A DNA stretch of 64,000 bases from Bacteriovoracales bacterium (GTDB lineage Bacteria; Bdellovibrionota; Bacteriovoracia; Bacteriovoracales; Bacteriovoracaceae): NCBI GenBank assembly GCA_028346125.1, contig JAOMEV010000007.1, positions 1 to 64,000 on the forward strand. The letters run 5' to 3'. The position numbers and the translations under genes were made by a program. The notes below the pieces were generated by a model. That model did no database searches. It was not told where the DNA came from and was given only the letters and a program-made list of their open reading frames with translations. Positions 1 through 64,000 of this stretch are shown piece by piece; position 1 is the stretch's first letter; each line of letters begins with the position of its first letter.

Positions 1-169
1 TACGAAATGAGCGTTTTGTAGACAAAACATAGATTGCTTCCAAAATATTTGTTTTTCCATTACCATTTTCACCTAAAATGCAATTAATTTTAGGTCCAAA
101 TTCGATTGTTTTATAGGAAAGGTTTCTGAAATTTTTTACTCTGAGTTTTAAGATTTTTGAAGGGTTCAT
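1..169 (-). CDS. recF: RecF, N-terminal part (cut by window edge)
   Basis: This is the first 56 codons of RecF, the SMC-like ATPase that helps load RecA at gapped DNA. Reading leftwards from an ATG at 169, the protein begins [19 protein letters not shown] and carries a Walker A motif GENGNGKTN near residue 35, followed by [15 protein letters not shown], a typical RecF/SMC head start. It lies 6 bases downstream of the dnaN stop, so the two genes are surely co-transcribed, the classical dnaN-recF order. The rest of the gene lies outside the window. Confidence 0.9.
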
Positions 170-175
170 ATAATG

Positions 176-1291
176 CTAAAGTTTTAAAGGCATAATTATC
201 CCTAAGTAGCCAGAAAGATTTTCAGACTTAATAAGAACTGGGCTCAATTCATTATTTAATTCTAAAGATACATTGCCGTCAGAAAAAACAGAAAGTGTGT
301 CGGATAAGTACTTGGCATTGAATCCTATTTCCATTTCATTTCCATCATATTTTACTTGAATTTTTTCTCTTGCTTCACCTAAAGATGGGTGATTTGCAGT
401 GATAGTCATTTCATCTTTTCCCAAATGGAGTCGGACGCCATTAGACTTTTCATTAGACATTATTTTTATTCTTTTAACAGCATTAAAAAATAAGTCTTTG
501 TCAGCAACAAGCTTATGGGTTGTTTTTGGAGGAATGACTGCTTCATATTTTGGGTACTCTCTTGCAATCAACCTAATTGAAAGAAAGTATTTATCCTGCG
601 CATTGACATACATAAAAGATTCATCGAGAGAAACTTTTATTAAGTTCTCTGAAAAACTCTCTGTTAGCTTCTTTAATTCATTAATGCTTTTTCTGGGAAT
701 TATAACTCCCCCTAAAAGCAATCTCATTTCAGCATTTTCAACTTCAGTATCCAACATTGAAAGTCGATGACCATCAGTAGCCACAGCTCTTATTTTCGAG
801 TCAATTTCTTGTAAAAAGATTCCATTAAGATTTAATCGTGTTTCATCAAGCGAAATAGCATGTGATGTGCGATTGATTATTTCTGAAAGTTGATTTGAGT
901 TTAGTTTAAACTCTGATTCTTCATTCCCAAAAGTTAACTGTGGAAAATCATCACTTCTGAAAACGAGAAGTGAGTAGTGAATATTTTTACATTTGAGTGA
1001 AAGTATATTTTTATCACCAATAATTTCTAAGAGTATTTCCTCTTGAGGTAATTCTCTTACAATATCTGAAATATTTTTTGCGTTTATACAGAATTTACCC
1101 TCAATTTCTACATTAGCTTTAACTGAAACCTTTGCTGAAACCTCTAAGTCAGTAGCTGAAAAGTTAAGAGTATTTTGATCAGTGGAAATTAAAGTATAAG
1201 TTAAAATTGGACGGGAGCTTTTCTTATCAACAACAGATAAAACCTTATTCAGAGAATCTCTTAAGTGTTGGGTTGTAATTTTAACTTTCAT
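176..1291 (-). CDS. dnaN: DNA polymerase III beta sliding clamp
   Basis: This encodes the ring-shaped processivity clamp of DNA polymerase III, which also docks many repair proteins. It is 371 residues, close to the usual 365-380, beginning MKVKITTQHLRDSLNKVLSV and ending with the expected hydrophobic tail YLGIIMPLKL, part of the protein-binding cleft. Family signatures such as ATDGHRLS near residue 172 and the three-domain length are present. The ATG at 1291 follows a GAGG-like ribosome site. It lies between oriC and recF, in the order dnaA-oriC-dnaN-recF read on the minus strand. Confidence 0.97.
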   Translation of the reverse strand: MKVKITTQHLRDSLNKVLSVVDKKSSRPILTYTLISTDQNTLNFSATDLEVSAKVSVKANVEIEGKFCINAKNISDIVRELPQEEILLEIIGDKNILSLKCKNIHYSLLVFRSDDFPQLTFGNEESEFKLNSNQLSEIINRTSHAISLDETRLNLNGIFLQEIDSKIRAVATDGHRLSMLDTEVENAEMRLLLGGVIIPRKSINELKKLTESFSENLIKVSLDESFMYVNAQDKYFLSIRLIAREYPKYEAVIPPKTTHKLVADKDLFFNAVKRIKIMSNEKSNGVRLHLGKDEMTITANHPSLGEAREKIQVKYDGNEMEIGFNAKYLSDTLSVFSDGNVSLELNNELSPVLIKSENLSGYLGIIMPLKL

Positions 1292-1937
1292 GAAAAGCCT
1301 CGATTAGGGTAGGTAGGAAGGTTTTATCCTTTGGGGAAGACAAAATCAATACTTTAAAAAGGGGGTGATTTGGAAAGAAAGTTATATTTATATATTATTA
1401 TATATTCTTATTATTATATATATCGTGTGGATAAGTGGAAAACTGTCAATATTCTATAGATATTCATTAGTTACCTTAAAAGTCTATGTGGAAAAATGTG
1501 GAAAACTTTATTGAAGCTGCTTGAGTAGCTTCGGAGATTAGTTAGTTGTTCACAAAATAGAGACAGTTATCCACATCGAATTCACATGTTATCCACATCC
1601 TTTTTTCGGGCCCTTTGTAAGCTTGATTTGACAGTCATAGTTCGTGAGTTATCCACAAAATTATTCACATGTGGATAACTTTGTTCACATGTGGGAGAGA
1701 ATTGTGGAAACAAGTTATCCACAATTCTAGGGTTTTGTGGATAACAGTTGTAAATGGCTGGAATTATTAGACTTAGTTATCCACATTTACCCACAAATCT
1801 CGATATAAAATGTTAATAACTGTAAAAAAATGTTGATAACTTTTTTTAACACACAACTTTTCAACATTTACATGTGGATAACTTTTCAAATTCACAATCA
1901 AATGTGAAAAAAATGTGAATAAATGTGGAAAAAACCG
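1292..1937. other. oriC: Chromosomal replication origin (oriC)
   Basis: This 646-base gene-free gap separates dnaN from dnaA. It holds nine perfect DnaA boxes (TTATCCACA or its complement) at 1426, 1567, 1589, 1649, 1670, 1715, 1736, 1777 and 1873. Five (1567, 1589, 1649, 1715, 1777) read TTATCCACA and four (1426, 1670, 1736, 1873) read TGTGGATAA on the plus strand. There are also several one-mismatch copies (TTATTCACA at 1661, TGTGGAAAA near 1486). An AT-rich tract lies at the dnaN side. The location, box density and AT tract together make this the origin. Confidence 0.95.
1381..1424. other. AT-rich probable DNA unwinding element
   Basis: A 44-base tract made almost only of A and T (runs such as TATATTATTATATATTC) lies directly beside the first perfect DnaA box at 1426. 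Position next to a box cluster and base composition fit the duplex unwinding element of oriC, where DnaA first melts DNA. The role is inferred; no melting data are visible in sequence. Confidence 0.6.
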
Positions 1938-3548
1938 CTAGAGTAGGTTTTGGATTTCTAAAATTGTGTTGGCAAGATACGTATCAGTTTTAACCTGCTG
2001 ATCAATTTTATTAACAGCATGAATTACTGAGGTGTGATCTCTTCCTCCGTAAAAAAGACCTACTTCTTGTTGGGTCGATTTTACGATTTTTCTAGAGAGG
2101 TACATCGAAATATGCCTTACCTTCGTTATTTCTTTACTCCTTGCTTTCGACTTAAGGTCTGCAAGGGGTATTTTAAAATATTGAGAAACAGCTTTTGCAA
2201 CATCTTCAAGGTCAGTGGTCTTCTTATCTGAGCCCTTCAAGCTTAATTGGTCTTTAACAATATCTGCATCAATTTCCATTTTCATGACATCAGAGTATGC
2301 TGATAGCTTGATAAGAGAGCCTTCAAGCTCTCTTATACTAGACTTTATTGAGGAAGCGATTAGAGTTATCACATCATCGGTACAGTAAAGGTCGAGTTCG
2401 TAAGCTTTCCTTTTCAAGATTGCAATTTTGGTTTCTAGGTCGGGCTTTTGTATATCAATAACTAGGCCCCACTGAAGTCTGGTTTTAATCCTTTCTTCAA
2501 TCCCCACAATTTCTTTTGGGGCCTTATCTGATGTAAAAATAAGTTGCTTTCCTTTGTCGTGAAGCTCATTGAATATGTGGAAAAACTCGTTCTGTGTTCC
2601 CTGTTTGTCTTTAAGTTCGTGAATATCATCAATCATCAAAACATCAATTTTCTCAGAGTACTTATTTCTGAAACTAGATATATTGTTATTTTGAATAGCG
2701 TTTATCATCTCGTTCATAAAGTCTCGAGCAGTTATGAGACAAATAATGAGAGATGGGTGTTGTAGTCTGATAGCATTGGCAACAGAATGGAGTAGGTGTG
2801 TTTTCCCTAAACCAGAGTCACTGTAGAAGTATAAAGAAGGGTATTTACCCGATTTTCCAGGGTTGCTTGAAACTGCTTTAGCTGTGGCACAAGCGATATT
2901 ATTTGAAGGTCCTATAATAAAATTTTCAAAAGTTTTATTAGGGTCAATAAGGATTCCATTTTGGTCCGGCTGCATATGGTCTATATATTTTGATTCAACT
3001 TTTGAAAGGAGGTCTTCTTTGGTTGGGATAAGGTCTAAATGAGTGTTTTTCTGGGCATAATCACTTTTAAGAGTAAAACTCGGAGCCTTCTGGGGCAATT
3101 TCACTGTTTGGGTTGTATTTTCCAAATCTTCTTTGGGTGGTTTTGGGTCCTCGGTCTCTATTAGGACTTTGAATGGTTTACCTAAGCTCTGTTGGATTGC
3201 TTCGTCTAGATGAGAAGAGAAGTATTCAGAAATCATTGTTTTAATGAAAGGAGTTATCACAGAAAACCTAATTTCATTAGATTTCAGGCTTTTGATTTGA
3301 AGGTTTTCAAAAAACGCGTTGTATTTATCTAGGGAAACGGTATCTTTAAGGGAAGAGAGTATCTCTTCGTTCAAGGCCTTTATTTCAAGCTCATTGCAAC
3401 CTTCTTGCGGCTTGGGTGAGGCGCTTTGGAGTTCTTCCAGCTCAAGTTGCTCCCCCTTTTTATAAGAAGGTTGGTCTTCTGCGAAGAGACCCTCTTTAGG
3501 GTTCGTCGAAACCTTTAAAAAGTGTTGAAATGGAAAAGATCGACTCAT
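1938..3548 (-). CDS. dnaA: Chromosomal replication initiator DnaA
   Basis: DnaA is an AAA+ ATPase that binds the boxes in the adjacent oriC and opens the origin. It has 536 residues, longer than the usual 450-470, because about 55 residues precede domain I and domain II is long. Walker A is SDSGLGKT at 243-250, Walker B is VLMIDDIH near 303-310, and the domain IV box-binding signature GGRDHTSVIHA lies near residue 508. The Walker A is odd: the first glycine of the usual GGxGLGKT is a serine. The gene faces oriC with its 3' end and diverges from rpmH. Confidence 0.97.
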   Translation of the reverse strand: MSRSFPFQHFLKVSTNPKEGLFAEDQPSYKKGEQLELEELQSASPKPQEGCNELEIKALNEEILSSLKDTVSLDKYNAFFENLQIKSLKSNEIRFSVITPFIKTMISEYFSSHLDEAIQQSLGKPFKVLIETEDPKPPKEDLENTTQTVKLPQKAPSFTLKSDYAQKNTHLDLIPTKEDLLSKVESKYIDHMQPDQNGILIDPNKTFENFIIGPSNNIACATAKAVSSNPGKSGKYPSLYFYSDSGLGKTHLLHSVANAIRLQHPSLIICLITARDFMNEMINAIQNNNISSFRNKYSEKIDVLMIDDIHELKDKQGTQNEFFHIFNELHDKGKQLIFTSDKAPKEIVGIEERIKTRLQWGLVIDIQKPDLETKIAILKRKAYELDLYCTDDVITLIASSIKSSIRELEGSLIKLSAYSDVMKMEIDADIVKDQLSLKGSDKKTTDLEDVAKAVSQYFKIPLADLKSKARSKEITKVRHISMYLSRKIVKSTQQEVGLFYGGRDHTSVIHAVNKIDQQVKTDTYLANTILEIQNLL

Positions 3549-3687
3549 TAAGTTACTCTATTTTACAATGGATTAGAAAATCAAAAATAGCTTGTAGCAT
3601 GGTCATGGCAATATTCCAATACACGATGAAGTTTCTTATTCGGCAGCTAACTTTTGAGAAAAAGTTTCTAGTTTTTGCTTAAAGCCA

Positions 3688-3716
3688 TTGACCTTTCAAT
3701 TCACTCTCTGTATTTG
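3688..3716 (+). promoter_or_regulatory. Candidate sigma70 promoter of the rpmH operon
   Basis: TTGACC at 3688-3693 and TATTTG at 3711-3716 are separated by 17 bases, within the dnaA-rpmH divergent gap and about 70 bases before the rpmH start. The -10 match is weak, so this is one plausible choice. A TATAAT at about 3770 is too close to the rpmH start codon and lacks a -35. Confidence 0.3.
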
Positions 3717-3786
3717 TTTGTTTCGTATAACTGAAGGCTCTCCTAGCGGGGGGTCAATATATTTTTTTTATAATAAGGTATATCTC

Positions 3787-3939
3787 ATGAGCAAAAGAAC
3801 ATGGCAGCCAAAAAGAAGAAAAAGGCTTAGAATTCATGGATTTTTGAAAAGAATGTCCACTCCTGGTGGTAAAAATGTGCTAGCGAGGAGACGGGCTAAA
3901 GGTCGTAAAAACTTAAGTGTCTCAGTTGGGACTAAATAA
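3787..3939 (+). CDS. rpmH: 50S ribosomal protein bL34
   Basis: This is the 50-residue large-subunit protein L34, starting [19 protein letters not shown] and rich in Arg and Lys, with the family core [18 protein letters not shown]. The reading frame is open upstream to 3688, but the ATG at 3787 gives the standard length and follows an AAGG site. It is the first gene of the rpmH-rnpA-yidD-yidC-mnmE run, which diverges from dnaA as in very many bacteria. Confidence 0.97.
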
Positions 3940-3945
3940 AAAATA

Positions 3946-4335
3946 TTGGTTTTGGCAAAGCAGTACCAATTTACTAAAAACAGTAGACTCCTATCTCAAA
4001 GAGCTTTTAAAAACCTCAGAGGTGGAGCTCTTTGTTTGAAAACAAAGTTTTTAAGGGTTTATTATAAGGACTCTTTCGATGAGGGTCATGAAACAAAAAT
4101 TGGAATTAGTGTAAGTAAAAAAGTTGGACCGGCTTATGTTAGGAATAGATTGAAAAGACTGGTCAAAGAAAACTTTAGGCTTTCTGAAGCAAGAGAAAAA
4201 GGGATAGATGTAGTTTTCGTTGTATCCCCATTTCTTTACAAATTTGTTGAAGGCAGTAAGCAGACCCTAACATCAAGAGAGCTTGGTTTTAAGAAATGCT
4301 TATCAGAGGTTCTTTCAAAACTTGAAAGGGTCTAG
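3946..4335 (+). CDS. rnpA: Ribonuclease P protein component
   Basis: RnpA is the protein subunit that helps the RNase P RNA mature tRNA 5' ends. The 129-residue product has the basic signature RNRLKRLVKENFR and the early FTKNSRLLSQRAFKNL block of the family. There is no ATG; the start is TTG at 3946 (or TTG at 3952), only 6 bases after the rpmH stop, so translation is probably coupled. Length is normal (110-130). Confidence 0.93.
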   Translation: MVLAKQYQFTKNSRLLSQRAFKNLRGGALCLKTKFLRVYYKDSFDEGHETKIGISVSKKVGPAYVRNRLKRLVKENFRLSEAREKGIDVVFVVSPFLYKFVEGSKQTLTSRELGFKKCLSEVLSKLERV

Positions 4336-4358
4336 AGAGTTTTAGACGTTGGAATATT

Positions 4359-4574
4359 TTGAATAAGTTAGTGGTTAAATTAATAAGACTTTATCAGATT
4401 GCATTATCGCCCTTTTTGGGACCTAATTGTCGCTTTACTCCCACATGCTCTTCTTATTCACTCTGCTGTTTTCAAAAGTTTCCTTTTTTTAAAGCAATAT
4501 GGTATTCACTTTCTCGTATTCTGAAATGTCATCCCTTTAATAAGGGTGGTCCTGACCCCATACCGAGAACATAA
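4359..4574 (+). CDS. yidD: Membrane protein insertion efficiency factor YidD
   Basis: YidD is a small, membrane-associated partner of the YidC insertase. The 71-residue protein shows the family core LYQIALSPFLGPNCRFTPTC followed by SSYSL and KCHPFNKGGPDPIP. The start is TTG at 4359. It sits between rnpA and yidC, the conserved order, so identification is firm even though the protein is short. Confidence 0.94.
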   Translation: MNKLVVKLIRLYQIALSPFLGPNCRFTPTCSSYSLCCFQKFPFFKAIWYSLSRILKCHPFNKGGPDPIPRT

Positions 4575-4613
4575 GGTCTGGAGTTCAGCAAACTTGATAA
4601 ATGGAGATTTGAA

Positions 4614-6098
4614 ATGGGTTCTGATCAAAAAAGAGTTTTTTTGGCAGTAGTTTTATCTGGAATTGTTTTGGTTGTATGGCAGACATTTTTTGCACCAAAG
4701 CCTGTTATAGGTCCAAAAGTTGAACAATATAAAAACCGTGTAGTTGAACAAAATAAGAATGTTCAAGAGCTTCAGGAATCAGGAGCTCCCCAAACAACTT
4801 CAAATAATGAAGGTGAAGGGGAAAAATCTCAAATAAAAATTCAAAATGTAACGTTAAATAAAAATGGTTACAGCTTTTCTTTTGATAACAAGCTTTCTCT
4901 TAAAAACTCGACGAATACCAATTCTATTATAGATTTCAATTCGATAGTTGGTAATGAAGGGCCTTTTAAAATACAGATTCTAACAAATAAAGGGCCAAGA
5001 GAGCTTCTTTTTAATTGGGAGCCTAATTCTGATAAGTCTAAGTTAACTGGAGAGGATAGCGCACATGATATTAAAGCAACAATTGAATTAAGTGATAGTG
5101 GTAGGCTCAATATTTATCTAACATCTCCAAATGCCTATAGATACCGGTTAATTTTTAAATCTTCTAAGAAAGAACTTGATAACCAGCAGACAAGAAAGTT
5201 TCTTGTCTACTCGAAGGATGTAGATCGATACCAAGTGGGGGACGCTGAAAATGGTGAGGGTCGTATAAAGTGGTTTGGTTTAGACTTTAATTTTCACATG
5301 CTTACTTTTGTGTTCCAAAATAAGCAAATGTCGAAATTTTATTCCAATGAAAGTGGTTACTTAATTTTAGATACGATAAACCCTCAGAACAATATTAGCG
5401 GCGGGTTGATTTTTACTAAAAAAGATTATGATCACCTTTTGAGTTTCGGTGATAAGCTAGAACTGTCGGTAGATTTTGGTTTCTTTTATGTTCTCGCAGT
5501 TCCAATTATGAGAGGCCTTCAATTTTTCTATAAGTATATACCAAACTATGGTGTTGCTATTATTCTATTAACTCTTCTTATTAGAATGATTACCTTTCCC
5601 TTGCAGTATAAATCTTTTAAAAGCATGAAGAAAATGCAAAAAGTTCAACCCGAGTTGGCGAAGATCAAGGAAAAATTTAAGGATGACCCTCAAAGAATGC
5701 AAAAAGAAACTATGGACCTCTTTAAGCGTGCAGGTGCGAACCCACTTGGGGGTTGTTTACCTCTAATTTTACAAATGCCAATTTTCTTTGCTTTTTATCA
5801 AGTTCTCTATGAATCTGTTGAATTATTAGGGGCTCCATTCTTTGGTTGGATTTCGGACTTAAGTCAAAAGGACCCTTATTTTGTTTTGCCAGTTTTAATG
5901 TCTTTGTCCATATTTTTACAACAGAAATTTCAGCCTTCAACAACTGCCGACCCTACACAAAAAAAGATAATGATGCTTATGCCGTTCTTCTTTGGCTTCA
6001 TTATGATTAATGTTTCTTCAGGGTTGGTACTCTATATTTTTGTATCTACTCTTTTTGGAATGATTCAACAGTATTTTGTTTATCGAACAACCGACTAG
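4614..6098 (+). CDS. yidC: Membrane protein insertase YidC
   Basis: YidC inserts and folds inner-membrane proteins, alone or with SecYEG. The 494 residues comprise an N-terminal membrane anchor (about 7-25), a large periplasmic domain to about residue 290, then the conserved insertase core. That core starts near VAIILLTLLIRMITFPLQ, whose arginine is the conserved groove charge, and includes NPLGGCLPLILQMPIF. Gram-negative length. It follows yidD by 39 bases; the jag/khpB gene that often follows yidC is absent and mnmE comes next. Confidence 0.97.
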   Translation: MGSDQKRVFLAVVLSGIVLVVWQTFFAPKPVIGPKVEQYKNRVVEQNKNVQELQESGAPQTTSNNEGEGEKSQIKIQNVTLNKNGYSFSFDNKLSLKNSTNTNSIIDFNSIVGNEGPFKIQILTNKGPRELLFNWEPNSDKSKLTGEDSAHDIKATIELSDSGRLNIYLTSPNAYRYRLIFKSSKKELDNQQTRKFLVYSKDVDRYQVGDAENGEGRIKWFGLDFNFHMLTFVFQNKQMSKFYSNESGYLILDTINPQNNISGGLIFTKKDYDHLLSFGDKLELSVDFGFFYVLAVPIMRGLQFFYKYIPNYGVAIILLTLLIRMITFPLQYKSFKSMKKMQKVQPELAKIKEKFKDDPQRMQKETMDLFKRAGANPLGGCLPLILQMPIFFAFYQVLYESVELLGAPFFGWISDLSQKDPYFVLPVLMSLSIFLQQKFQPSTTADPTQKKIMMLMPFFFGFIMINVSSGLVLYIFVSTLFGMIQQYFVYRTTD

Positions 6099-6118
6099 AT
6101 GAGCAGTAAGGGTTTAAA

Positions 6119-7585
6119 TTGAATCTATTGTTTTCTAATTCTAAACCTATAATAGCTTGTTCTAGTGGATTGGAGTCTAGAAGTGCCATTTCTCTCATTA
6201 GGGTAAGTGGCTTTTCTGACTTAGTTAAACTGAATGATTTTTTCGATATTGACTGTACCAGCCTCAAACCAAGGTATAGCCATTTATCTCATGTAAAAGA
6301 TGGTGAAGAGGTACTTGATCAGGTCATTTTGACCTATTTTCCAGCTCCAAATAGCTATACTGGTGAAAATGTAATAGAGCTTTCAGCTCATGGAAATCCA
6401 TTTAATATTAAAAGGATTCTGTCTTTGTTTTTGAGGGATGAGTTTTGTAGAGAAGCTGCTCCAGGAGAGTTTACATATAGGGCCCTGAAAAATAAAAAAT
6501 TAAGTCTTTCACAAGTTGAGGGTCTTGATTCCTTATTGAATGCAAACTCTGAGGTCGTTTTTTCTCAGGGACTCTCTTTATTAAGAGGTGAGCTTCATGA
6601 ACAATATCTCAAATTATACAACTTATTTGTTAAACTAAAGGCATCTATTGAGCTTTTTATCGATTTTTCTGAAGATGTGGGTGAAGAAAATGCCCAAAAT
6701 AACTTTGAAAGTAATCTTGAGCTTTTTTTAAAGCAAATAAGCTTTTTAAACGAAAGAACCAAAGTTAATTTATCAAGCTTATTGTCACCGACCATTATTT
6801 TGGTTGGAAAAACTAATGCTGGAAAAAGCTCTCTTTTTAACTTCATTTTAAATTCACAAAGGTCAATTATTTCAGATCGTCCTGGAACCACAAGAGATTA
6901 TATAAGTGAGTTTATTGAGATTTCCGGCGTTAATTATAAGTTGATAGATACAGCAGGCTTTAGAGATTCTCAAGACCAAATTGAAGTACAAGGTATGGGT
7001 TTGGCCTTAAATTTATTGGATAAAGCATTTTGTAAAATTTTAGTTGTTAATCCTTTTTTAGGCCCTTTATCGACTCAATCTTTTAAAGATATTGACTTCA
7101 TTATTTTCACACATTCTGATTGTGATGGTTTTAAAGAAAGGCTAGAGGCTTTTAGGGCGGACCTTTTAGACGATTTGCCTTGTATTTGTCTTGGTTTGGA
7201 GAAAGGTGGTTCTATAGGACCAGGCTTTATACTTTTTGGGAGTGGTTCTATAGGACCAGAGAAAATTAATATTGGTCCTATAGAACCGGCCAAAAATATT
7301 AGTTCTTTGAGCATATCTCTCAATTCCTTAACAGAGTATGTTAGGCAAAAGTACCAAGCTTTATCTTCAAAGAATCCGATAGTTGTTGAGCGTCATACGC
7401 GGGTAATAGAAAAAGCCTATTTGCGCACCGAGTCCTTTGTTTCAAGTTATAAATCTATGAGTGATGTTGCAGTAATGGCATCTGAAATCAACCTTATTGG
7501 TGAGGATATATCTGAGCTTATTGGTGTGGTAAATCCCGACACGGTGCTCAAGGATATCTTCATGAACTTTTGTATCGGTAAGTAG
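6119..7585 (+). CDS. mnmE: tRNA modification GTPase MnmE
   Basis: MnmE works with MnmG to add the 5-carboxymethylaminomethyl group to wobble uridine of some tRNAs. The 488 residues show an N-terminal folate-binding domain, a G domain with G1 GKTNAGKSS (230-238), G2 GTT (256-258) and G3 DTAG (277-280), and the catalytic C-terminal CIGK. G4 is THSD (331-334) instead of NKxD. Between G4 and the end of the G domain an insertion (about 360-392) is encoded by three copies of a 16-17-base palindromic repeat. The start is TTG at 6119. mnmG lies 57 bases downstream. Confidence 0.95.
   Translation: MNLLFSNSKPIIACSSGLESRSAISLIRVSGFSDLVKLNDFFDIDCTSLKPRYSHLSHVKDGEEVLDQVILTYFPAPNSYTGENVIELSAHGNPFNIKRILSLFLRDEFCREAAPGEFTYRALKNKKLSLSQVEGLDSLLNANSEVVFSQGLSLLRGELHEQYLKLYNLFVKLKASIELFIDFSEDVGEENAQNNFESNLELFLKQISFLNERTKVNLSSLLSPTIILVGKTNAGKSSLFNFILNSQRSIISDRPGTTRDYISEFIEISGVNYKLIDTAGFRDSQDQIEVQGMGLALNLLDKAFCKILVVNPFLGPLSTQSFKDIDFIIFTHSDCDGFKERLEAFRADLLDDLPCICLGLEKGGSIGPGFILFGSGSIGPEKINIGPIEPAKNISSLSISLNSLTEYVRQKYQALSSKNPIVVERHTRVIEKAYLRTESFVSSYKSMSDVAVMASEINLIGEDISELIGVVNPDTVLKDIFMNFCIGK
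7207..7288. repeat. Three palindromic 16-17-base repeats inside mnmE
   Basis: TGGTTCTATAGGACCAG occurs identically at 7207-7223 and 7243-7259, exactly 36 bases (12 codons) apart, and an inverted copy TGGTCCTATAGAACCG lies at 7273-7288. The unit is itself nearly palindromic (14 of 16 positions pair around CTATAG). All copies stay in frame and encode GSIGP, GSIGP and IGPIEP in the MnmE G domain. No other full copy was noticed in the window by eye. Confidence 0.85.
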
Positions 7586-7623
7586 CAAATTATTTTTTTT
7601 TTTGTCATTTTGTGTTAATAAAA

Positions 7624-7639
7624 TGTTCTATGTGGAACA
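7624..7639. other. parS: parS centromere-like site upstream of mnmG
   Basis: TGTTCTATGTGGAACA matches the broadly conserved chromosomal parS core TGTTCCACGTGGAACA at 14 of 16 positions and keeps the dyad ends TGTTC/GAACA. It lies 4 bases before the mnmG start. ParB encoded at 11083-12018 would bind it. Proximity to oriC (about 6 kb) is the usual location. Confidence 0.75.
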
Positions 7640-7642
7640 ATT

Positions 7643-9517
7643 ATGGAAAATAATATGGAAATAAAATGCTACGATCTTGCCGTCGTGGGCGGCGGTCATG
7701 CTGGCCTTGAAGCAGCTTGGATAGCTGGAGAGTTGGGCCTTAATGTATGCCTAATCAGTAGCAAAAATGTTCCTTTAGGCTCCACGCCATGTAATCCGGC
7801 CATTGGAGGGGTGGGAAAAGGCCAAGTCGTTCGTGAAATAGATGCTATGGGTGGTTTAATGGGCCGGCTGGCTGACTTGTCTGCAATACAATATCGAACT
7901 TTAAATGAATCTAAAGGTTATGCTGTTCAATCAACTAGGGTTCAAGTTGATAAAGATGAATATTCCAAAAATGCGGAAAAGTTCATAAATAATCACATTA
8001 ATATAACCGTATTAAGGCGGAAAGTTGAAAGAATAGATAAAAATGAGGAAGGGCTTTTTAGGTTTTTTGATAAAAGTCAGGAACAAATTATCATTTCTAA
8101 AAAACTCATTTTAACAACAGGAACATTTCTAGGAGGTACGCTCCATAGAGGTAAAAATAAAGAAAAAGGTGGTAGAGTTGACTGTGAAAGCTCAAGAGAT
8201 CTAACTGAGCTATTTTCCAAGGTAAAAACTTTAGATGTGAAGTTTAAAACTGGAACTCCACCAAGGTTGGATAGAAAGACTATTGATTTTTCGAAAATGA
8301 CCCCTCAAGAATCTGACCCAAAAGCAAAGAATTTTCATTGCTTGCATAAACCTTCGGAAAGAGCTTTACCCCAAGTAAAGTGTTATCTTACAAGAACCTG
8401 TGAAGAAACACTTTCTATAATAAGAGAAAATAAGGAGCTTTCACCACTATTTAACGGTCAAATTACAGGCGTTGGGCCTCGGTATTGTCCAAGCATTGAG
8501 GATAAGGCCTTTAAGTACCCAGATAGAAATACCCACCATGTATTTATTGAACCTGAAGGTCTAAGAACAGATTCTGTTTATCCTAACGGAGTTTCAACAT
8601 GTTTGCCTGAGGAAATACAGGAAGAGTTTATAAAGACAATTTCTGGTTTAGAGAATGTTGAGTTTTTGGTACACGGCTATGCCGTTGAATATGACGTTGT
8701 TGATGTAACGACTTTGGATAACTCCCTTCAAAGTATGGATATTGAGGGCCTTTATTTTGCGGGACAAATTAATGGAACGTCTGGGTATGAAGAAGCTGCT
8801 GGGCAGGGTCTTGTTGCCGGACTAAATGCAAGTTTGGCCATTTTAGGAAGAGAGGCATTGGCCTTTGAAAGAACAGATTCTTATATAGGAGTTATGGTCG
8901 AAGATTTGATTTCAAACAAAAGGGATGAACCGTATAGGCTCTTTACTGCGAGATCAGAAAATAGGCTTTATATAAGGGAAGATAATGTTATTAATAGAAT
9001 GTCTCCATATAGAAAACTTTTGAACCTAAAAAGTGAAGTTGATAGGTATCACAAGGACTACCTGTACGAATATATCCTTCTAGATAAATTATGTGATCAA
9101 TTTCAATATAGACCTTCTTCTTCTCAGAAAGAATATTTTTTAAAGAAAGGCTATGGAAGTCTCCTTGAAAATGTAATCTTGTCGGAGGTCTTAAAAAGAG
9201 CAGATTTGGATCCTATTAAGGTTTTAGAAGATGAACTTTTAAATTTTGGTCTTGTATTTAAAAAGGAAGTAATTGCTTCGGTTGCAATATCTAAGAAGTA
9301 TGAGGGATATATAAAAAGAGCAAACGTAGAAACTGAAAAAGTAAAAAGGCTTAATGGTAGAAAAATTGATTGGGAAAAGCTATCTAATTCAAAGAATATA
9401 TCAAATGAATGTCGTATGAGGATAAAGGAAGTACGCCCACAAAACTTTGGGCAATTAAAAAATATAGAAGGAATTCGTCCAGCGACTTTAGCATTTTCAG
9501 CTGGAAATTTAATTTGA
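7643..9517 (+). CDS. mnmG: tRNA uridine modification enzyme MnmG (GidA)
   Basis: MnmG is the FAD- and NADH-dependent partner of MnmE in wobble-uridine modification. The 624 residues match the usual 620-640. An N-terminal dinucleotide-binding loop GGGHAG is at 16-21, followed by the signature PCNPAIGGVGKGQ and, later, GTSGYEEAAGQGL, which forms part of the FAD site. ATG at 7643 is used; ATG at 7655 would drop four residues. A parS-like site directly precedes the gene, so ParB binding might touch its expression. The stop is separated from rsmG by a single base. Confidence 0.97.
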   Translation: MENNMEIKCYDLAVVGGGHAGLEAAWIAGELGLNVCLISSKNVPLGSTPCNPAIGGVGKGQVVREIDAMGGLMGRLADLSAIQYRTLNESKGYAVQSTRVQVDKDEYSKNAEKFINNHINITVLRRKVERIDKNEEGLFRFFDKSQEQIIISKKLILTTGTFLGGTLHRGKNKEKGGRVDCESSRDLTELFSKVKTLDVKFKTGTPPRLDRKTIDFSKMTPQESDPKAKNFHCLHKPSERALPQVKCYLTRTCEETLSIIRENKELSPLFNGQITGVGPRYCPSIEDKAFKYPDRNTHHVFIEPEGLRTDSVYPNGVSTCLPEEIQEEFIKTISGLENVEFLVHGYAVEYDVVDVTTLDNSLQSMDIEGLYFAGQINGTSGYEEAAGQGLVAGLNASLAILGREALAFERTDSYIGVMVEDLISNKRDEPYRLFTARSENRLYIREDNVINRMSPYRKLLNLKSEVDRYHKDYLYEYILLDKLCDQFQYRPSSSQKEYFLKKGYGSLLENVILSEVLKRADLDPIKVLEDELLNFGLVFKKEVIASVAISKKYEGYIKRANVETEKVKRLNGRKIDWEKLSNSKNISNECRMRIKEVRPQNFGQLKNIEGIRPATLAFSAGNLI

Positions 9518-9518
9518 T

Positions 9519-10160
9519 ATGAAAAAGTTTAGTAAAGAGTATTTAAATATTTTAAAAAATGAATTGAAGGGAATTAACCTAACAAGAATTTTGGATCAAG
9601 ACGAATTTTATTATAAGCAAATTTTGGATTCAGTTCTTCCCATTGAGAGCTCTGAGCTAATAATGAAAGAACTCAATAAAAGAAAGATAATTCTTGATAT
9701 TGGGTTTGGTGGGGGCTTTCCTTTATTACCACTTGGTTATAAGTTTCCTAGTTTTAAATGCATTGGCTTTGAAAGCAAAAATAAAAAAGTAGAAGCGGTT
9801 CGCAAGATAACAAAACTTTTAGACCTAAAAAATATAGATGTTTTCCATAAAAGAATTGAGGATGTTCTCATAGACGTAGAAGTTGTTATAACTTTTAAAG
9901 CTGTTGGTGAAGTGAATAAGATGCTGAAAAGCATTCGAACAAATAAATCAATATATGTGTGCTTTTACAAGGGGCCTAATTTTTTTGAAAAGGAAGGCAT
10001 GGAGTCGTTAGTTAAAGGCTGGAAGTTAATAGAAAAAAGGTCAGTTTCAATTCCTGGAACGGAAGGGAGACTATTCCTGGTTTATAAAAATCATAATGTT
10101 CCACATGGAACACAAGCAAAAAATAAAATTAACCTTGTCAAACTTTCAGAATTACTTTAG
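9519..10160 (+). CDS. rsmG: 16S rRNA m7G527 methyltransferase RsmG (GidB)
   Basis: RsmG methylates G527 of 16S rRNA using S-adenosylmethionine. The 213-residue product has the methyltransferase motif ILDIGFGGGFPLLPLGYKFP near residue 58, in place of the usual DVGSGAGFPG, and the motif FKAVG near residue 128 (often SRA in others). The start ATG follows the mnmG stop after one base, so coupling is likely. A parS site is embedded in its 3' part. The order mnmE-mnmG-rsmG-parA-parB is conserved among many bacteria. Confidence 0.9.
   Translation: MKKFSKEYLNILKNELKGINLTRILDQDEFYYKQILDSVLPIESSELIMKELNKRKIILDIGFGGGFPLLPLGYKFPSFKCIGFESKNKKVEAVRKITKLLDLKNIDVFHKRIEDVLIDVEVVITFKAVGEVNKMLKSIRTNKSIYVCFYKGPNFFEKEGMESLVKGWKLIEKRSVSIPGTEGRLFLVYKNHNVPHGTQAKNKINLVKLSELL
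10097..10112. other. parS: parS centromere-like site inside rsmG
   Basis: TGTTCCACATGGAACA differs from the conserved parS core TGTTCCACGTGGAACA at one position. It lies within the rsmG coding region, about 1 kb before parB, and encodes part of NVPHGT. parS sites inside nearby genes are common. With the site at 7624 it gives two sites within 2.5 kb. Confidence 0.9.
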
Positions 10161-10217
10161 CTTTTTTTATAGAGACCACCTTAAGCAAATGTAAAAATTA
10201 ATTTTTGGAGATAAGCA

Positions 10218-11069
10218 ATGGCGAAGATCATTTCAATGGTTAATCAAAAAGGTGGGGTTGGTAAAACTACTTCTTCAATTAATTTGGCGGCTTGCTTGGC
10301 CGTAGCGGAAAAAAAAACGCTTCTAATAGATTTGGATCCTCAGGGAAATGCTAGCGTTGGTGTAGGCCTGGAAAAACAAAGTTATGCTGAGGCTAATATT
10401 TATCACGCAATTATAGGTAGTCTTGAATTAGAAGAAACTATATATAAAACGGAACTGCCTTTCTTTGATATTTGTCCATCTGACAACAACTTAATAGGTG
10501 CAGAAATTGAATTAGTTAGCGAGTTTGCTCGAGAATCTAAATTGAAGTTGGCCTTTGAATCTATAATCGATAAGTACGACTATGTTTTAATAGATTGCCC
10601 ACCATCTTTGGGACTTTTAACAATTAATGCTCTTAATGCATCCACATCTTTCATTGTACCTCTGCAAACGGAGTATTTCGCAATGGAAGGGATGGCGCAG
10701 CTATTAAATACTGTAAAACTAGTAAATAGCTCATTAAACCCTTCATTAGATTTAGACGGAATATTATTAACAATGTTTGACGCAAGAAATAACCTTCATA
10801 AACAAGTTTCTGGTGAAATAAGAAAGCACTTTAATGATAAAGTGTTTAAGTCGGTTATTCCAAGAAATGTAAAGTTATCTGAATGTCCTTCTTTTGGTAA
10901 ACCAATAATTCTATATGATATAGAGTCAAGAGGAAGCGAAGCCTACCTTTCTTTGGCGAAAGAAATGATAATGAAGGAAAAAGGTAACATGGATGAAGTC
11001 AGAACGCCTTTAAGAAAAAAGAGGCCACTTCAAAAACAAAAAGAGAATGTAAAAAATTCAAGAATATAA
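10218..11069 (+). CDS. parA: Chromosome partitioning ATPase ParA (Soj)
   Basis: ParA is a deviant Walker ATPase that moves ParB-parS complexes during origin segregation. The 283 residues contain the P-loop KGGVGKTT at 10-17, DLDPQGNAS near 39 and DCPPSLGLLT near 127. A basic C-terminal tail of about 30 residues, with RKKRPLQKQKENVKNSR, extends beyond the usual end. ATG at 10218 follows a GGAG site. parB follows after 13 bases and two parS sites lie just upstream. Confidence 0.96.
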   Translation: MAKIISMVNQKGGVGKTTSSINLAACLAVAEKKTLLIDLDPQGNASVGVGLEKQSYAEANIYHAIIGSLELEETIYKTELPFFDICPSDNNLIGAEIELVSEFARESKLKLAFESIIDKYDYVLIDCPPSLGLLTINALNASTSFIVPLQTEYFAMEGMAQLLNTVKLVNSSLNPSLDLDGILLTMFDARNNLHKQVSGEIRKHFNDKVFKSVIPRNVKLSECPSFGKPIILYDIESRGSEAYLSLAKEMIMKEKGNMDEVRTPLRKKRPLQKQKENVKNSRI

Positions 11070-11082
11070 AAAAGGTTAAGAA

Positions 11083-12018
11083 ATGGTAAAAAAGAAAAAT
11101 ATTGCATTGGGAAAGGGAGCCGCAGCTCTTTTTGGTAATGTTAATACGGCTGGTCCATTAGAAAATGAAAGAAAGATATTAAAAGGAAATGTGGTAAAAA
11201 AGCATCAAGATAAAACTTTAGAAAATGATCACCCTTTTTTAGTTGATGTTGACCTCATTGATTTAAACCCCCACCAACCAAGAAAAATCTTTAAGGAAAA
11301 GGAACTGGACGAATTAACCTTATCAGTGAAGGAAAATGGTTTAATACAGCCTTTAGTTATTTGTAGATCGGAGGAAGAGGGAAGATTTACACTAATTGCA
11401 GGAGAGAGAAGGTTAAAGGCCTGCAAGAGGCTAAAAATAGGAAAGATCCCTGTTGTTATCAAAAGGGCAACAGATAAAGAAAAAATGGTAATGGCCATTA
11501 TAGAAAATGTCCAAAGGTCTGACCTTAACTGCGTTGAAGAAGGTTTGGCATATTATAAATTAATGAATGAATACAGCTTAACCCAGGAAGAGGTTGCGAA
11601 AAAATTAGGTAAAGAACGATCTACGATAGCTAATTTTTTAAGGGTTTTAAAGCTGCCTAGAGAGGTTATTTCACTATTACAGAAGGAGTTGCTATCATTT
11701 GGTCACGCAAAGGTTTTGGCTTCTGTTAAAGACAGAGAAAGGGTAATTGCATTCGCAAATTTAGCAGTTGTTGAACAGTTTTCAATTAGAGAGTTAGAAA
11801 AAGAATTAAAGAAAAAGGAATCAAAAAAAGGTTTTGATCCCGTCGATCCTGATGAGTCAAAAGAAAGACTAGACCATTTAAGAAAAAACTTAGAGATAAA
11901 AACAGGTTTCCATTTTTCAATAAAAAATAAAAGAAATGGATTGGGCCAAATTTTAATTAATTACAATAATGAAGCTGAGTTTAATGATATATATGAATAC
12001 CTTATTGGCAAAAGATAA
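11083..12018 (+). CDS. parB: Chromosome partitioning protein ParB (Spo0J)
   Basis: ParB is the CTP-dependent clamp that loads at parS and spreads. The 311 residues include the domain start LNPHQPRKIF near 63, the CTP-binding loop GERRLKACKRL near 107, ENVQRSDLN near 143, and a helix-turn-helix TQEEVAKKLGKERSTIANFL near 167. The N-terminal 45 residues are basic and low in conserved sequence, likely the ParA-contacting region, including GKGAAALFG. It is transcribed with parA and a bactofilin gene. Confidence 0.96.
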   Translation: MVKKKNIALGKGAAALFGNVNTAGPLENERKILKGNVVKKHQDKTLENDHPFLVDVDLIDLNPHQPRKIFKEKELDELTLSVKENGLIQPLVICRSEEEGRFTLIAGERRLKACKRLKIGKIPVVIKRATDKEKMVMAIIENVQRSDLNCVEEGLAYYKLMNEYSLTQEEVAKKLGKERSTIANFLRVLKLPREVISLLQKELLSFGHAKVLASVKDRERVIAFANLAVVEQFSIRELEKELKKKESKKGFDPVDPDESKERLDHLRKNLEIKTGFHFSIKNKRNGLGQILINYNNEAEFNDIYEYLIGKR

Positions 12019-12032
12019 AAGGGAATGTTTAC

Positions 12033-12389
12033 ATGATGGGTGGCATTGATGATGGTGAAATTTCTGCGGTAATAGAAGAAGGCTGCAAGTTTGAAGGCAA
12101 CCTTTCTTTCAATGGGGTTGCAAGGATTGCTGGTGTTGTAAATGGCAGTGTCTTTTCAAATGATACGGTAATTATCTCAGAAGGGGCAATAATAAACGCT
12201 GATATTAATGCAAATATAATACTGATATCAGGAACAGTTAAGGGTAATATTAAGGCGAGCTCCAGAGTGGAAATAATAAAGCCAGCTAGATTTGAAGGTA
12301 CAATCACGACACCGAGTTTGGTTGTGGAGGAGGGCGTTATTTTCCATGGAACAACGAAGATGAGAGATAAAAATAAGCTAATAAACTGA
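12033..12389 (+). CDS. Bactofilin
   Basis: Bactofilins polymerise without nucleotides into filaments that scaffold cell-wall enzymes or chromosome-segregation proteins. The 118-residue protein has the continuous right-handed beta-helix pattern of the family, with repeating glycine-turn and valine/isoleucine strands such as FEGNLSFNGVARIAGVVNGS and VKGNIKASSRVEIIKPARFE. Short flexible ends are typical. It starts 14 bases after parB, which suggests co-transcription and possibly a role in positioning ParABS, as known for bactofilins of Myxococcus. The specific role here is inference. Confidence 0.88.
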   Translation: MMGGIDDGEISAVIEEGCKFEGNLSFNGVARIAGVVNGSVFSNDTVIISEGAIINADINANIILISGTVKGNIKASSRVEIIKPARFEGTITTPSLVVEEGVIFHGTTKMRDKNKLIN

Positions 12390-12439
12390 GTTGAAAACCA
12401 AATTTAATTCGAAACATCGGCTCTTCTATGCGAAAACTA

Positions 12440-12468
12440 TTGACGAATATATTCGAAGAGATTATTCA
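12440..12468 (+). promoter_or_regulatory. Candidate promoter of the ATP synthase operon
   Basis: TTGACG at 12440-12445 and TATTCA at 12463-12468 are 17 bases apart, in the 185-base gap between the bactofilin gene and the first atp gene. A 7-bp inverted repeat AAGCCAA (12472-12478) / TTGGCTT (12491-12497) follows at once and may fold in the leader. Confidence 0.4.
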
Positions 12469-12574
12469 TATAAGCCAATTTGATAGATAGTTGGCTTCAT
12501 ATCTTTAAAAAAGATTTTCAAGGCTAATAAAGTTTATTAATCACAAGATTAAATCTCAATGGAGATTTGGGTTT

Positions 12575-13021
12575 ATGAAAATAATAGAATCGCTTTTCGA
12601 GAGATTGCAGATTGATTTAACTATTGTCGCAACACAGTTTGTTATAATCTGTATTTTATACTTCATACTCGATTTTTTGTTTTTCAAAAAACTTCTTTTT
12701 GTTTTACAGCACAGAGAAAACAAAACAACAAAGTTGGAAGAAGAAGCGAATAAAAAATTAGATGAGGCAGAAGTATTAGCTAATGAGTACAATGGTAAGA
12801 TTGAGAGCATCAATTCTGAAGTTTATAAAGATACTCAATCCAAAAAGCATTTGATTGAAGAGAAAGAAAAAGAGAGTCTGAAAAAAGCTGAAGTACAGAT
12901 AAATTCAGAAATTGAGAAGCAAAGAAAACAAATAGAAGATGAGATATCAGAGAAAAGAAAAGACGTGTTTCAAAACCAGAAACAATTATCTGAAACTTTC
13001 GTGGAAAAATTAATAAATTAA
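12575..13021 (+). CDS. ATP synthase Fo subunit b' (atpF-like)
   Basis: This is a peripheral-stalk subunit of ATP synthase. The 148 residues have one membrane helix (about 18-42, VATQFVIICILYFILDFLFF) followed by a long charged coiled coil to the end. It lacks a signal peptide, unlike the next gene product, which fits the b' partner of a b/b' heterodimer. It is the first gene of the F1 cluster. The symbol is withheld because b and b' are hard to distinguish by eye; the family call is firm. Confidence 0.85.
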   Translation: MKIIESLFERLQIDLTIVATQFVIICILYFILDFLFFKKLLFVLQHRENKTTKLEEEANKKLDEAEVLANEYNGKIESINSEVYKDTQSKKHLIEEKEKESLKKAEVQINSEIEKQRKQIEDEISEKRKDVFQNQKQLSETFVEKLIN

Positions 13022-13037
13022 TAAGAGAGCTTAAATA

Positions 13038-13547
13038 ATGAACCTTTCTAAATTGATTCTAGGGTTATTAATTTTTGGATGTGCTCAAGCGATAGCCGCA
13101 GGTAAGGGTGGTCATGATACAAATGTTTTAGATTTAAAGTGGCCATTTATTAATTTTTCAATTCTTCTAGGGTTCTTAATTTTCAAGCTAAAGAAACCTG
13201 TAAAAGAAATGTTCGATAAAAACGCCGTGGTTGTAAAAGAAACTTATGACTATGCAGAGGGGAAAAATAAAGAGGCTGAAATAAAGCTAAAGATGTATAA
13301 GGATAAACTTCAAAATTTTAGCGCGACAACAAGAAAAATTAAGGGTGAAGCTGAAAGAGAAGTAAGGCAGTTCGAAGAGAATAAGGTTAAAGAGAGCGTT
13401 AGCACGGTAAAGCGTTTAGAAAGAGATGCTGCTAGTAAAATAATGTATGAAAAAAAATTAATGATTAATAATCTTAACCATGAGTTTTTGGACGCTGTGA
13501 TTGGTCAGGTAAAGACTACTATAGGTGCTGATAAAACGGCTCAATAG
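13038..13547 (+). CDS. atpF: ATP synthase Fo subunit b
   Basis: This is the second peripheral-stalk subunit. The 169 residues begin with a cleavable-looking signal (KLILGLLIFGCAQAIAAGKGG), then a membrane helix near residues 33-50 (PFINFSILLGFLIFKLKKPV) and a long coiled coil. A signal-bearing b subunit is characteristic of delta-proteobacterial and related ATP synthases. It begins 16 bases after the b' gene and precedes atpH by 50 bases. Confidence 0.88.
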   Translation: MNLSKLILGLLIFGCAQAIAAGKGGHDTNVLDLKWPFINFSILLGFLIFKLKKPVKEMFDKNAVVVKETYDYAEGKNKEAEIKLKMYKDKLQNFSATTRKIKGEAEREVRQFEENKVKESVSTVKRLERDAASKIMYEKKLMINNLNHEFLDAVIGQVKTTIGADKTAQ

Positions 13548-13597
13548 AAAGCGACAAAAAACTTATTGTCAGAAATTTAATAAATTTAAGGATATAG

Positions 13598-14140
13598 ATG
13601 AAACCACAAACAATAGCTAAGGCATATGCCAAATCAATAATTGACCTAGGCGATGAAAGCTCTGTCGATGTGGCGAAAGAATTAACTAATCTGAGTATGG
13701 TCATAAATGATAGTAATGATTTGGAGAATGTCCTTTTCTCTGAGGTTTTTACTGTAGAAGAAAAAACAGATGTTTTAAACTCAGTCATTAAAAAGTTAGA
13801 TTTATCAGATTTGATAAAAAGATTTTTGATTTTTTTATTTGCTGAAAAGAGATTTAATATTTTCCCTTTAGTATATAAAGAGGTTATTGTTCTCGACGAT
13901 GATAAAAAAGGTTTTCTGAGAGGGGTTATTGAAGGGGCTGAGGACTCAATTGATCCTTCAATAAAAGAAAGATTGGGAAATTACCTTAAAGAAAGATTAA
14001 ACAAAAAAACAGATTTAAATTATAGAAAAAATAGTGACATTACAGCGGGTTATAGGATGACGGTTGATGACCTTCAGCTAGATGCTTCTTTAGAGAATCA
14101 ACTAGAGTACTTTAAAAATTCGGTGCTTACTTTTGAATAA
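13598..14140 (+). CDS. atpH: ATP synthase F1 subunit delta
   Basis: The delta subunit joins the F1 head to the peripheral stalk. The 180 residues fit the family length, starting MKPQTIAKAYAKSIIDLG (usual xxYAxAlfela pattern) with an N-terminal helical domain and a C-terminal part containing YRKNSDITAGYRMTVDDLQLD near 145, which matches the conserved DPxLIGGFxxxxxDxxxD end region. Order b'-b-delta-alpha is standard. Confidence 0.93.
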   Translation: MKPQTIAKAYAKSIIDLGDESSVDVAKELTNLSMVINDSNDLENVLFSEVFTVEEKTDVLNSVIKKLDLSDLIKRFLIFLFAEKRFNIFPLVYKEVIVLDDDKKGFLRGVIEGAEDSIDPSIKERLGNYLKERLNKKTDLNYRKNSDITAGYRMTVDDLQLDASLENQLEYFKNSVLTFE

Positions 14141-14185
14141 TTAAAAAAAACTTTGAATTGAAAAATAAAAATAGAGGGTGAAAGA

Positions 14186-15694
14186 ATGACAATTAAGCCA
14201 GAAGAAATTACCAACATAATTAAGGAAAGAATTTCAAATTTTGAAACACGCCTTCAGGTTGATGAAGTCGGAACGGTTTTAACAGTTGGAGATGGTGTTG
14301 CTAGAGTATTTGGGCTGAAAAATGTAATGGCTGGTGAGCTTGTCGAGTTTGAAAGTGGAGTTAAGGGAATGGTCCTTAACTTAGAGGCAAATAATGTTGG
14401 TGTGGCGATCTTAGGTACTGAAATTGGTGTTAAAGAAGGTTCCACAGTAAAGAGGACAGAGAAGATTGTTTCTGTTCCTATCGGGGACGCTCTTCTTGGA
14501 AGAACTGTTAACTCAATTGGAGAGCCAATTGATGGAAATGGGGAAATCAAGACAGATAAATTTAGTGAAGTGGAAATAAAGGCACCAGGAATTATTGCAA
14601 GACAGTCTGTTCATGAACCACTACAAACTGGTATTAAAGCAATTGATTCCATGATCCCGATTGGTCGTGGCCAAAGGGAATTAATTATCGGTGATAGAAA
14701 AACTGGTAAAACTGCTATTGCAATTGACACTATTATAAACCAGAAAGGGAAAAACTGTGTTTGTATTTATGTGGGAATTGGTCAAAAGCAGTCAACAATT
14801 AGACAAATTGAAAAGAGATTAAAAGACGCGGGCGCAATGGATTACACAATTATTGTTTCTGCGACAGCGGCAGCCTCGGCTCCTCTTCAGTTTCTTGCTC
14901 CTTATACTGGCTGTACTATGGGAGAGTACTATAGAGATAATGGAAAGCATGCGCTTATAATATATGATGATTTAACTAAGCAAGCCCAAGCTTATCGTCA
15001 GATGTCTCTTCTTCTAAGAAGGCCACCTGGTCGTGAGGCTTTCCCTGGAGATGTATTCTATCTTCACTCAAGACTCCTTGAGAGAGCTGCTAAGCTTTCA
15101 GATGCTGAAGGTGCTGGCTCTTTAACGGCTTTGCCTGTAATTGAAACACAAGAAGGGGATGTTTCTGCTTATATTCCTACAAATGTTATCTCTATTACAG
15201 ATGGCCAAATTTATTTGGAGTCGGATCTTTTTAACTCAGGTATCAGGCCAGCAGTTAACGTCGGTCTTTCTGTTTCGAGAGTTGGTGGATCTGCTCAAAT
15301 TAAAGCTATGAAAAAAGTCTCGGGGACATTAAGGCTTGATTTGGCTCAGTATAGAGAATTACAGGCTTTTGCGGCTTTCGGCTCTGATTTGGATGAAACC
15401 ACGCAAAACCAGTTGGCGAGAGGTTCTCGTCTTGTGGAAATTTTAAAGCAGGCTCAGTATAGCCCCTTCGATGTTGTAGATCAGATTATAGGTATTTATG
15501 CGGGGACGAAGGGTTACTTTGATAAGGTTCCAGTATCAAAAGTTAGACAAGCTGAGCAAGAACTTGTGGAGTTTGTAAACACGAAACACAAAGAACTAAA
15601 AGAGCAACTCAATAAGGAAAAGGCGATGAAGCCTGAGATAGAAAAAGGTTTGAAAGACGTTATTACAAAGTTTTTAGAATTTAAAAAGTATTAG
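14186..15694 (+). CDS. atpA: ATP synthase F1 subunit alpha
   Basis: Alpha is the non-catalytic nucleotide-binding subunit of the F1 hexamer. The 502 residues are of normal length, with a P-loop GDRKTGKTA near 169, and the alpha/beta signature [17 protein letters not shown] near 353 carrying the conserved arginine of the SRVG motif. ATG at 14186 follows an AGAGGGTG site. A short imperfect hairpin (CATCA with TGATG) lies in the 67-base gap before atpG. Confidence 0.98.
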
Positions 15695-15761
15695 GAATTA
15701 AGCATCATTTTTTTGTGATGTGTGTAACTCCCTCAGGTTTTATTATAATTGAGGATTCTTT

Positions 15762-18058
<2,297 letters not shown>

Positions 18059-18091
18059 AATCTTTAACTTAATGAACATTAAACTAGGCTG

Positions 18092-18511
18092 ATGTGTATG
18101 AGTCACTTTAAAATAGATATTTTAACACCTTCAAGTATAATTGCTAAAAACTTGGAGGCCAGTTCAATAATAGTGCCGACTGAAAGGGGTGAAATTAATA
18201 TTCTGCCCCAGCATACACACCTTATGACTAAACTAGAAGCAGGAGTCTTAAGACTTGAATCCTCTGGAAATAAGGTCGATACTTTTTGTGTTACAAATGG
18301 AATTTGTAAAATTTTAAAAGAAAAAGTGATCATTTTAACCACTGCTGGTGAGCATCAAAATGATATCGACCTTGAAAGAGCAAAAAAAGCCTTGGAGAAA
18401 TCTAAATCGAAATTAACTTCAGATACGACTCTTAGTGATTCAGAGAGAGAAAAGTATGTGAGAAAGTATCTTCGAGCCGAAGTTAGAATAAAAATTGCAA
18501 AAAATAGATAA
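18092..18511 (+). CDS. atpC: ATP synthase F1 subunit epsilon
   Basis: Epsilon binds the gamma shaft and regulates ATP hydrolysis. The 139-residue product has the N-terminal beta-sandwich pattern (FKIDILTPSSII, VPTERGEINILPQHTHLMT) and a helical C-terminal part with DIDLERAKKALEKSK. Two ATG starts lie 6 bases apart (18092 and 18098); MSHFKID from 18098 equals the family start, so the true protein may be 137 residues. It is the last atp gene here; subunits a and c are missing from this cluster. Confidence 0.9.
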   Translation: MCMSHFKIDILTPSSIIAKNLEASSIIVPTERGEINILPQHTHLMTKLEAGVLRLESSGNKVDTFCVTNGICKILKEKVIILTTAGEHQNDIDLERAKKALEKSKSKLTSDTTLSDSEREKYVRKYLRAEVRIKIAKNR

Positions 18512-18574
18512 AACAAATCTAGTAATTGGTCTAAATTTTTTTAAAACTCTTCTTGGATTTATTTCGACATCAAA

Positions 18575-18588
18575 ATCAATTAATTGAT
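18575..18588. repeat. 14-base perfect palindrome before the 18623 gene
   Basis: ATCAATTAATTGAT is a perfect palindrome 35 bases upstream of the start at 18623, in the 111-base gap after atpC. It could be an operator or part of a weak hairpin. Nothing else indicates a binding protein. Confidence 0.4.
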
Positions 18589-18622
18589 GGAGAAAATAAA
18601 AAAAAGAGATTAAATTAATTGT

Positions 18623-20431
18623 ATGATAAAGAAGAGCCAATTAATAATTCTCCTTATAATATTTCCTTTAACCGGTCTGGGAAGCATTGTTTCCCAAGGG
18701 ATTGTCTTTCATAAGTTTTTAAAATCTGTTGAAAGATTACAAGAGCTAAAAAGTAATTTTAATTCTCATATTCCAATTCAAAAAATTACAAAAATAGATA
18801 ACAAAAAGTTAATTGCCCTTGTAGATGGAAGAGAACTACAGGAGGAGATTACTTTAATAGAAAAGTTTTTGGATGAAGAGCTCAATATAGAGGAAAACAG
18901 ACTTAAGGGTCAAAGGAACCTCAGTTCCACTGAAAGTAAAGAAGTTAAAAACTTTGTAAATGACGAAGATAACTTTTTGAATGAATTTGTTAAAAACCAT
19001 AGGGTAGGTTCTGATAATGTAAATAAAGATGAACTTTTAATGATTGATTTCAACAAAAATAGTTTGATACCCTCTAAGAAAAAAAAATTTGGGCCAAAGA
19101 ATTTTGAAACGGCCTCAAATAATGAGATATCCAATACTGTAAAGTTAGTAATAAAAAGAGAAATGGCCCACTTAAAAAACTTTGACAAGGTTAACTTAAG
19201 GTCCTCAAAAAATAGGTTTTATGTAAAGAAAAGAGCGCTTTTAAGGAAAGAGATATTAAAAAATTTTCAAACTGAAACGCCGAACTCTTTTATTAATTTG
19301 CAGCTTTATGATGCAAAAATAAATGAAGGAATTAAAGAAAGAATTTTTAATTTTGAGTGGAGACCACATTTTAATAGATCTTTAAGTGTAGGTGACTCTG
19401 GCTCTGGATCAATAGAATTAAAAAACAAAACCAATAATCAGTCTAATTATTCTTTTGGATCAATTTTTCATTATGGATCGATAATATCTAGGATAGGGGT
19501 TCTATTTCTAGAAGGATATAAAAAGTTAAAAATTCCAGTTCTTAATTCAGCATCATTCGAAAACTATCTGGATAAAAACTCTTTAAAAGGAGAAGGTGGA
19601 TTTTTGTTAATTAAGTTTAGAAAAAGGCCATTAAGGTTAAATATTGATACTGAATTTGAAAAAAAAATATATCTAAATAAAGATTTTAAAGTAGAAAAGT
19701 TTTTTGGAGGACATAAATATACGCTTTTTATAGGAGTAAAACCAGGGAACACTCTTTTTACTTTGATCGATGAAAATGGAAAAAAATCAGAAAAGATAAC
19801 TTATATTGAGAATTCAGAAGTTACTTATGAGGAACCAATAATTGAAGAGTCGAATTATAAAAAGCTGAGTCTTTATAAAAAAAACCTTTTGAGTAACAGA
19901 AACCCTGAATTTAGAGAAGATGGCGACAAGGTTGTTTTATTTAATAGACCGAAATCTTTTTTAAGAAAGGTAGGTTTGAACCTTTATGAATTCAAAAAGC
20001 CTATTCATGAAAAAGGAACGAGGCTTTATTTAAGGTTTGACAACCTTAAAAGAAGCTTTTATTTAGGGATCGGTGAAACAAAGAGTGCATTGATCCCTAG
20101 TAAAGGTTTTATGCAAAAAATAATAGACTCTTTTGACCTTGAAGAATTAGAAAAAAGATGTCTAGTCCAACTAAATTTAAATAACTCACCAATAAAGTTT
20201 GCGGCTGAGGGTGATAGTTCTTTTGGACCAATGAAGTTAGAAACACTTTACCTTGATAAAGAGGGAGAGTTTGAAAGCGAATCCGAAAATTTAAATGAAT
20301 TAACAGATTTCATATTTATATTAGGAGACCTTCAAGGTGTAATTAATATAAAAATTGATTATCTCAACGGAAGTTCTGATATTCTGAGAACGATATGTTC
20401 ATCTGACGATTATCTTATTGAACAACTTTAA
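18623..20431 (+). CDS. Unrecognised secreted or anchored protein, 602 residues
   Basis: I do not recognise this family. The protein starts with an uncleaved or cleaved signal (LIILLIIFPLTGLGSIVSQG, residues 7-26), then a Lys/Glu-rich helical segment to about residue 215. The second half is strand-rich, with ordered beta-type stretches such as YTLFIGVKPGNTLFTLIDENGKK and a family-like carbohydrate or lipid-binding look that I cannot name. It stands alone after the atp operon, with its start at 18623 and a convergent patatin gene behind it. Likely periplasmic or outer surface. Confidence 0.75.
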   Translation: MIKKSQLIILLIIFPLTGLGSIVSQGIVFHKFLKSVERLQELKSNFNSHIPIQKITKIDNKKLIALVDGRELQEEITLIEKFLDEELNIEENRLKGQRNLSSTESKEVKNFVNDEDNFLNEFVKNHRVGSDNVNKDELLMIDFNKNSLIPSKKKKFGPKNFETASNNEISNTVKLVIKREMAHLKNFDKVNLRSSKNRFYVKKRALLRKEILKNFQTETPNSFINLQLYDAKINEGIKERIFNFEWRPHFNRSLSVGDSGSGSIELKNKTNNQSNYSFGSIFHYGSIISRIGVLFLEGYKKLKIPVLNSASFENYLDKNSLKGEGGFLLIKFRKRPLRLNIDTEFEKKIYLNKDFKVEKFFGGHKYTLFIGVKPGNTLFTLIDENGKKSEKITYIENSEVTYEEPIIEESNYKKLSLYKKNLLSNRNPEFREDGDKVVLFNRPKSFLRKVGLNLYEFKKPIHEKGTRLYLRFDNLKRSFYLGIGETKSALIPSKGFMQKIIDSFDLEELEKRCLVQLNLNNSPIKFAAEGDSSFGPMKLETLYLDKEGEFESESENLNELTDFIFILGDLQGVINIKIDYLNGSSDILRTICSSDDYLIEQL

Positions 20432-21646
20432 TTAACTTTCATACTCATGATTTCTAAATATCTCAATGGTTCTTTTATAACCAAGTGAAATCAATTCAGA
20501 CATTTTATCTGGGTCTAATGAAAAGTGATTTTTAAAAAAGATTTTGTAACTTTCACTTTTTGGAAAAATATCTATAAAATGAACATTTGGGTTAAAATCA
20601 AGTTTTCTTTCAAGAATGTGTCCAATTTTTTTTCTATGAAGGTTAGAGAACTTATTATTTTTCATATAATCATTTACAGTATTGATAATATCTACGGCAG
20701 TATTTCTAGTGGCCCGTGAAGTTATAATTTTTTTTTGAATGGCCAAATGGATTGTTTGAATAAGTATATTTGGAAGTCCATAGTTAACTAATGACCCTAT
20801 TTCATCGTGATAGTGATAAGGTGTATGAGTCCAAGAACTAATAATAAATTCACAAGAGTTATCTTCTGCTACGTGGGTTGATAATGTCTCTCGTATTTCG
20901 CCATCAATATAATAATCTATTTGCCCAGTTTCATGATTTTTTATAGGAAAAGGCTTGTATAAGGGAGGCACACTCATGCTGGCCGCTATAGACTCTGCAA
21001 CAGGAGTGTTTGTATAATAAACAGAGGTTGAATCATGAGATGGGTTTGGATAATTATATTTATTAAATATAACTTTTCTTGAATGGTCTAATTGTGTCGC
21101 ACATATAAAAAGGTCTGCTTTATAATCGTGAAAATCATTTGATATAAGAATATGATTTTTAATATATTTATAAATTCCATGTGTAGTAAAAAACCCATCG
21201 ATTCTTTCTAGTGGTCCAATGATGCTTTTTATAATAGATGGCAATTTATCAAATTGATTAAAAAGCTTAGGTTTTCCAGGTTTTTTTATAATGTTTTTTA
21301 ATGAAAGCATATCTCCGTAGGAAAATGGCTTAACGGGGGGGTTTTTAGGTCGTTCTATGTAAGACTCAACTATTTCCATGGGGCTATAACCACATGCAAA
21401 ATAAAGGCTTATTAATGCGCCAACGCTGGAGCCTACATAAGTAGAGATTTCTAAGGAAGAGTTTTCGGGAGACTTATTACTTTTAAATGTAAAACCTAAC
21501 TCTTCTAAGGCCAAGGCAACACCGAGGTGCCAAGCTGCGGCTTTAACAACTCCACCGCTCATAACAAGGGCAACTTTTTTGTTTTGAAAATTTGAAATAT
21601 CAACTCTTTGCATCTTAGAATTATATAATAATTGAAGGTAAAACAT
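20432..21646 (-). CDS. Patatin-like phospholipase
   Basis: Patatin-type enzymes are serine lipases or phospholipases with a Ser-Asp dyad. The 404-residue protein shows the oxyanion-loop region VALVMSGGVVKAAAWHLGV near 30, the nucleophile motif GSSVG near 74 and the aspartate in DGEIRETL near 278. No signal peptide is visible, so cytoplasmic use or export by another route is possible. The start may be ATG at 21646 or ATG at 21613 (MQRVDISNF); neither has a clear ribosome site. It is convergent with the 602-residue gene. Confidence 0.85.
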   Translation of the reverse strand: MFYLQLLYNSKMQRVDISNFQNKKVALVMSGGVVKAAAWHLGVALALEELGFTFKSNKSPENSSLEISTYVGSSVGALISLYFACGYSPMEIVESYIERPKNPPVKPFSYGDMLSLKNIIKKPGKPKLFNQFDKLPSIIKSIIGPLERIDGFFTTHGIYKYIKNHILISNDFHDYKADLFICATQLDHSRKVIFNKYNYPNPSHDSTSVYYTNTPVAESIAASMSVPPLYKPFPIKNHETGQIDYYIDGEIRETLSTHVAEDNSCEFIISSWTHTPYHYHDEIGSLVNYGLPNILIQTIHLAIQKKIITSRATRNTAVDIINTVNDYMKNNKFSNLHRKKIGHILERKLDFNPNVHFIDIFPKSESYKIFFKNHFSLDPDKMSELISLGYKRTIEIFRNHEYES

Positions 21647-21750
21647 AACATTGCAGAAATTATCGATATTTATAACAGGTAAATTACAAACTTTTTTTGT
21701 GAACAGGTTTGATGTAAAATATTAATAATTATTAAACGGGAGATAAAAAC

Positions 21751-22065
21751 TTGGATAATGGATCGTGGTTATCAATTATTGAGTATGCGGCCTTCAGAGA
21801 CATTTCAATAGGTGCGGCAAGAAGTTTCATAAAACTAGGAAGGGTAAAAAGCAAAAGTATTAATGGTAAGCTTCATGTTTATGTTAATGAAGAAGATTTT
21901 AACTACCATACTAAAGAAAGAGATCGAAAATATATGGCGGTTAAGTTGGAGTTAGATAGTTTAAGAAAAGAAATATCAAAACTGGTTTTGGAGAAAAATG
22001 ATCTCATAAAAGTTATAAATGAAAGAAATAAAGGTAATATAAACCCATTGAGCACCAGTGCTTAG
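21751..22065 (+). CDS. Small helix-turn-helix and coiled-coil protein
   Basis: A 104-residue protein with a winged-helix or excisionase-like N-terminus (WLSIIEYAAFRDISIGAARS, about 6-25, then GKLHVYVNEEDF) and a coiled coil over about 65-92. This suggests a small DNA-binding regulator that dimerises. The start is TTG at 21751, supported by a GGGAG site at 21738-21742. The next gene begins 6 bases after its stop, so the two are an operon; regulation of the outer-membrane partner is a guess. Confidence 0.65.
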   Translation: MDNGSWLSIIEYAAFRDISIGAARSFIKLGRVKSKSINGKLHVYVNEEDFNYHTKERDRKYMAVKLELDSLRKEISKLVLEKNDLIKVINERNKGNINPLSTSA

Positions 22066-22071
22066 GTTAAA

Positions 22072-23577
22072 ATGATAAGAAATACGAATTTAAATAAGCA
22101 CGTTATCCTATTCTTTATATTTCTTTTTTTCGGCTTAAAAAATCTAGAGGCGAATAATCCCAATCTAAAAAATTGCATGCTTTTACCTGTAGAAGATGGC
22201 TTTCAAGGCACGATATCGTTTAAGGTTTTTTTAAATATTGAAAATTATTTGAAAGAAAGTGATTGGTGCTATTACAAATATAACTCTGAAATTTTAAATA
22301 TTTTAGGCAGTTATAAGAACAATTTATCTTCTCATCTTAGGAATAAAAATGTTTTAAAATTAGTGGCCGAAAAAACAAAGGCCGGTTCTTTAATTAAAAT
22401 AAGATTAACAAAAAAAAATAAGGGAGTTAGATTAAGACTTATTATTTATGGACCAAACGGTGTAGATATTTATTTTGATGAAACAACCGATGTTGAAAAA
22501 ATAGATATTGGAGAAATAACTGGGACTATAAAAAGTTGGTTGAATATATTTTCTAAAGAAATTCCATATGATGGAAAAATAGTAGGTATTTTAGGAGACC
22601 AGTTTACAGTAGATATGGGCCACGAAATGGGATTCATATCAGGAACTATAGTTAAAATAATAAGGCCTTTAAAAAAGAAAAAACATCCTCTACTTAAAAG
22701 GATTGTTGATTGGGAAACTGTTGAAATTGGTTCTGCAAAAATTTTTCTTTCAAGCGATAATAGCTCACAAGGGAAAGTTTATGACTATGAACCAAAGAAA
22801 AAAATTAAGATTGGCGATTGGGTAATTATTGACACAAAAGAGGATGAAAAAAGTATAAAAATCCCAGGACCTATAATTACAAAAGATACTAAAAATAAAT
22901 TTAATTTTGGAAGACTAGGGGAAATAGGACTTTTGTTAAGTTTCGGTACTGGTAGTGCTATTTATAACGAAAGTGCTTCTGATGCTAAAAAAATTGGAGG
23001 GGTTTTACTAGGTCTAGATACTAATTTGGAGTTATGGTTTACCCGAAACTTTTGGACCGAAATAAACTTTAGTAAAGGTTTCGGTACATTTGAAAAGGAG
23101 GAAGGCAATTTTTCTTCTTTAACGAGTACATCTAACTATGGACAATTTAAACTCAAGTTCGGCTTCAAGTACCTACCCCTAGGATTTTTCTATGGTCCTC
23201 AAATAGATGGTTATTTAGGGTTTGCTAATTATAGTTATTCTGTGGATCATTTGCCTACTGTTAATCTAACGGCAACTTCTGTTTCTGGAATTCTAGTTGG
23301 AATTAGAGGGAATATGCCTATAATCAATGATCTTAGATGTTTTGTTGCATTTGATTTTCTCTTAGGGCCAGGAATGGAGGAAGATACTCAATTGAATGGG
23401 ACACCTCAATCAACATCTCATTTTCATTTGTCTTTTGGTGGCGACTATATATTTGCACGAAATATTAAATTAACATCTTCATTTTCAATTGATTCGAGTA
23501 AAGGGACATATTCAGAATTGTCTAATGTAAAATTTAAAAATAGTGCTTTAAAAGCAGGTATAAAATTTACTTTTTAA
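22072..23577 (+). CDS. Outer-membrane barrel with periplasmic N-terminal domain
   Basis: A 501-residue protein with signal peptide (VILFFIFLFFGLKNLEA), an alpha/beta periplasmic region to about 160, a beta domain with GKIVGILGDQFTVDMGHEMG that resembles FlgT-type beta domains, and a C-terminal membrane beta-barrel of alternating strands ending in ALKAGIKFTF, the aromatic end required for BAM insertion. Specific function unknown. It is likely translated with the regulator 6 bases before it. Confidence 0.65.
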   Translation: MIRNTNLNKHVILFFIFLFFGLKNLEANNPNLKNCMLLPVEDGFQGTISFKVFLNIENYLKESDWCYYKYNSEILNILGSYKNNLSSHLRNKNVLKLVAEKTKAGSLIKIRLTKKNKGVRLRLIIYGPNGVDIYFDETTDVEKIDIGEITGTIKSWLNIFSKEIPYDGKIVGILGDQFTVDMGHEMGFISGTIVKIIRPLKKKKHPLLKRIVDWETVEIGSAKIFLSSDNSSQGKVYDYEPKKKIKIGDWVIIDTKEDEKSIKIPGPIITKDTKNKFNFGRLGEIGLLLSFGTGSAIYNESASDAKKIGGVLLGLDTNLELWFTRNFWTEINFSKGFGTFEKEEGNFSSLTSTSNYGQFKLKFGFKYLPLGFFYGPQIDGYLGFANYSYSVDHLPTVNLTATSVSGILVGIRGNMPIINDLRCFVAFDFLLGPGMEEDTQLNGTPQSTSHFHLSFGGDYIFARNIKLTSSFSIDSSKGTYSELSNVKFKNSALKAGIKFTF

Positions 23578-23578
23578 A

Positions 23579-25069
23579 TTAAAGAAAAAGTTTTTTAATT
23601 TTTTCATCCCATGCTTTTTTCTTCCTATCGTAAAAACTTTTTTGATTTTTATTTTCCTTATGAACAGAGTCTTGCTTCCAAAGATCTTGGATGTTTTTTA
23701 TCTCTATTGTTTTGTTTCCAATTCCTGCTGCTAAAGCAGCTCCATAAGCGGTTGTTTCAATAATCTTTGGTCTTATTATATTTAGTTCTGAAATAGTCGC
23801 TTGTATTTCTAGAAGGAGCTCATTTGTTACGGCTCCACCATCAACTTTCAATTCTTTTAAGTCAATATGGGTATCTTCTTTCATTGCTTTTATGAGGTCA
23901 TTAATAGAAAAGGCAATCCCATCTAAGCAAGCTCTCGCTAAATGAGATTCATTTGTGTCTCTAGTTAGCCCTATAATGGCGGCTTTTGCTTCGGCCTTCC
24001 AATAGGGAGATCCAATTCCAGTGAAAAAAGGAAGGAAAAGAAGGTGCTCCATTTCTTTAAGATCTGTAACTTTTTTTGCAAGGTTTTCTATATCGGGACT
24101 ATTTTGTATGATTTTAAGGTTATCTCTAAGCCATTGGACTGCAGCGCCAGCAATATAGCAACTTCCTTCAAGAGCATATTGGGTTTTATTATCCTTTCTA
24201 TATGCGACTGTAGAAAGGAGGCCATTATTGGAATAATGAATTTTATTTCCAGTATTAAGAAGCATGAAGGCTCCAGTACCATAAGTACACTTGATATCTC
24301 CTTCATTTATACCTGCTTGGCCAAAAAGAGCAGCTTGCTGGTCACCCAAAATACCAGTTATAGGGATTCCATCTGGTAGAAAATCTAATCCTTTTGTTTC
24401 ACCAAAGTTAAAAAATGAGTCACAAATTTCAGGGAGAACGTTTTCCTTTATACCAAAAACTTCCAATAAACTGCTATCCCAAGCAGTCTTCTCTAGGTCC
24501 ATTAGAAGTGTTCTAGAGGCATTAGATGGTTCTGTTCTAAAAGATTTTCCTTGCGTTAGTTTGAATAGTAAAAAAGTATCAATGGTACCAAACTTCAAAC
24601 TATTTTCTTTATCTGCTTTTTTTACATCGTCGTTATTTTCAAGGAGCCAATTCATTTTTGTTCCCGAAAAGTAAGGGTCGAGTGTTAGGCCAGTTTTTTC
24701 TTTGATTGTTCCTTCTAGACCCTTGCTTTTTAAATGGTCGCAAAAAGAAGAAGTTCTTCTATCTTGCCAAACGATTGCATTGGCCAATGGATTCCCACTT
24801 GAGTCAAACGCACATGTGGTTTCTCTTTGGTTTGTTATTCCGATACAATCAATTGATTTTGGATCTACATTATTTTTAGAAATGATCTCATTAATGGTAT
24901 TTTTAACAGTTTTCCAAATTTCATCTAGGTTGTGTTCAACCCAGCCAGGAGATGGGTATATTTGAGGAAATTCTTGGTTTACCTTGTCTAAAAGCTTATA
25001 AGACTCTGAGTCGATAAGCAGACTTGTTGTACCAGTAGTTCCTTGATCTATAGATATGATAAACCCCAT
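23579..25069 (-). CDS. glpK: Glycerol kinase
   Basis: Glycerol kinase phosphorylates glycerol to glycerol-3-phosphate with ATP. The 496 residues match the family length. The N-terminal phosphate loop IDQGTTGTTSLLID (6-19), NQRETTCAFD near 79, the FGY-family signature TYGTGAFMLLNTG near 263, and a C-terminal ATP-site KVDGGAVTNELLLE are visible. ATG at 25069 follows AGAGGA. No glpF or glpD is adjacent, so the pathway continues elsewhere. Confidence 0.97.
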   Translation of the reverse strand: MGFIISIDQGTTGTTSLLIDSESYKLLDKVNQEFPQIYPSPGWVEHNLDEIWKTVKNTINEIISKNNVDPKSIDCIGITNQRETTCAFDSSGNPLANAIVWQDRRTSSFCDHLKSKGLEGTIKEKTGLTLDPYFSGTKMNWLLENNDDVKKADKENSLKFGTIDTFLLFKLTQGKSFRTEPSNASRTLLMDLEKTAWDSSLLEVFGIKENVLPEICDSFFNFGETKGLDFLPDGIPITGILGDQQAALFGQAGINEGDIKCTYGTGAFMLLNTGNKIHYSNNGLLSTVAYRKDNKTQYALEGSCYIAGAAVQWLRDNLKIIQNSPDIENLAKKVTDLKEMEHLLFLPFFTGIGSPYWKAEAKAAIIGLTRDTNESHLARACLDGIAFSINDLIKAMKEDTHIDLKELKVDGGAVTNELLLEIQATISELNIIRPKIIETTAYGAALAAGIGNKTIEIKNIQDLWKQDSVHKENKNQKSFYDRKKKAWDEKIKKLFL

Positions 25070-25136
25070 TTTTAATCCTCTTAGACAAATTTAATGTTAG
25101 GACTATTTTATAGGGTGCTTGGTAAAAAATAAAACA

Positions 25137-25325
25137 CTAAAGAAGAATAATATCTGTTTCTGTAGGTTTAGTAATTAATTTAATTAATGCTTCCCACCTA
25201 CTACTGATACCTGTATTGAATAGCTTTATGCATAGCATTGACAGGATAACTATTGTCAAGAGGAGTAGAATGAACTCTATTAAAGTTTGCCCTTTTTGCT
25301 TTTTAACTTCTTTAGTGGGTAACAT
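25137..25325 (-). CDS. Small TadE-like or pilin-like membrane protein
   Basis: A 62-residue protein with a prepilin-type leader: basic N-terminus KEVKKQKG then QTLIEFILLLLTIVILS, i.e. a cleavage point between G and Q with glutamate at +5, followed by a single hydrophobic helix. This matches TadE/Flp-type minor pilins or pseudopilins. ATG at 25325 is chosen (TTG at 25343 would add six residues). It stands between glpK and the divergent TlpA-like gene; no other pilus genes are nearby. Confidence 0.6.
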   Translation of the reverse strand: MLPTKEVKKQKGQTLIEFILLLLTIVILSMLCIKLFNTGISSRWEALIKLITKPTETDIILL

Positions 25326-25415
25326 ATTCTCACTTATTTTCAAAAATAGTGTTGCTAGATTCTTTTTAAATTTATATCTATTATATAAAGGCTAATTTTA
25401 ATTTTTGTTTTATCA

Positions 25416-25970
25416 ATGAAGAAATATTTTCCAATTTTAACATTTTTAATGGTTTTTTTCGTTTTCTTAGGTGCTCAGGTTTCCTTCGACTTAGTTCGTT
25501 TTAAAAAGCCAGAATCAAGAGTTATCCAATACCAGAGTTATCAGGATATTTTTTCTAAAGTTTCTTTTAGAACGGTGGATAATAAAAAAATAATTTTGTC
25601 TAAAGTAAGATCACCCTTGATCATTTTGAATTTTTGGGCCTCTTGGTGTGCACCGTGTTTAAAGGAGCTCCCATCTTTAATAAGGCTTAGAAAAAGGTTT
25701 AGAAGTAAAGATTTACTGGTGATTGGGATTAACACTGATGAAGAAAAACAGTTGGAAAAAATATTAAAAACTCAAGATGAGTTTGGCATTAACTTTCCCA
25801 TCGTCGCTGACTCCTTAGGAGAGGCCCTTTCCGAGTTTCAGGTTAATGCGATACCTCTAACTATTTTTTATTATAAAGGGAAAGTGATTGATATTAGTTA
25901 TGGACTTAAAGAGTTTGACTCACCCGTGATGATTGAAAAGCTGGAAAACTTATTAGGTCAAAGTTCTTAG
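25416..25970 (+). CDS. TlpA/ResA-like membrane-anchored thioredoxin
   Basis: Periplasmic thiol-disulfide oxidoreductases reduce or form disulfides, often for cytochrome c maturation. The 184-residue protein has a single N-terminal hydrophobic segment (about 4-24) and a thioredoxin domain with active site WCAPC (77-81), the family ASWCAPCLKELP, and the cis-proline region NAIPLTIFY near 146. The substrate is unknown. Its 3' end overlaps hutI by 4 bases in convergent orientation. Confidence 0.88.
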   Translation: MKKYFPILTFLMVFFVFLGAQVSFDLVRFKKPESRVIQYQSYQDIFSKVSFRTVDNKKIILSKVRSPLIILNFWASWCAPCLKELPSLIRLRKRFRSKDLLVIGINTDEEKQLEKILKTQDEFGINFPIVADSLGEALSEFQVNAIPLTIFYYKGKVIDISYGLKEFDSPVMIEKLENLLGQSS

Positions 25971-27193
25971 ATAGTGCCTAAAGAAAGCTGTCTTCCCCAG
26001 TTATAAGTAATAGAATTAATATCCTCTACATCAAAAAGTGAAAATCTAGGTGATAATGAAGTGGCAACCGCTCCCTGGTTTTTTAGTCCTAATGCATGTG
26101 CAGCATTTAATGTTATTGATGCCCAAAGCTCAGCAACATTCATTTTATAAGCCGGAGCAGCAATAGAGGCCACGAGAAGGACATTATCGCAGTGACAGGA
26201 ACCCGGGTTATAGTCAGAGGCAATAGCGACTTTAACCCCTTGATCTAAAAAGTTTCTGGCTTTGGCTTGAGACTTCCCTAAAAAGAATCCAGTTCCAGGG
26301 AGAAGTGTGGCCACAGTCTTTGCGCCGGCCAAGGCTTCAATACCATCCTGGCCAGTCATAAGAAGGTGATCAGTGCTGAGGGCTTCATGTCGACAGGCCA
26401 AAATAGCGCCTTTATTATCATAGAATTCATCGGCATGACTTTTTCTATTAATTCCTAAACCTTTTGCCTTTTGAAAAAGAGCTTCTGTATCATGCTCATC
26501 AAAATAATTTTTTTCATGGAAAATATCAACGGCATCAATAAGGTTTTTTGAAGCGAGCTCTTCAAAAAGAGGTAAAACAACTTGATCCATATACGCTTTG
26601 GATGATTCAAACTGTTTTGGAACTGCATGAGCTGCCATAAAGGTATTTATAATTTGGACTTTTGGGGCAAAATGTTTTTTAAGTTTATCTATTACTTTTG
26701 TTATTTCCATCTCTTTTTCAAAAGTGAGGCCGTAGCCACTCTTTATTTCGATAGTTCCAACACCATAAGAATTGATTCTTTCTATTCGTTTTACACCAAT
26801 ATTGAAAAGCTCATCTGGAGAAAGGTTTTGAGTACCTTTCATGGTATTCAAAATACCACCACCGGCCTTTGCAATTTCTTGATAGTCTGCCCCATTAAGT
26901 CGCATAGAATATTCTTGTGCCCTATTTCCTCCAAAGACAAGGTGTGTATGGCAATCAACAATTTCTGGAGTTAAAACTTTCCCTTCAAAGTAATGATGTT
27001 CTGAGCTCTCTTCATACTCTGAGGGAAACTCATTATCGGGGCCAACCCAAAGTATTTTGGAAGGAGAAAAAACAACGCTACCTTGCTCTATTAAATCAAC
27101 ATCGCTAGGCTCCAAATGTCGGCCATCTTTTTTAAGGGCCTTGTTTAGAGTTAAAACTTGATTAAAGTTTCTATAAGCTTTATAAGGTTTCAC
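25967..27193 (-). CDS. hutI: Imidazolonepropionase HutI
   Basis: HutI hydrolyses imidazolonepropionate to N-formimino-glutamate, step three of histidine degradation. The metal-binding motif DCHTHLVFGG lies near residue 75, with AHAVP, HADEFYD and SDYNPGS further on, all amidohydrolase-family features. The start is best placed at GTG 27193, which has AAAAGG 7 bases upstream and gives 408 residues; a TTG at 27214 is possible. hutU ends 11 bases before this start, and the genes form a hutH-hutU-hutI unit. Confidence 0.95.
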   Translation of the reverse strand: MKPYKAYRNFNQVLTLNKALKKDGRHLEPSDVDLIEQGSVVFSPSKILWVGPDNEFPSEYEESSEHHYFEGKVLTPEIVDCHTHLVFGGNRAQEYSMRLNGADYQEIAKAGGGILNTMKGTQNLSPDELFNIGVKRIERINSYGVGTIEIKSGYGLTFEKEMEITKVIDKLKKHFAPKVQIINTFMAAHAVPKQFESSKAYMDQVVLPLFEELASKNLIDAVDIFHEKNYFDEHDTEALFQKAKGLGINRKSHADEFYDNKGAILACRHEALSTDHLLMTGQDGIEALAGAKTVATLLPGTGFFLGKSQAKARNFLDQGVKVAIASDYNPGSCHCDNVLLVASIAAPAYKMNVAELWASITLNAAHALGLKNQGAVATSLSPRFSLFDVEDINSITYNWGRQLSLGTI

Positions 27194-27204
27194 TTTTTTA
27201 CCTT

Positions 27205-28869
27205 TTAATCCCAACGAGATGGAAATTCTATATTTGTTTTTTCTGACGCTTTAACAGCTATATCGTATCCTGCATCTACATGTCGGATAATTCCCATGCC
27301 TGGGTCAGAATTAAGAACTCTTGAAAGTCTTTCATCCATATCTTTAGAGCCATCTGCTACAATAACCATTCCTGCATGTTGAGAAAACCCCATTCCAACA
27401 CCACCACCATGGTGAAAACTTGTCCAGGAGGCTCCATTCATTGTATTGATCATTAAGTTAAGGAGCGGCCAATCGGAAACAGCATCAGAGCCGTCTTTCA
27501 TTGCTTCAGTTTCACGGTTTGGTGAGGCCACTGATCCACAATCAAGGTGGTCTCTTCCGATAACAATTGGTGCTTTAACCTTATTTTCACGGACTAGTTT
27601 ATTGAAGAGGAGGCCTGCTTTTTCACGTTCCCCATACTTGAGCCAACAAATACGAGAAGGAAGCCCTTGAAATTGAACCATTTTTTGGGCCTTATCAAGC
27701 CAGTTTAAAAGCTTTTTATTTTCAGGGAAAAGTTCTTTTAGGGCGTTATCAGTAACTTTGATATCTTCCGGGTCACCAGAGAGAGCTACCCATCTAAAGG
27801 GGCCTGAACCCTGACAAAAAAGAGGCCTTATGTAAGCCGGCACAAAACCAGGAAAGTCGAAAGCATTTTCAACGCCAACTTTTTGGGCCCCGGCCCTTAA
27901 GTTATTTCCATAGTCGAAAACATGGGAGCCTTTTTTTTGAAACTCAAGCATAGCTTTTGTATGATCCCCCATCGTCTGGTAACTTTTTTGTATGTACTCA
28001 TCTGGGCTTGACTTTCTCATATCAATAGCTTGATCAAGAGACATTCCCCGAGGAACATAACCCTCGAGTGGGTCATGGGCTGAAGTTTGATCTGTGACAA
28101 GATCAGGAATAGTACCAGACTTAAGAATAAATTCGAAAAAGTCTGCAGCATTACCTACAACACCAATGGAAACAGCTTTATTTTCATTTTTGAATTTTAA
28201 TCCAAGTTTGAGAGCTTCCTCAAAGGAGTTTGCTTTTTGATCTAAATAGCCAGTATCTAGCCTTTTATCAATCCGCTTTTCTTCTACATCGCAACCAATA
28301 AAAACACCTGATGCCATTTTAACTGCTAAAGGTTGGGCCCCTCCCATACCACCTATTCCGGCAGTAAGAACGAGTTTTCCTTTGAGGTCCTTTCCTTCTC
28401 CGTAATGTTTTTCAGCTGCCGCCATAAATGTTTCATAGGTGCCTTGAAGTATACCTTGGGAACCTATGTAGATCCAAGATCCAGCGGTCATCTGACCGTA
28501 CATAAATTGACCTTGATCCTTCAACTTTTTAAAATGTTCCCATGTCGCCCAATTTGGAACAAGGTTTGAGTTGGCAATGAGAACTCTGGGGCCATTTTTA
28601 TGACTAGGCATAATTGCTACAGGTTTCCCTGATTGAACCAACAAGGTTTGATCATCTTCCAGCTTTTTAAGTGCTTCCATAATATTTTTTAATGCTTTTG
28701 GATTCCTTGCTGCTTGGCCATTTCCTCCGTATACGATGAGGTTTTCTCTATCTTCAGCTACGTCAGGATGAAGGTTATTTAAAAGGCATCTTAGGGCAGC
28801 TTCTTGATGCCAACCTTTGCATGTTAGTTCTGGTCCTGTTGGGGGGAGAGGTATTGTAAACTGTTCCAT
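27205..28869 (-). CDS. hutU: Urocanate hydratase HutU
   Basis: HutU is the NAD-dependent second enzyme of histidine degradation, making imidazolonepropionate from urocanate. The 554 residues are of normal length, with [11 protein letters not shown] near 50, the NAD-binding loop [18 protein letters not shown] near 169, and the cysteine of [15 protein letters not shown] in the active site region. ATG at 28869 overlaps the hutH stop by one base, so translation is coupled. Confidence 0.97.
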
Positions 28870-30416
28870 TATTTCAATTCTCCTATAATTTTTTCAACTT
28901 CAGGTATAATTTTATTATTTTCAATCAAATCAATTATTTTTTGTATGTCATGGTAAAAGACTCTATCTTCTTCTATGGGAGGCACGACTTCTCTAATTAA
29001 TGAGTAAACCTTTTCTAAAGCGGGTGTCGACTTTTGAGGTCTTTGGAATTCAAGTGCCTGGGAGTTACATAATAGTTCTATGGCCAAACAAGCCTTGGCA
29101 TTTTTAACGACCTCATGAAGTTTTAATCCAGATGTTACACCCATCGAGACATGGTCTTCTTTATCAGTAGATGTTGGAATACTGTCGATGCTTGCAGGGT
29201 GACAGTAAATTTTATTTTCTGAAGTTAAGGCAGCAGCACTCACATGGGCTATCATAAGTCCACTATTCAGCCCAGAGTTTTTGGTCAAAAAAGCAGGAAG
29301 ATCAGAAAAACTGGGGTTCATCATTTTTTCGATTCGTCTTTCGGAAATATTGCAGATTTCAGATATCCCCATTGCAAGATAATCCATGCAGAAGGCTAAG
29401 GCTTCTCCATGGAAGTTGCCACCTGAGATAACTTTGTTTTGGTCGGCAAAAATGAGAGGATTATCAGTTACAGAATTAAGCTCTGTATTAATTACCTCTT
29501 GAGCATGGTGAAGTGTTTGCCTACAAGCTCCGTGTACCTGAGGAGCACATCTTAAAGAGTAAGGATCTTGGACTCGACCACAGCCTTCATGTGAGGCCAT
29601 AACATTCGAATTTTCAAGCAGCTTATTAAGATTTGAGGCAGATTCTAATTGGCCTCTATGGGGCTTTAAGTTTGAAATATCTATATCATAGGCTTTTGAG
29701 GTCCCTCTGATTCCATCTGCAGTAAGTGCACAGGTAATATCCGCAAGCCTCATTATTCTACCGGCTTCTTCAACAGCAATGGCCCCTAGAGCGGCCATAA
29801 CAGCGGTACCATTTATCAGAGCAAGCCCATCTTTTGGACCAAGGATTGCAGGGGTTTTCCCAAGCTCTTTTAAGACCTCTTGAGAAGATCTTTTTTGTCC
29901 ATCGTAAAAAACATCCCCTTCCCCTATTAGTGCCAAGGCCAAATGGGCAAGGGGGGCTAAATCGCCGGAAGCTCCGACAGAGCCTTTTTTGGGTATAAAT
30001 GGGATAATATCTAGATTAATGAAGTCAACAAGAAGCTCAACGATAGAGGGGTTTATACCTGAGAAACCCGAACAAAGACAATTTGCTCTTAAAATCATTA
30101 TGGCCCTTGTAAGGTCTCTACTGTAGGGGTCTCCTATTCCAGTACAGTGGGATCTAATGAGGTTAACTTGAAGAGTTGCGAGGTCTTTTTCTGGAATAAA
30201 TTTAGTTGCGAGCGCTCCAAAGCCAGTATTAATACCGTAAACAGGGTCACCTTTTTTAACAAGATCAGTTATGAACTCTCTCGAGGCCACCATTTTTTTG
30301 AGTGATTCAGGTGATATGGAAACTTTTAGATTACTACTTTTGTTATGGCTTGCTTCATAAAGTTTTTGAACATCGAGTTCCTTGCCAGATAAAATTAGCT
30401 CATTTGAATTGTTCAT
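28869..30416 (-). CDS. hutH: Histidine ammonia-lyase HutH
   Basis: HutH deaminates histidine to urocanate, using the internally formed MIO cofactor. The 515 residues carry the MIO motif [17 protein letters not shown] near 141-157 (Ala-Ser-Gly), and [13 protein letters not shown] near 334. It lies 12 bases after the rpe stop and starts the hut triplet. A regulator such as HutC and the genes for formiminoglutamate breakdown are not in the window. Confidence 0.98.
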
Positions 30417-30428
30417 TTGTTCGAATCC

Positions 30429-31085
30429 TTACTCTCTTAAAGAGTTAATTTTGTTTGAATATTCTGACGAAGGGTTTTTAAAAATGTAAGAACCCGCTAC
30501 AAGGTTATTAGCACCACACTCTTTTAACTTTTTAGCGTTCCCGTCTGTTACACCGCCATCAACCTGAATACTAAAGTCTAAGTTCATTTTATTTTTTTTG
30601 GCATTAAGATTAATTATTTTTTGGTAGGTGCCCTCAATAAATTTTTGCCCACCGAAGCCTGGTTCAACAGACATTATGAGAATGAGATCAACTTTTTCAA
30701 GAAGCTCAGTAGAAAGTGACTCTATCGGGGTTTTGGGCTTTAATGATATTCCAACACTAGGATAAATATTTTTTGCTTCTGTTAAAAATTTAAGAGGGTC
30801 AGAAACTGATTCAAAATGAAAAGTAAAATTATGAATATTGTAATTTTTGAATGTATCTTTGTGAAAACTTGGATTATTAACCATGAAGTGGGCATCAAGT
30901 GGTATTTTAGTTATTTTGGAAATTTTTTCAACAATTGGGTGACCAAAGGTTAAATTTGGAACGAAATGTCCATCCATTATATCAAGGTGAAACCAAATAT
31001 TTTTTTCATTATCGAAAGATTTAATTTCTTTCTCAATATTGAGAAAATCACACGCTAGAAGACTAGGTGAAATAATGGTTTCCAT
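30429..31085 (-). CDS. rpe: Ribulose-phosphate 3-epimerase
   Basis: Rpe interconverts ribulose-5-phosphate and xylulose-5-phosphate in the pentose phosphate pathway. The 218-residue TIM barrel has SPSLLACDFLNIEKE at the start, the metal and catalytic motif LDIMDGHFVPNLTFG near 34, MSVEPGFGGQKFI near 137, and VDGGV near 174. ATG at 31085 overlaps the fmt stop by one base, so fmt and rpe are coupled. Confidence 0.97.
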   Translation of the reverse strand: METIISPSLLACDFLNIEKEIKSFDNEKNIWFHLDIMDGHFVPNLTFGHPIVEKISKITKIPLDAHFMVNNPSFHKDTFKNYNIHNFTFHFESVSDPLKFLTEAKNIYPSVGISLKPKTPIESLSTELLEKVDLILIMSVEPGFGGQKFIEGTYQKIINLNAKKNKMNLDFSIQVDGGVTDGNAKKLKECGANNLVAGSYIFKNPSSEYSNKINSLRE

Positions 31086-32041
31086 TATTGAACTCCCTCC
31101 GAATTTATTGTTATTGAATTTTTGTTATTTTTGTAACCATTGATGAGGTCTATATCAGGGCTTCTTTTCTTTCCTTCAAGTTGGACTTCCTTAAGTCTTA
31201 AAGTCGAATCAAGACAACCAACAAGGAGCTCATTTGTTTCAATGCATGTCTCACCTGCTTTTAATTGTTTAGGATGATTTTCTAGCGAAAAAACCTTAAG
31301 TCTTTTTTTTCCCAAAAAGCAGTAAGTACCAGGCCAAGGGTTAAAGGCCCTAACTTTATTTTTAATGTCTGATGTCCTCATATTAGAAAAATCAAGAAGT
31401 CCATCTTCTCTTTTTAATGTGGGGGCAAAAGTAACTTTTGTTTCATCTTGGGGTTTGAAGCTAAGATTATCTTTTAAAACATATTCTATAAAAGAATTCG
31501 CAGATAAAGCGGCTTGATATTTAAGACGTGTATAGAGTTGGCCTAGGGTTTCTGCATCAGAAATTGAAACTTCATCAGATAAAACAATATCCCCTGCATC
31601 CATTTTTTTGACCATCTTTTGGATAGACACTCCTGTGTTTGAGTCTCCATTTAAAAGGGCATGTTGAATGGGTGCAGCCCCTCTATAAGAGGGCAACAAA
31701 GATGTATGTATATTGAAACATCCTAACTTTGGAGCTCCTAGTATGGGTGTGCCTAAAAATTGAGCGAAGGCAAGGACAACGACAAGATCTATTTGATTGT
31801 CTTTGATGCTTTTTATGAACTCAGGTTCTTTATTAATATTCGGGGTTTGGAGGAGCGGGATCTTGTTATCTTGAGCAAATTGTGCGACTGGGGGTTTTTG
31901 TAACTTTTGACCCCTTCCAGCTTTTCTATCAGGCATCGAGACAACTAAAGCAACCTCTACTTGTGGGTGACTGTGAAGGAGGTCTAAAACTGGAACAGCA
32001 AAATCAGGGGTGCCGAAATAGGCCAGTCTGAGTTTTTTCAT
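31085..32041 (-). CDS. fmt: Methionyl-tRNA formyltransferase
   Basis: Fmt formylates the initiator Met-tRNA with 10-formyltetrahydrofolate. The 318 residues show LRLAYFGTPDFAVPVLD at the start, FNIHTSLLPSYRGAAPIQ near 110 (the SLLPxxRG signature with formyl-donor site) and the C-terminal domain with RAFNPWPGTY near 223. It forms a def-fmt pair, 18 bases after def, the usual order. Confidence 0.97.
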   Translation of the reverse strand: MKKLRLAYFGTPDFAVPVLDLLHSHPQVEVALVVSMPDRKAGRGQKLQKPPVAQFAQDNKIPLLQTPNINKEPEFIKSIKDNQIDLVVVLAFAQFLGTPILGAPKLGCFNIHTSLLPSYRGAAPIQHALLNGDSNTGVSIQKMVKKMDAGDIVLSDEVSISDAETLGQLYTRLKYQAALSANSFIEYVLKDNLSFKPQDETKVTFAPTLKREDGLLDFSNMRTSDIKNKVRAFNPWPGTYCFLGKKRLKVFSLENHPKQLKAGETCIETNELLVGCLDSTLRLKEVQLEGKKRSPDIDLINGYKNNKNSITINSEGVQ

Positions 32042-32059
32042 TAAAAAGGGCCCTTATGT

Positions 32060-32668
32060 TTAAGGTTTGATATTTGGAGTTGGTTTACCCCTTTTTTGCC
32101 CTTTGAGATACTTTTTGGTCAAGAAGTTTCTTTTAATAAAACTAAGCCTTTCAAGAAAGATGATCCCATCTAAATGGTCGTTTTCATGTTGTATGCAGAC
32201 AGAGAGAAGGCCTTCCCCAGTCATTTTTTGAAAGTTACCCTCTAGATCCTGATATTCAACGACGATATTTTCAAACCTCTTTACTTCTTCATAGAGGCCA
32301 GGAAGGCTTAAACAGCCCTCTTCGTAATTCATTTCCCCTTCTTTGTCTTTTATCATGGGGTTAATAAAAATAAGGGGGTTAAGATTTGTTAATTTATACT
32401 CTGCTTTTCCATCTGCTTTTGTTATTTTTTCCCTTTCATAATCTATGTCTAGAACAAATATCCTGAGGGACTTTCCAACTTGAGGAGCTGCTAGGCCAAT
32501 CCCGGGCGCTTGATACATAGTGTAAAGCATGTCTTGGCATAACTTTTTTAAGTCCTCATCAAAAGTCTTAACCGGTTTGGCCACTTTCTTTAAGATAGGG
32601 GAAGGATAATGAATGACTTTAAGGAGTTCACCTTCGGGAACGTTGTTTTCGTCTTTTGATATTTCCAT
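32060..32668 (-). CDS. def: Peptide deformylase
   Basis: Def removes the formyl group from nascent proteins. The 202-residue protein shows the three family motifs: GIGLAAPQVG near 56, EEGCLSLPG near 116 and QHENDHLDG near 159 (HExxH-type metal site with Cys ligand). It is the first gene of the def-fmt-rpe-hut block and follows a strong hairpin terminator at 32730-32766. Confidence 0.97.
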   Translation of the reverse strand: MEISKDENNVPEGELLKVIHYPSPILKKVAKPVKTFDEDLKKLCQDMLYTMYQAPGIGLAAPQVGKSLRIFVLDIDYEREKITKADGKAEYKLTNLNPLIFINPMIKDKEGEMNYEEGCLSLPGLYEEVKRFENIVVEYQDLEGNFQKMTGEGLLSVCIQHENDHLDGIIFLERLSFIKRNFLTKKYLKGQKRGKPTPNIKP

Positions 32669-32722
32669 AGAGGATTCTTAACATGTACGCGTTAACTAGG
32701 TCTAGCATATAAACAAGGGGCC

Positions 32723-32766
32723 CAAAAAAATACAGGTTTTAAATAAAATTTATTTAAAACCTGTAT
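32723..32766 (-). terminator. Strong intrinsic terminator of the 32754-33659 gene
   Basis: On the minus strand a 17-bp perfect stem with a 3-base loop (ATACAGGTTTTAAATA pairs with TATTTAAAACCTGTAT; 32730-32766) is followed by seven Ts (32723-32729). The stop codon of the upstream gene lies inside the stem. This should separate that gene from def. Confidence 0.85.
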
Positions 32767-33659
32767 GACAAGGAGAATGATGTTTCCTTAAACAATTTTT
32801 CAAGAAGATCTTTGTTTGTTTTTTTGGTTGTCATGGCAAAGTCTATAGAAAGCTTCGGTTGGACCCAGCCAAGACCAATTCCATTACCATTTTCAAGGAC
32901 GCTCTTGTCTTTAAACAGCCCCATTCTGAAATAAAAGTCTTCGAAGACCTTTATTTGAACAGCGGTTTTATAGGACAAAGTTTCTTCAATTCCCTCCTTA
33001 TAATCACCACCAATGTCAAATATAAGCGAAAGAAGGTGTTTATAAGAATATTGCATACCAATAATACCCTTATTATCGGTTACCTTTTTATTTAGAGGGT
33101 CTATAAGGACTAGGCCAAATGATAGAGATTCATCAAGGACATGGCTTAACCCAAGGATGACTTGTGTGTACTCTGACAGATTTTTATTTTCTTCATCCTT
33201 GGTTTTTCTGAAGTTAATACCAATTGCTGAGCTTTTTCCTATTGGCGAGGCTAGTGCGACGGCCCACCTTTTCCTTGAAAAGTTAGTTTCCTTAAATTTT
33301 TGGTAACTTGCAGAACCTTTTAGTATGCCTTTTGAGTCTGAAGCGATAAAGGAAATATGCTCAGAATCATTTATCGGTTTACTCATGCCGTTTTCATTAG
33401 TGGTCGTTGTTTGGTCCGACCTTTGGATATAAAATGATGCAATGTTAAAAAAGGCCATGGGAGCGGGATTAAGAATAGTTGCTTCATCAATTAGGAGTGA
33501 CGCAACACCAGCACCAGCTGTAGATTTTAAGCGGGTAGTCTCAAGTTGGTAGTTGCTTGTAAAGCCATTGTTTCCAGTAAACAAAAAAAGTAATATTAGG
33601 TAGGTTTTGATAGTTTGAAACTTAAAGGCTATATTTATAAGGCTTTTGCTTGATTTCAA
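32754..33659 (-). CDS. Predicted outer-membrane barrel protein
   Basis: Family not recognised. From a TTG at 33659 (with AGGA upstream) the product is 301 residues: a signal peptide with hydrophobic core TYLILLFLFTG, then a motif GAGVASLLIDEATILNPAP resembling the start of FadL/OMP-like outer-membrane proteins, and amphipathic beta-strands to a C-terminal aromatic residue SFSLSYRF. The open frame extends upstream to 33824, antisense to galU, but that is not needed. The stop codon sits inside the terminator hairpin. Confidence 0.65.
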   Translation of the reverse strand: MKSSKSLINIAFKFQTIKTYLILLFLFTGNNGFTSNYQLETTRLKSTAGAGVASLLIDEATILNPAPMAFFNIASFYIQRSDQTTTTNENGMSKPINDSEHISFIASDSKGILKGSASYQKFKETNFSRKRWAVALASPIGKSSAIGINFRKTKDEENKNLSEYTQVILGLSHVLDESLSFGLVLIDPLNKKVTDNKGIIGMQYSYKHLLSLIFDIGGDYKEGIEETLSYKTAVQIKVFEDFYFRMGLFKDKSVLENGNGIGLGWVQPKLSIDFAMTTKKTNKDLLEKLFKETSFSLSYRF

Positions 33660-33726
33660 AAATATTGTCCTAGAGTTAATTCCGAAAAAACCGGAAGTTA
33701 GTGTTGCTAAAATAAAGGGAATTATA

Positions 33727-34617
33727 ATGGAAATAAAAAAGGTCGTCATCCCCGTTGCCGGAAAAGGAACAAGGTTTTTGCCTGCGACTAAAGAGGTACC
33801 TAAAGAACTTATACCTATTATCAATAAGCCTATGATTCAATATGTCGTAGAGGAAGCCATTTACTCGGGAATTGAAGAGGTTATTTTTGTTACATCTCCT
33901 GGGAAGGAGGCCATTGAAGGATACTTTTCGAGAAATAAAAAACTCGAAAAATTTCTCTTACAAAAGAAGAAGCATGATGAACTGGATATGTGCAGAAAAA
34001 TTGGAGAGATGATATCATTTAAAACTGTCATTCAGGAAGAGCAACTTGGGTTGGGCCATGCTATATTATGTGCAGAGAAGCTTATTGGAGACGAAAACTT
34101 TGGTGTTATTCTAGGAGATGACCTTATTTTAAGTAAGCGTCCCGTTTTAGGGCAGCTCATGGATATTTCGAAAAAAAATGGAAATGGTTCTGTGATTGGC
34201 GTGATGGAGATTAACTCTAATGAAACGAAAAAATATGGAGTGATAAGCGGAAAACCTCTTGAGGACGATCCTAAAACTTTTAAGTTAAATGCGATGGTGG
34301 AAAAACCTGAGCCTCTAAAGGCCCCAAGTAATTTGGCAACTCCTGGGAGATATATTTTTTCTCCAGACATTTTTCGCTTTCTAAAGGAAATTAAACTTGG
34401 TGTTGGAGGAGAATATCAATTGACTGACGCGATTAATCTTTTCTGTAAGGAAAAGGACTTTTTTGCTCACATTTTTAGTGGCGATCGCTTTGATACAGGA
34501 AATATCCACGGATATTTAGATGCAACCCTTGATTTTGCGTTGAGAAATAGTGATACGCGTGATGCGATGACTTTAATAATTAAAGATAAAATAAGACGTT
34601 ATAATTTAAACATTTAA
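33727..34617 (+). CDS. galU: UTP-glucose-1-phosphate uridylyltransferase
   Basis: GalU makes UDP-glucose for envelope polysaccharides. The protein begins MEIKKVVIPVAGKGTRFLPA and continues TKEVPKELIPI, the nucleotidyltransferase signature, with LGLGHAILCA near 110 and GDDLIL near 131. ATG at 33727 is chosen because it has GGGA upstream and gives 296 residues; the frame is open upstream to 33646. Next gene starts 10 bases after the stop. Confidence 0.95.
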   Translation: MEIKKVVIPVAGKGTRFLPATKEVPKELIPIINKPMIQYVVEEAIYSGIEEVIFVTSPGKEAIEGYFSRNKKLEKFLLQKKKHDELDMCRKIGEMISFKTVIQEEQLGLGHAILCAEKLIGDENFGVILGDDLILSKRPVLGQLMDISKKNGNGSVIGVMEINSNETKKYGVISGKPLEDDPKTFKLNAMVEKPEPLKAPSNLATPGRYIFSPDIFRFLKEIKLGVGGEYQLTDAINLFCKEKDFFAHIFSGDRFDTGNIHGYLDATLDFALRNSDTRDAMTLIIKDKIRRYNLNI

Positions 34618-34627
34618 GGTAAATAAA

Positions 34628-35674
34628 ATGAAAAGGAATTATTTTATTATTCTTGTTATGATGATTTTAAGCTCTCTTTCTTCTTGGGCGGCAATCCCTA
34701 ATGCAGAAGGACTGTTTAGGAATTCTAATAACCAAGACCTCTCGGGCAATTTTGTTAAAGTAGATGTCGTTTTAGAGGAGATTTTCAATAATCAAGAGGG
34801 TGAGGAAAATAGGGCTTCCAAGTTTAAAAAAAAATACCTCAAATATATTTTTTCCATCGATAAAGATAAGAGAGTTAAGCTTATTCAAATAGAATACTTT
34901 GGTAAGCAAATGAAGGAATGGGAAATTAGTAATTTAACTTATTTCCCAAATATATTTTCGAAATTAAAAAAAGATACCAATCATCCTAGAATTCTATTTT
35001 ATTCTCAACTTATGATGTTCTCACTAAATGATTCGAGGGGTATGTCTATTTTCTTGAAAAAAGTAGACCCAGATTATGATTTGAATAGAAATATGATCAA
35101 CGGTGAAAAGATCAGGCTTCTTAAAAAATATAAAAGATATTTAATGGCGATAAGAAAAAATAGAGACTTAAAAAAGAAGTTAAGCTCACCGCTTTACCCT
35201 TCTGATGATGAAAAAAGGTTGAAGTTAAAAGAAATTTTAGGAAACCGAACCTATAAAGAAACAGAGAAGGTTACTTTAATTAGAGAAGGAGGAAAGTTTT
35301 ATTGGTCCTTGGCCCTCTCTAAGGCGAATGCCCTTTTTGAAAATAAGAGCCATAGAATTAAAAACTTTTCTGTGGATATCGGTGATGGCAGCCTAGATTA
35401 CGAATTTGGGCAATTTGTATCTCTGAATGGGATTCATGAGATGCCACAAAATATCTATTTTAGAAATTCAGATAAGAAAAAATATAGAATTTCTTTCGTC
35501 TCATATAAAAACTTTTTAAGTAAACACAAGAAAAGACGAATTGTTATGAGATACAGGGAGTGGAAAAAGAAATGGAAGAATTCTAAGGAAAAGAGGATTA
35601 ATAGAGATTTAATGACGACAACTGACTTTGACCTTGTATCGTCTTATAATGGGAAAAAAATCTTTCTTTACTGA
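34628..35674 (+). CDS. Unrecognised secreted protein, 348 residues
   Basis: Family not recognised. A signal peptide (FIILVMMILSSLSSWAA, cleaved after WAA) precedes a Lys/Arg-rich protein of mixed helices and strands, with no cysteines that I see. The likely location is the periplasm or outer surface. It lies between galU and priA, its stop codon sharing one base with the priA ATG, so the three genes are probably one operon. Confidence 0.75.
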   Translation: MKRNYFIILVMMILSSLSSWAAIPNAEGLFRNSNNQDLSGNFVKVDVVLEEIFNNQEGEENRASKFKKKYLKYIFSIDKDKRVKLIQIEYFGKQMKEWEISNLTYFPNIFSKLKKDTNHPRILFYSQLMMFSLNDSRGMSIFLKKVDPDYDLNRNMINGEKIRLLKKYKRYLMAIRKNRDLKKKLSSPLYPSDDEKRLKLKEILGNRTYKETEKVTLIREGGKFYWSLALSKANALFENKSHRIKNFSVDIGDGSLDYEFGQFVSLNGIHEMPQNIYFRNSDKKKYRISFVSYKNFLSKHKKRRIVMRYREWKKKWKNSKEKRINRDLMTTTDFDLVSSYNGKKIFLY

Positions 35675-37677
35675 TGGAATCTAGAAAATACTGCCTTGTC
35701 GCGGCAAACACACACTTTAATAATTCTCAACTTATTTATAATTATTCAGGACTTGGAGAGCTTTCTAGAGGACAAATGGTAACAGTACCTCTAGGTAAAA
35801 AAGAAATAAGGGCCTGTATATTGAAAGAAGAGCTCTGTTCTCTTGAGGGTATTGAAGAAAAAAAAATTAAATCAGTTTTAGGAGTTTTAGAGAGACCATT
35901 TTATTTGGATGAAAAAGAACTAAGTTTTTTTCAATGGGCTTCAGAATACTACCATTATCCATTGGGACCTCTAATTTTTGATTCAATTCCAAAATTAATG
36001 AAAAGACCTAGGCCTTTTATTCCTTCTTGTGGCGAGGGAAGACCTCTGGAATTTGAGTTAAATGAAGAACAACAAAACTGTGTGAAAAAAATTTTTCCTC
36101 ATTTGGAAAAGGGTTTTGGAAAGTGGCTTATACATGGGGTTACAGGAAGTGGTAAAACAGCCGTATATCTAAATCTTATGAAGAAAGCTCTGGCTAAGGG
36201 AAGGTCTATCTTATTTCTTTTACCAGAAATAAATCTCACGCCACAATTTTTAAGGTCTTTTATTAGACATTTAGAAGTACCTGTTTACTCTTATAGTAGT
36301 GTGCTTACTGGTTCACAAAAGTATAACTTATGGAAAGAACTAAAGGAAAGTATAAGTCCGAAAGTTATTGTAGGTGTTAGAAGCTCTATTTTTTTACCTT
36401 TAAATAATATTGGATTAATTGTAGTAGATGAAGAACACGATTCATCATTTAAACAAGAAGAGAGATGTCCTTACAATGCTAGAGATTTAGCAATAAAGAG
36501 GGCGCAATATTCAAATGTGCCAATTATTTTGGGGTCAGCGACCCCTTCATTGGAAACGTTTTATCAATTTAATTTAGATGGCAAGAGAAAGAAGCATTAT
36601 CTTTGTTTGGAAAAAAGGGTTGGAAACTCATATTTTCCAAAAATAAATTTTATTAATATTACAAAAAGTGAATCAAAAAACTTTTGGCCTTTAAATAAGA
36701 GTAGTATAGAAAAGATTAAATCTGCATTGGATAAGGGTGAACAGGTCCTTGTTTTTATAAATAGGCTTGGTTATGCTGATTTCCTTCAATGTAATTGTTG
36801 TGGAAAGCAATTTAAGTGTCCTAATTGCTCTGTTAATCTGAAATACTTTAAAAATAAAAGAATTCTTAATTGCAGGTACTGTGAAATTTCCATTTCTCAA
36901 CCTGAAATATGTAAAGATTGTGGTAATTCTCATTTAATTCAAAAAGGTTTTGGAACAGAAAAGTGTGAGAGTATTTTAAAAAATATTTTTCCGAAGAGAA
37001 AAATAGCACGATTTGACCGTGAAGAGTTAAAAACCTTTAAAGAAGTTGAAAAAAGGTTAGATGATTTTCACAAAGGAGATATAGATATTTTAGTAGGAAC
37101 TCAAATGCTTTCTAAAGGTCATAACTTTGAGAAAGTTAATTTGGTTTTGGTATTGGGAATAGATTCTATGCTGAACTCGTCTGACTTTAGGGCCAATGAG
37201 AGAGTTTTTCAGCAAATTAAACAAATTAGTGGGCGATCCGGTAGATTTAGTAAAAAAAGTGAAGTTTGTATTTTAACTTTGAATCAAAAGAGTCATATTT
37301 TTGAATACCTAAAAAAGAATAATTTGAAATCATTTTATGAGGATGAACTTATTTTGAGAAAAAACCTTTCATGTGCCCCTTTTTCAAAAATGGTAAATTT
37401 GTCCTTTTCATCTAACTTAAGAGAACGAACATTAGATAATGTCTATAAGGCCCATAAGATATTAAATGACTTAAAAAAGAAATATTTCTCTTCTGTAAAT
37501 ATTATGGCACCAAGGTCACATAATATTGAAAAAATAGTAAATAAATACACATGGATCATTACTTTAAAAGGAAGTAATATTAATGATCTTCACAATATAT
37601 TAAATAGTTTTATTCTAAATTCAAAAAAATTTAATTTAAAAATTAAGATAGATGTTGATCCTTATCAAATAAATTAA
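35674..37677 (+). CDS. priA: Primosomal protein N' (PriA helicase)
   Basis: PriA restarts replication at stalled forks. The 667 residues, shorter than E. coli PriA (732), have the helicase P-loop GVTGSGKTAVY near 152, the DEEH box VVDEEHDSSF near 250, and zinc-binding cysteines CNCCGKQFKCPNCS near 369 and CRYCEISISQPEICKDC near 395. The N-terminal 3' DNA-binding domain is reduced. It begins one base before the previous gene's stop. Confidence 0.96.
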   Translation: MESRKYCLVAANTHFNNSQLIYNYSGLGELSRGQMVTVPLGKKEIRACILKEELCSLEGIEEKKIKSVLGVLERPFYLDEKELSFFQWASEYYHYPLGPLIFDSIPKLMKRPRPFIPSCGEGRPLEFELNEEQQNCVKKIFPHLEKGFGKWLIHGVTGSGKTAVYLNLMKKALAKGRSILFLLPEINLTPQFLRSFIRHLEVPVYSYSSVLTGSQKYNLWKELKESISPKVIVGVRSSIFLPLNNIGLIVVDEEHDSSFKQEERCPYNARDLAIKRAQYSNVPIILGSATPSLETFYQFNLDGKRKKHYLCLEKRVGNSYFPKINFINITKSESKNFWPLNKSSIEKIKSALDKGEQVLVFINRLGYADFLQCNCCGKQFKCPNCSVNLKYFKNKRILNCRYCEISISQPEICKDCGNSHLIQKGFGTEKCESILKNIFPKRKIARFDREELKTFKEVEKRLDDFHKGDIDILVGTQMLSKGHNFEKVNLVLVLGIDSMLNSSDFRANERVFQQIKQISGRSGRFSKKSEVCILTLNQKSHIFEYLKKNNLKSFYEDELILRKNLSCAPFSKMVNLSFSSNLRERTLDNVYKAHKILNDLKKKYFSSVNIMAPRSHNIEKIVNKYTWIITLKGSNINDLHNILNSFILNSKKFNLKIKIDVDPYQIN

Positions 37678-37725
37678 ATAAATTTTTTAATTAAATAACC
37701 GACCAGTTAACATAGGAGACGACCT

Positions 37726-40143
37726 ATGTTTGATTATTCGAAGGTTAAGATTTTGTTATCTTTAGCGCTATATTTTTTTATAGCTCCGTATTCTTATGCA
37801 CAGGATTTAGGTGAAAAGGACATTAAGTCAAAGTATATGAAGATATGTTTGGGCTTAAATAAAGAAAGACGTAATTGTATAAAAGATTACAATAAGGAAA
37901 AAACAAAAAAACTTAATGATTGCTATGCTATTAATCCTAAAAATGGTTTCAAAAAATGTAGGAAGGAAAAGGGCGGTCTGTTAAGGCTGAAAAACTACGT
38001 ACTTAATTTGGAAAAGAAAATCAGGGCCAGAGGTCGATGGGTAAGTGCTGGAGAAAGAGTTAAGGCCAAAATAAAGATGAAGGATGAAGTTGATAAAAAA
38101 TACGATCAAGATACTAAAAGTGAAATGGCAGAAAAGGTTGTAAATGATGAAGGAAAAAGAATTAAAGAAAAGTGGAAGATGGCATTTTCAAAAGTTAAGG
38201 ATCTTAACAAATCAGGTGGAACTAATGAATTGAAAGAAGCAAAAGAAGAATTGAAAAAGGTAGAAAAAGAAAAAAGAGAATTTGAAAAAATAAATTATGA
38301 TGCTGCAAGAAATACTGATGATATGTTTTATGCATCTGAAAATAATAATCCTTGTGATGATAAAAAAAATAGTTTTATTCCACTTAAACTATTAAAAAAA
38401 ATGACCTGGTTAAATAAGGGTATTGAGGTGGATCTTACAAAAGATCCAAGAACTGGAAAGAGAAACTTATCTGTGTCGCTTCCTGATTATGTATATAAGT
38501 GTTTTTCTCCCCAGGTGGTTGTAAAAAAAGCTGAAGGAAATACTATTTTAATTGCAGTAAAAAACCAAAACTCAAGACTTTATGAAGATGAAGAAAGCGA
38601 CATTCAGAAAAAATTTGAAGAGTGCCTATTAACTGAAGGTATAGATGTAGATAATCCAAAAGATGATCTCTATAATAGGCCACTTAAAAAGAAAAACTTT
38701 TCTTCCCATATAGATCTATCCAAAATGGATCCATCAAAAGATATTAGAGTTGTTTTTGGGTCTCCGACAAGTTGGCCAGAGGGAAAATATAAACCAGAAG
38801 AATTACCTAAAGAAGAGAAGGCCATTTTTAAAGGTAAAGATAATAATTGTTTGAATTCTTTGGCCAGTGAGAATCTAAAAAAAGATGGGCTTTACTTAAT
38901 GGATTGGAAGAAAAAGAAAAAGGAACTATTAAGCATCTGTGAAAAAGGTTCAGTTAGTCGTTTAGAATATGCGATAAAAGATTTAACAAATTATCCTGAA
39001 AAGTTAGTTTCAGACGTGAGAAAAATTTTAGAGTCTCAGAAAGAAAAAAAAATAGAAGAAGAAGTTGAATTAAAAATGAAGCAATTGGCAGAGTATGCTG
39101 ATGAAATCGTAGAAGGTGAAGAAAGGGAGGATATTTCTGAAAGTGTTGAGAGCTACCTCTCAGTTCTCCGGGATCTAGATACATATTTTTTAAGACCAAA
39201 ACTTCGAGAATTGGATAAGCTTCTAATTGAAAGGAAGACTTCAAAAAACAAAGATGAGATTGATAAAAAAATAAGTAAGTTAAATGAACAGATTGGAAGG
39301 TTTTCTAAAGGCAAGGTTTCAAAAGGAAGTGTTGAAGGAAAACTTAAGACTAAAGATGTCTTAAAACAACTTCTTTATTTTGGATTGGATGACGCTGCAA
39401 ATGAAATAAATCTTTTCCGTTTGCACTCTAGAGAATTTAGTCGAGTCTACAAAAAGAAAGGGAAAAAGGATAAACGTGAGGCAAAAGTAAGTTCTAAACG
39501 AGCAACGAGATTAGTAGAAAAAGGACAAGCACGGTTTGAGAAGGAGTCTCAATTTAATGCGAAATTATATAAAGCAATGAAAGGAGAAGGTTCTTTTTCT
39601 CATATTAACAGGAGAAATATTAAAAACCTTTCTAGAAGAAGAAATGAAAGCTTGCAATCTTTTTATAAGAAAGAGAAAAAGTATAATGCCTATTGTCAGA
39701 GGTCGTTTTTTGGAATGGTTAAAAATGCTAATAAATGCAAGAGATATCAAAAAGGCCAAAAAAGCCGTTACTTAAGTATCCAATCTAGGATTAAAAGAAT
39801 CGATCGTAAAATTGGCACTGAAAAAAGCATTGAAAAAAAGTTTCGCTCTCTTGAAGGAAAGGCCCGTATTAGTAAAAGGGAAGAGATGGGCCTGGATTTT
39901 AAAAAGTTAGAGAATGATACCTTTGGTGATAGCTTATTTGAAGATAGCTTTATGGAGGGAATCTACAAAAAGAGGTTGTCATTTTTTGGAGAGTCTGTAG
40001 AAAATGATGGGATGATAGACCCTTTCATGGAAAGTCCATCAAATAACCAAAATTTCAATAACCCCCTAGGGTTATCCCCCAATTCTGCATGGGGCATGAA
40101 CACAATGTATAATGCCAATTATGGTATGCCCTACGGTTATTAA
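37726..40143 (+). CDS. Unrecognised lysine-rich secreted protein, 805 residues
   Basis: Family not recognised. It has a signal peptide ending in YSYAQ (cleavage near residue 25), a cysteine-bearing segment with at least four cysteines within residues 40-85 (KICLG, RRNCIKD, LNDCYAI, KKCRK), and long Lys/Glu-rich helical stretches, likely coiled coils, to about 700. The C-terminal tail is rich in Asn, Met, Gly and Tyr (NNPLGLSPNSAWG, NANYGMPYGY). ATG at 37726 follows AGGAG. Unusual size; probably surface or periplasmic. Confidence 0.8.
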   Translation: MFDYSKVKILLSLALYFFIAPYSYAQDLGEKDIKSKYMKICLGLNKERRNCIKDYNKEKTKKLNDCYAINPKNGFKKCRKEKGGLLRLKNYVLNLEKKIRARGRWVSAGERVKAKIKMKDEVDKKYDQDTKSEMAEKVVNDEGKRIKEKWKMAFSKVKDLNKSGGTNELKEAKEELKKVEKEKREFEKINYDAARNTDDMFYASENNNPCDDKKNSFIPLKLLKKMTWLNKGIEVDLTKDPRTGKRNLSVSLPDYVYKCFSPQVVVKKAEGNTILIAVKNQNSRLYEDEESDIQKKFEECLLTEGIDVDNPKDDLYNRPLKKKNFSSHIDLSKMDPSKDIRVVFGSPTSWPEGKYKPEELPKEEKAIFKGKDNNCLNSLASENLKKDGLYLMDWKKKKKELLSICEKGSVSRLEYAIKDLTNYPEKLVSDVRKILESQKEKKIEEEVELKMKQLAEYADEIVEGEEREDISESVESYLSVLRDLDTYFLRPKLRELDKLLIERKTSKNKDEIDKKISKLNEQIGRFSKGKVSKGSVEGKLKTKDVLKQLLYFGLDDAANEINLFRLHSREFSRVYKKKGKKDKREAKVSSKRATRLVEKGQARFEKESQFNAKLYKAMKGEGSFSHINRRNIKNLSRRRNESLQSFYKKEKKYNAYCQRSFFGMVKNANKCKRYQKGQKSRYLSIQSRIKRIDRKIGTEKSIEKKFRSLEGKARISKREEMGLDFKKLENDTFGDSLFEDSFMEGIYKKRLSFFGESVENDGMIDPFMESPSNNQNFNNPLGLSPNSAWGMNTMYNANYGMPYGY

Positions 40144-40165
40144 AAGGTCGATTAGGCGTCTCTTC

Positions 40166-41632
40166 CTAGAAATTAACTCCTATATTTAGTTGCATAAGGT
40201 AAGAGTTCGCCAACAAGACTTTGTCGGAGCTTGTATTGGTAAAGGCAAAATAATCACCAGGTATATGGTAGCCCACTGCTGCCCCTATTTTGACTTCATT
40301 GTTCCATACATAATTAAAGCCAGCATCGAGCTCTATACCCATTGACGTTTCTTGATTCTCTGATGCACTTGTAATTTGTTTGTGTGTGGTGTGATTATAG
40401 AAGCTTTTCCCTTTTTTGGCAGTCTCCATCGCATTAGCGTAAATAAAGCCAAAGTCCCAAACCCAATTATCCATAAAATAATTGGCATAAAATTTGTAAT
40501 ATTGGGCATTTGTAATATAGGAATCATAAATACTTTCTGTTCCTGCATTTTTTACGGCAGAGAAATTATATCTAAAGAGAATATTGGCAATTTGGTAATT
40601 TGGATGGAGGTAGAGTGCATTAAACTCTCCAGTATTTCCGTCCTCTCCATCAACAAAACCTAAGTTGGCACCGAATGTCCATTTGTTATTAAATTTATAC
40701 TCGGCTTCCCCTATAATTGCTTTCGAATTGAAATTCGCAGATGAGCTAGAGCTGAAAATTTTTCCAGCATTTCCAGTTACTATTGGGACTTCAAGTTCTA
40801 GCTTTAAGTTTCCAAAAATTTTCTTAAAGTATATATCGATTAATTTTACGTTTGCTTCCCCAAGGGTGCTTACTGACGATCCTATTCCTGATTTTATAGT
40901 GTCGTTGGCTGCACCACTAACTTTTTTCTTATAAAGGAGGCCAAAGCCCATATCTTTTTCAGGGTTATCGTAAAGGACAGAAAAGCCATACTCAGTTGTG
41001 CTCGTTGAGCTGGTCATTTTTCCTCCAGCACTAAGCCTCGCCCAGAAGGGGTCAATATAAAAGTTTCCGACTTTCATTTTTATAGTAACTCCATCTCTTG
41101 AATAAAAATGGCGGTCCCAAAGGTTTTCTCCGCTGTTAACGACAGCTCCTAAGCCCCATTTCGCACTATGCCTCCCTATTACGTATGTTGCTGTATCTGC
41201 ATAAAGCTCAAGGTAAAGTTGATTAACATTTAGGCTTTTTTCTGTTGCTGTATTTATGTTGTAGAGCGCCCCACCAAGTCCATCACCGGAAGCATCTGAG
41301 GCTTGGGCATTTTCACCCATTTCTCCTCCTCGGCCATATCCCGTTGAGATTTCTGCCTTTAAGGTTGATGCATCGTTGATGATAATGATGGGCTTAAGAG
41401 TGAGAAGGTAACTTTGGAAAGATGATTCAGCGCTTCCAGAATTTCCGACAACCTGGGAGCCATCTCCAGCTGTCAATGTACTGCTATCTGATACCTTTCT
41501 GTAGTTGGTAACAATTGTTGTGTCCACTCCAAAGGTTCCTTGCCAATCGATAGGTAGGGCGTGGGCCAAGAATGGGAAAAAAAGAAATAATAAGATTGAA
41601 AAGTACTTGATTCCATATTTCTTTTGTGACAC
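40166..41632 (-). CDS. Porin-like outer-membrane barrel
   Basis: A 488-residue protein with signal peptide (YFSILLFLFFPFLAHA) and repeated amphipathic beta-strands, Gly/Ser-rich loops, and a C-terminal aromatic end QLNIGVNF. Strands such as LYLELYADTATYVIGRHSAKWG suggest an outer-membrane porin; the class cannot be told by eye. The start is GTG at 41632, with a perfect AGGAGAATTTC spacer before it. A good promoter lies upstream at 41694-41722. Confidence 0.8.
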   Translation of the reverse strand: MSQKKYGIKYFSILLFLFFPFLAHALPIDWQGTFGVDTTIVTNYRKVSDSSTLTAGDGSQVVGNSGSAESSFQSYLLTLKPIIIINDASTLKAEISTGYGRGGEMGENAQASDASGDGLGGALYNINTATEKSLNVNQLYLELYADTATYVIGRHSAKWGLGAVVNSGENLWDRHFYSRDGVTIKMKVGNFYIDPFWARLSAGGKMTSSTSTTEYGFSVLYDNPEKDMGFGLLYKKKVSGAANDTIKSGIGSSVSTLGEANVKLIDIYFKKIFGNLKLELEVPIVTGNAGKIFSSSSSANFNSKAIIGEAEYKFNNKWTFGANLGFVDGEDGNTGEFNALYLHPNYQIANILFRYNFSAVKNAGTESIYDSYITNAQYYKFYANYFMDNWVWDFGFIYANAMETAKKGKSFYNHTTHKQITSASENQETSMGIELDAGFNYVWNNEVKIGAAVGYHIPGDYFAFTNTSSDKVLLANSYLMQLNIGVNF

Positions 41633-41693
41633 GAAATTCTCCTGAAAATTATGCTTGTAGGGGATAGAGTTCCCTCAACTAAGTTGGTTTATA

Positions 41694-41722
41694 AATATAT
41701 TGAATAGACTGGGCTTCGTCAA
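41694..41722 (-). promoter_or_regulatory. Sigma70-type promoter of the porin-like gene
   Basis: On the minus strand TTGACG (41717-41722) and TATATT (41694-41699) are separated by exactly 17 bases, in the divergent gap between the barrel gene and the PBP gene, about 62 bases before the barrel start. Confidence 0.6.
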
Positions 41723-41791
41723 AAGGTAGAAGCTCCAAGTTTGTTGAAAGGTTAGTTTTTTTTCCTTTCTCAGGTTTTGAGATCGATTGAG

Positions 41792-43690
41792 ATGATAATA
41801 AAGAGATATTTATTTTTTATATTTGCGTCATTACTAGTGTTTGTCCTAACGGGGTTAGGTTATTCGTTGTATTTGATTAAAGATTTGTCTCCAAAACTAT
41901 CAGTTTTGTCCAAAGGTTCTGTTGATATTGAAAATAACCTGAATGTTCTAGAAGAAGGTTCTTTTATTAGATTGAAGGAGTTGAAAAATTACCACCTTTT
42001 TTCAAGGTCTAAAGAAAACTTTTATGAATGGAGGCTGGAGAATAAGAACTTTTTTGGGGAGGAGTTATTGAAAAAAGGACTGGTTTATATAAAGAAAGAT
42101 ATAAGCTTAGAGCCTCTTTTAAAAAATACGTGTCCCTTGCCATTTTGTTATCAACATAAAATGTTATTTGGAGAAGTACCTAGCATTTTTTGGAAGGCCC
42201 TTATTGGAATAGAGGATATTAGGTTCCTTTTTCATAGGGGTATAGATTTTAAATCCATAGCAAGGGCCATTTGGATAGATTTGAAAATGGGTAAATTAGT
42301 TCAAGGTGGTTCGACAATAACCCAACAACTAGTTAAAAACTTGTATTTCTCGAACGAAAAAACCTTGGTTCGAAAGATCAAAGAACTCATTATTGCAATT
42401 TATATAGAAAAAAATTTTTCTAAAGATAAAATTTTAGAAACGTATTTTAATGAATTTGTCTGGGGCGCACTGCAAGGGACAAAAGTAAAGGGTTTGTTAT
42501 CAGCTTCCCTTTTTTATTTTGGAAAAAAGCCCAAGTTTCTGAGCTCTTATGAAGCTGCTATATTGGTTGCCCTTTTGAAAGGGCCGAATTATTACCACCC
42601 CATAAGGAGAACGAGTCGTTTGAAAAAAAGGACAGACTTTATTTTTGAAAAGTTAAAAAATGAAAACCTATATTCTCGCGGAAGGAAGTCTAAAAAGTGG
42701 TCTACTAAAAAGTGGAAGAGTTGGGTGCGGGAGCTTAGAAAAAGAGAAAAAAGAAGAAGTTTTACCAGTTTGGAGTGGTCATCTTCAGGAAATAGTAGCG
42801 CTCTGTTTCAAGATTATGAAAAGTTTAACTTTATCAAAAAGGCACAAGATTTAAGGAGTAAAATTTTAAAAAGGTTTAAGGAGCCCAAGGATATATCTAT
42901 AAAGGGCGTTATTGGAAGGCCTTTTGAAAAGGGTGGAGAGGAGCTATTCTATTATTACTCTAAAAGAGAAAGGTCCTTAAAGCGGTCTGTTGAATCTGAG
43001 CGTCACCAGGTCGGAAGTGTCCTCAAGCCTTTGATATATAGGGTTTTTTTGGAGAGTGGGAGAAGCTTAGAAGAAATGGTGAGTTTGGAAAAAATTACTT
43101 TAAACTTGAAGTCTGGTCCTTGGACCCCACGGGAGGCAAATAAGAGACTTCCTAAAAAGGTTTCTTTGAGGGAGGCCATGGTGAAGTCGTTTAACCGCCC
43201 TGTTGTGAGAATAGCATCAGAAGTAGGTTTCGATAGTATAGAAAAAAAATTGAGAAGTATTGTTCCACGGTTGAAGAGTCCTCTAAAAGAGTATCCGTCC
43301 CAACTTCTTGGTTCAATTGATTTAAGTTTGAGAGAGATTTACGAAATATACAAAAAATTTATCAAAGAAGACTGTCTTTTAAGGGAAAACAAAAGCTTCC
43401 CTAGCGTGATAGAGGAACTTTCTAACCCCCAGTTAGGCACAGTGCGAAATGTGGTGGGCCCATTTTTAAAACTGATGAAGTACTTCGGAAAAACAGGGAC
43501 TTCAAATAATGGGCAAGACAATTGGTATGTTTTTTTTACAGGAAAAGAATTGGGAGTTCTTTGGGTAGGCCTTGAAGGGAAGAGAAAAGGGAAAGATCTC
43601 CGACTTTTTGGAAGCACTACGTCATTCGGGCTTTTTCAGGGCTTTTACAGAGAGAGAGGAAGGAGTTTTTCTGAGTTAAATTGCTTTTAA
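41792..43690 (+). CDS. Class A penicillin-binding protein
   Basis: It polymerises glycan strands and cross-links peptidoglycan. The frame opens at TTG 41777, but ATG at 41792 seems better, giving 632 residues. There is one N-terminal membrane anchor. The glycosyltransferase (GT51) domain has GIEDIRFLFHRGID near 138 and QGGSTITQQLVKNLYF near 175. The transpeptidase domain has the active-site SVLK of GSVLKP near 411, SFN near 464 and the KTGT motif FGKTGTSNNG near 575. A strongly basic segment separates the domains. PBP1A versus 1B is not decided. Confidence 0.9.
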   Translation: MIIKRYLFFIFASLLVFVLTGLGYSLYLIKDLSPKLSVLSKGSVDIENNLNVLEEGSFIRLKELKNYHLFSRSKENFYEWRLENKNFFGEELLKKGLVYIKKDISLEPLLKNTCPLPFCYQHKMLFGEVPSIFWKALIGIEDIRFLFHRGIDFKSIARAIWIDLKMGKLVQGGSTITQQLVKNLYFSNEKTLVRKIKELIIAIYIEKNFSKDKILETYFNEFVWGALQGTKVKGLLSASLFYFGKKPKFLSSYEAAILVALLKGPNYYHPIRRTSRLKKRTDFIFEKLKNENLYSRGRKSKKWSTKKWKSWVRELRKREKRRSFTSLEWSSSGNSSALFQDYEKFNFIKKAQDLRSKILKRFKEPKDISIKGVIGRPFEKGGEELFYYYSKRERSLKRSVESERHQVGSVLKPLIYRVFLESGRSLEEMVSLEKITLNLKSGPWTPREANKRLPKKVSLREAMVKSFNRPVVRIASEVGFDSIEKKLRSIVPRLKSPLKEYPSQLLGSIDLSLREIYEIYKKFIKEDCLLRENKSFPSVIEELSNPQLGTVRNVVGPFLKLMKYFGKTGTSNNGQDNWYVFFTGKELGVLWVGLEGKRKGKDLRLFGSTTSFGLFQGFYRERGRSFSELNCF

Positions 43691-43704
43691 AAACTACGGA
43701 ATTC

Positions 43705-43733
43705 TTGCAAAAGAGAAAGACTGGTAGTATATT
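43705..43733 (+). promoter_or_regulatory. Sigma70-type promoter for tRNA-Gln
   Basis: TTGCAA at 43705-43710 and TATATT at 43728-43733 are 17 bases apart, with a GC-rich discriminator GTGCG shortly after. The tRNA begins 27 bases after the -10. Fit is good. Confidence 0.6.
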
Positions 43734-43760
43734 GTGCGAATTCTTTTATCTGCATTCTAC

Positions 43761-43835
43761 TGGGGTGTCGACAAGTGGTAAGTCAACAGATTTTGATTCT
43801 GTCATGCGCAGGTTCGAGTCCTGCCACCCCAGCCA
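43761..43835 (+). tRNA. tRNA-Gln (anticodon UUG)
   Basis: A cloverleaf is visible: acceptor stem TGGGGTG pairs with CACCCCA, D stem GAC/GTC, anticodon stem ACAGA/TCTGT with loop TTTTGAT giving anticodon TTG (reads CAA, glutamine), T stem GCAGG/CCTGC with loop TTCGAGT, and encoded CCA at the end (43833-43835). It lies between the PBP gene and prs, which begins 36 bases later. Confidence 0.96.
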
Positions 43836-43871
43836 CTTTTTTGCTTCTATCTTTCTAAATTTGGGGGTTTA

Positions 43872-44816
43872 ATGAAACGAATTGTACTTGTATCGGGAAC
43901 ATCGAACCCAAACCTCTCACATCAGATTTCTGAACACTTAGATGTTGCTTTGGTTGATCCTCAAATTGTCCGTTTTGCAAATGGGGAAATATTTTGTGAG
44001 ATTGAAAAAAATGTGCGTGGAGCGGACGTTTTTGTTATTCAGTCAGCTTGTCCACCAGTTAATGATAATTTAATGGAGCTCCTTATAACAATCGATGCAC
44101 TTAAGAGAGCATCGGCGTCCTCTATTACGGCCGTCATTCCCCATTATGGTTACGCAAGGCAGGATAGAAAGGTAAGTCCTAGGACGCCTGTTTCAGCAAA
44201 ATTGCTCGCTGATCTTATTACTGTAGCCGGTGCAACAAGAGTCATTACAATGGATCTCCATGCTGGACAGATCCAAGGGTTTTTCAATATTCCTTTTGAC
44301 AATATTTATGCCTCACCTATTTTACTTAAGTATATAAGCAAAGAAATTTTATCTGAAAAAACTATATGTATTTCCCCTGATAGTGGGGGGGTTGAAAGAG
44401 TAAGGCATTATGCGAAAAAATTAAAATGTGACCTTGCTATGATTGATAAGAGAAGGACTGGTAAAAATGTGGCCAAAGCAATGAATATTGTTGGTGACGT
44501 TGAGGGAAAAGACTGTGTCATTATTGATGATATGGTAGATACAGCGGGAACACTGGTTGAAGCTTGTAGGGCATTAAAGAATGGTGGAGCACTAAAAGTT
44601 TACTGCTGTGCTACGCACCCTGTGTTTTCAGGACCAGCTTTAAAGAGAATATCTGAGTGTGAAGAGTTAGAGCAGGTTATATGCACAGATACAATACCAC
44701 TGACTGAGGATGCTCAAAAAATAGATAAAATTCATGTCCTTTCAACATCTGAACTATTGTCGAAGGCCATTCATAGGACTTTTAATAACGATTCAGTTAG
44801 CTCTTTATTTATTTAA
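43872..44816 (+). CDS. prs: Ribose-phosphate pyrophosphokinase
   Basis: Prs makes PRPP from ribose-5-phosphate and ATP, for nucleotides, histidine and NAD. The 314 residues contain PHYGYARQDRKVSPRTPVSA near 94, the metal and PRPP-site loop TMDLHAGQIQGFF near 131, and the PRPP-binding VIIDDMVDTAGTL near 219. ATG at 43872 follows GGGG. Its stop shares bases with the pth start; the rplY gene often found between them is absent. Confidence 0.98.
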   Translation: MKRIVLVSGTSNPNLSHQISEHLDVALVDPQIVRFANGEIFCEIEKNVRGADVFVIQSACPPVNDNLMELLITIDALKRASASSITAVIPHYGYARQDRKVSPRTPVSAKLLADLITVAGATRVITMDLHAGQIQGFFNIPFDNIYASPILLKYISKEILSEKTICISPDSGGVERVRHYAKKLKCDLAMIDKRRTGKNVAKAMNIVGDVEGKDCVIIDDMVDTAGTLVEACRALKNGGALKVYCCATHPVFSGPALKRISECEELEQVICTDTIPLTEDAQKIDKIHVLSTSELLSKAIHRTFNNDSVSSLFI

Positions 44817-45394
44817 TGGAAACGTTAATTATTGCTTTGGGAAATCCAGGGCATGAATATGAAAGAACGCGTCATAATGTAGGTTGGCAAATTCTTGAAC
44901 AACTACCTTTTTTTAACGACCTTGCGTGGAAAGAAAAGTTTAAGGGTCTTTACTCCTCGATGTCTTTTAAAGGTGAAAAGTTTCATTTTCTGAAGCCTCA
45001 AACTTACATGAATCTAAGTGGGGAAAGCGTTGTCCCCGCGATGAAGTTTTTTAAAATACCTATTGAGTCAGTTCTGGTTATTCATGATGAACTTGACCTT
45101 CCATTTGGTACCCTTGCTCTCAAAAAGGGCGGAGGCCTCGCTGGCCACAATGGACTGAAGTCAATTGCTGAATTGACAGGTTCACGAGAGTTTTTAAGGT
45201 TAAGGATGGGAATAGGCCGGCCCCAACATGGGAGCGTGTCTTCATGGGTTCTTTCGCCATTTTCTCAAGAAGAGTCCATAGGTTTGGAAACTTTTTTGAA
45301 GGGCGGAGTTGAAGCTCTGGACTCTTTTATGACAGGAGGCTTTCAAAAAGCCGCTAGAAGCTTTAGTAAAAAAAACTTCATTGAAAAAAATTAA
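44816..45394 (+). CDS. pth: Peptidyl-tRNA hydrolase
   Basis: Pth recycles peptidyl-tRNA that drops off ribosomes. The 192 residues show LGNPGHEYERTRHNVGWQ near 8 with the catalytic histidine in RHNVGW, HDELDLPFG near 95 and GGGLAGHNGLKS near 110. The ATG overlaps the prs stop by one base, so the pair is coupled. ychF follows, the common prs-pth-ychF order. Confidence 0.97.
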   Translation: METLIIALGNPGHEYERTRHNVGWQILEQLPFFNDLAWKEKFKGLYSSMSFKGEKFHFLKPQTYMNLSGESVVPAMKFFKIPIESVLVIHDELDLPFGTLALKKGGGLAGHNGLKSIAELTGSREFLRLRMGIGRPQHGSVSSWVLSPFSQEESIGLETFLKGGVEALDSFMTGGFQKAARSFSKKNFIEKN

Positions 45395-45429
45395 TAATTA
45401 TTGAATGTGTAAAACTTAAGGAGAGTATC

Positions 45430-46539
45430 ATGGGGATAAATTGTGGAATTGTTGGACTCCCTAATGTTGGAAAGTCGACAATATTTTCGGCGATAACATC
45501 AGCACCTGCTGAAGCCGCAAATTATCCTTTTTGTACAATTGAGCCTAATGTTGGAATTGTTAACGTTGCAGACAATAGACTTGAAAAAATATGTTCTTTG
45601 ATAAAGCCAAAAAAAACGATCCCGGCGATTGTGGAGTTTATGGATATTGCAGGTTTGGTTAAAGGTGCTTCTAAAGGAGAAGGTCTAGGAAACCAGTTTT
45701 TAGGTCATATAAGGCAGGTTGATGCTGTCGCTCACGTAGTCCGATGTTTTGATGATGAAAATGTCGTTCATGTTAGTGGGCAAGTTGACCCAATTGAAGA
45801 TATTGAAATTGTTAACACGGAATTGGCCTTAGCCGATTATGAAGTGGTTCACAAAAAGTTGGGAAGCATTGATAAGTTGATAAAAAGTCAAAATAAAGAA
45901 GTTTCTTCAAAAGCAAAGATTTTAAAACCGATTTTAGAAAGGTTATTAAGCTGTTTAGAGGAAGGGAGACCTGCGAGATCCACTGACTTAAGCAATGATG
46001 ACCTTGAGTCTGTTAAGGAACTCAGTTTAATTACTCTAAAGAAAGTTTTATATGTATGTAATATCGATGAGGAAAGCATTCAGGCTCCAAACTCCTATAT
46101 GGACGCTGTCAAAGATTATGCCCAAAGAGAAAACTCAGACGTATTGTATATCTGTGGAAAGCTTGAAGCAGAAATCTCTTCTCTTGAAACAGAAGAAGAA
46201 AAAAAAGAGTTTTTAGAAGAGATTGGGATTGAAGAGTCTGGATTAGATCAATTAACTAGAATTGCTTATGATATGTTGGGCCTTAGGACTTATTTTACCG
46301 CAGGTGAAAAAGAGGTGAGGGCATGGACTTTCCGTGACGGTTCAAAGGCTCCTCAAGCTGCTGGAGTTATCCATAGTGATTTTGAAAGAGGTTTTATAAG
46401 GGCCGAGGTCTATCATTGTGATGAGTTGTTTGATTTAGGCTCCGAGTTAAGGCTGAAGGAAGCTGGAAAATTAAGGGTCGAAGGAAAAGAGTATCTGGTA
46501 CAAGATGGAGATGTAATGCATTTCAGGTTTAATGTTTAG
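45430..46539 (+). CDS. ychF: Ribosome-associated ATPase YchF (OLA1-like)
   Basis: YchF is a conserved Obg-like P-loop ATPase that binds ribosomes and affects stress responses. The 369 residues have G1 GLPNVGKSTIFSAI near 8, the switch FMDIAGLVKGASKGEGLGN near 66, and the C-terminal TGS-like domain with AWTFRDGSKAPQAAGVIHSD near 310. ATG at 45430 follows GGAG. It overlaps the convergent slt gene by 11 bases. Confidence 0.97.
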   Translation: MGINCGIVGLPNVGKSTIFSAITSAPAEAANYPFCTIEPNVGIVNVADNRLEKICSLIKPKKTIPAIVEFMDIAGLVKGASKGEGLGNQFLGHIRQVDAVAHVVRCFDDENVVHVSGQVDPIEDIEIVNTELALADYEVVHKKLGSIDKLIKSQNKEVSSKAKILKPILERLLSCLEEGRPARSTDLSNDDLESVKELSLITLKKVLYVCNIDEESIQAPNSYMDAVKDYAQRENSDVLYICGKLEAEISSLETEEEKKEFLEEIGIEESGLDQLTRIAYDMLGLRTYFTAGEKEVRAWTFRDGSKAPQAAGVIHSDFERGFIRAEVYHCDELFDLGSELRLKEAGKLRVEGKEYLVQDGDVMHFRFNV

Positions 46540-48610
46540 CTTTAAAGGAAATTTTGAAAGAGTCTCTTAGAGGGACTGCAAGGTTTGATTTTTTTTCGAG
46601 CCACTTATAAAAGAAAATATTCCGATAAATAAGTTTTACATAATTTCTCGTTTCTTTAAAAGGAATTGATTCTATTATTGAGAGAGGGTCTGTAGAGTTG
46701 AATATATTTTTTTTCCAAGACTCAATACGACCTTCTCCTGCATTGTAAGCGGCAAGTGTATAAATTAAGTTTCCTTTGTATTTATTTAAAAGTTGCTTAA
46801 AATACTTTATTCCAATTTTTAAATTCAGATTTGGGTTTTTTAGTTGGAACCCTTTAACCTCCTTTTTTATAATTTTTGCGGTACTTGGCATTATTTGCAT
46901 AAGCCCTCTTGCTCCAACTCTAGAAATAGCTTTAGGATTAAAAGCCGACTCTTGGCGAATGAGAGAAAGAATTATAATGGGGTCTATAGACTTATCGATT
47001 TTTTTAATTTGTTCAAAATATTCAAATGGGAAGAGGATTTCAAGATAATGTTGATTTAGAATAAATCTTTTAAATGTTAAAGATTTTAGAATCATTTTAA
47101 ATGACCTTAAATGCTTTCCCCTATCAGCAAGAAGTTTCACAACCTCAATGAATAAAAACTTTTCATGACTATTTTTAGTTAGACCAATATCTTTAGGTTT
47201 TTTGTAAACTTCATTTGGTTTTAAGTTTATCAAGTGTTCTATTTCTTTTTTCTCAAATTTGTAATCTTCTAAATTAATCCAAACAAGGAGTCTTCTAATT
47301 GAATTTATAAAATCTGACCTGAAGTCTTTTATATTAAGATTTTTTTTAAGTAAAATTTTTTCAGAGCTTATAATTTGATCTTCTTTATTTTGTTTGGACG
47401 ATTTATTGAGTTCTTTTAATGATATAATAGAGTAGAAGCTTAAGGGGTTTAGGTTAATAATGTCTTTATAAAGAGTTTTTGCTAAGGCCCCTTCACCGTT
47501 ATTTTTTAAGGATAGAGCTACCCAAAACCTAAGTTTGGAATTAAGTTTATCAAACTTTTCAATTAAGTTTTCTTTAAGTATAAAGTTTTGTGCTCCTCTA
47601 AAGTCCTTTCTTAATAAATGTGACCATAAAATGAGGAATAGAGCTTCATTTTCTTGATTCTTGGGATTAAATATGCTGGATGTTTGAAAAATTGAAGTGG
47701 CAAAATCGTAGTGATCTCGGTAGAGAAACCTTTTTCCAATATTTGTAAATTTTTTCCATGCATATTTGTTGTCCAAATGCTCTCTGTTTTTAAAGTAAAA
47801 ACTAAGAGAGTCAATGACAAGGTTTTTACTTTTTTCAAAATAAAAATTCTTGAATGATGAATTAATTTTTTTAAATAGTATTTTGATTTCTTTTCTTTTT
47901 TTCTTTTTTTTGTCCCTTAAGTCTAAGGGAATAATATGTCTGGGTTCATCGTGTATAAAGTCGCTTAAAGCTATGGGCGGGAAACTTTTTTTCTTATTTT
48001 TATAAAAAGAATTAATAAGGTTTTTTATTAATAGAGAAACGTTTGGTTCTTTTTTTATTTTTTTTAAAAAAGCGGAAAACTTTTTTAAATTACCTTTTTC
48101 CAAGTAATGACCTAAGTTTTTAGACAGATAATCGAAGTTGTTCTTTTTTAGAAGAAAAGATCCATCTCTTGAAGTTAGCAACTTTAAAAATAAAAAATGA
48201 CAATATCTAATATAATAAGAATTAATTTCTTTAAAAAAATCGTTTTTATCTTGTTTTTTAAATTTACAAGCTCTAAAAAAGCCTGAGCTATTTTTTAAGC
48301 TGAAGTTAGATATTTTCCTACCTCTTTTTAATATTTCCTCATAGCTTTTAAAAGAATATGACATTCTTGATAGGAGTATAAGTTTCTTTATTTTTTTTTC
48401 ACTAAGCTTTTTTCTCCTGAGTCTTTTTTTAAATTCTTTAAATGCTATGCCAAACTTTAAATCATTTTCATTTATTTTTACTTTTTTGAAAATATTTTGG
48501 GACGAAGACTTTATGGGTATTATTTTTGATGACCAAGCTTCTCTATTTAAAATTATAAAAAAGAATATAACAAAAAATTTTACCAACTTAATGATGCTCT
48601 TTATTTCCAT
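46529..48610 (-). CDS. Soluble lytic transglycosylase
   Basis: A 693-residue, very basic periplasmic protein. A signal or anchor segment (FFVIFFFIILNREAW, about 12-26) is followed by a long helical superhelix and a C-terminal GH23 lytic transglycosylase domain. Its motifs are SLIRQESAFNPKAIS near 546 (catalytic glutamate in QESAF), RGLMQIMPSTA and TLAAYNAGEGRIESW. It cuts glycan with 1,6-anhydro ends, feeding recycling. Slt-like by order; exact Slt70 or MltC class not decided. Confidence 0.9.
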   Translation of the reverse strand: MEIKSIIKLVKFFVIFFFIILNREAWSSKIIPIKSSSQNIFKKVKINENDLKFGIAFKEFKKRLRRKKLSEKKIKKLILLSRMSYSFKSYEEILKRGRKISNFSLKNSSGFFRACKFKKQDKNDFFKEINSYYIRYCHFLFLKLLTSRDGSFLLKKNNFDYLSKNLGHYLEKGNLKKFSAFLKKIKKEPNVSLLIKNLINSFYKNKKKSFPPIALSDFIHDEPRHIIPLDLRDKKKKKRKEIKILFKKINSSFKNFYFEKSKNLVIDSLSFYFKNREHLDNKYAWKKFTNIGKRFLYRDHYDFATSIFQTSSIFNPKNQENEALFLILWSHLLRKDFRGAQNFILKENLIEKFDKLNSKLRFWVALSLKNNGEGALAKTLYKDIINLNPLSFYSIISLKELNKSSKQNKEDQIISSEKILLKKNLNIKDFRSDFINSIRRLLVWINLEDYKFEKKEIEHLINLKPNEVYKKPKDIGLTKNSHEKFLFIEVVKLLADRGKHLRSFKMILKSLTFKRFILNQHYLEILFPFEYFEQIKKIDKSIDPIIILSLIRQESAFNPKAISRVGARGLMQIMPSTAKIIKKEVKGFQLKNPNLNLKIGIKYFKQLLNKYKGNLIYTLAAYNAGEGRIESWKKNIFNSTDPLSIIESIPFKETRNYVKLIYRNIFFYKWLEKKSNLAVPLRDSFKISFKAKH

Positions 48611-48618
48611 TCATTACC

Positions 48619-49218
48619 TTAATAAATTTTGTTAAACCTTTTTTGAATTTCCAGAATCTTGTAGTTGATTTCCTCTAGGGCCTTTTTATTTTCAATTGGA
48701 GCTTTTGTTGAAATTTTGCCGAGATAAGATTGAACTTCATTGAGATAGACAACATCCTTGCTATAGCTATCTTGTAGAGCTGTAAAGGTATTATTAAAGT
48801 CCTCTGCTAAGTCTTTGAAGTAATCCTCGTTTCTAAACGATAACTTACCCAGGCCGCTGCCCTCGGCTATTTTTTTTAGATATTTTTGAGTTTTGTAAAT
48901 AGGACCTGCAATTTTAAGGCTAAAAAAAATTGAAATTATAAAAATAAGACCAGTAAAAATAAGTTGGCCGAAAATGAGAAGGTAAATTAAATTTTCTCTT
49001 TGGCTTGAAACAGACTTTGAAATAGAGGCAATTTCTTTTTTTTCGTTTTCACAAATTTTGACGAGGTTTCTCGTAATATTGTTTCTATAGTTAGTAATTA
49101 GGTTGTAGATAACAATTGGATAGATCAGACTTGATAGAAAAACAATGACGGAGATAAGAAGGCTAAATTTAAGCTGAAATCTTGGATTTATAAGAAAAAT
49201 AGTTCTTTTATAAGTCAT
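48619..49218 (-). CDS. Membrane protein with HAMP-like region
   Basis: A protein of 199 residues from ATG 49218 (TTG at 49236 would add six). Two hydrophobic segments, LLISVIVFLSSLIYPIVIY and LLIFGQLIFTGLIFIISIFF, flank a short external loop. Then follows a HAMP-like stretch, LKIAGPIYKTQKYLKKIAEG and LAEDFNNTFTALQDSYSKD, but no kinase or methyl-accepting domain. It may be a membrane signal or regulatory fragment. It sits 9 bases from slt and diverges from mrp. Confidence 0.55.
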   Translation of the reverse strand: MTYKRTIFLINPRFQLKFSLLISVIVFLSSLIYPIVIYNLITNYRNNITRNLVKICENEKKEIASISKSVSSQRENLIYLLIFGQLIFTGLIFIISIFFSLKIAGPIYKTQKYLKKIAEGSGLGKLSFRNEDYFKDLAEDFNNTFTALQDSYSKDVVYLNEVQSYLGKISTKAPIENKKALEEINYKILEIQKRFNKIY

Positions 49219-49239
49219 AGGTTCAAGTTCCAGCAATTA

Positions 49240-49375
49240 GAAAACTTAAGGCCTTAGCTAATGGTATTATTTTATAAGTTTTCTTGCTACCAATGCAAAA
49301 TGGCCCTATTTAACTTTTTCCAACATTCTGGTAAAAGGGTGGTTTTGCCTTGCGCAATATGTTGGATTTTTTATT
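49240..49375. other. Structured gap between the HAMP-like gene and mrp
   Basis: Two inverted repeats lie in this 205-base divergent gap: GAAAACTTA (49240-49248) with TAAGTTTTC (49275-49283), and TCCAACAT (49319-49326) with ATGTTGGA (49359-49366), the latter followed by TTTTTTATT. The second could be a leader terminator or attenuator before mrp, or the end of a small RNA. A TTGCGCAA palindrome lies inside its loop. Confidence 0.35.
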
Positions 49376-49423
49376 GATTAGATGTATAAGAGGGTTTTCA
49401 ATTCCAACAAAAAGGTCCTTTTA

Positions 49424-50593
49424 ATGATAGCTGATTTAAAAATTTGTATTGATAAAGTCGTTAATCCTCTCAGTGGAGAGGCAGAAAGTGTTGAAAAAAG
49501 GGTTGAAGATATTTCAGAAAAAAATGGAGAAATTCATATTAAATATAATAGAGAAGGTTTGTCTCCTGAGGATAAACGGAAGTTTGAAGATAATATTTTA
49601 AACTCTATTAAGGATAAAATTGATCCGGAGAAAGTTTTATTCTCCTCTTTTTCAAAAAATTCAAGCGATATCTATAAAAAAGAAGAGAAAAAAGAAGAGA
49701 AAAAAGAAGAGAAAAAAGATTCATCTAAGGATGCTTCTTTAAAAGTGGGTCATGGGGATAAAATTACCCAAAAAAGGAATGTTGCTGGTGTTGGAAAAGT
49801 TATTGCTATAGCTTCCGGGAAAGGTGGAGTTGGAAAATCGACAGTGTCCGTTAATTTGGCCTTATCTTTAAAAAAAATGAATAAAAAAGTCGGACTTCTT
49901 GACGCTGATATATATGGGCCATCCTTACCCATGCTTCTTAAAAAAAGGGGTGAAAAACCGAGGGCCAATGATAAGAAAAAAATAATACCTTTAGAATCCT
50001 ATGGGCTAAAGCTTATGAGTTTTGGCCTGTTTGTTAATGAGGATGAGCCTGTTATTTGGAGGGGGCCGATGTTGGGAGGCGTTCTTAATCAATTCTTGTT
50101 TGATGTTGATTGGGGGCAGCTCGATTACCTTATTATAGATTTACCTCCGGGAACAGGAGATGTGCAATTGTCTATGGCCCAAACGATCAACGTCGATGGA
50201 GCTATAATTGTTTCAACTCCTCAGGATGTGGCCCTGTTGGATGCAACAAAAGGTTTGAAAATGTTCAATCAGGTTAAAACTCCTGTACTAGGCATGATTG
50301 AAAATATGAGCTCTTTTGTCTGTCATAAATGTGGTGAAGAGCACTTTGTTTTTGGAAAAGAAGGGGTAAAATCAAAAGTAGAGGAGCTTAAAACCCAATT
50401 TTTGGGAAAAATTCCTCTTGATATAGAGATTAGAAAAGGCTCGGATGAAGGAAAACCTTTCATGGAGTTTTCTAAGAATCAAAGTGGGCCGATTTGGAAA
50501 TCTTATATGTCTATTGCTAGTAATGTTGATAAAATTTTCTCTAAAAATGAAAAAGAATCTAAAGGTTTTTTGGGTAAACTTTTTGGGAAGTAA
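49424..50593 (+). CDS. mrp: Mrp/ApbC-type iron-sulfur carrier ATPase
   Basis: Mrp-family P-loop ATPases carry or assemble Fe-S clusters. From ATG 49424 (AAGG 8 bases upstream; ATG at 49382 has no ribosome site) the protein has 389 residues. An N-terminal domain and a Lys/Glu linker with a tandem repeat KEEKKEEKKEEKKD (about 87-100) precede the ATPase domain with GKGGVGKST near 135, LDADIYGPSLP near 160, and the CxxC of FVCHKCGEEHF. A PATAN-like gene follows 2 bases later. Confidence 0.92.
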   Translation: MIADLKICIDKVVNPLSGEAESVEKRVEDISEKNGEIHIKYNREGLSPEDKRKFEDNILNSIKDKIDPEKVLFSSFSKNSSDIYKKEEKKEEKKEEKKDSSKDASLKVGHGDKITQKRNVAGVGKVIAIASGKGGVGKSTVSVNLALSLKKMNKKVGLLDADIYGPSLPMLLKKRGEKPRANDKKKIIPLESYGLKLMSFGLFVNEDEPVIWRGPMLGGVLNQFLFDVDWGQLDYLIIDLPPGTGDVQLSMAQTINVDGAIIVSTPQDVALLDATKGLKMFNQVKTPVLGMIENMSSFVCHKCGEEHFVFGKEGVKSKVEELKTQFLGKIPLDIEIRKGSDEGKPFMEFSKNQSGPIWKSYMSIASNVDKIFSKNEKESKGFLGKLFGK

Positions 50594-50595
50594 GG

Positions 50596-51144
50596 TTGAA
50601 TAATCAAATAGGGCTGGTAAAAATTTTAAAGGAACAATTTACCTTTGGTTTTACAGGCCGGGTAAATGCCCTCCTAAATAAAAATGATCAATACTTAGGA
50701 GCAGTTTTTCAAAAAGAGGGGCTTATTGTCCACTCTGAGTATGAATACCTAACTGGTAAAAAAGCACTCTATAAAATTCTGTTTGATGATATTGATGGAG
50801 ATAAAGGCCTAAAGTTTTTAATTGAGCCGGAGATTATCTCTGATAATATTCAGACTTTCGAGTATAGCTTTGATCAGCTCTACGAAAGGGTGCAAAAAAG
50901 GTATCCCCTTTATAAGAAAACTAAAAAATATCGGCCTAGCAATAATTTGAGATTAAAGGTTTATTCAAAGTTTGTTCGTGTTGGTGAGGATATCTTACCA
51001 GAAGAGTTTGATATTCTTTGCAATATAGTTAATTCCTCAGATATTGGTGAAGTATATAAAAAGTCTAGGCTTTATGATTACGAAATAACGGATTATTTAG
51101 TCTCGCTTCGGAAGAAGAAGGCCCTAAAGGTAATAGGGCCTTGA
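50596..51144 (+). CDS. PATAN/DUF4388-like protein
   Basis: A 182-residue cytoplasmic protein. Its N-terminus resembles PATAN (DUF4388) domains: FTGRVNALL, then GAVFQKEGLIVHSEYEYLTG, then KKALYKILF, a pattern with a strand of hydrophobics and a conserved I/VHSE turn. The C-terminal 70 residues seem helical. The start is TTG at 50596, 2 bases after mrp. Its job, perhaps signalling, is unknown. Confidence 0.55.
   Translation: MNNQIGLVKILKEQFTFGFTGRVNALLNKNDQYLGAVFQKEGLIVHSEYEYLTGKKALYKILFDDIDGDKGLKFLIEPEIISDNIQTFEYSFDQLYERVQKRYPLYKKTKKYRPSNNLRLKVYSKFVRVGEDILPEEFDILCNIVNSSDIGEVYKKSRLYDYEITDYLVSLRKKKALKVIGP
51118..51142 (+). terminator. Hairpin at the end of the PATAN-like gene
   Basis: AAGGCCCTA (51118-51126) pairs with TAGGGCCTT (51134-51142) through a 7-base loop. 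The 9-bp stem overlaps the last codons. No clean T-run follows at once (GAAATGAATCTATTTTT), so termination strength is uncertain. Confidence 0.45.
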
Positions 51145-51151
51145 AATGAAT

Positions 51152-52114
51152 CTATTTTTCTAAGACTTTTTTGAGTTCTTCATTCAGAAGAGGAACGATC
51201 GTAAAGAGATCTCCAACAATTCCATAGTCCGCTTTGGTAAAAATAGGTGCATCTGGATCAGTGTTGATTGCAACAATAACTTTAGATGTTCTCATTCCTG
51301 CTAGGTGTTGAATCGCCCCAGAAATACCACAAGCAATATAAAGAGATGGAGATACTGTTTTTCCTGTTTGCCCGACCTGCATGCTATGCTCTGCATACCC
51401 GGAATCGACGGCTGCCCTCGATGCTCCTACAGTTGCACCCACGGTATCTGCAAGTTCGTGTAAAATTTTGAAGTTATCGCTATTTTTCATGGCACGTCCG
51501 CCAGAGATTATAATATTGGCTTCTGTAAGGTCTAGCTTTTCAGAGGCCCCTTTTACTATCTCTTTAATGACTGCACGAATCGAACCTACATTAACGTCTG
51601 CTGAGCTTTGTTCCGCTTGACCACTTTGTGGATCTTCCACAAGTCCGAGAGAATTTGGCCTAACGGTTACAAAATGTGGCTTTGGCCCTTTAATTTCAAC
51701 TTTTGCTAAGCACTTTCCCGCAAAAAGAGGGCGTGTTCCACTAAATTGCTCTCCTTCCATGGTGAAGTTGGTAACTTCACTGGCCATACCAGCATTAAAA
51801 ATCCCTGCGAGTCTTGGTATAAGGTCTTTTCCTTGCGAAGTTGCCCCCGCAAAGATGTAGTCATAGGATTGGGACTCTATGAAGCTTTTATAGGCTTGGG
51901 CGTGACCCTCCGGAGAGTATTTATCTAGACCTTCCCCTTTGAGAGAATGTACTTTTGCCGCTCCGAATTTTGCCAACTGTTCTACGGATTCTCCTCCAAG
52001 CTCGCCCAAAGATGCAACCTCAAGGTTATGTCCTTGGAGTTTGCCTAAAATTTCTAAAGTGACTGGCTTGACATTATTTCCACTCAGCTCAGTTAGAACG
52101 AGAATATTTGCCAT
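51152..52114 (-). CDS. etfA: Electron transfer flavoprotein alpha subunit
   Basis: ETF carries electrons from acyl-CoA dehydrogenases to the quinone pool. The 320 residues carry the FAD-binding C-terminal domain, with the signature VGASRAAVDSGY near 229, VGQTGKTVSPSLYI near 248, CGISGAIQHLAGM near 265 and TDPDAPIFTKADYG near 288. It follows etfB on the minus strand, 57 bases downstream. Confidence 0.96.
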   Translation of the reverse strand: MANILVLTELSGNNVKPVTLEILGKLQGHNLEVASLGELGGESVEQLAKFGAAKVHSLKGEGLDKYSPEGHAQAYKSFIESQSYDYIFAGATSQGKDLIPRLAGIFNAGMASEVTNFTMEGEQFSGTRPLFAGKCLAKVEIKGPKPHFVTVRPNSLGLVEDPQSGQAEQSSADVNVGSIRAVIKEIVKGASEKLDLTEANIIISGGRAMKNSDNFKILHELADTVGATVGASRAAVDSGYAEHSMQVGQTGKTVSPSLYIACGISGAIQHLAGMRTSKVIVAINTDPDAPIFTKADYGIVGDLFTIVPLLNEELKKVLEK

Positions 52115-52171
52115 TTTTTTACCTCATTGTTTTAATTTTTGTAATTTTTTAACTTCTATTCAACGTATTTC

Positions 52172-52960
52172 CTAAATGACTTTAGCTTCATTTCTTAAAA
52201 GTTGAACGACTTCTTTTACAACATCTGCTTGCTTTGCCTCATCTGTCGCATCAAATGTTTTTCCAGGTGGTTTTTCCGGAGGTAAGCTGAAATTTGAGTA
52301 GTGAACTCTTCTATCATCGTTACTGACCCCGACATCAGCTAAAGAGTGTTTTGCTAGAGGTTTACGTTTGGCCTTCATAATACCCGGAAGAGAAGCGTAG
52401 CGCGGGGTGTTTAGACCTTTGTTACAAGCAACAATAACAGGTGATTGAGTTTCGTAAATTTCGAGAGCACCACCTTCAATTTCTCTTTTTAGAGTGAGTT
52501 TGTCTCCATTTTGTTCAAAACCAACAATAACGGAAACAGACGGGATATCCATCATCTGTGCTAAGAGTTGTGGAACTTGGAGACAATCATCATCAATGGC
52601 TTGTTTTCCTGTAAAAACAATATCTGGATTCTTTCCAGATTTTTCTATACCACCTTTAAGTGCTTTAGCTGTCATGTAAGAGTCAAGGTTATCTTCAGCT
52701 TCTACTAGGATAGCTTCATCAGCTCCCATAGCGAGGGCAGTTCTCAGTGCTTCAGTGTCGTGAACCTTTCCAACTCTGACGACAGTAACCGTTGATCCGC
52801 TATTTGCGGTTTTAACTTGGAGGGCCTGTTCCACGGCAAATTCATCGTAAGGATTCATAATCCATTTGATTGAGTTTGTTTCGATGAATTGTCCATCTTG
52901 ACTAGGGACTATTTTTGTCTCAGTGTCAGGAACTTGTTTTATGCAAACAAAGATATTCAT
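52172..52960 (-). CDS. etfB: Electron transfer flavoprotein beta subunit
   Basis: This is the AMP-binding partner of EtfA. From ATG 52960, supported by GGAG six bases upstream, the protein has 262 residues and begins MNIFVCIKQVPDTETKI. It includes MNPYDEFAVEQALQ near 41, the family signature ALAMGADEAILVE near 81, and LQVPQLLAQM near 131. The earlier TTG at 52978 is disfavoured. The pair implies fatty acid or amino acid beta-oxidation. Confidence 0.96.
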   Translation of the reverse strand: MNIFVCIKQVPDTETKIVPSQDGQFIETNSIKWIMNPYDEFAVEQALQVKTANSGSTVTVVRVGKVHDTEALRTALAMGADEAILVEAEDNLDSYMTAKALKGGIEKSGKNPDIVFTGKQAIDDDCLQVPQLLAQMMDIPSVSVIVGFEQNGDKLTLKREIEGGALEIYETQSPVIVACNKGLNTPRYASLPGIMKAKRKPLAKHSLADVGVSNDDRRVHYSNFSLPPEKPPGKTFDATDEAKQADVVKEVVQLLRNEAKVI

Positions 52961-53077
52961 GGTTTTCTCCTTTAACAAATTTGAGAAACGGAAGGTTAGG
53001 CTTCTTACAGATCTCTCAATTTAGACAATATAGTGTTACTCCGAAAAAATTTGGAGTGCAATAATTAAGTGAAAAAT

Positions 53078-53539
53078 TCATTCTATGGGCATTGCATCGT
53101 TTTGTATATCGGAAGGAAATTTAAAATGTTTTTTTAGAGTTTTATAAAATGGGACTTCTTTCAATGGTAAAAGAACAAAGCTCCTTTCAAATAGCTTTGG
53201 GTGCGGTATGGTCAGATTAGGTTGATTTATTTTTTCAAGACCTAAAAAAAGAATATCTATGTCGATAATTCTTGGCCCACTTTTGATCTTTCTTTCCCTT
53301 CCAAGTTTAGTCTCTATAAGGAGGAGTTTTTCTATAAGTTTTTTCGGCGTAATTGGAGGATTTTCAAATTCAAGAACTTGATTAAGGAAACTTGGCTGGT
53401 CTAGATAATCTACAGCTTTGGACTTATAAATTTTACTTTGGGCAATAATGTTTAGTGAAAGGGAAAGCTCCTTTTTCGCACTAGCTAAATTTTCTTCTTT
53501 ATTTCCTAAGTTGGATCCAGTGGCCAAAATGAGTGACAT
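53078..53539 (-). CDS. folK: 2-amino-4-hydroxy-6-hydroxymethyldihydropteridine pyrophosphokinase
   Basis: FolK transfers pyrophosphate to the pterin in folate synthesis. The 153 residues begin MSLILATGSNLGNKEENLAS and contain ETKLGRERKIKSGPRIID and DIDILFLG, the HPPK signature with metal-binding aspartates, followed by IPHPKLFERSFVLLPL. It follows a small lipoprotein gene by 8 bases. No other folate gene is adjacent. Confidence 0.95.
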   Translation of the reverse strand: MSLILATGSNLGNKEENLASAKKELSLSLNIIAQSKIYKSKAVDYLDQPSFLNQVLEFENPPITPKKLIEKLLLIETKLGRERKIKSGPRIIDIDILFLGLEKINQPNLTIPHPKLFERSFVLLPLKEVPFYKTLKKHFKFPSDIQNDAMPIE

Positions 53540-53547
53540 CGAGTTCC

Positions 53548-53697
53548 TTATTTATTTTTTAAAGTGCGTAACCTTTTTTCCTCTTCCTCAAAAGCTTTTT
53601 CTATAAAAGAGGGAGGCTTTTCTTTTGTTGGTGAGATGGGGTAGGATTTGACACCGCAACTTGTTAGAAAAAATAAGATTAAAATTTTAAAATTCAA
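53548..53697 (-). CDS. Small LptM-like lipoprotein (49 residues)
   Basis: From TTG at 53697, reading leftwards, a 49-residue protein starts MNFKILILFFLTSCGVKSYP and ends EEEEKRLRTLKNK. A lipobox LTSC puts the acyl-cysteine at 14, followed by GVKSYPISPTKEKPP, like the conserved CGxKGPxxxP start of LptM/YifL-type lipoproteins that help mature LptD. The gene is shorter than usual gene-call cut-offs. It overlaps the previous gene's stop by 11 bases and precedes folK by 8, so one operon is likely. Confidence 0.6.
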   Translation of the reverse strand: MNFKILILFFLTSCGVKSYPISPTKEKPPSFIEKAFEEEEKRLRTLKNK

Positions 53698-54661
53698 GCC
53701 CAAACCCTAATGAGTAAAAATCTGTTCCTAAATCCAAACGCGTGAACCAACCAGGAACTAATTTTTTTAGAACAGTTGCTCCAAAAATGAAAGCTTTCTT
53801 TCTTAAAGAGTTCATAAGGGCAGCTTCGGCTTCAATATCGGTTGTGGTCATTCCTGTTGTATAGACTCCTTCGCCAGGGCTTGATGCATTGATAACTTGG
53901 TAACCAAGGTAAGGGAATAGAATTGTATTTAAAGGTGTATTGAAAGCATATTTGGCCTTTAAGACAAAGTTGGAGAGTTTAGAATCTAGACCCATTGCAG
54001 GGAAGTCTCTTATGATATTTTGTCCGTATGATGCTTCTATAAAAATATTTTCTTGAAGTTGATAGGCCCAATGAACGCTGAGTTGATTATATTCTTTCGG
54101 ATTTCCTGATGTGCTGACACCCCCAATACGTCCGAAATGGACTGATATTAAATTGTCTGATTTAATTTTTCTATTTTTATCAGAATCTTCAAATTCTTTT
54201 TCTTCATCTAGAACTATTGTGTCGTTAAAGAGGTCTTCAGTGCCTCTTATCAGACTTTTCTTTTTATCAGATTCTTTTTTCTTTTTTTTACTTTCTCTTA
54301 ATTGTGCAAGATAGTAACTATCGTCTCCTTTTAAAAGGTGAACAGACCCTTTTTTGTAGAGTTTTTTCCAAAGTCGGGTGTTGTAAATTTTAAGTATTTT
54401 TAGGCCGGCAAGGCCTGAGTTGGTTTTGGCGACTAGCGCTCTTGCGATGAGCTTTTTTTTCATGATAAGAGAAACAAAGTCTCCCATGCTAACGGAGCTA
54501 TTCTTATTGCTTAATATAAAGATTTTTTTATTTGGGGAAATTTGTCTAATATTTTCGGTGAATGTCTTAGGCTCTTTAGAGCTTCCATTTTGTGATTTTC
54601 TAGCGGAAAGGGAAGAGTTTTCTTGCTCAAGAAAGTCGAACTCATCAATTTCCTGTGACAT
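53687..54661 (-). CDS. Outer-membrane barrel protein, start probably broken
   Basis: From ATG 54661 the product is 324 residues with no signal peptide. It has a Ser/Lys-rich first half, a basic tract (SKKKKKESDKKKS) and a beta-barrel C-terminus of strands ending in FYSLGFGLEF. Directly upstream, another frame from ATG 54726 encodes a signal-like start MPKQKKLTLTIFFFIF that stops at the homopolymer boundary. One extra A in the A-runs at 54677-54695 would join them (see findings). The protein family is not recognised. Confidence 0.6.
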   Translation of the reverse strand: MSQEIDEFDFLEQENSSLSARKSQNGSSKEPKTFTENIRQISPNKKIFILSNKNSSVSMGDFVSLIMKKKLIARALVAKTNSGLAGLKILKIYNTRLWKKLYKKGSVHLLKGDDSYYLAQLRESKKKKKESDKKKSLIRGTEDLFNDTIVLDEEKEFEDSDKNRKIKSDNLISVHFGRIGGVSTSGNPKEYNQLSVHWAYQLQENIFIEASYGQNIIRDFPAMGLDSKLSNFVLKAKYAFNTPLNTILFPYLGYQVINASSPGEGVYTTGMTTTDIEAEAALMNSLRKKAFIFGATVLKKLVPGWFTRLDLGTDFYSLGFGLEF

Positions 54662-54676
54662 TAATGGGAATGTATT

Positions 54677-54695
54677 AAAAAAATAAAAAAAAAAA
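54677..54695. repeat. Homopolymer runs A7-T-A11 in the barrel gene start
   Basis: On the plus strand A7 (54677-54683), T, then A11 (54685-54695) lie inside the signal-peptide-like region of the 53687-54661 gene. Such runs are slippage-prone in replication and in sequencing. Confidence 0.8.
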
Positions 54696-54807
54696 TAGTT
54701 AAAGTAAGTTTTTTTTGTTTTGGCATAATTCCATTGTATATGGGGTTAATAAATGTGAGTCATCAGAAAAATATGCCTAATTGACAGGTAGTGTAGGGTA
54801 AGTTGTG

Positions 54808-54836
54808 TTGACCTTGGTAAGTATTTTGGTTAACTT
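54808..54836 (+). promoter_or_regulatory. Candidate promoter of the deoxynucleoside kinase gene
   Basis: TTGACC at 54808-54813 and TAACTT at 54831-54836 are 17 bases apart, 55 bases before the start codon. Only the -10 is imperfect. Confidence 0.45.
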
Positions 54837-54890
54837 TAATCTCAACGGAATTAAACATAAGGCTTTTTGTCGGTTATTTTGGGAGTTTTT

Positions 54891-55580
54891 ATGCATCAGG
54901 GGTTTGAGGGGTCCAATAACGCTCATAGAGGGCAATCTACTCAAAAAATGTTTGTGGCAGTTGCAGGAAATATAGGGTCTGGGAAGACTACTTTGACAAA
55001 AAAACTATCTCAAAGATTGAATTGGAAACCTCAATATGAACCAGTGGAAAACAATCCCTACTTAGCCGATTTTTATAAGGATATGGCGAGATGGTCTTTT
55101 GAACTCCAGGTCTATTTTTTAACTCACCGTTTTAATTCACATAGATTAATAGAGTGTTCTAACTTTAGCGCGATACAAGATCGTTCGATTTATGAAGATG
55201 CTTATATTTTTGCAAGAAGCCTTTTTGAAAAAGGATATATGAGTAAACGAGAGTACGAAAATTATTATCGTTTATTTATGACGATGACCCAATTTATGGG
55301 CCCCCCAACCTTGATGATTTTCTTGAAAAGATCTGTCAATAAACTCATGGACAGGATTAGGGAAAGAGGGAGAGAGTGTGAAAAAGAAATTTCAACGGAC
55401 TACATTTCTCAGTTAAATGAATACTATCATGACTGGTATGAAACTTATAATCTTGGGAAATATATTGTTGTTGATACAGATGATTTGGACTTTTTGAATA
55501 ATGAAAGCCAGTTTGAAAGGCTTGTGCAGAAGATACAAGACAGTATGGAGCAGCAAGACCTTTTTTATTCATACCATTAA
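54891..55580 (+). CDS. Deoxynucleoside kinase
   Basis: It phosphorylates deoxynucleosides for dNTP salvage. From ATG 54891, supported by GGGAG at 54881-54885, the protein has 229 residues. There is a P-loop AGNIGSGKTTLTKK near 25, the active-site ERS-like motif QDRSIYEDAYIFA near 100 with arginine, and a lid region RIRERGRECEKEIS near 157. It resembles bacterial dAK/dGK-type kinases rather than thymidine kinase. Uptake of prey or medium nucleosides is a possible reason; that is inference. Confidence 0.9.
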   Translation: MHQGFEGSNNAHRGQSTQKMFVAVAGNIGSGKTTLTKKLSQRLNWKPQYEPVENNPYLADFYKDMARWSFELQVYFLTHRFNSHRLIECSNFSAIQDRSIYEDAYIFARSLFEKGYMSKREYENYYRLFMTMTQFMGPPTLMIFLKRSVNKLMDRIRERGRECEKEISTDYISQLNEYYHDWYETYNLGKYIVVDTDDLDFLNNESQFERLVQKIQDSMEQQDLFYSYH

Positions 55581-55672
55581 AAATATCTTCAAATTAAATA
55601 AATAATTCTTAATATTTATTATAATCCTCCGAGAATCTTTTTGGTTGCAAAAGACTATTGGGGGAGATTTTG

Positions 55673-56323
55673 ATGGGCAAATTCAAGGTATTATTTCTAT
55701 TATTACTCTTCTTGTTACAGTTTTCATGTTCGAAAACCAAGAAAAAAGAAGATCCTGAGAAAGCCACTCCTGATATAGTTAAAGATGAAAGCAATGAGAG
55801 AAAAACGGCAGAAGAAGAACTTATTGTAGAGGAAGAGACAACTGAGGAGGGTGAAGAAGAGGAGCTTATTGTCGAAGAGGATGTAGAGAAAACAGGTGAA
55901 ACGCAAGCCGAAAAAACTTCTGAAGATAAAAAAGAAATATCTCTTTCTGGAAATATCGCTCAATACAAAGTGAAAAAGGGTGAAACCTTAATGTTGATAG
56001 CCTTTAAGGTTTATGGCGATTATGGTAAATGGAAAAGTATTGCTGAGCAAAACCCCCAACTAAAAGTTAAAGGTATAAGAGCAGGAATGAGTTTAAAATA
56101 CGATATGCCTACTCAAGAATTTAGTTGGCAACCTGTTGGCTTGGCTCATTTGATAAAATCTGGGGAAACTTTAGGGAAGATATCTAAAAATAAGTATGGC
56201 ACTTCTAAAAAGTGGAAAAATATTTGGAATAATAATAAGCCCTTAATCAAGAACCCAAATTTGATTTTTGCAGGCTTTACCATTTATTATAAGCCTGGTG
56301 GGAAAGAACTGGCTTCCTGGTAA
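55673..56323 (+). CDS. LysM-domain lipoprotein
   Basis: From ATG 55673 (GGGGAG at 55661) the protein has 216 residues. Lipobox LQFSC places the acyl-cysteine near 19. A Glu-rich segment with two EELIVEE copies follows (about 45-85), then two LysM peptidoglycan-binding domains, YKVKKGETLMLIAFKVYGD near 109 and HLIKSGETLGKISKNKYGT near 166. It is probably an outer- or inner-membrane lipoprotein bound to the wall. A clear terminator ends the gene. Confidence 0.88.
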   Translation: MGKFKVLFLLLLFLLQFSCSKTKKKEDPEKATPDIVKDESNERKTAEEELIVEEETTEEGEEEELIVEEDVEKTGETQAEKTSEDKKEISLSGNIAQYKVKKGETLMLIAFKVYGDYGKWKSIAEQNPQLKVKGIRAGMSLKYDMPTQEFSWQPVGLAHLIKSGETLGKISKNKYGTSKKWKNIWNNNKPLIKNPNLIFAGFTIYYKPGGKELASW

Positions 56324-56358
56324 TTAAAGTTAAGAAAGTTTCATTTCTTTTCTTGTGC

Positions 56359-56382
56359 GGCCCTTTAGAAAAGGGCCTTTTC
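56359..56382 (+). terminator. Intrinsic terminator after the LysM lipoprotein gene
   Basis: GGCCCTTT (56359-56366) pairs perfectly with AAAGGGCC (56370-56377) through a 3-base loop and is followed by TTTTC. An 8-bp stem plus T-run is a textbook intrinsic terminator, 36 bases after the stop. Confidence 0.85.
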
Positions 56383-56401
56383 TATTGGTTGCTTTGGGAA
56401 T

Positions 56402-57190
56402 ATGAAAAAATTACTGTTATTATTGCAGCTTACTACTCTTTTAGGTCTTGGTTCTTGTGGCTTTACAGGCTTATTTTTAAAAGAGAAAAATATTTATTTA
56501 AAGTCTTATAAAGACTATTCTTCCCAGGACTATATTCAACATTTAGGTTTTTTAGGAGAGCGCTATTTAAAAACTCCAAATGTAAAAATCTATAAATTGT
56601 CAGGTCGAAGTAAGAAATATTTAAGTAAAATATATAAAAAAATTATTGAAAATAATGAACTCATCTTTAAGCAGAAAGAAAGGCCCAAAATTTACATAAT
56701 AAAAGATGAGGTACCTTTTTATTTTTCATTACCAGGGGCCAACTTTTTTTTCTCATTAGGTCTAATCAAGAGTTATATGAAAAATGAGGGAGTCCTAATA
56801 GCTTGTTTTGCTTTTGAGATTTTAAAATCCCTTCGGAATATCTACCCAAAGAAAATACTATACCCTAAAGGTTTTGCAACCACAGGTGAAATGCTTGCTT
56901 TAACTCGACTTCCCTTTGGAATAAAAGTCAATTTGCATAAGTGGACATTTAATATTTTAAAAAGATCTAACTATGATCCATATAGTCACCTTATTTGGAT
57001 GCAGATACAAAATAAAAACCCATTGGATTTTTCTTTCCAACATGGTCATAATAACAAAGTGATTAGAGAAGAATATTTCTTGAAGAATTATATTTTGAAA
57101 GAAATAGGGCCATTAGAAAAAAAGCAATTGGTAGAAAAAAACTCGTCAAGAGAATTTTATAATTTTCTTGAAAGTTTGAAAAAGAGTTAG
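56402..57190 (+). CDS. Degenerate M48-like lipoprotein without zinc motif
   Basis: The 262-residue protein has lipobox GLGSC with acyl-cysteine at 19. Its core YIIKDEVPFYFSLPGANFFF near 98-117 matches the stretch that precedes the active site in M48 metalloproteases (usual NAFALPGG), followed by GLIKSYMKN and then FEILK at 138-142, exactly where HExxH should be. Both zinc histidines are absent (F138 and K142); only the glutamate E139 remains. The protein is therefore probably a non-catalytic homologue. It lies upstream of the AmgK-like gene with a 3-base gap. Confidence 0.7.
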   Translation: MKKLLLLLQLTTLLGLGSCGFTGLFLKEKNIYLKSYKDYSSQDYIQHLGFLGERYLKTPNVKIYKLSGRSKKYLSKIYKKIIENNELIFKQKERPKIYIIKDEVPFYFSLPGANFFFSLGLIKSYMKNEGVLIACFAFEILKSLRNIYPKKILYPKGFATTGEMLALTRLPFGIKVNLHKWTFNILKRSNYDPYSHLIWMQIQNKNPLDFSFQHGHNNKVIREEYFLKNYILKEIGPLEKKQLVEKNSSREFYNFLESLKKS

Positions 57191-57193
57191 AAA

Positions 57194-58225
57194 ATGCAAA
57201 ATAATAGTTTTGACGTCGATGCTATCATTAAAAACTTAAAGAGATCATCTTTTTCTGGAAAAATAAAAGAACAAGATTTAAAGAAAGTTGAAAAGGTCTC
57301 AGGGGACGCTTCTTCAAGGCAATATTTTCGGATAAAGACAAAAAGTAAAAATTATATCTTATGTTTAGATAAGAGCTATGAAGGACCTAGCAATAATAAT
57401 CATTTTAGGAAAGTACAGGAAGTTCTCAAGCATAATGGAATAAGTGTTCCTGAGCTATATAAAACAAACTTAGACCCTAATATGATTTTAGAGCAGGATT
57501 TAGGGGACCAAACATTACGTTCTTTATTGGCCGAAAAAAATAGTGATCAAGATGAGTTTCTTATATACAAGTCTTGCCTAGATATTTTAATGATGATTCA
57601 CCAGATTGATCCGCAGAAATACCAAGGGGAGGCCTTCACAAAGCTTTTTTTTGATCACATTAAGTTGATGGAGGAAGTTAATTTTACAATAGAGCACTTT
57701 TTGAGGGGATTCTTGGGGGCAAAGTTAACTCAGAGGGATATAGATATTTTGCAGAAGTATTTTTTACAAATAAGTCACTTGTTGGCCAATGGCCCATTTG
57801 TTCTCACGCACCGTGATTTCCATTCCAAAAATATAATGTGTTATGAAAGGGAGCTTTTTGTCATAGATTTCCAGGATATTAGAATGGGACTGCCCCATTA
57901 TGATCTCGTGTCCATTCTTGAAGATTGTTATTACCAGGTTAGAAGAGAAAATGTTAATAAGTTAAAAAAATATTATTTTGATAACTTCATTGTCGCTAAT
58001 AATTTGAAGGGAAAAAGTGACTTTGAAAAGTTATATGATTATATGACCATTCAGAGAACCTTTAAAGCAATAGGCAGTTTTTCTTTTGTTTTTATGAAAA
58101 AAGGTGATCCTCGCTTTTTGAAATATATAGGTTTTGGAATGGAAAAGATCAAAGAAAAGCTATCAAGGTACCCAGAATTAGAAATATTGAAGAAAAACCT
58201 TTTTAAGTATTATTATGGAAATTGA
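57194..58225 (+). CDS. AmgK-like sugar kinase (APH fold)
   Basis: A 343-residue protein of the aminoglycoside phosphotransferase fold: nucleotide loop ASSRQYFRI near 35, GQTLRSL-like region, and the catalytic loop LTHRDFHSKNIM near 206 followed by the metal-binding FVIDFQDIRMGLP near 224. Its overlap with the next gene (11 bases), a MurU-type nucleotidyltransferase, makes N-acetylmuramate/N-acetylglucosamine 1-kinase the likely role, feeding UDP-MurNAc recycling. Specificity is inferred from the pair. Confidence 0.75.
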   Translation: MQNNSFDVDAIIKNLKRSSFSGKIKEQDLKKVEKVSGDASSRQYFRIKTKSKNYILCLDKSYEGPSNNNHFRKVQEVLKHNGISVPELYKTNLDPNMILEQDLGDQTLRSLLAEKNSDQDEFLIYKSCLDILMMIHQIDPQKYQGEAFTKLFFDHIKLMEEVNFTIEHFLRGFLGAKLTQRDIDILQKYFLQISHLLANGPFVLTHRDFHSKNIMCYERELFVIDFQDIRMGLPHYDLVSILEDCYYQVRRENVNKLKKYYFDNFIVANNLKGKSDFEKLYDYMTIQRTFKAIGSFSFVFMKKGDPRFLKYIGFGMEKIKEKLSRYPELEILKKNLFKYYYGN

Positions 58226-59168
58226 TTATTGTCTTATTTTATCGGCTGGCTTCGGAACGAGGATGGGAAAAGTTGGAAAAGTCTTGCCAAAAGTCTTGTG
58301 GCCATTATTTGAAAAAACTCTTCTTGAAGCACAGTATCATTGGGTCAGAGAACTAGGGTGCAAGAATATTTTTGTAAATACTCATTATCTTCATGAAAAG
58401 ATAAATAGCTATATCGATTCGAATAACAACCTTGATATAAATGTTTTATATGAAAAAGAATTACTGAATACAGGTGGTGCGATTCATAACCTGAAAAATC
58501 GGTATAATATTAAAAAAGGAAAACTTCTTGTAATTGCTGGAGATCAATTTTATTTTTTTCCAAACAGTGAATGGGAAAGGGCCATAGAAAAAATTGAAAA
58601 AGCTCATAGCGTTCTTTTTGGCCTCAAAACTAATGGAAGGACTGACTCTTACAATGAATTAGTTTTGGATAAAGGTTTATTGAAGTCAATCGTGCCTTAC
58701 AAAGCAGAATCTCATTTCAATAGAGATTATGTAACTTACTCAGGTTTAGGCCTTGTTAATATGGAACTTTTAGAAAACAAAAATGGAAGGTCTTCCTTTT
58801 TTGAAACTGTGGCAAATTATTCTGAAAGTAAAGTTGAAGTCATTATTCCAGAGGTCGAGGAGTACTGGGATTTTGGAAGCAACAAGAGGTATTATGAAAA
58901 TATCTATTCTATTCTGGGAGACTTTTTAGATCGCAACAACGGTCAATTGTTGCAATTTTGCTTTAGAAATAAAATATTTACTCCTGAAAAAGTTTGTGAA
59001 GAGCTTAGGTCGTATGGTCCCTCCGAAGGGCTTGAAACAATTAATTTATCAGGGAGCCCTTTATTAGATGATAAAAAGTCATACTCAGTCATCTTGAAAG
59101 GTGGCCATCAAGTTAAAAAGCGTGGTGGGATAATATATGAAAACCTTTTCGATAATATTAGAAATTAA
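58215..59168 (+). CDS. MurU-like sugar-1-phosphate nucleotidyltransferase
   Basis: The 317 residues begin with the nucleotidyltransferase motif CLILSAGFGTRMGKVGKVLP (the LSAGxGTRM..PK pattern), NVLYEKELLNTGGAI near 79 and VIAGDQFYFF near 103 with metal aspartate. The C-terminal part is longer than MurU alone. Translation is coupled to the kinase gene just before it, supporting a MurNAc alpha-1-phosphate uridylyltransferase role; other sugars such as mannose or glucose remain possible. Confidence 0.72.
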   Translation: MEIDYCLILSAGFGTRMGKVGKVLPKVLWPLFEKTLLEAQYHWVRELGCKNIFVNTHYLHEKINSYIDSNNNLDINVLYEKELLNTGGAIHNLKNRYNIKKGKLLVIAGDQFYFFPNSEWERAIEKIEKAHSVLFGLKTNGRTDSYNELVLDKGLLKSIVPYKAESHFNRDYVTYSGLGLVNMELLENKNGRSSFFETVANYSESKVEVIIPEVEEYWDFGSNKRYYENIYSILGDFLDRNNGQLLQFCFRNKIFTPEKVCEELRSYGPSEGLETINLSGSPLLDDKKSYSVILKGGHQVKKRGGIIYENLFDNIRN

Positions 59169-59354
59169 TTATGAGTTTTCAACAAGTTTAATACAGTTTA
59201 GAGGGCATACTTCTGTGCAGGCTTGGCATAGAGTACAAGACCATGTTTCTATTGTATAAGTTTGATTTATTTTTATAATTGCATTCTCTGGGCATAGAAT
59301 TCGACAGATATCGCAAGAAATGCATAGAGAGGTTATTTCTAAATTTGGAATCAT
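59169..59354 (-). CDS. Small 2x[4Fe-4S] ferredoxin
   Basis: A 61-residue protein with two cysteine motifs of the bacterial ferredoxin type: CISCDICRILCPENAI near 11 and CTLCQACTEVCPLNCI near 40, each CxxCxxCxxxCP. No other domain exists. It could be an electron carrier for an unknown partner. It is convergent with the MurU-like gene, with stops adjoining and no overlap. Confidence 0.9.
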   Translation of the reverse strand: MIPNLEITSLCISCDICRILCPENAIIKINQTYTIETWSCTLCQACTEVCPLNCIKLVENS

Positions 59355-59400
59355 TAGTTTTATTATATAAAGGATTTAATAAAAAAAAAGGTACAGAAAA

Positions 59401-60138
59401 ATGGGCCTAAAAGTTTACAAATATAATGAGGTTATTCAAAACCTAATGTTGTTTCTAATCCTTTCAATATTTTACCTTCATATTGTCATCTCTTTCAATA
59501 AGGGTCTATCTGCTTTAAATTGGATAAGTTTGAAGTCTCTTGTTTTTGATTTGCCAGTATTGAATTTGCTTTTTATTGGATCGATATTATCAATAATGAG
59601 GGCGAAAAGTTTTTCTAAGATATTTCTCACTTTATTCTTTATTTATATTTCTTCTTATGGCTTTCTTCTTTTTTTTAAAAACTTTGACAAAATTATATTG
59701 GTTTTGAATTTTATATATATAATTTTTGCTTTTTATTTTTATATATATTGGACCTTTGAGCTAAGGAAAGCGATTTATTTACCTTGTTACACACCACATG
59801 ATATAGGAGACAAAACATATTATGATCTTAAGGGAAAGATTCTTATTAAAGATCGTAAAAAAGAGATATCAGGCTATATTGTAAATTGGGATCAAGAGGG
59901 TTGCTTTTTTTATAGTAAGGATTTACCTGAAAAAAGGAATAAGGGTAAATTGACTCTTGTTATCGAATTTGAGGGGTTAGTATTCTCGCAAGATGCTGAA
60001 ATTGTAACGAGTTATTTTAATGGCATAGGGCTTCGTTTTGTTATTAAGAAAAAAGAAAATAATTCATCGTACAGCTGGAGTGATTTTTTTAAGATAATAG
60101 GAGACAGAGGTTTCCTTCCTCTTTATTTAAGGAAATAA
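59401..60138 (+). CDS. Membrane protein with PilZ-like C-terminus
   Basis: A 245-residue protein with about four hydrophobic segments in residues 15-120 (for example NLMLFLILSIFYLHIVISF), followed by a soluble beta-rich end. The end shows YDLKGKILIKDRKKEISGYI, WDQEGCFFYSK and IVTSYFNGIGLRFV, which resemble PilZ domains, c-di-GMP receptors. The usual RxxxR and DxSxxG motifs are not complete, so c-di-GMP binding is uncertain. Confidence 0.5.
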   Translation: MGLKVYKYNEVIQNLMLFLILSIFYLHIVISFNKGLSALNWISLKSLVFDLPVLNLLFIGSILSIMRAKSFSKIFLTLFFIYISSYGFLLFFKNFDKIILVLNFIYIIFAFYFYIYWTFELRKAIYLPCYTPHDIGDKTYYDLKGKILIKDRKKEISGYIVNWDQEGCFFYSKDLPEKRNKGKLTLVIEFEGLVFSQDAEIVTSYFNGIGLRFVIKKKENNSSYSWSDFFKIIGDRGFLPLYLRK

Positions 60139-60144
60139 AGATTT

Positions 60145-60591
60145 ATGATGGTTAGGGTGATCGTACTTTTAATTTTTTCACAGCTATTAACTTCGTGTTT
60201 TGTTTCTAAGGATGGACCTGAGGGAACTTTGAAAGGATTTATAGCACGCCAATTTTCAGGTAATGTGAGTAAAGGTGAAATTTTAGGAGATACTACAGGT
60301 GCGCTTTATAATGAATATAACAATATGAGTGATGAGCTATTTGATAAGATCTATAAAAGTAATAAATACAAAAAAGGAAAAATAAATATTCACTTTAAAA
60401 AGTGCAATGAGAATAAATGCTCCATTACATATTCGATAAACTATAATATGAGAATAAAGAAAGGTGCAGGTACAGAAGTCGAAATAAAAAAAATGGCGAC
60501 ATTACTAAAGAATGAAAAAGATATTTGGAAAATTTCAAATATTATGAATATAAAGACATATTATGAACCATCGGAAATTATTGTAAAATAG
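60145..60591 (+). CDS. Unrecognised small lipoprotein, 148 residues
   Basis: A lipoprotein with lipobox LLTSC (acyl-cysteine near 18). The mature part includes GPEGTLKGFIARQFSG, a pattern like DUF4878-type lipoproteins with an NTF2-like fold, then a Lys-rich mixed segment with two further cysteines (FKKCNENKC) that may form a disulfide. Function unknown. It starts 7 bases after the PilZ-like gene, so is likely co-transcribed. Confidence 0.7.
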   Translation: MMVRVIVLLIFSQLLTSCFVSKDGPEGTLKGFIARQFSGNVSKGEILGDTTGALYNEYNNMSDELFDKIYKSNKYKKGKINIHFKKCNENKCSITYSINYNMRIKKGAGTEVEIKKMATLLKNEKDIWKISNIMNIKTYYEPSEIIVK

Positions 60592-60619
60592 ACATTTAAT
60601 GTCTTCTTAGGATTAAAAT

Positions 60620-61087
60620 TTGGATATGCCAATACAACCTAAATCAGAAGAAAAATTTTTCAACAAACTTATGGATGAGACGTTTAAAAGTTTAGGAGAA
60701 GACTTTAAAGATGGCCATGATTTAACGTTAAAAACCTCTATTGAAGAGGTACATCACAAATTGGAAGGCGAAGGAGTCCCTTGTTTTCCTCTCGCATTTT
60801 TAAAGGAGACTTTGTGCTTCAGAGTAGCGATGGATGAAAAAATTCTAGATTTTCCACACAACTGGTCTATCTTTCAAAATCTTTTTGAGTCAATGAGCAG
60901 TAACCAAGATTACATGTGCTGGATTGATCGGGAAGATGACAATGATTTTATTTTAAAAGTTTTGGGCGAATGGGTTGGTGAAAACTTAGAGGCCGTGATT
61001 TTGCTTTCGGGTCCTAGTCCACTTTTAGCCATTATTCCAAAAAGCCGAAGATCTGACTTCAGCATGTTGAAAAAAAACTTCTTTTAA
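60620..61087 (+). CDS. Unrecognised cytoplasmic protein, 155 residues
   Basis: No signal peptide or membrane segment is visible, and I do not recognise the family. The TTG at 60620 has AGGA seven bases upstream; the ATG at 60626 is the alternative. The sequence is acidic, mixed helix and strand, with HHKLEGEGVPCFPLAF near 45 and the C-terminal PLLAIIPKSRRSDFS. It is convergent with the endonuclease-like gene. Confidence 0.7.
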   Translation: MDMPIQPKSEEKFFNKLMDETFKSLGEDFKDGHDLTLKTSIEEVHHKLEGEGVPCFPLAFLKETLCFRVAMDEKILDFPHNWSIFQNLFESMSSNQDYMCWIDREDDNDFILKVLGEWVGENLEAVILLSGPSPLLAIIPKSRRSDFSMLKKNFF

Positions 61088-61093
61088 GTCTTT

Positions 61094-61930
61094 TCAAAGA
61101 GAAAGGTAGTAATCTTTTAACATTTTTGCGTCTACTTCTAGATTTGGGCTATTACAAATAATATAGCCTTTACAATCGAAGTCTTTGAGAGCGCGAATAA
61201 GTTCCTTCCAGTTGAAGCTAGAGCTTTCAAGGTTAAGGTGCTTGAGATCTCCCTTAGAGTTAGAGCTAATTCCCGAGATGTGTATGTGCATATTGTCTAG
61301 ACATATACGTCCAAGCTCATTTTTAAGGTCTGTTAGAACACCTGTGAACTCTTCGTAGGAGTTATATTTGCCTGTTCTGGCGTAGAGGTGTGAAAAGTCC
61401 ATACAAGGGGAGCATGAATTTACTGATTTTGTAAGGCTAATGAGCTCTTGAAGAGATCCAAATTGACTGGTTTTACCAGTTAGTTCGGGCCTTAATTCAA
61501 TTTCTATATCAAGCCTTCCGAGTCTTTCTTCAATGACATTAAGACTTTTTTCGACGAGGTCAAAGACATCATAGGGAGAGTCTTTCATATAAAAAGCGGC
61601 GTGAAAGGTCATTGATTCTGCCCCACACAGGTCAGAAATTTTCGCTGTTTGAATAATTCTTTCAACAGAAGAATCAATTTTATCTTGTTCTCGGGCATTG
61701 AGATTAATGTAATAAGGACCATGCGAAGTTAGAGGGACTCCGAGCTCAAATGAGGCTCTACGCAAGCTAGAGGACACTTCCTCCTTCATTCTAACCCCAT
61801 GGGCAAACTCGAGCTGCATGCAATCGAGGTCCAGAGCGCGTATTTGCTTTACGCCCTCTATGGGATTGTTTTTTCTAGGTGTTGAATTGGGAACACCGGC
61901 AGTGCCAAAAAGTATTCTATCGAAGTTCAT
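61094..61930 (-). CDS. Endonuclease IV-like TIM-barrel protein
   Basis: The 278-residue protein has the xylose isomerase/endonuclease IV barrel. Metal-ligand motifs are HGPYYINL near 70, FHAAFYM near 109, ELRPELTGKTSQFGSLQEL near 144, the DFSHLYAR near 178 and HIHISG near 217. Short Nfo-like proteins of this kind are probable AP endonucleases (deoxyribonuclease IV). Strictly, some are sugar isomerases; the H, E, D, H ligands favour a metal enzyme. ATG at 61930. Confidence 0.75.
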   Translation of the reverse strand: MNFDRILFGTAGVPNSTPRKNNPIEGVKQIRALDLDCMQLEFAHGVRMKEEVSSSLRRASFELGVPLTSHGPYYINLNAREQDKIDSSVERIIQTAKISDLCGAESMTFHAAFYMKDSPYDVFDLVEKSLNVIEERLGRLDIEIELRPELTGKTSQFGSLQELISLTKSVNSCSPCMDFSHLYARTGKYNSYEEFTGVLTDLKNELGRICLDNMHIHISGISSNSKGDLKHLNLESSSFNWKELIRALKDFDCKGYIICNSPNLEVDAKMLKDYYLSL

Positions 61931-62059
61931 AAGATCACGCCCTTCTCGCTACAATAATTAAAAATCAATCAGTCTGAATGCGTTATAGCTCTTTTACTCT
62001 ATATTGTCTATAATTTCGTAACTAAAGTGTAATAAAGTAATGTTTTGTGGTGCATTCAT

Positions 62060-62908
62060 ATGAGACTCATTCAAATGTTTTCAGTTGTGTTAGTTCTTGG
62101 CTTTGTTTCTTTTTACCCAATTTCGTTGGGCTTTTTACTCTTTCCAAGCATGGTTTTTGGAATAAGCTTTATTCTTATTGGCTTTTTAGTCTCTGGAATA
62201 ATGTTTTTTGGTGATAAAGTTTTACTTTCTTTAATGCATGCCAGGCCTTTGCCTAAAGGCCACTACTTAGAAGATGTGTCGGATCATTATTCTTTTTTGT
62301 TCCAACAAGAGAATAAAAAGATTTATATCGTTGATGGATTTGATAACTGTTTTTTATTTAGGTCATTATTTGGAAAGACCACTTTGGTTTTTGAAAGTGC
62401 CTTATTGGAAAAACTATCTCCTAGGGAAATGGAATCTATCATTTTTCTTTCTTGTGTAAAATCCAAAGGGTCTAAACTGTTTTTGAGCTTCTCATTTCAA
62501 ATGCTTAAAGGTTTATTCTACTTTCCGACCTTTTTTCTCCCAAAGAAGTCTCAGGCCTTTAGGTCCCTTAATGTAATAATCTCCTTCTTTTTGTTTCCTT
62601 TAAGGCTAGTCGAAGTTTTTGCTTTTAAAAGAGGGCCACTTCTTTTAGATGAAGATTTTGAGGTATTCAACAAGATTTATTTAGGAAAAGAGCTAAGTTC
62701 AGCTTATTTTAAAATTGAACACTTATATTCTCAAAATATTAAAAATAAAGATGGAATCTTTGAAAGAGTTATAGAGGGACTTGCTATATTGGAGGACAAT
62801 AGGTACGATGCGTTGCGTACCGTTTTGGGTCCAAGGTTACTTTCCAAAGCAAGGTTTAAGGCCTTAATTCATGAAAAATTTAGCCAAAAATGTGACAAAG
62901 TTATTTAA
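62060..62908 (+). CDS. Degenerate HtpX-like M48 protein without HExxH
   Basis: From ATG 62060 (TTG 62045 possible) the protein has 282 residues, with membrane helices at about 6-50 and near 140-170. The block LLEKLSPREMESIIFLSCVK at 115-134 aligns with the HtpX pattern LLExLSxxELExVLAHELxH, but the five zinc-site residues are LSCVK (130-134). Both histidines and the glutamate are lost. It looks like a pseudo-protease. The next gene overlaps by 38 bases. Confidence 0.65.
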   Translation: MRLIQMFSVVLVLGFVSFYPISLGFLLFPSMVFGISFILIGFLVSGIMFFGDKVLLSLMHARPLPKGHYLEDVSDHYSFLFQQENKKIYIVDGFDNCFLFRSLFGKTTLVFESALLEKLSPREMESIIFLSCVKSKGSKLFLSFSFQMLKGLFYFPTFFLPKKSQAFRSLNVIISFFLFPLRLVEVFAFKRGPLLLDEDFEVFNKIYLGKELSSAYFKIEHLYSQNIKNKDGIFERVIEGLAILEDNRYDALRTVLGPRLLSKARFKALIHEKFSQKCDKVI

Positions 62909-64000
62909 TCTTAAGGCCTTTGAGACAACCTCACTTTATCCGTTTCTTTTCACTCTTCTTTTTGTTTTTCTGACATTCCAATACCCCTTTAATTCCTTAG
63001 AATCCATTTTTTACGACTTTAGAGTTAAATATGATTTTGGTGTTTTAAATGAAAAAAACCTCGTTATTGTTACCATGGATGAGGAAAGTGATGAATTTTT
63101 AGGTGAGCAATACCCTTACACCTATGCTAGTCACCATAGACTTTTTACAAAGTTACTGCAAAACCGTCCTCAGATAATAAATTACTTTGTTAATCCTTTG
63201 GGGCCAGAATCATCTCTTGACCAAAAAAACTTTATAAAGTTCAAAGACTCGATTAATCAATTTAAATCAGCCGGGGGGGAGTTCCGCTTTGGTGTAAAAA
63301 TGGATGTTTGGGGAGAGCAGCACCCACCAATTGGGCTCAAAGAACTTGGGCATTCCTTAGCAATTTTAAATAAAGACGACTTTGAGTTTTCTAAAGACAA
63401 AGTTGTGAGAAGGGCCGTTTTAAATATTTCTGGGGATGATACTCTTCACTTGTGGACTGCAAATAAATACAGGGAATTTTTAGGAAAGCAAAAAATAGAC
63501 TCATATAATTTACCAGGGGCTTTCTACCAGAGAGGTTTAGATGCTACAGTAGCTTCTTTTAGATATCCTTCATCACCTTTGGAAAATGATGGAAAAGTCA
63601 CTAAAATACCATTTCATAAAGTTGTTGTAGGAAATTTTCCAAAAGGGTTTTTTAAAGATAAATTGGTCCTTGTTGGGCCAAGTTATATTTCAAACTCTTC
63701 GGATTACTCTTTATCTCCATTTAATCGAGAGGACCAAAAAGCACCTAATATTTTTATTCATGGACTCATCATGCAGTCTTTGATTCAAAAGAAAACAGTT
63801 GTACCTATTACAAAAACTTTTACTTACATATTGTCCTTTCTCATAGTTTTAGTTTTATCTATAGTCATTAATAAGGTTAAGCCAACAAACGGCCTCATTA
63901 TTACTATTTCTCTAATGCTGGGTTTGTTAGTTTTTTCATATCTTATTTTTTCTCTTTTTGGTTATTGGCTTTATACAACACACCTTATTCTGGCCATTTT
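62871..64000 (+). CDS. CHASE2-domain protein, C-terminal part cut by window edge
   Basis: From ATG 62871 an uninterrupted frame of 376 codons reaches the window edge. After a membrane anchor (FLFTLLFVFLTFQ region), a CHASE2 extracellular sensor domain follows: ESIFYDFRVKYDF, VIVTMDEES, LVLVGPSYISNSSDYSLSPF and IHGLIMQSLI. Then come two further membrane helices. CHASE2 proteins usually end in adenylate/guanylate cyclase, kinase or diguanylate cyclase domains; the end is outside the window, so the output is unknown. Confidence 0.8.
   Translation, partial: MKNLAKNVTKLFNLKAFETTSLYPFLFTLLFVFLTFQYPFNSLESIFYDFRVKYDFGVLNEKNLVIVTMDEESDEFLGEQYPYTYASHHRLFTKLLQNRPQIINYFVNPLGPESSLDQKNFIKFKDSINQFKSAGGEFRFGVKMDVWGEQHPPIGLKELGHSLAILNKDDFEFSKDKVVRRAVLNISGDDTLHLWTANKYREFLGKQKIDSYNLPGAFYQRGLDATVASFRYPSSPLENDGKVTKIPFHKVVVGNFPKGFFKDKLVLVGPSYISNSSDYSLSPFNREDQKAPNIFIHGLIMQSLIQKKTVVPITKTFTYILSFLIVLVLSIVINKVKPTNGLIITISLMLGLLVFSYLIFSLFGYWLYTTHLILAI

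Follow-up and report, generated by a model that had tools for sequence, protein, structure and literature searches.

What does a protein with the fold of the membrane protease HtpX do once its zinc site is gone, and why is its gene placed directly before that of a sensor histidine kinase? The gene in question is located on the forward strand at positions 62060-62908 of the window, by which we mean the whole stretch of DNA analysed (64,000 nucleotides; positions 1 to 64,000 of contig JAOMEV010000007.1 from a Bacteriovoracales bacterium). It starts with ATG and encodes, in an uninterrupted frame, a membrane protein of 282 amino acids, here called pseudo-HtpX, the translation of which contains the peptide LLEKLSPREMESIIFLSCVK quoted in the preliminary description. 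A search against PDB sequences yielded just one, unrelated match (E = 0.26), and there were no matches in Pfam and NCBIfam even at E = 10, so that homology to HtpX had to be demonstrated by other routes.

The search with the single sequence covered 39 relatives and gave matches in 12 genomes from its own taxonomic family, the source genome among them, as well as genuine HExxH-bearing HtpX proteins of two other families (E = 7e-6 and 1e-3). With a profile built from 12 members, these HExxH-bearing proteins scored at E ~1e-25, and an HH-align comparison with the HtpX profile gave a probability of 97% over 263 columns, the E-value of this one-against-one test being rough. The AlphaFold2 model, inferred from an alignment of 31 sequences (pLDDT 81, pTM 0.74), consists of two long N-terminal helices, a small beta sheet, the site helix (residues 121-135) and two further long helices. 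The first two are hydrophobic (residues 2-27 and 32-58; 62063-62233, forward strand) and the last two of membrane type (residues 139-159 and 165-189; 62474-62626, forward strand), such that two predicted membrane helices precede and two follow the helix of the dead site, as in HtpX and the M48 fold. The top PDB matches of the model in Foldseek were M48 and M56 proteases, with ZMPSTE24 (E = 5.5e-4), Ste24p, BlaR1, HtpX (3cqb; TM 0.70 on the target, 2.2 Å) and BepA as the best.

Taken singly, several of these results are modest or approximate, yet together the direct match, the family profiles, the profile-profile alignment and the predicted structure leave no serious alternative to descent from HtpX. 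The protein thus belongs to HtpX/M48B by common descent in sequence, although not by a match above the cut-off to a curated model. Weak matches to PF01435 elsewhere in its own genome were considered as M48 proteins and rejected, being other HExxH proteins (HELGH or HEIGH, in a matrixin-like context).

The preliminary description had proposed an HtpX homologue in which the zinc site is replaced, and the alignments bear this out. The sequence LSCVK (residues 130-134; 62447-62461, forward strand), which is located within the site helix, aligns column for column with the HEMSH of genuine HtpX, where the motif reads HEMSH or HELSH. The third zinc ligand, the Glu of ExxxD (E of SRSREF.AD), is not conserved in pseudo-HtpX, in a part of the alignment that is gappy. 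Nor has a new catalytic site become apparent. A cryptic enzyme with a zinc-free active site, hydrolase or other, could draw on the site helix and its surrounding elements, which are retained in the model. The wide alignment contained no new invariant polar triad, however, and its near-invariant columns (M1, D52, A61 and P180) look structural, for which reason we regard such an enzyme as highly improbable.

Profile matches were found in 103 of the 129 Bacteriovoracaceae genomes, a number that includes a handful of weakest matches to other M48 proteins. The matching contigs are from Bacteriovoracaceae, Halobacteriovoraceae, Bacteriovorax and Halobacteriovorax, and the Bacteriovorax/Halobacteriovorax group comprises relatives of known predators. 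HExxH was absent from the site in all 67 aligned orthologues; a stray HEIEH near the end of one of them (L094) lies away from the aligned position. It was also absent from the upstream reading frames recovered from Bacteriovoracaceae loci in genome contigs that were located through the kinase rather than through pseudo-HtpX.

Relatives from the same genus, with 44-45% sequence identity, likewise lack the motif. Between two congeners the dN/dS ratio of pseudo-HtpX was 0.056; the kinase had a ratio of 0.028, and the other neighbouring genes were in the range 0.006-0.136. Pseudo-HtpX is thus, as estimated from this pair, under purifying selection of a strength within the range of its neighbours. 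A sequencing error or a pseudogene in the source genome was considered and ruled out by the same-genus orthologues and the dN/dS ratio. An intact HExxH in the same position of a close relative, which would have pointed to error or local decay, was not encountered; HtpX with HExxH in that position is known only from a distant family (f29), indicating ancient descent rather than recent decay. Judged from these comparisons, the zinc site was lost long ago, and the gene has nonetheless been retained under selection. Loss of catalytic residues common to the orthologues, together with purifying selection, is the pattern expected of a pseudoprotease, a non-catalytic homologue that is maintained.

The neighbourhood of the gene is also conserved in its broad arrangement. 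In the Bacteriovoracaceae the order is a divergent nfo-like gene (AP_endonuc_2, xylose-isomerase-like TIM barrel; 61094-61930, reverse strand), pseudo-HtpX, a CHASE2-HisKA-HATPase sensor histidine kinase, an NtrC-type sigma-54 regulator, LspA and usually Lgt. In the contig studied here, the kinase (633 amino acids, forward strand) occupies 62871-64000 in the window and continues to contig position 64772, its start overlapping the end of pseudo-HtpX by 38 nucleotides, and is followed by the regulator with its GAFTGA motif (about 64765-66303), then LspA and Lgt. The kinase was identified in 124 of the 129 genomes. Among 72 loci laid out, 67 had a reading frame of 155-334 amino acids directly before the kinase, and nearly all had the divergent nfo-like gene before that frame. 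The distance from the upstream frame to the kinase was mostly tens of nucleotides or an overlap, -3 nucleotides being the commonest value in the 67 loci. The iterated pseudo-HtpX profile matched 62 of the 67 frames; several short ones (155-215 amino acids) were unmatched. Such linkage to kinase and regulator genes is that expected of an accessory component of a two-component system. At 60145-61087, on the forward strand, are a 148-amino-acid small lipoprotein-like frame and a 155-amino-acid frame with no Pfam match, and the pair is retained in the same block of most Bacteriovoracaceae loci laid out.

One genus (g49, four genomes) has the nfo-like gene, the kinase and the regulator, while the pseudo-HtpX gene is absent. 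In its four loci (L137, L138, L140 and L141) about 380 nucleotides separate the nfo-like gene from the kinase, an interval that apparently contains a short Cys-rich reading frame with the orientation of the nfo-like gene.

The intergenic region that separates pseudo-HtpX from the divergent nfo-like gene contains a promoter-like element, TTATAGC-N14-TTGTCTATAAT (61983-62014, forward strand), which could be an operator or a pair of -10 elements placed back to back. In the five genomes tested, the exact element occurred once per genome and always at the pseudo-HtpX locus, whereas looser matches were no commoner than in a reversed-pattern control. An inverted-repeat form, TTATAG...CTATAAT, was present in 29 of 65 orthologous intergenic regions as compared to 0.065 expected from letter shuffles, the 29 including close relatives and thus not being independent. 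The sequence TGTAATA is located about 12 nucleotides after the element.

Pseudo-HtpX evolves rapidly, with about 15-25% identity between genera as compared to about 50% for the sensor region of the kinase. This divergence, the short versions unmatched by the profile, the loss in one genus and the overlapping frames are all features expected of a decaying HtpX remnant, the frame of which is kept mainly for translational coupling of the kinase. Such a remnant would not account for the low dN/dS ratio, for the stop-free, full-length frames in most genera or for the conservation of fold-level features and of the upstream element, and we consider decay improbable.

To which HtpX does the gene trace back? 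The phylum holds two types, one similar to that of Escherichia coli and one characterized by the motif SDKIVLxxYRA. The E. coli-like HtpX of the Bacteriovoracaceae has an HExxH motif and scored at most 19 bits with the pseudo-HtpX profile, as compared to 60-87 bits in most cases for the SDKIVLxxYRA type, of which HExxH-bearing members are found in eight families (f2, f4, f5, f10, f19, f21, f23 and f29). On these scores we rejected descent from the active E. coli-type HtpX that the same genomes encode. The same distance bears on a role as inhibitory partner, in which pseudo-HtpX would form mixed oligomers with active HtpX and limit its activity. Most of the same genomes do encode an HExxH-bearing HtpX of the E. 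coli type with which it might associate, but this kinship is distant and the active gene is unlinked to pseudo-HtpX, making inhibition very unlikely.

In family f29 the HExxH-bearing HtpX is divergent from an nfo-like gene that shares 47-52% identity with its counterpart in the window. Since pseudo-HtpX too adjoins the nfo-like gene, the gene order suggests that it is the positional counterpart of the f29 protein, with the downstream DUF1844 and DegP genes swapped for the kinase operon. HExxH-bearing HtpX of this type has DUF1844-DegP neighbours, in contrast to the kinase, regulator, LspA and Lgt in the Bacteriovoracaceae. A special link to f29 was neither confirmed nor rejected by a tree test (AU p = 0.105). 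In another family (f24) the kinase-regulator pair is already located before LspA and Lgt. It is nearly certain, in our assessment, that pseudo-HtpX is an ancient pseudoprotease, kept by selection, that descends from the second HtpX type (SDKIVLxxYRA) and has become fixed as the first gene of the CHASE2 kinase/NtrC-type operon of the Bacteriovoracaceae.

A second group of dead HtpX proteins of the same type was identified in families f6, f11, f14-16, f18 and f20, which are probably Bdellovibrio-like; HExxH was absent in all 26 aligned sequences. In the loci laid out, these genes precede DUF1844 and a DegP-like protease (a MoxR/HtpX-DUF1844-DegP setting). The group shares with pseudo-HtpX the type and the lost zinc site, but is less degraded: three tested members matched the NCBIfam HtpX model at E = 1e-40 to 1e-48, and several still matched Pfam M48. 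The variants at the site include HQLCH, YQxxS/T, HEVAK and FEMLK, and in genus g65, HQ(L/I)CH, the catalytic Glu alone is changed within the motif. The homologues L249-L255, from genera of family f6, mostly g65, have HQ(L/I/V)CH, with Glu replaced by Gln and both zinc His kept; these homologues possibly are zinc-binding pseudoproteases, to judge from the motif. In the tree, the pseudo-HtpX sequences of the Bacteriovoracaceae formed one clade (100/99), whereas the second group was interleaved with an HExxH-bearing member. A single clade for both groups was not rejected (AU p = 0.34).

The DUF1844-DegP neighbours of same-type, HExxH-bearing HtpX point to a quality-control setting, in which pseudo-HtpX might serve, with no part in signalling, as a substrate adaptor or holdase for membrane proteins that passes misfolded proteins to FtsH or E. 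coli-type HtpX, or shields them. Active M48 proteins coexist with it in nearly all genomes, and there is a parallel in the rhomboid family, members of which are reported to have adaptor or client-binding roles (EMBO J 2020, PMC7231995; Cell Rep 2021, PMC8641752). The fixed linkage to the kinase is left unexplained by an adaptor or holdase, however, and the DUF1844-DegP partners do not adjoin pseudo-HtpX in the Bacteriovoracaceae. We regard this role as rather unlikely, if plausible.

The preliminary description suggested that this lineage employs the fold non-catalytically. That is valid for one line of HtpX, which has also lost its site in a further group of families, but not for M48 proteins at large. 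As many as 128 of the 129 Bacteriovoracaceae genomes encode M48 proteins above the Pfam cut-off, indicating that the lineage has not abandoned M48 catalysis; the best ones inspected, of E. coli-type HtpX, Ste24p and BepA types, have intact HExxH motifs. No M48 protein above the cut-off was found in the source genome, an assembly that is 68% complete, while one of its two congeners has 5 and the other 2. The second pseudo-M48 protein proposed nearby is likewise the product of a genuine, conserved gene. This lipoprotein (56402-57190, forward strand), 5 kb from pseudo-HtpX, has FEILK at the position of HExxH, and its relatives, with 37-60% identity and an invariant lipobox Cys, all read xExxx, such that the Glu is invariant and both zinc His are lost. 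The gene is located between those for a LysM protein and an AmgK/MurU-like pair (phosphotransferase/nucleotidyltransferase, downstream), an order conserved across the family. The best PDB matches of its profile were BepA and another M48 protein at E = 0.2-0.3 only, and on these weak matches it is probably a BepA-type M48-like protein.

Taken from its sequence and setting, pseudo-HtpX itself is probably a regulatory part rather than an enzyme. We give about an even chance to its being a membrane-embedded subunit that serves the kinase system as regulator or adaptor, with a cleft that binds without cutting. As such it would stay in the inner membrane in the layout of HtpX, and the former substrate cleft would still bind segments of membrane proteins or peptides. 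Made together with the kinase, it would contact the kinase as an accessory subunit and tune it in response to envelope conditions. The sigma-54 regulator would then adjust genes for the envelope and for lipoproteins, among them perhaps the LspA and Lgt genes of this block. Several observations argue against an accessory subunit. The kinase-regulator pair is found through the phylum with no pseudo-HtpX upstream and is kept in the genus that has lost the gene, which indicates that the kinase can function alone. Furthermore, pseudo-HtpX diverges fast between genera, and the operon may group genes that are merely co-regulated.

More speculatively, the whole HtpX line in the predators of this phylum might have turned from protease to regulator, serving in the Bacteriovoracaceae as sensing subunit of a CHASE2 kinase/sigma-54 envelope response and in Bdellovibrio-like bacteria as a dead protein beside DegP, in both cases keeping watch over the envelope during attack or growth in prey; we put this forward tentatively, as a minority possibility. 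The genomes span active HtpX, forms with a change of the Glu only (HQxxH) and site-less forms joined to a sensor kinase, a series in which a scaffold role besides cutting is directly testable. The most diverged of these proteins escape automatic annotation entirely, and the less altered ones may be labelled proteases by it.

Eukaryotic membrane pseudoproteases have been studied extensively, but no bacterial pseudo-HtpX was found in the open-access literature searched. Rhomboid pseudoproteases (iRhoms and derlins) also have a non-catalytic membrane protease scaffold with regulatory or client-binding roles, but are eukaryotic and of an unrelated fold, the likeness being one of working principle only. 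HtpX itself (M48B; NF002826/PRK03001 type; PF01435) shares with pseudo-HtpX its descent, its length, the strands before the site helix and the two helices on each side, and differs in having HExxH and the third ligand, both absent in pseudo-HtpX, which the Pfam and NCBIfam models do not recognise. BlaR1, a peptidase M56 sensor among the Foldseek matches, retains its zinc site, has a sensor domain of its own and lacks a partner histidine kinase, yet offers the likeness of a gluzincin membrane fold used for signalling.
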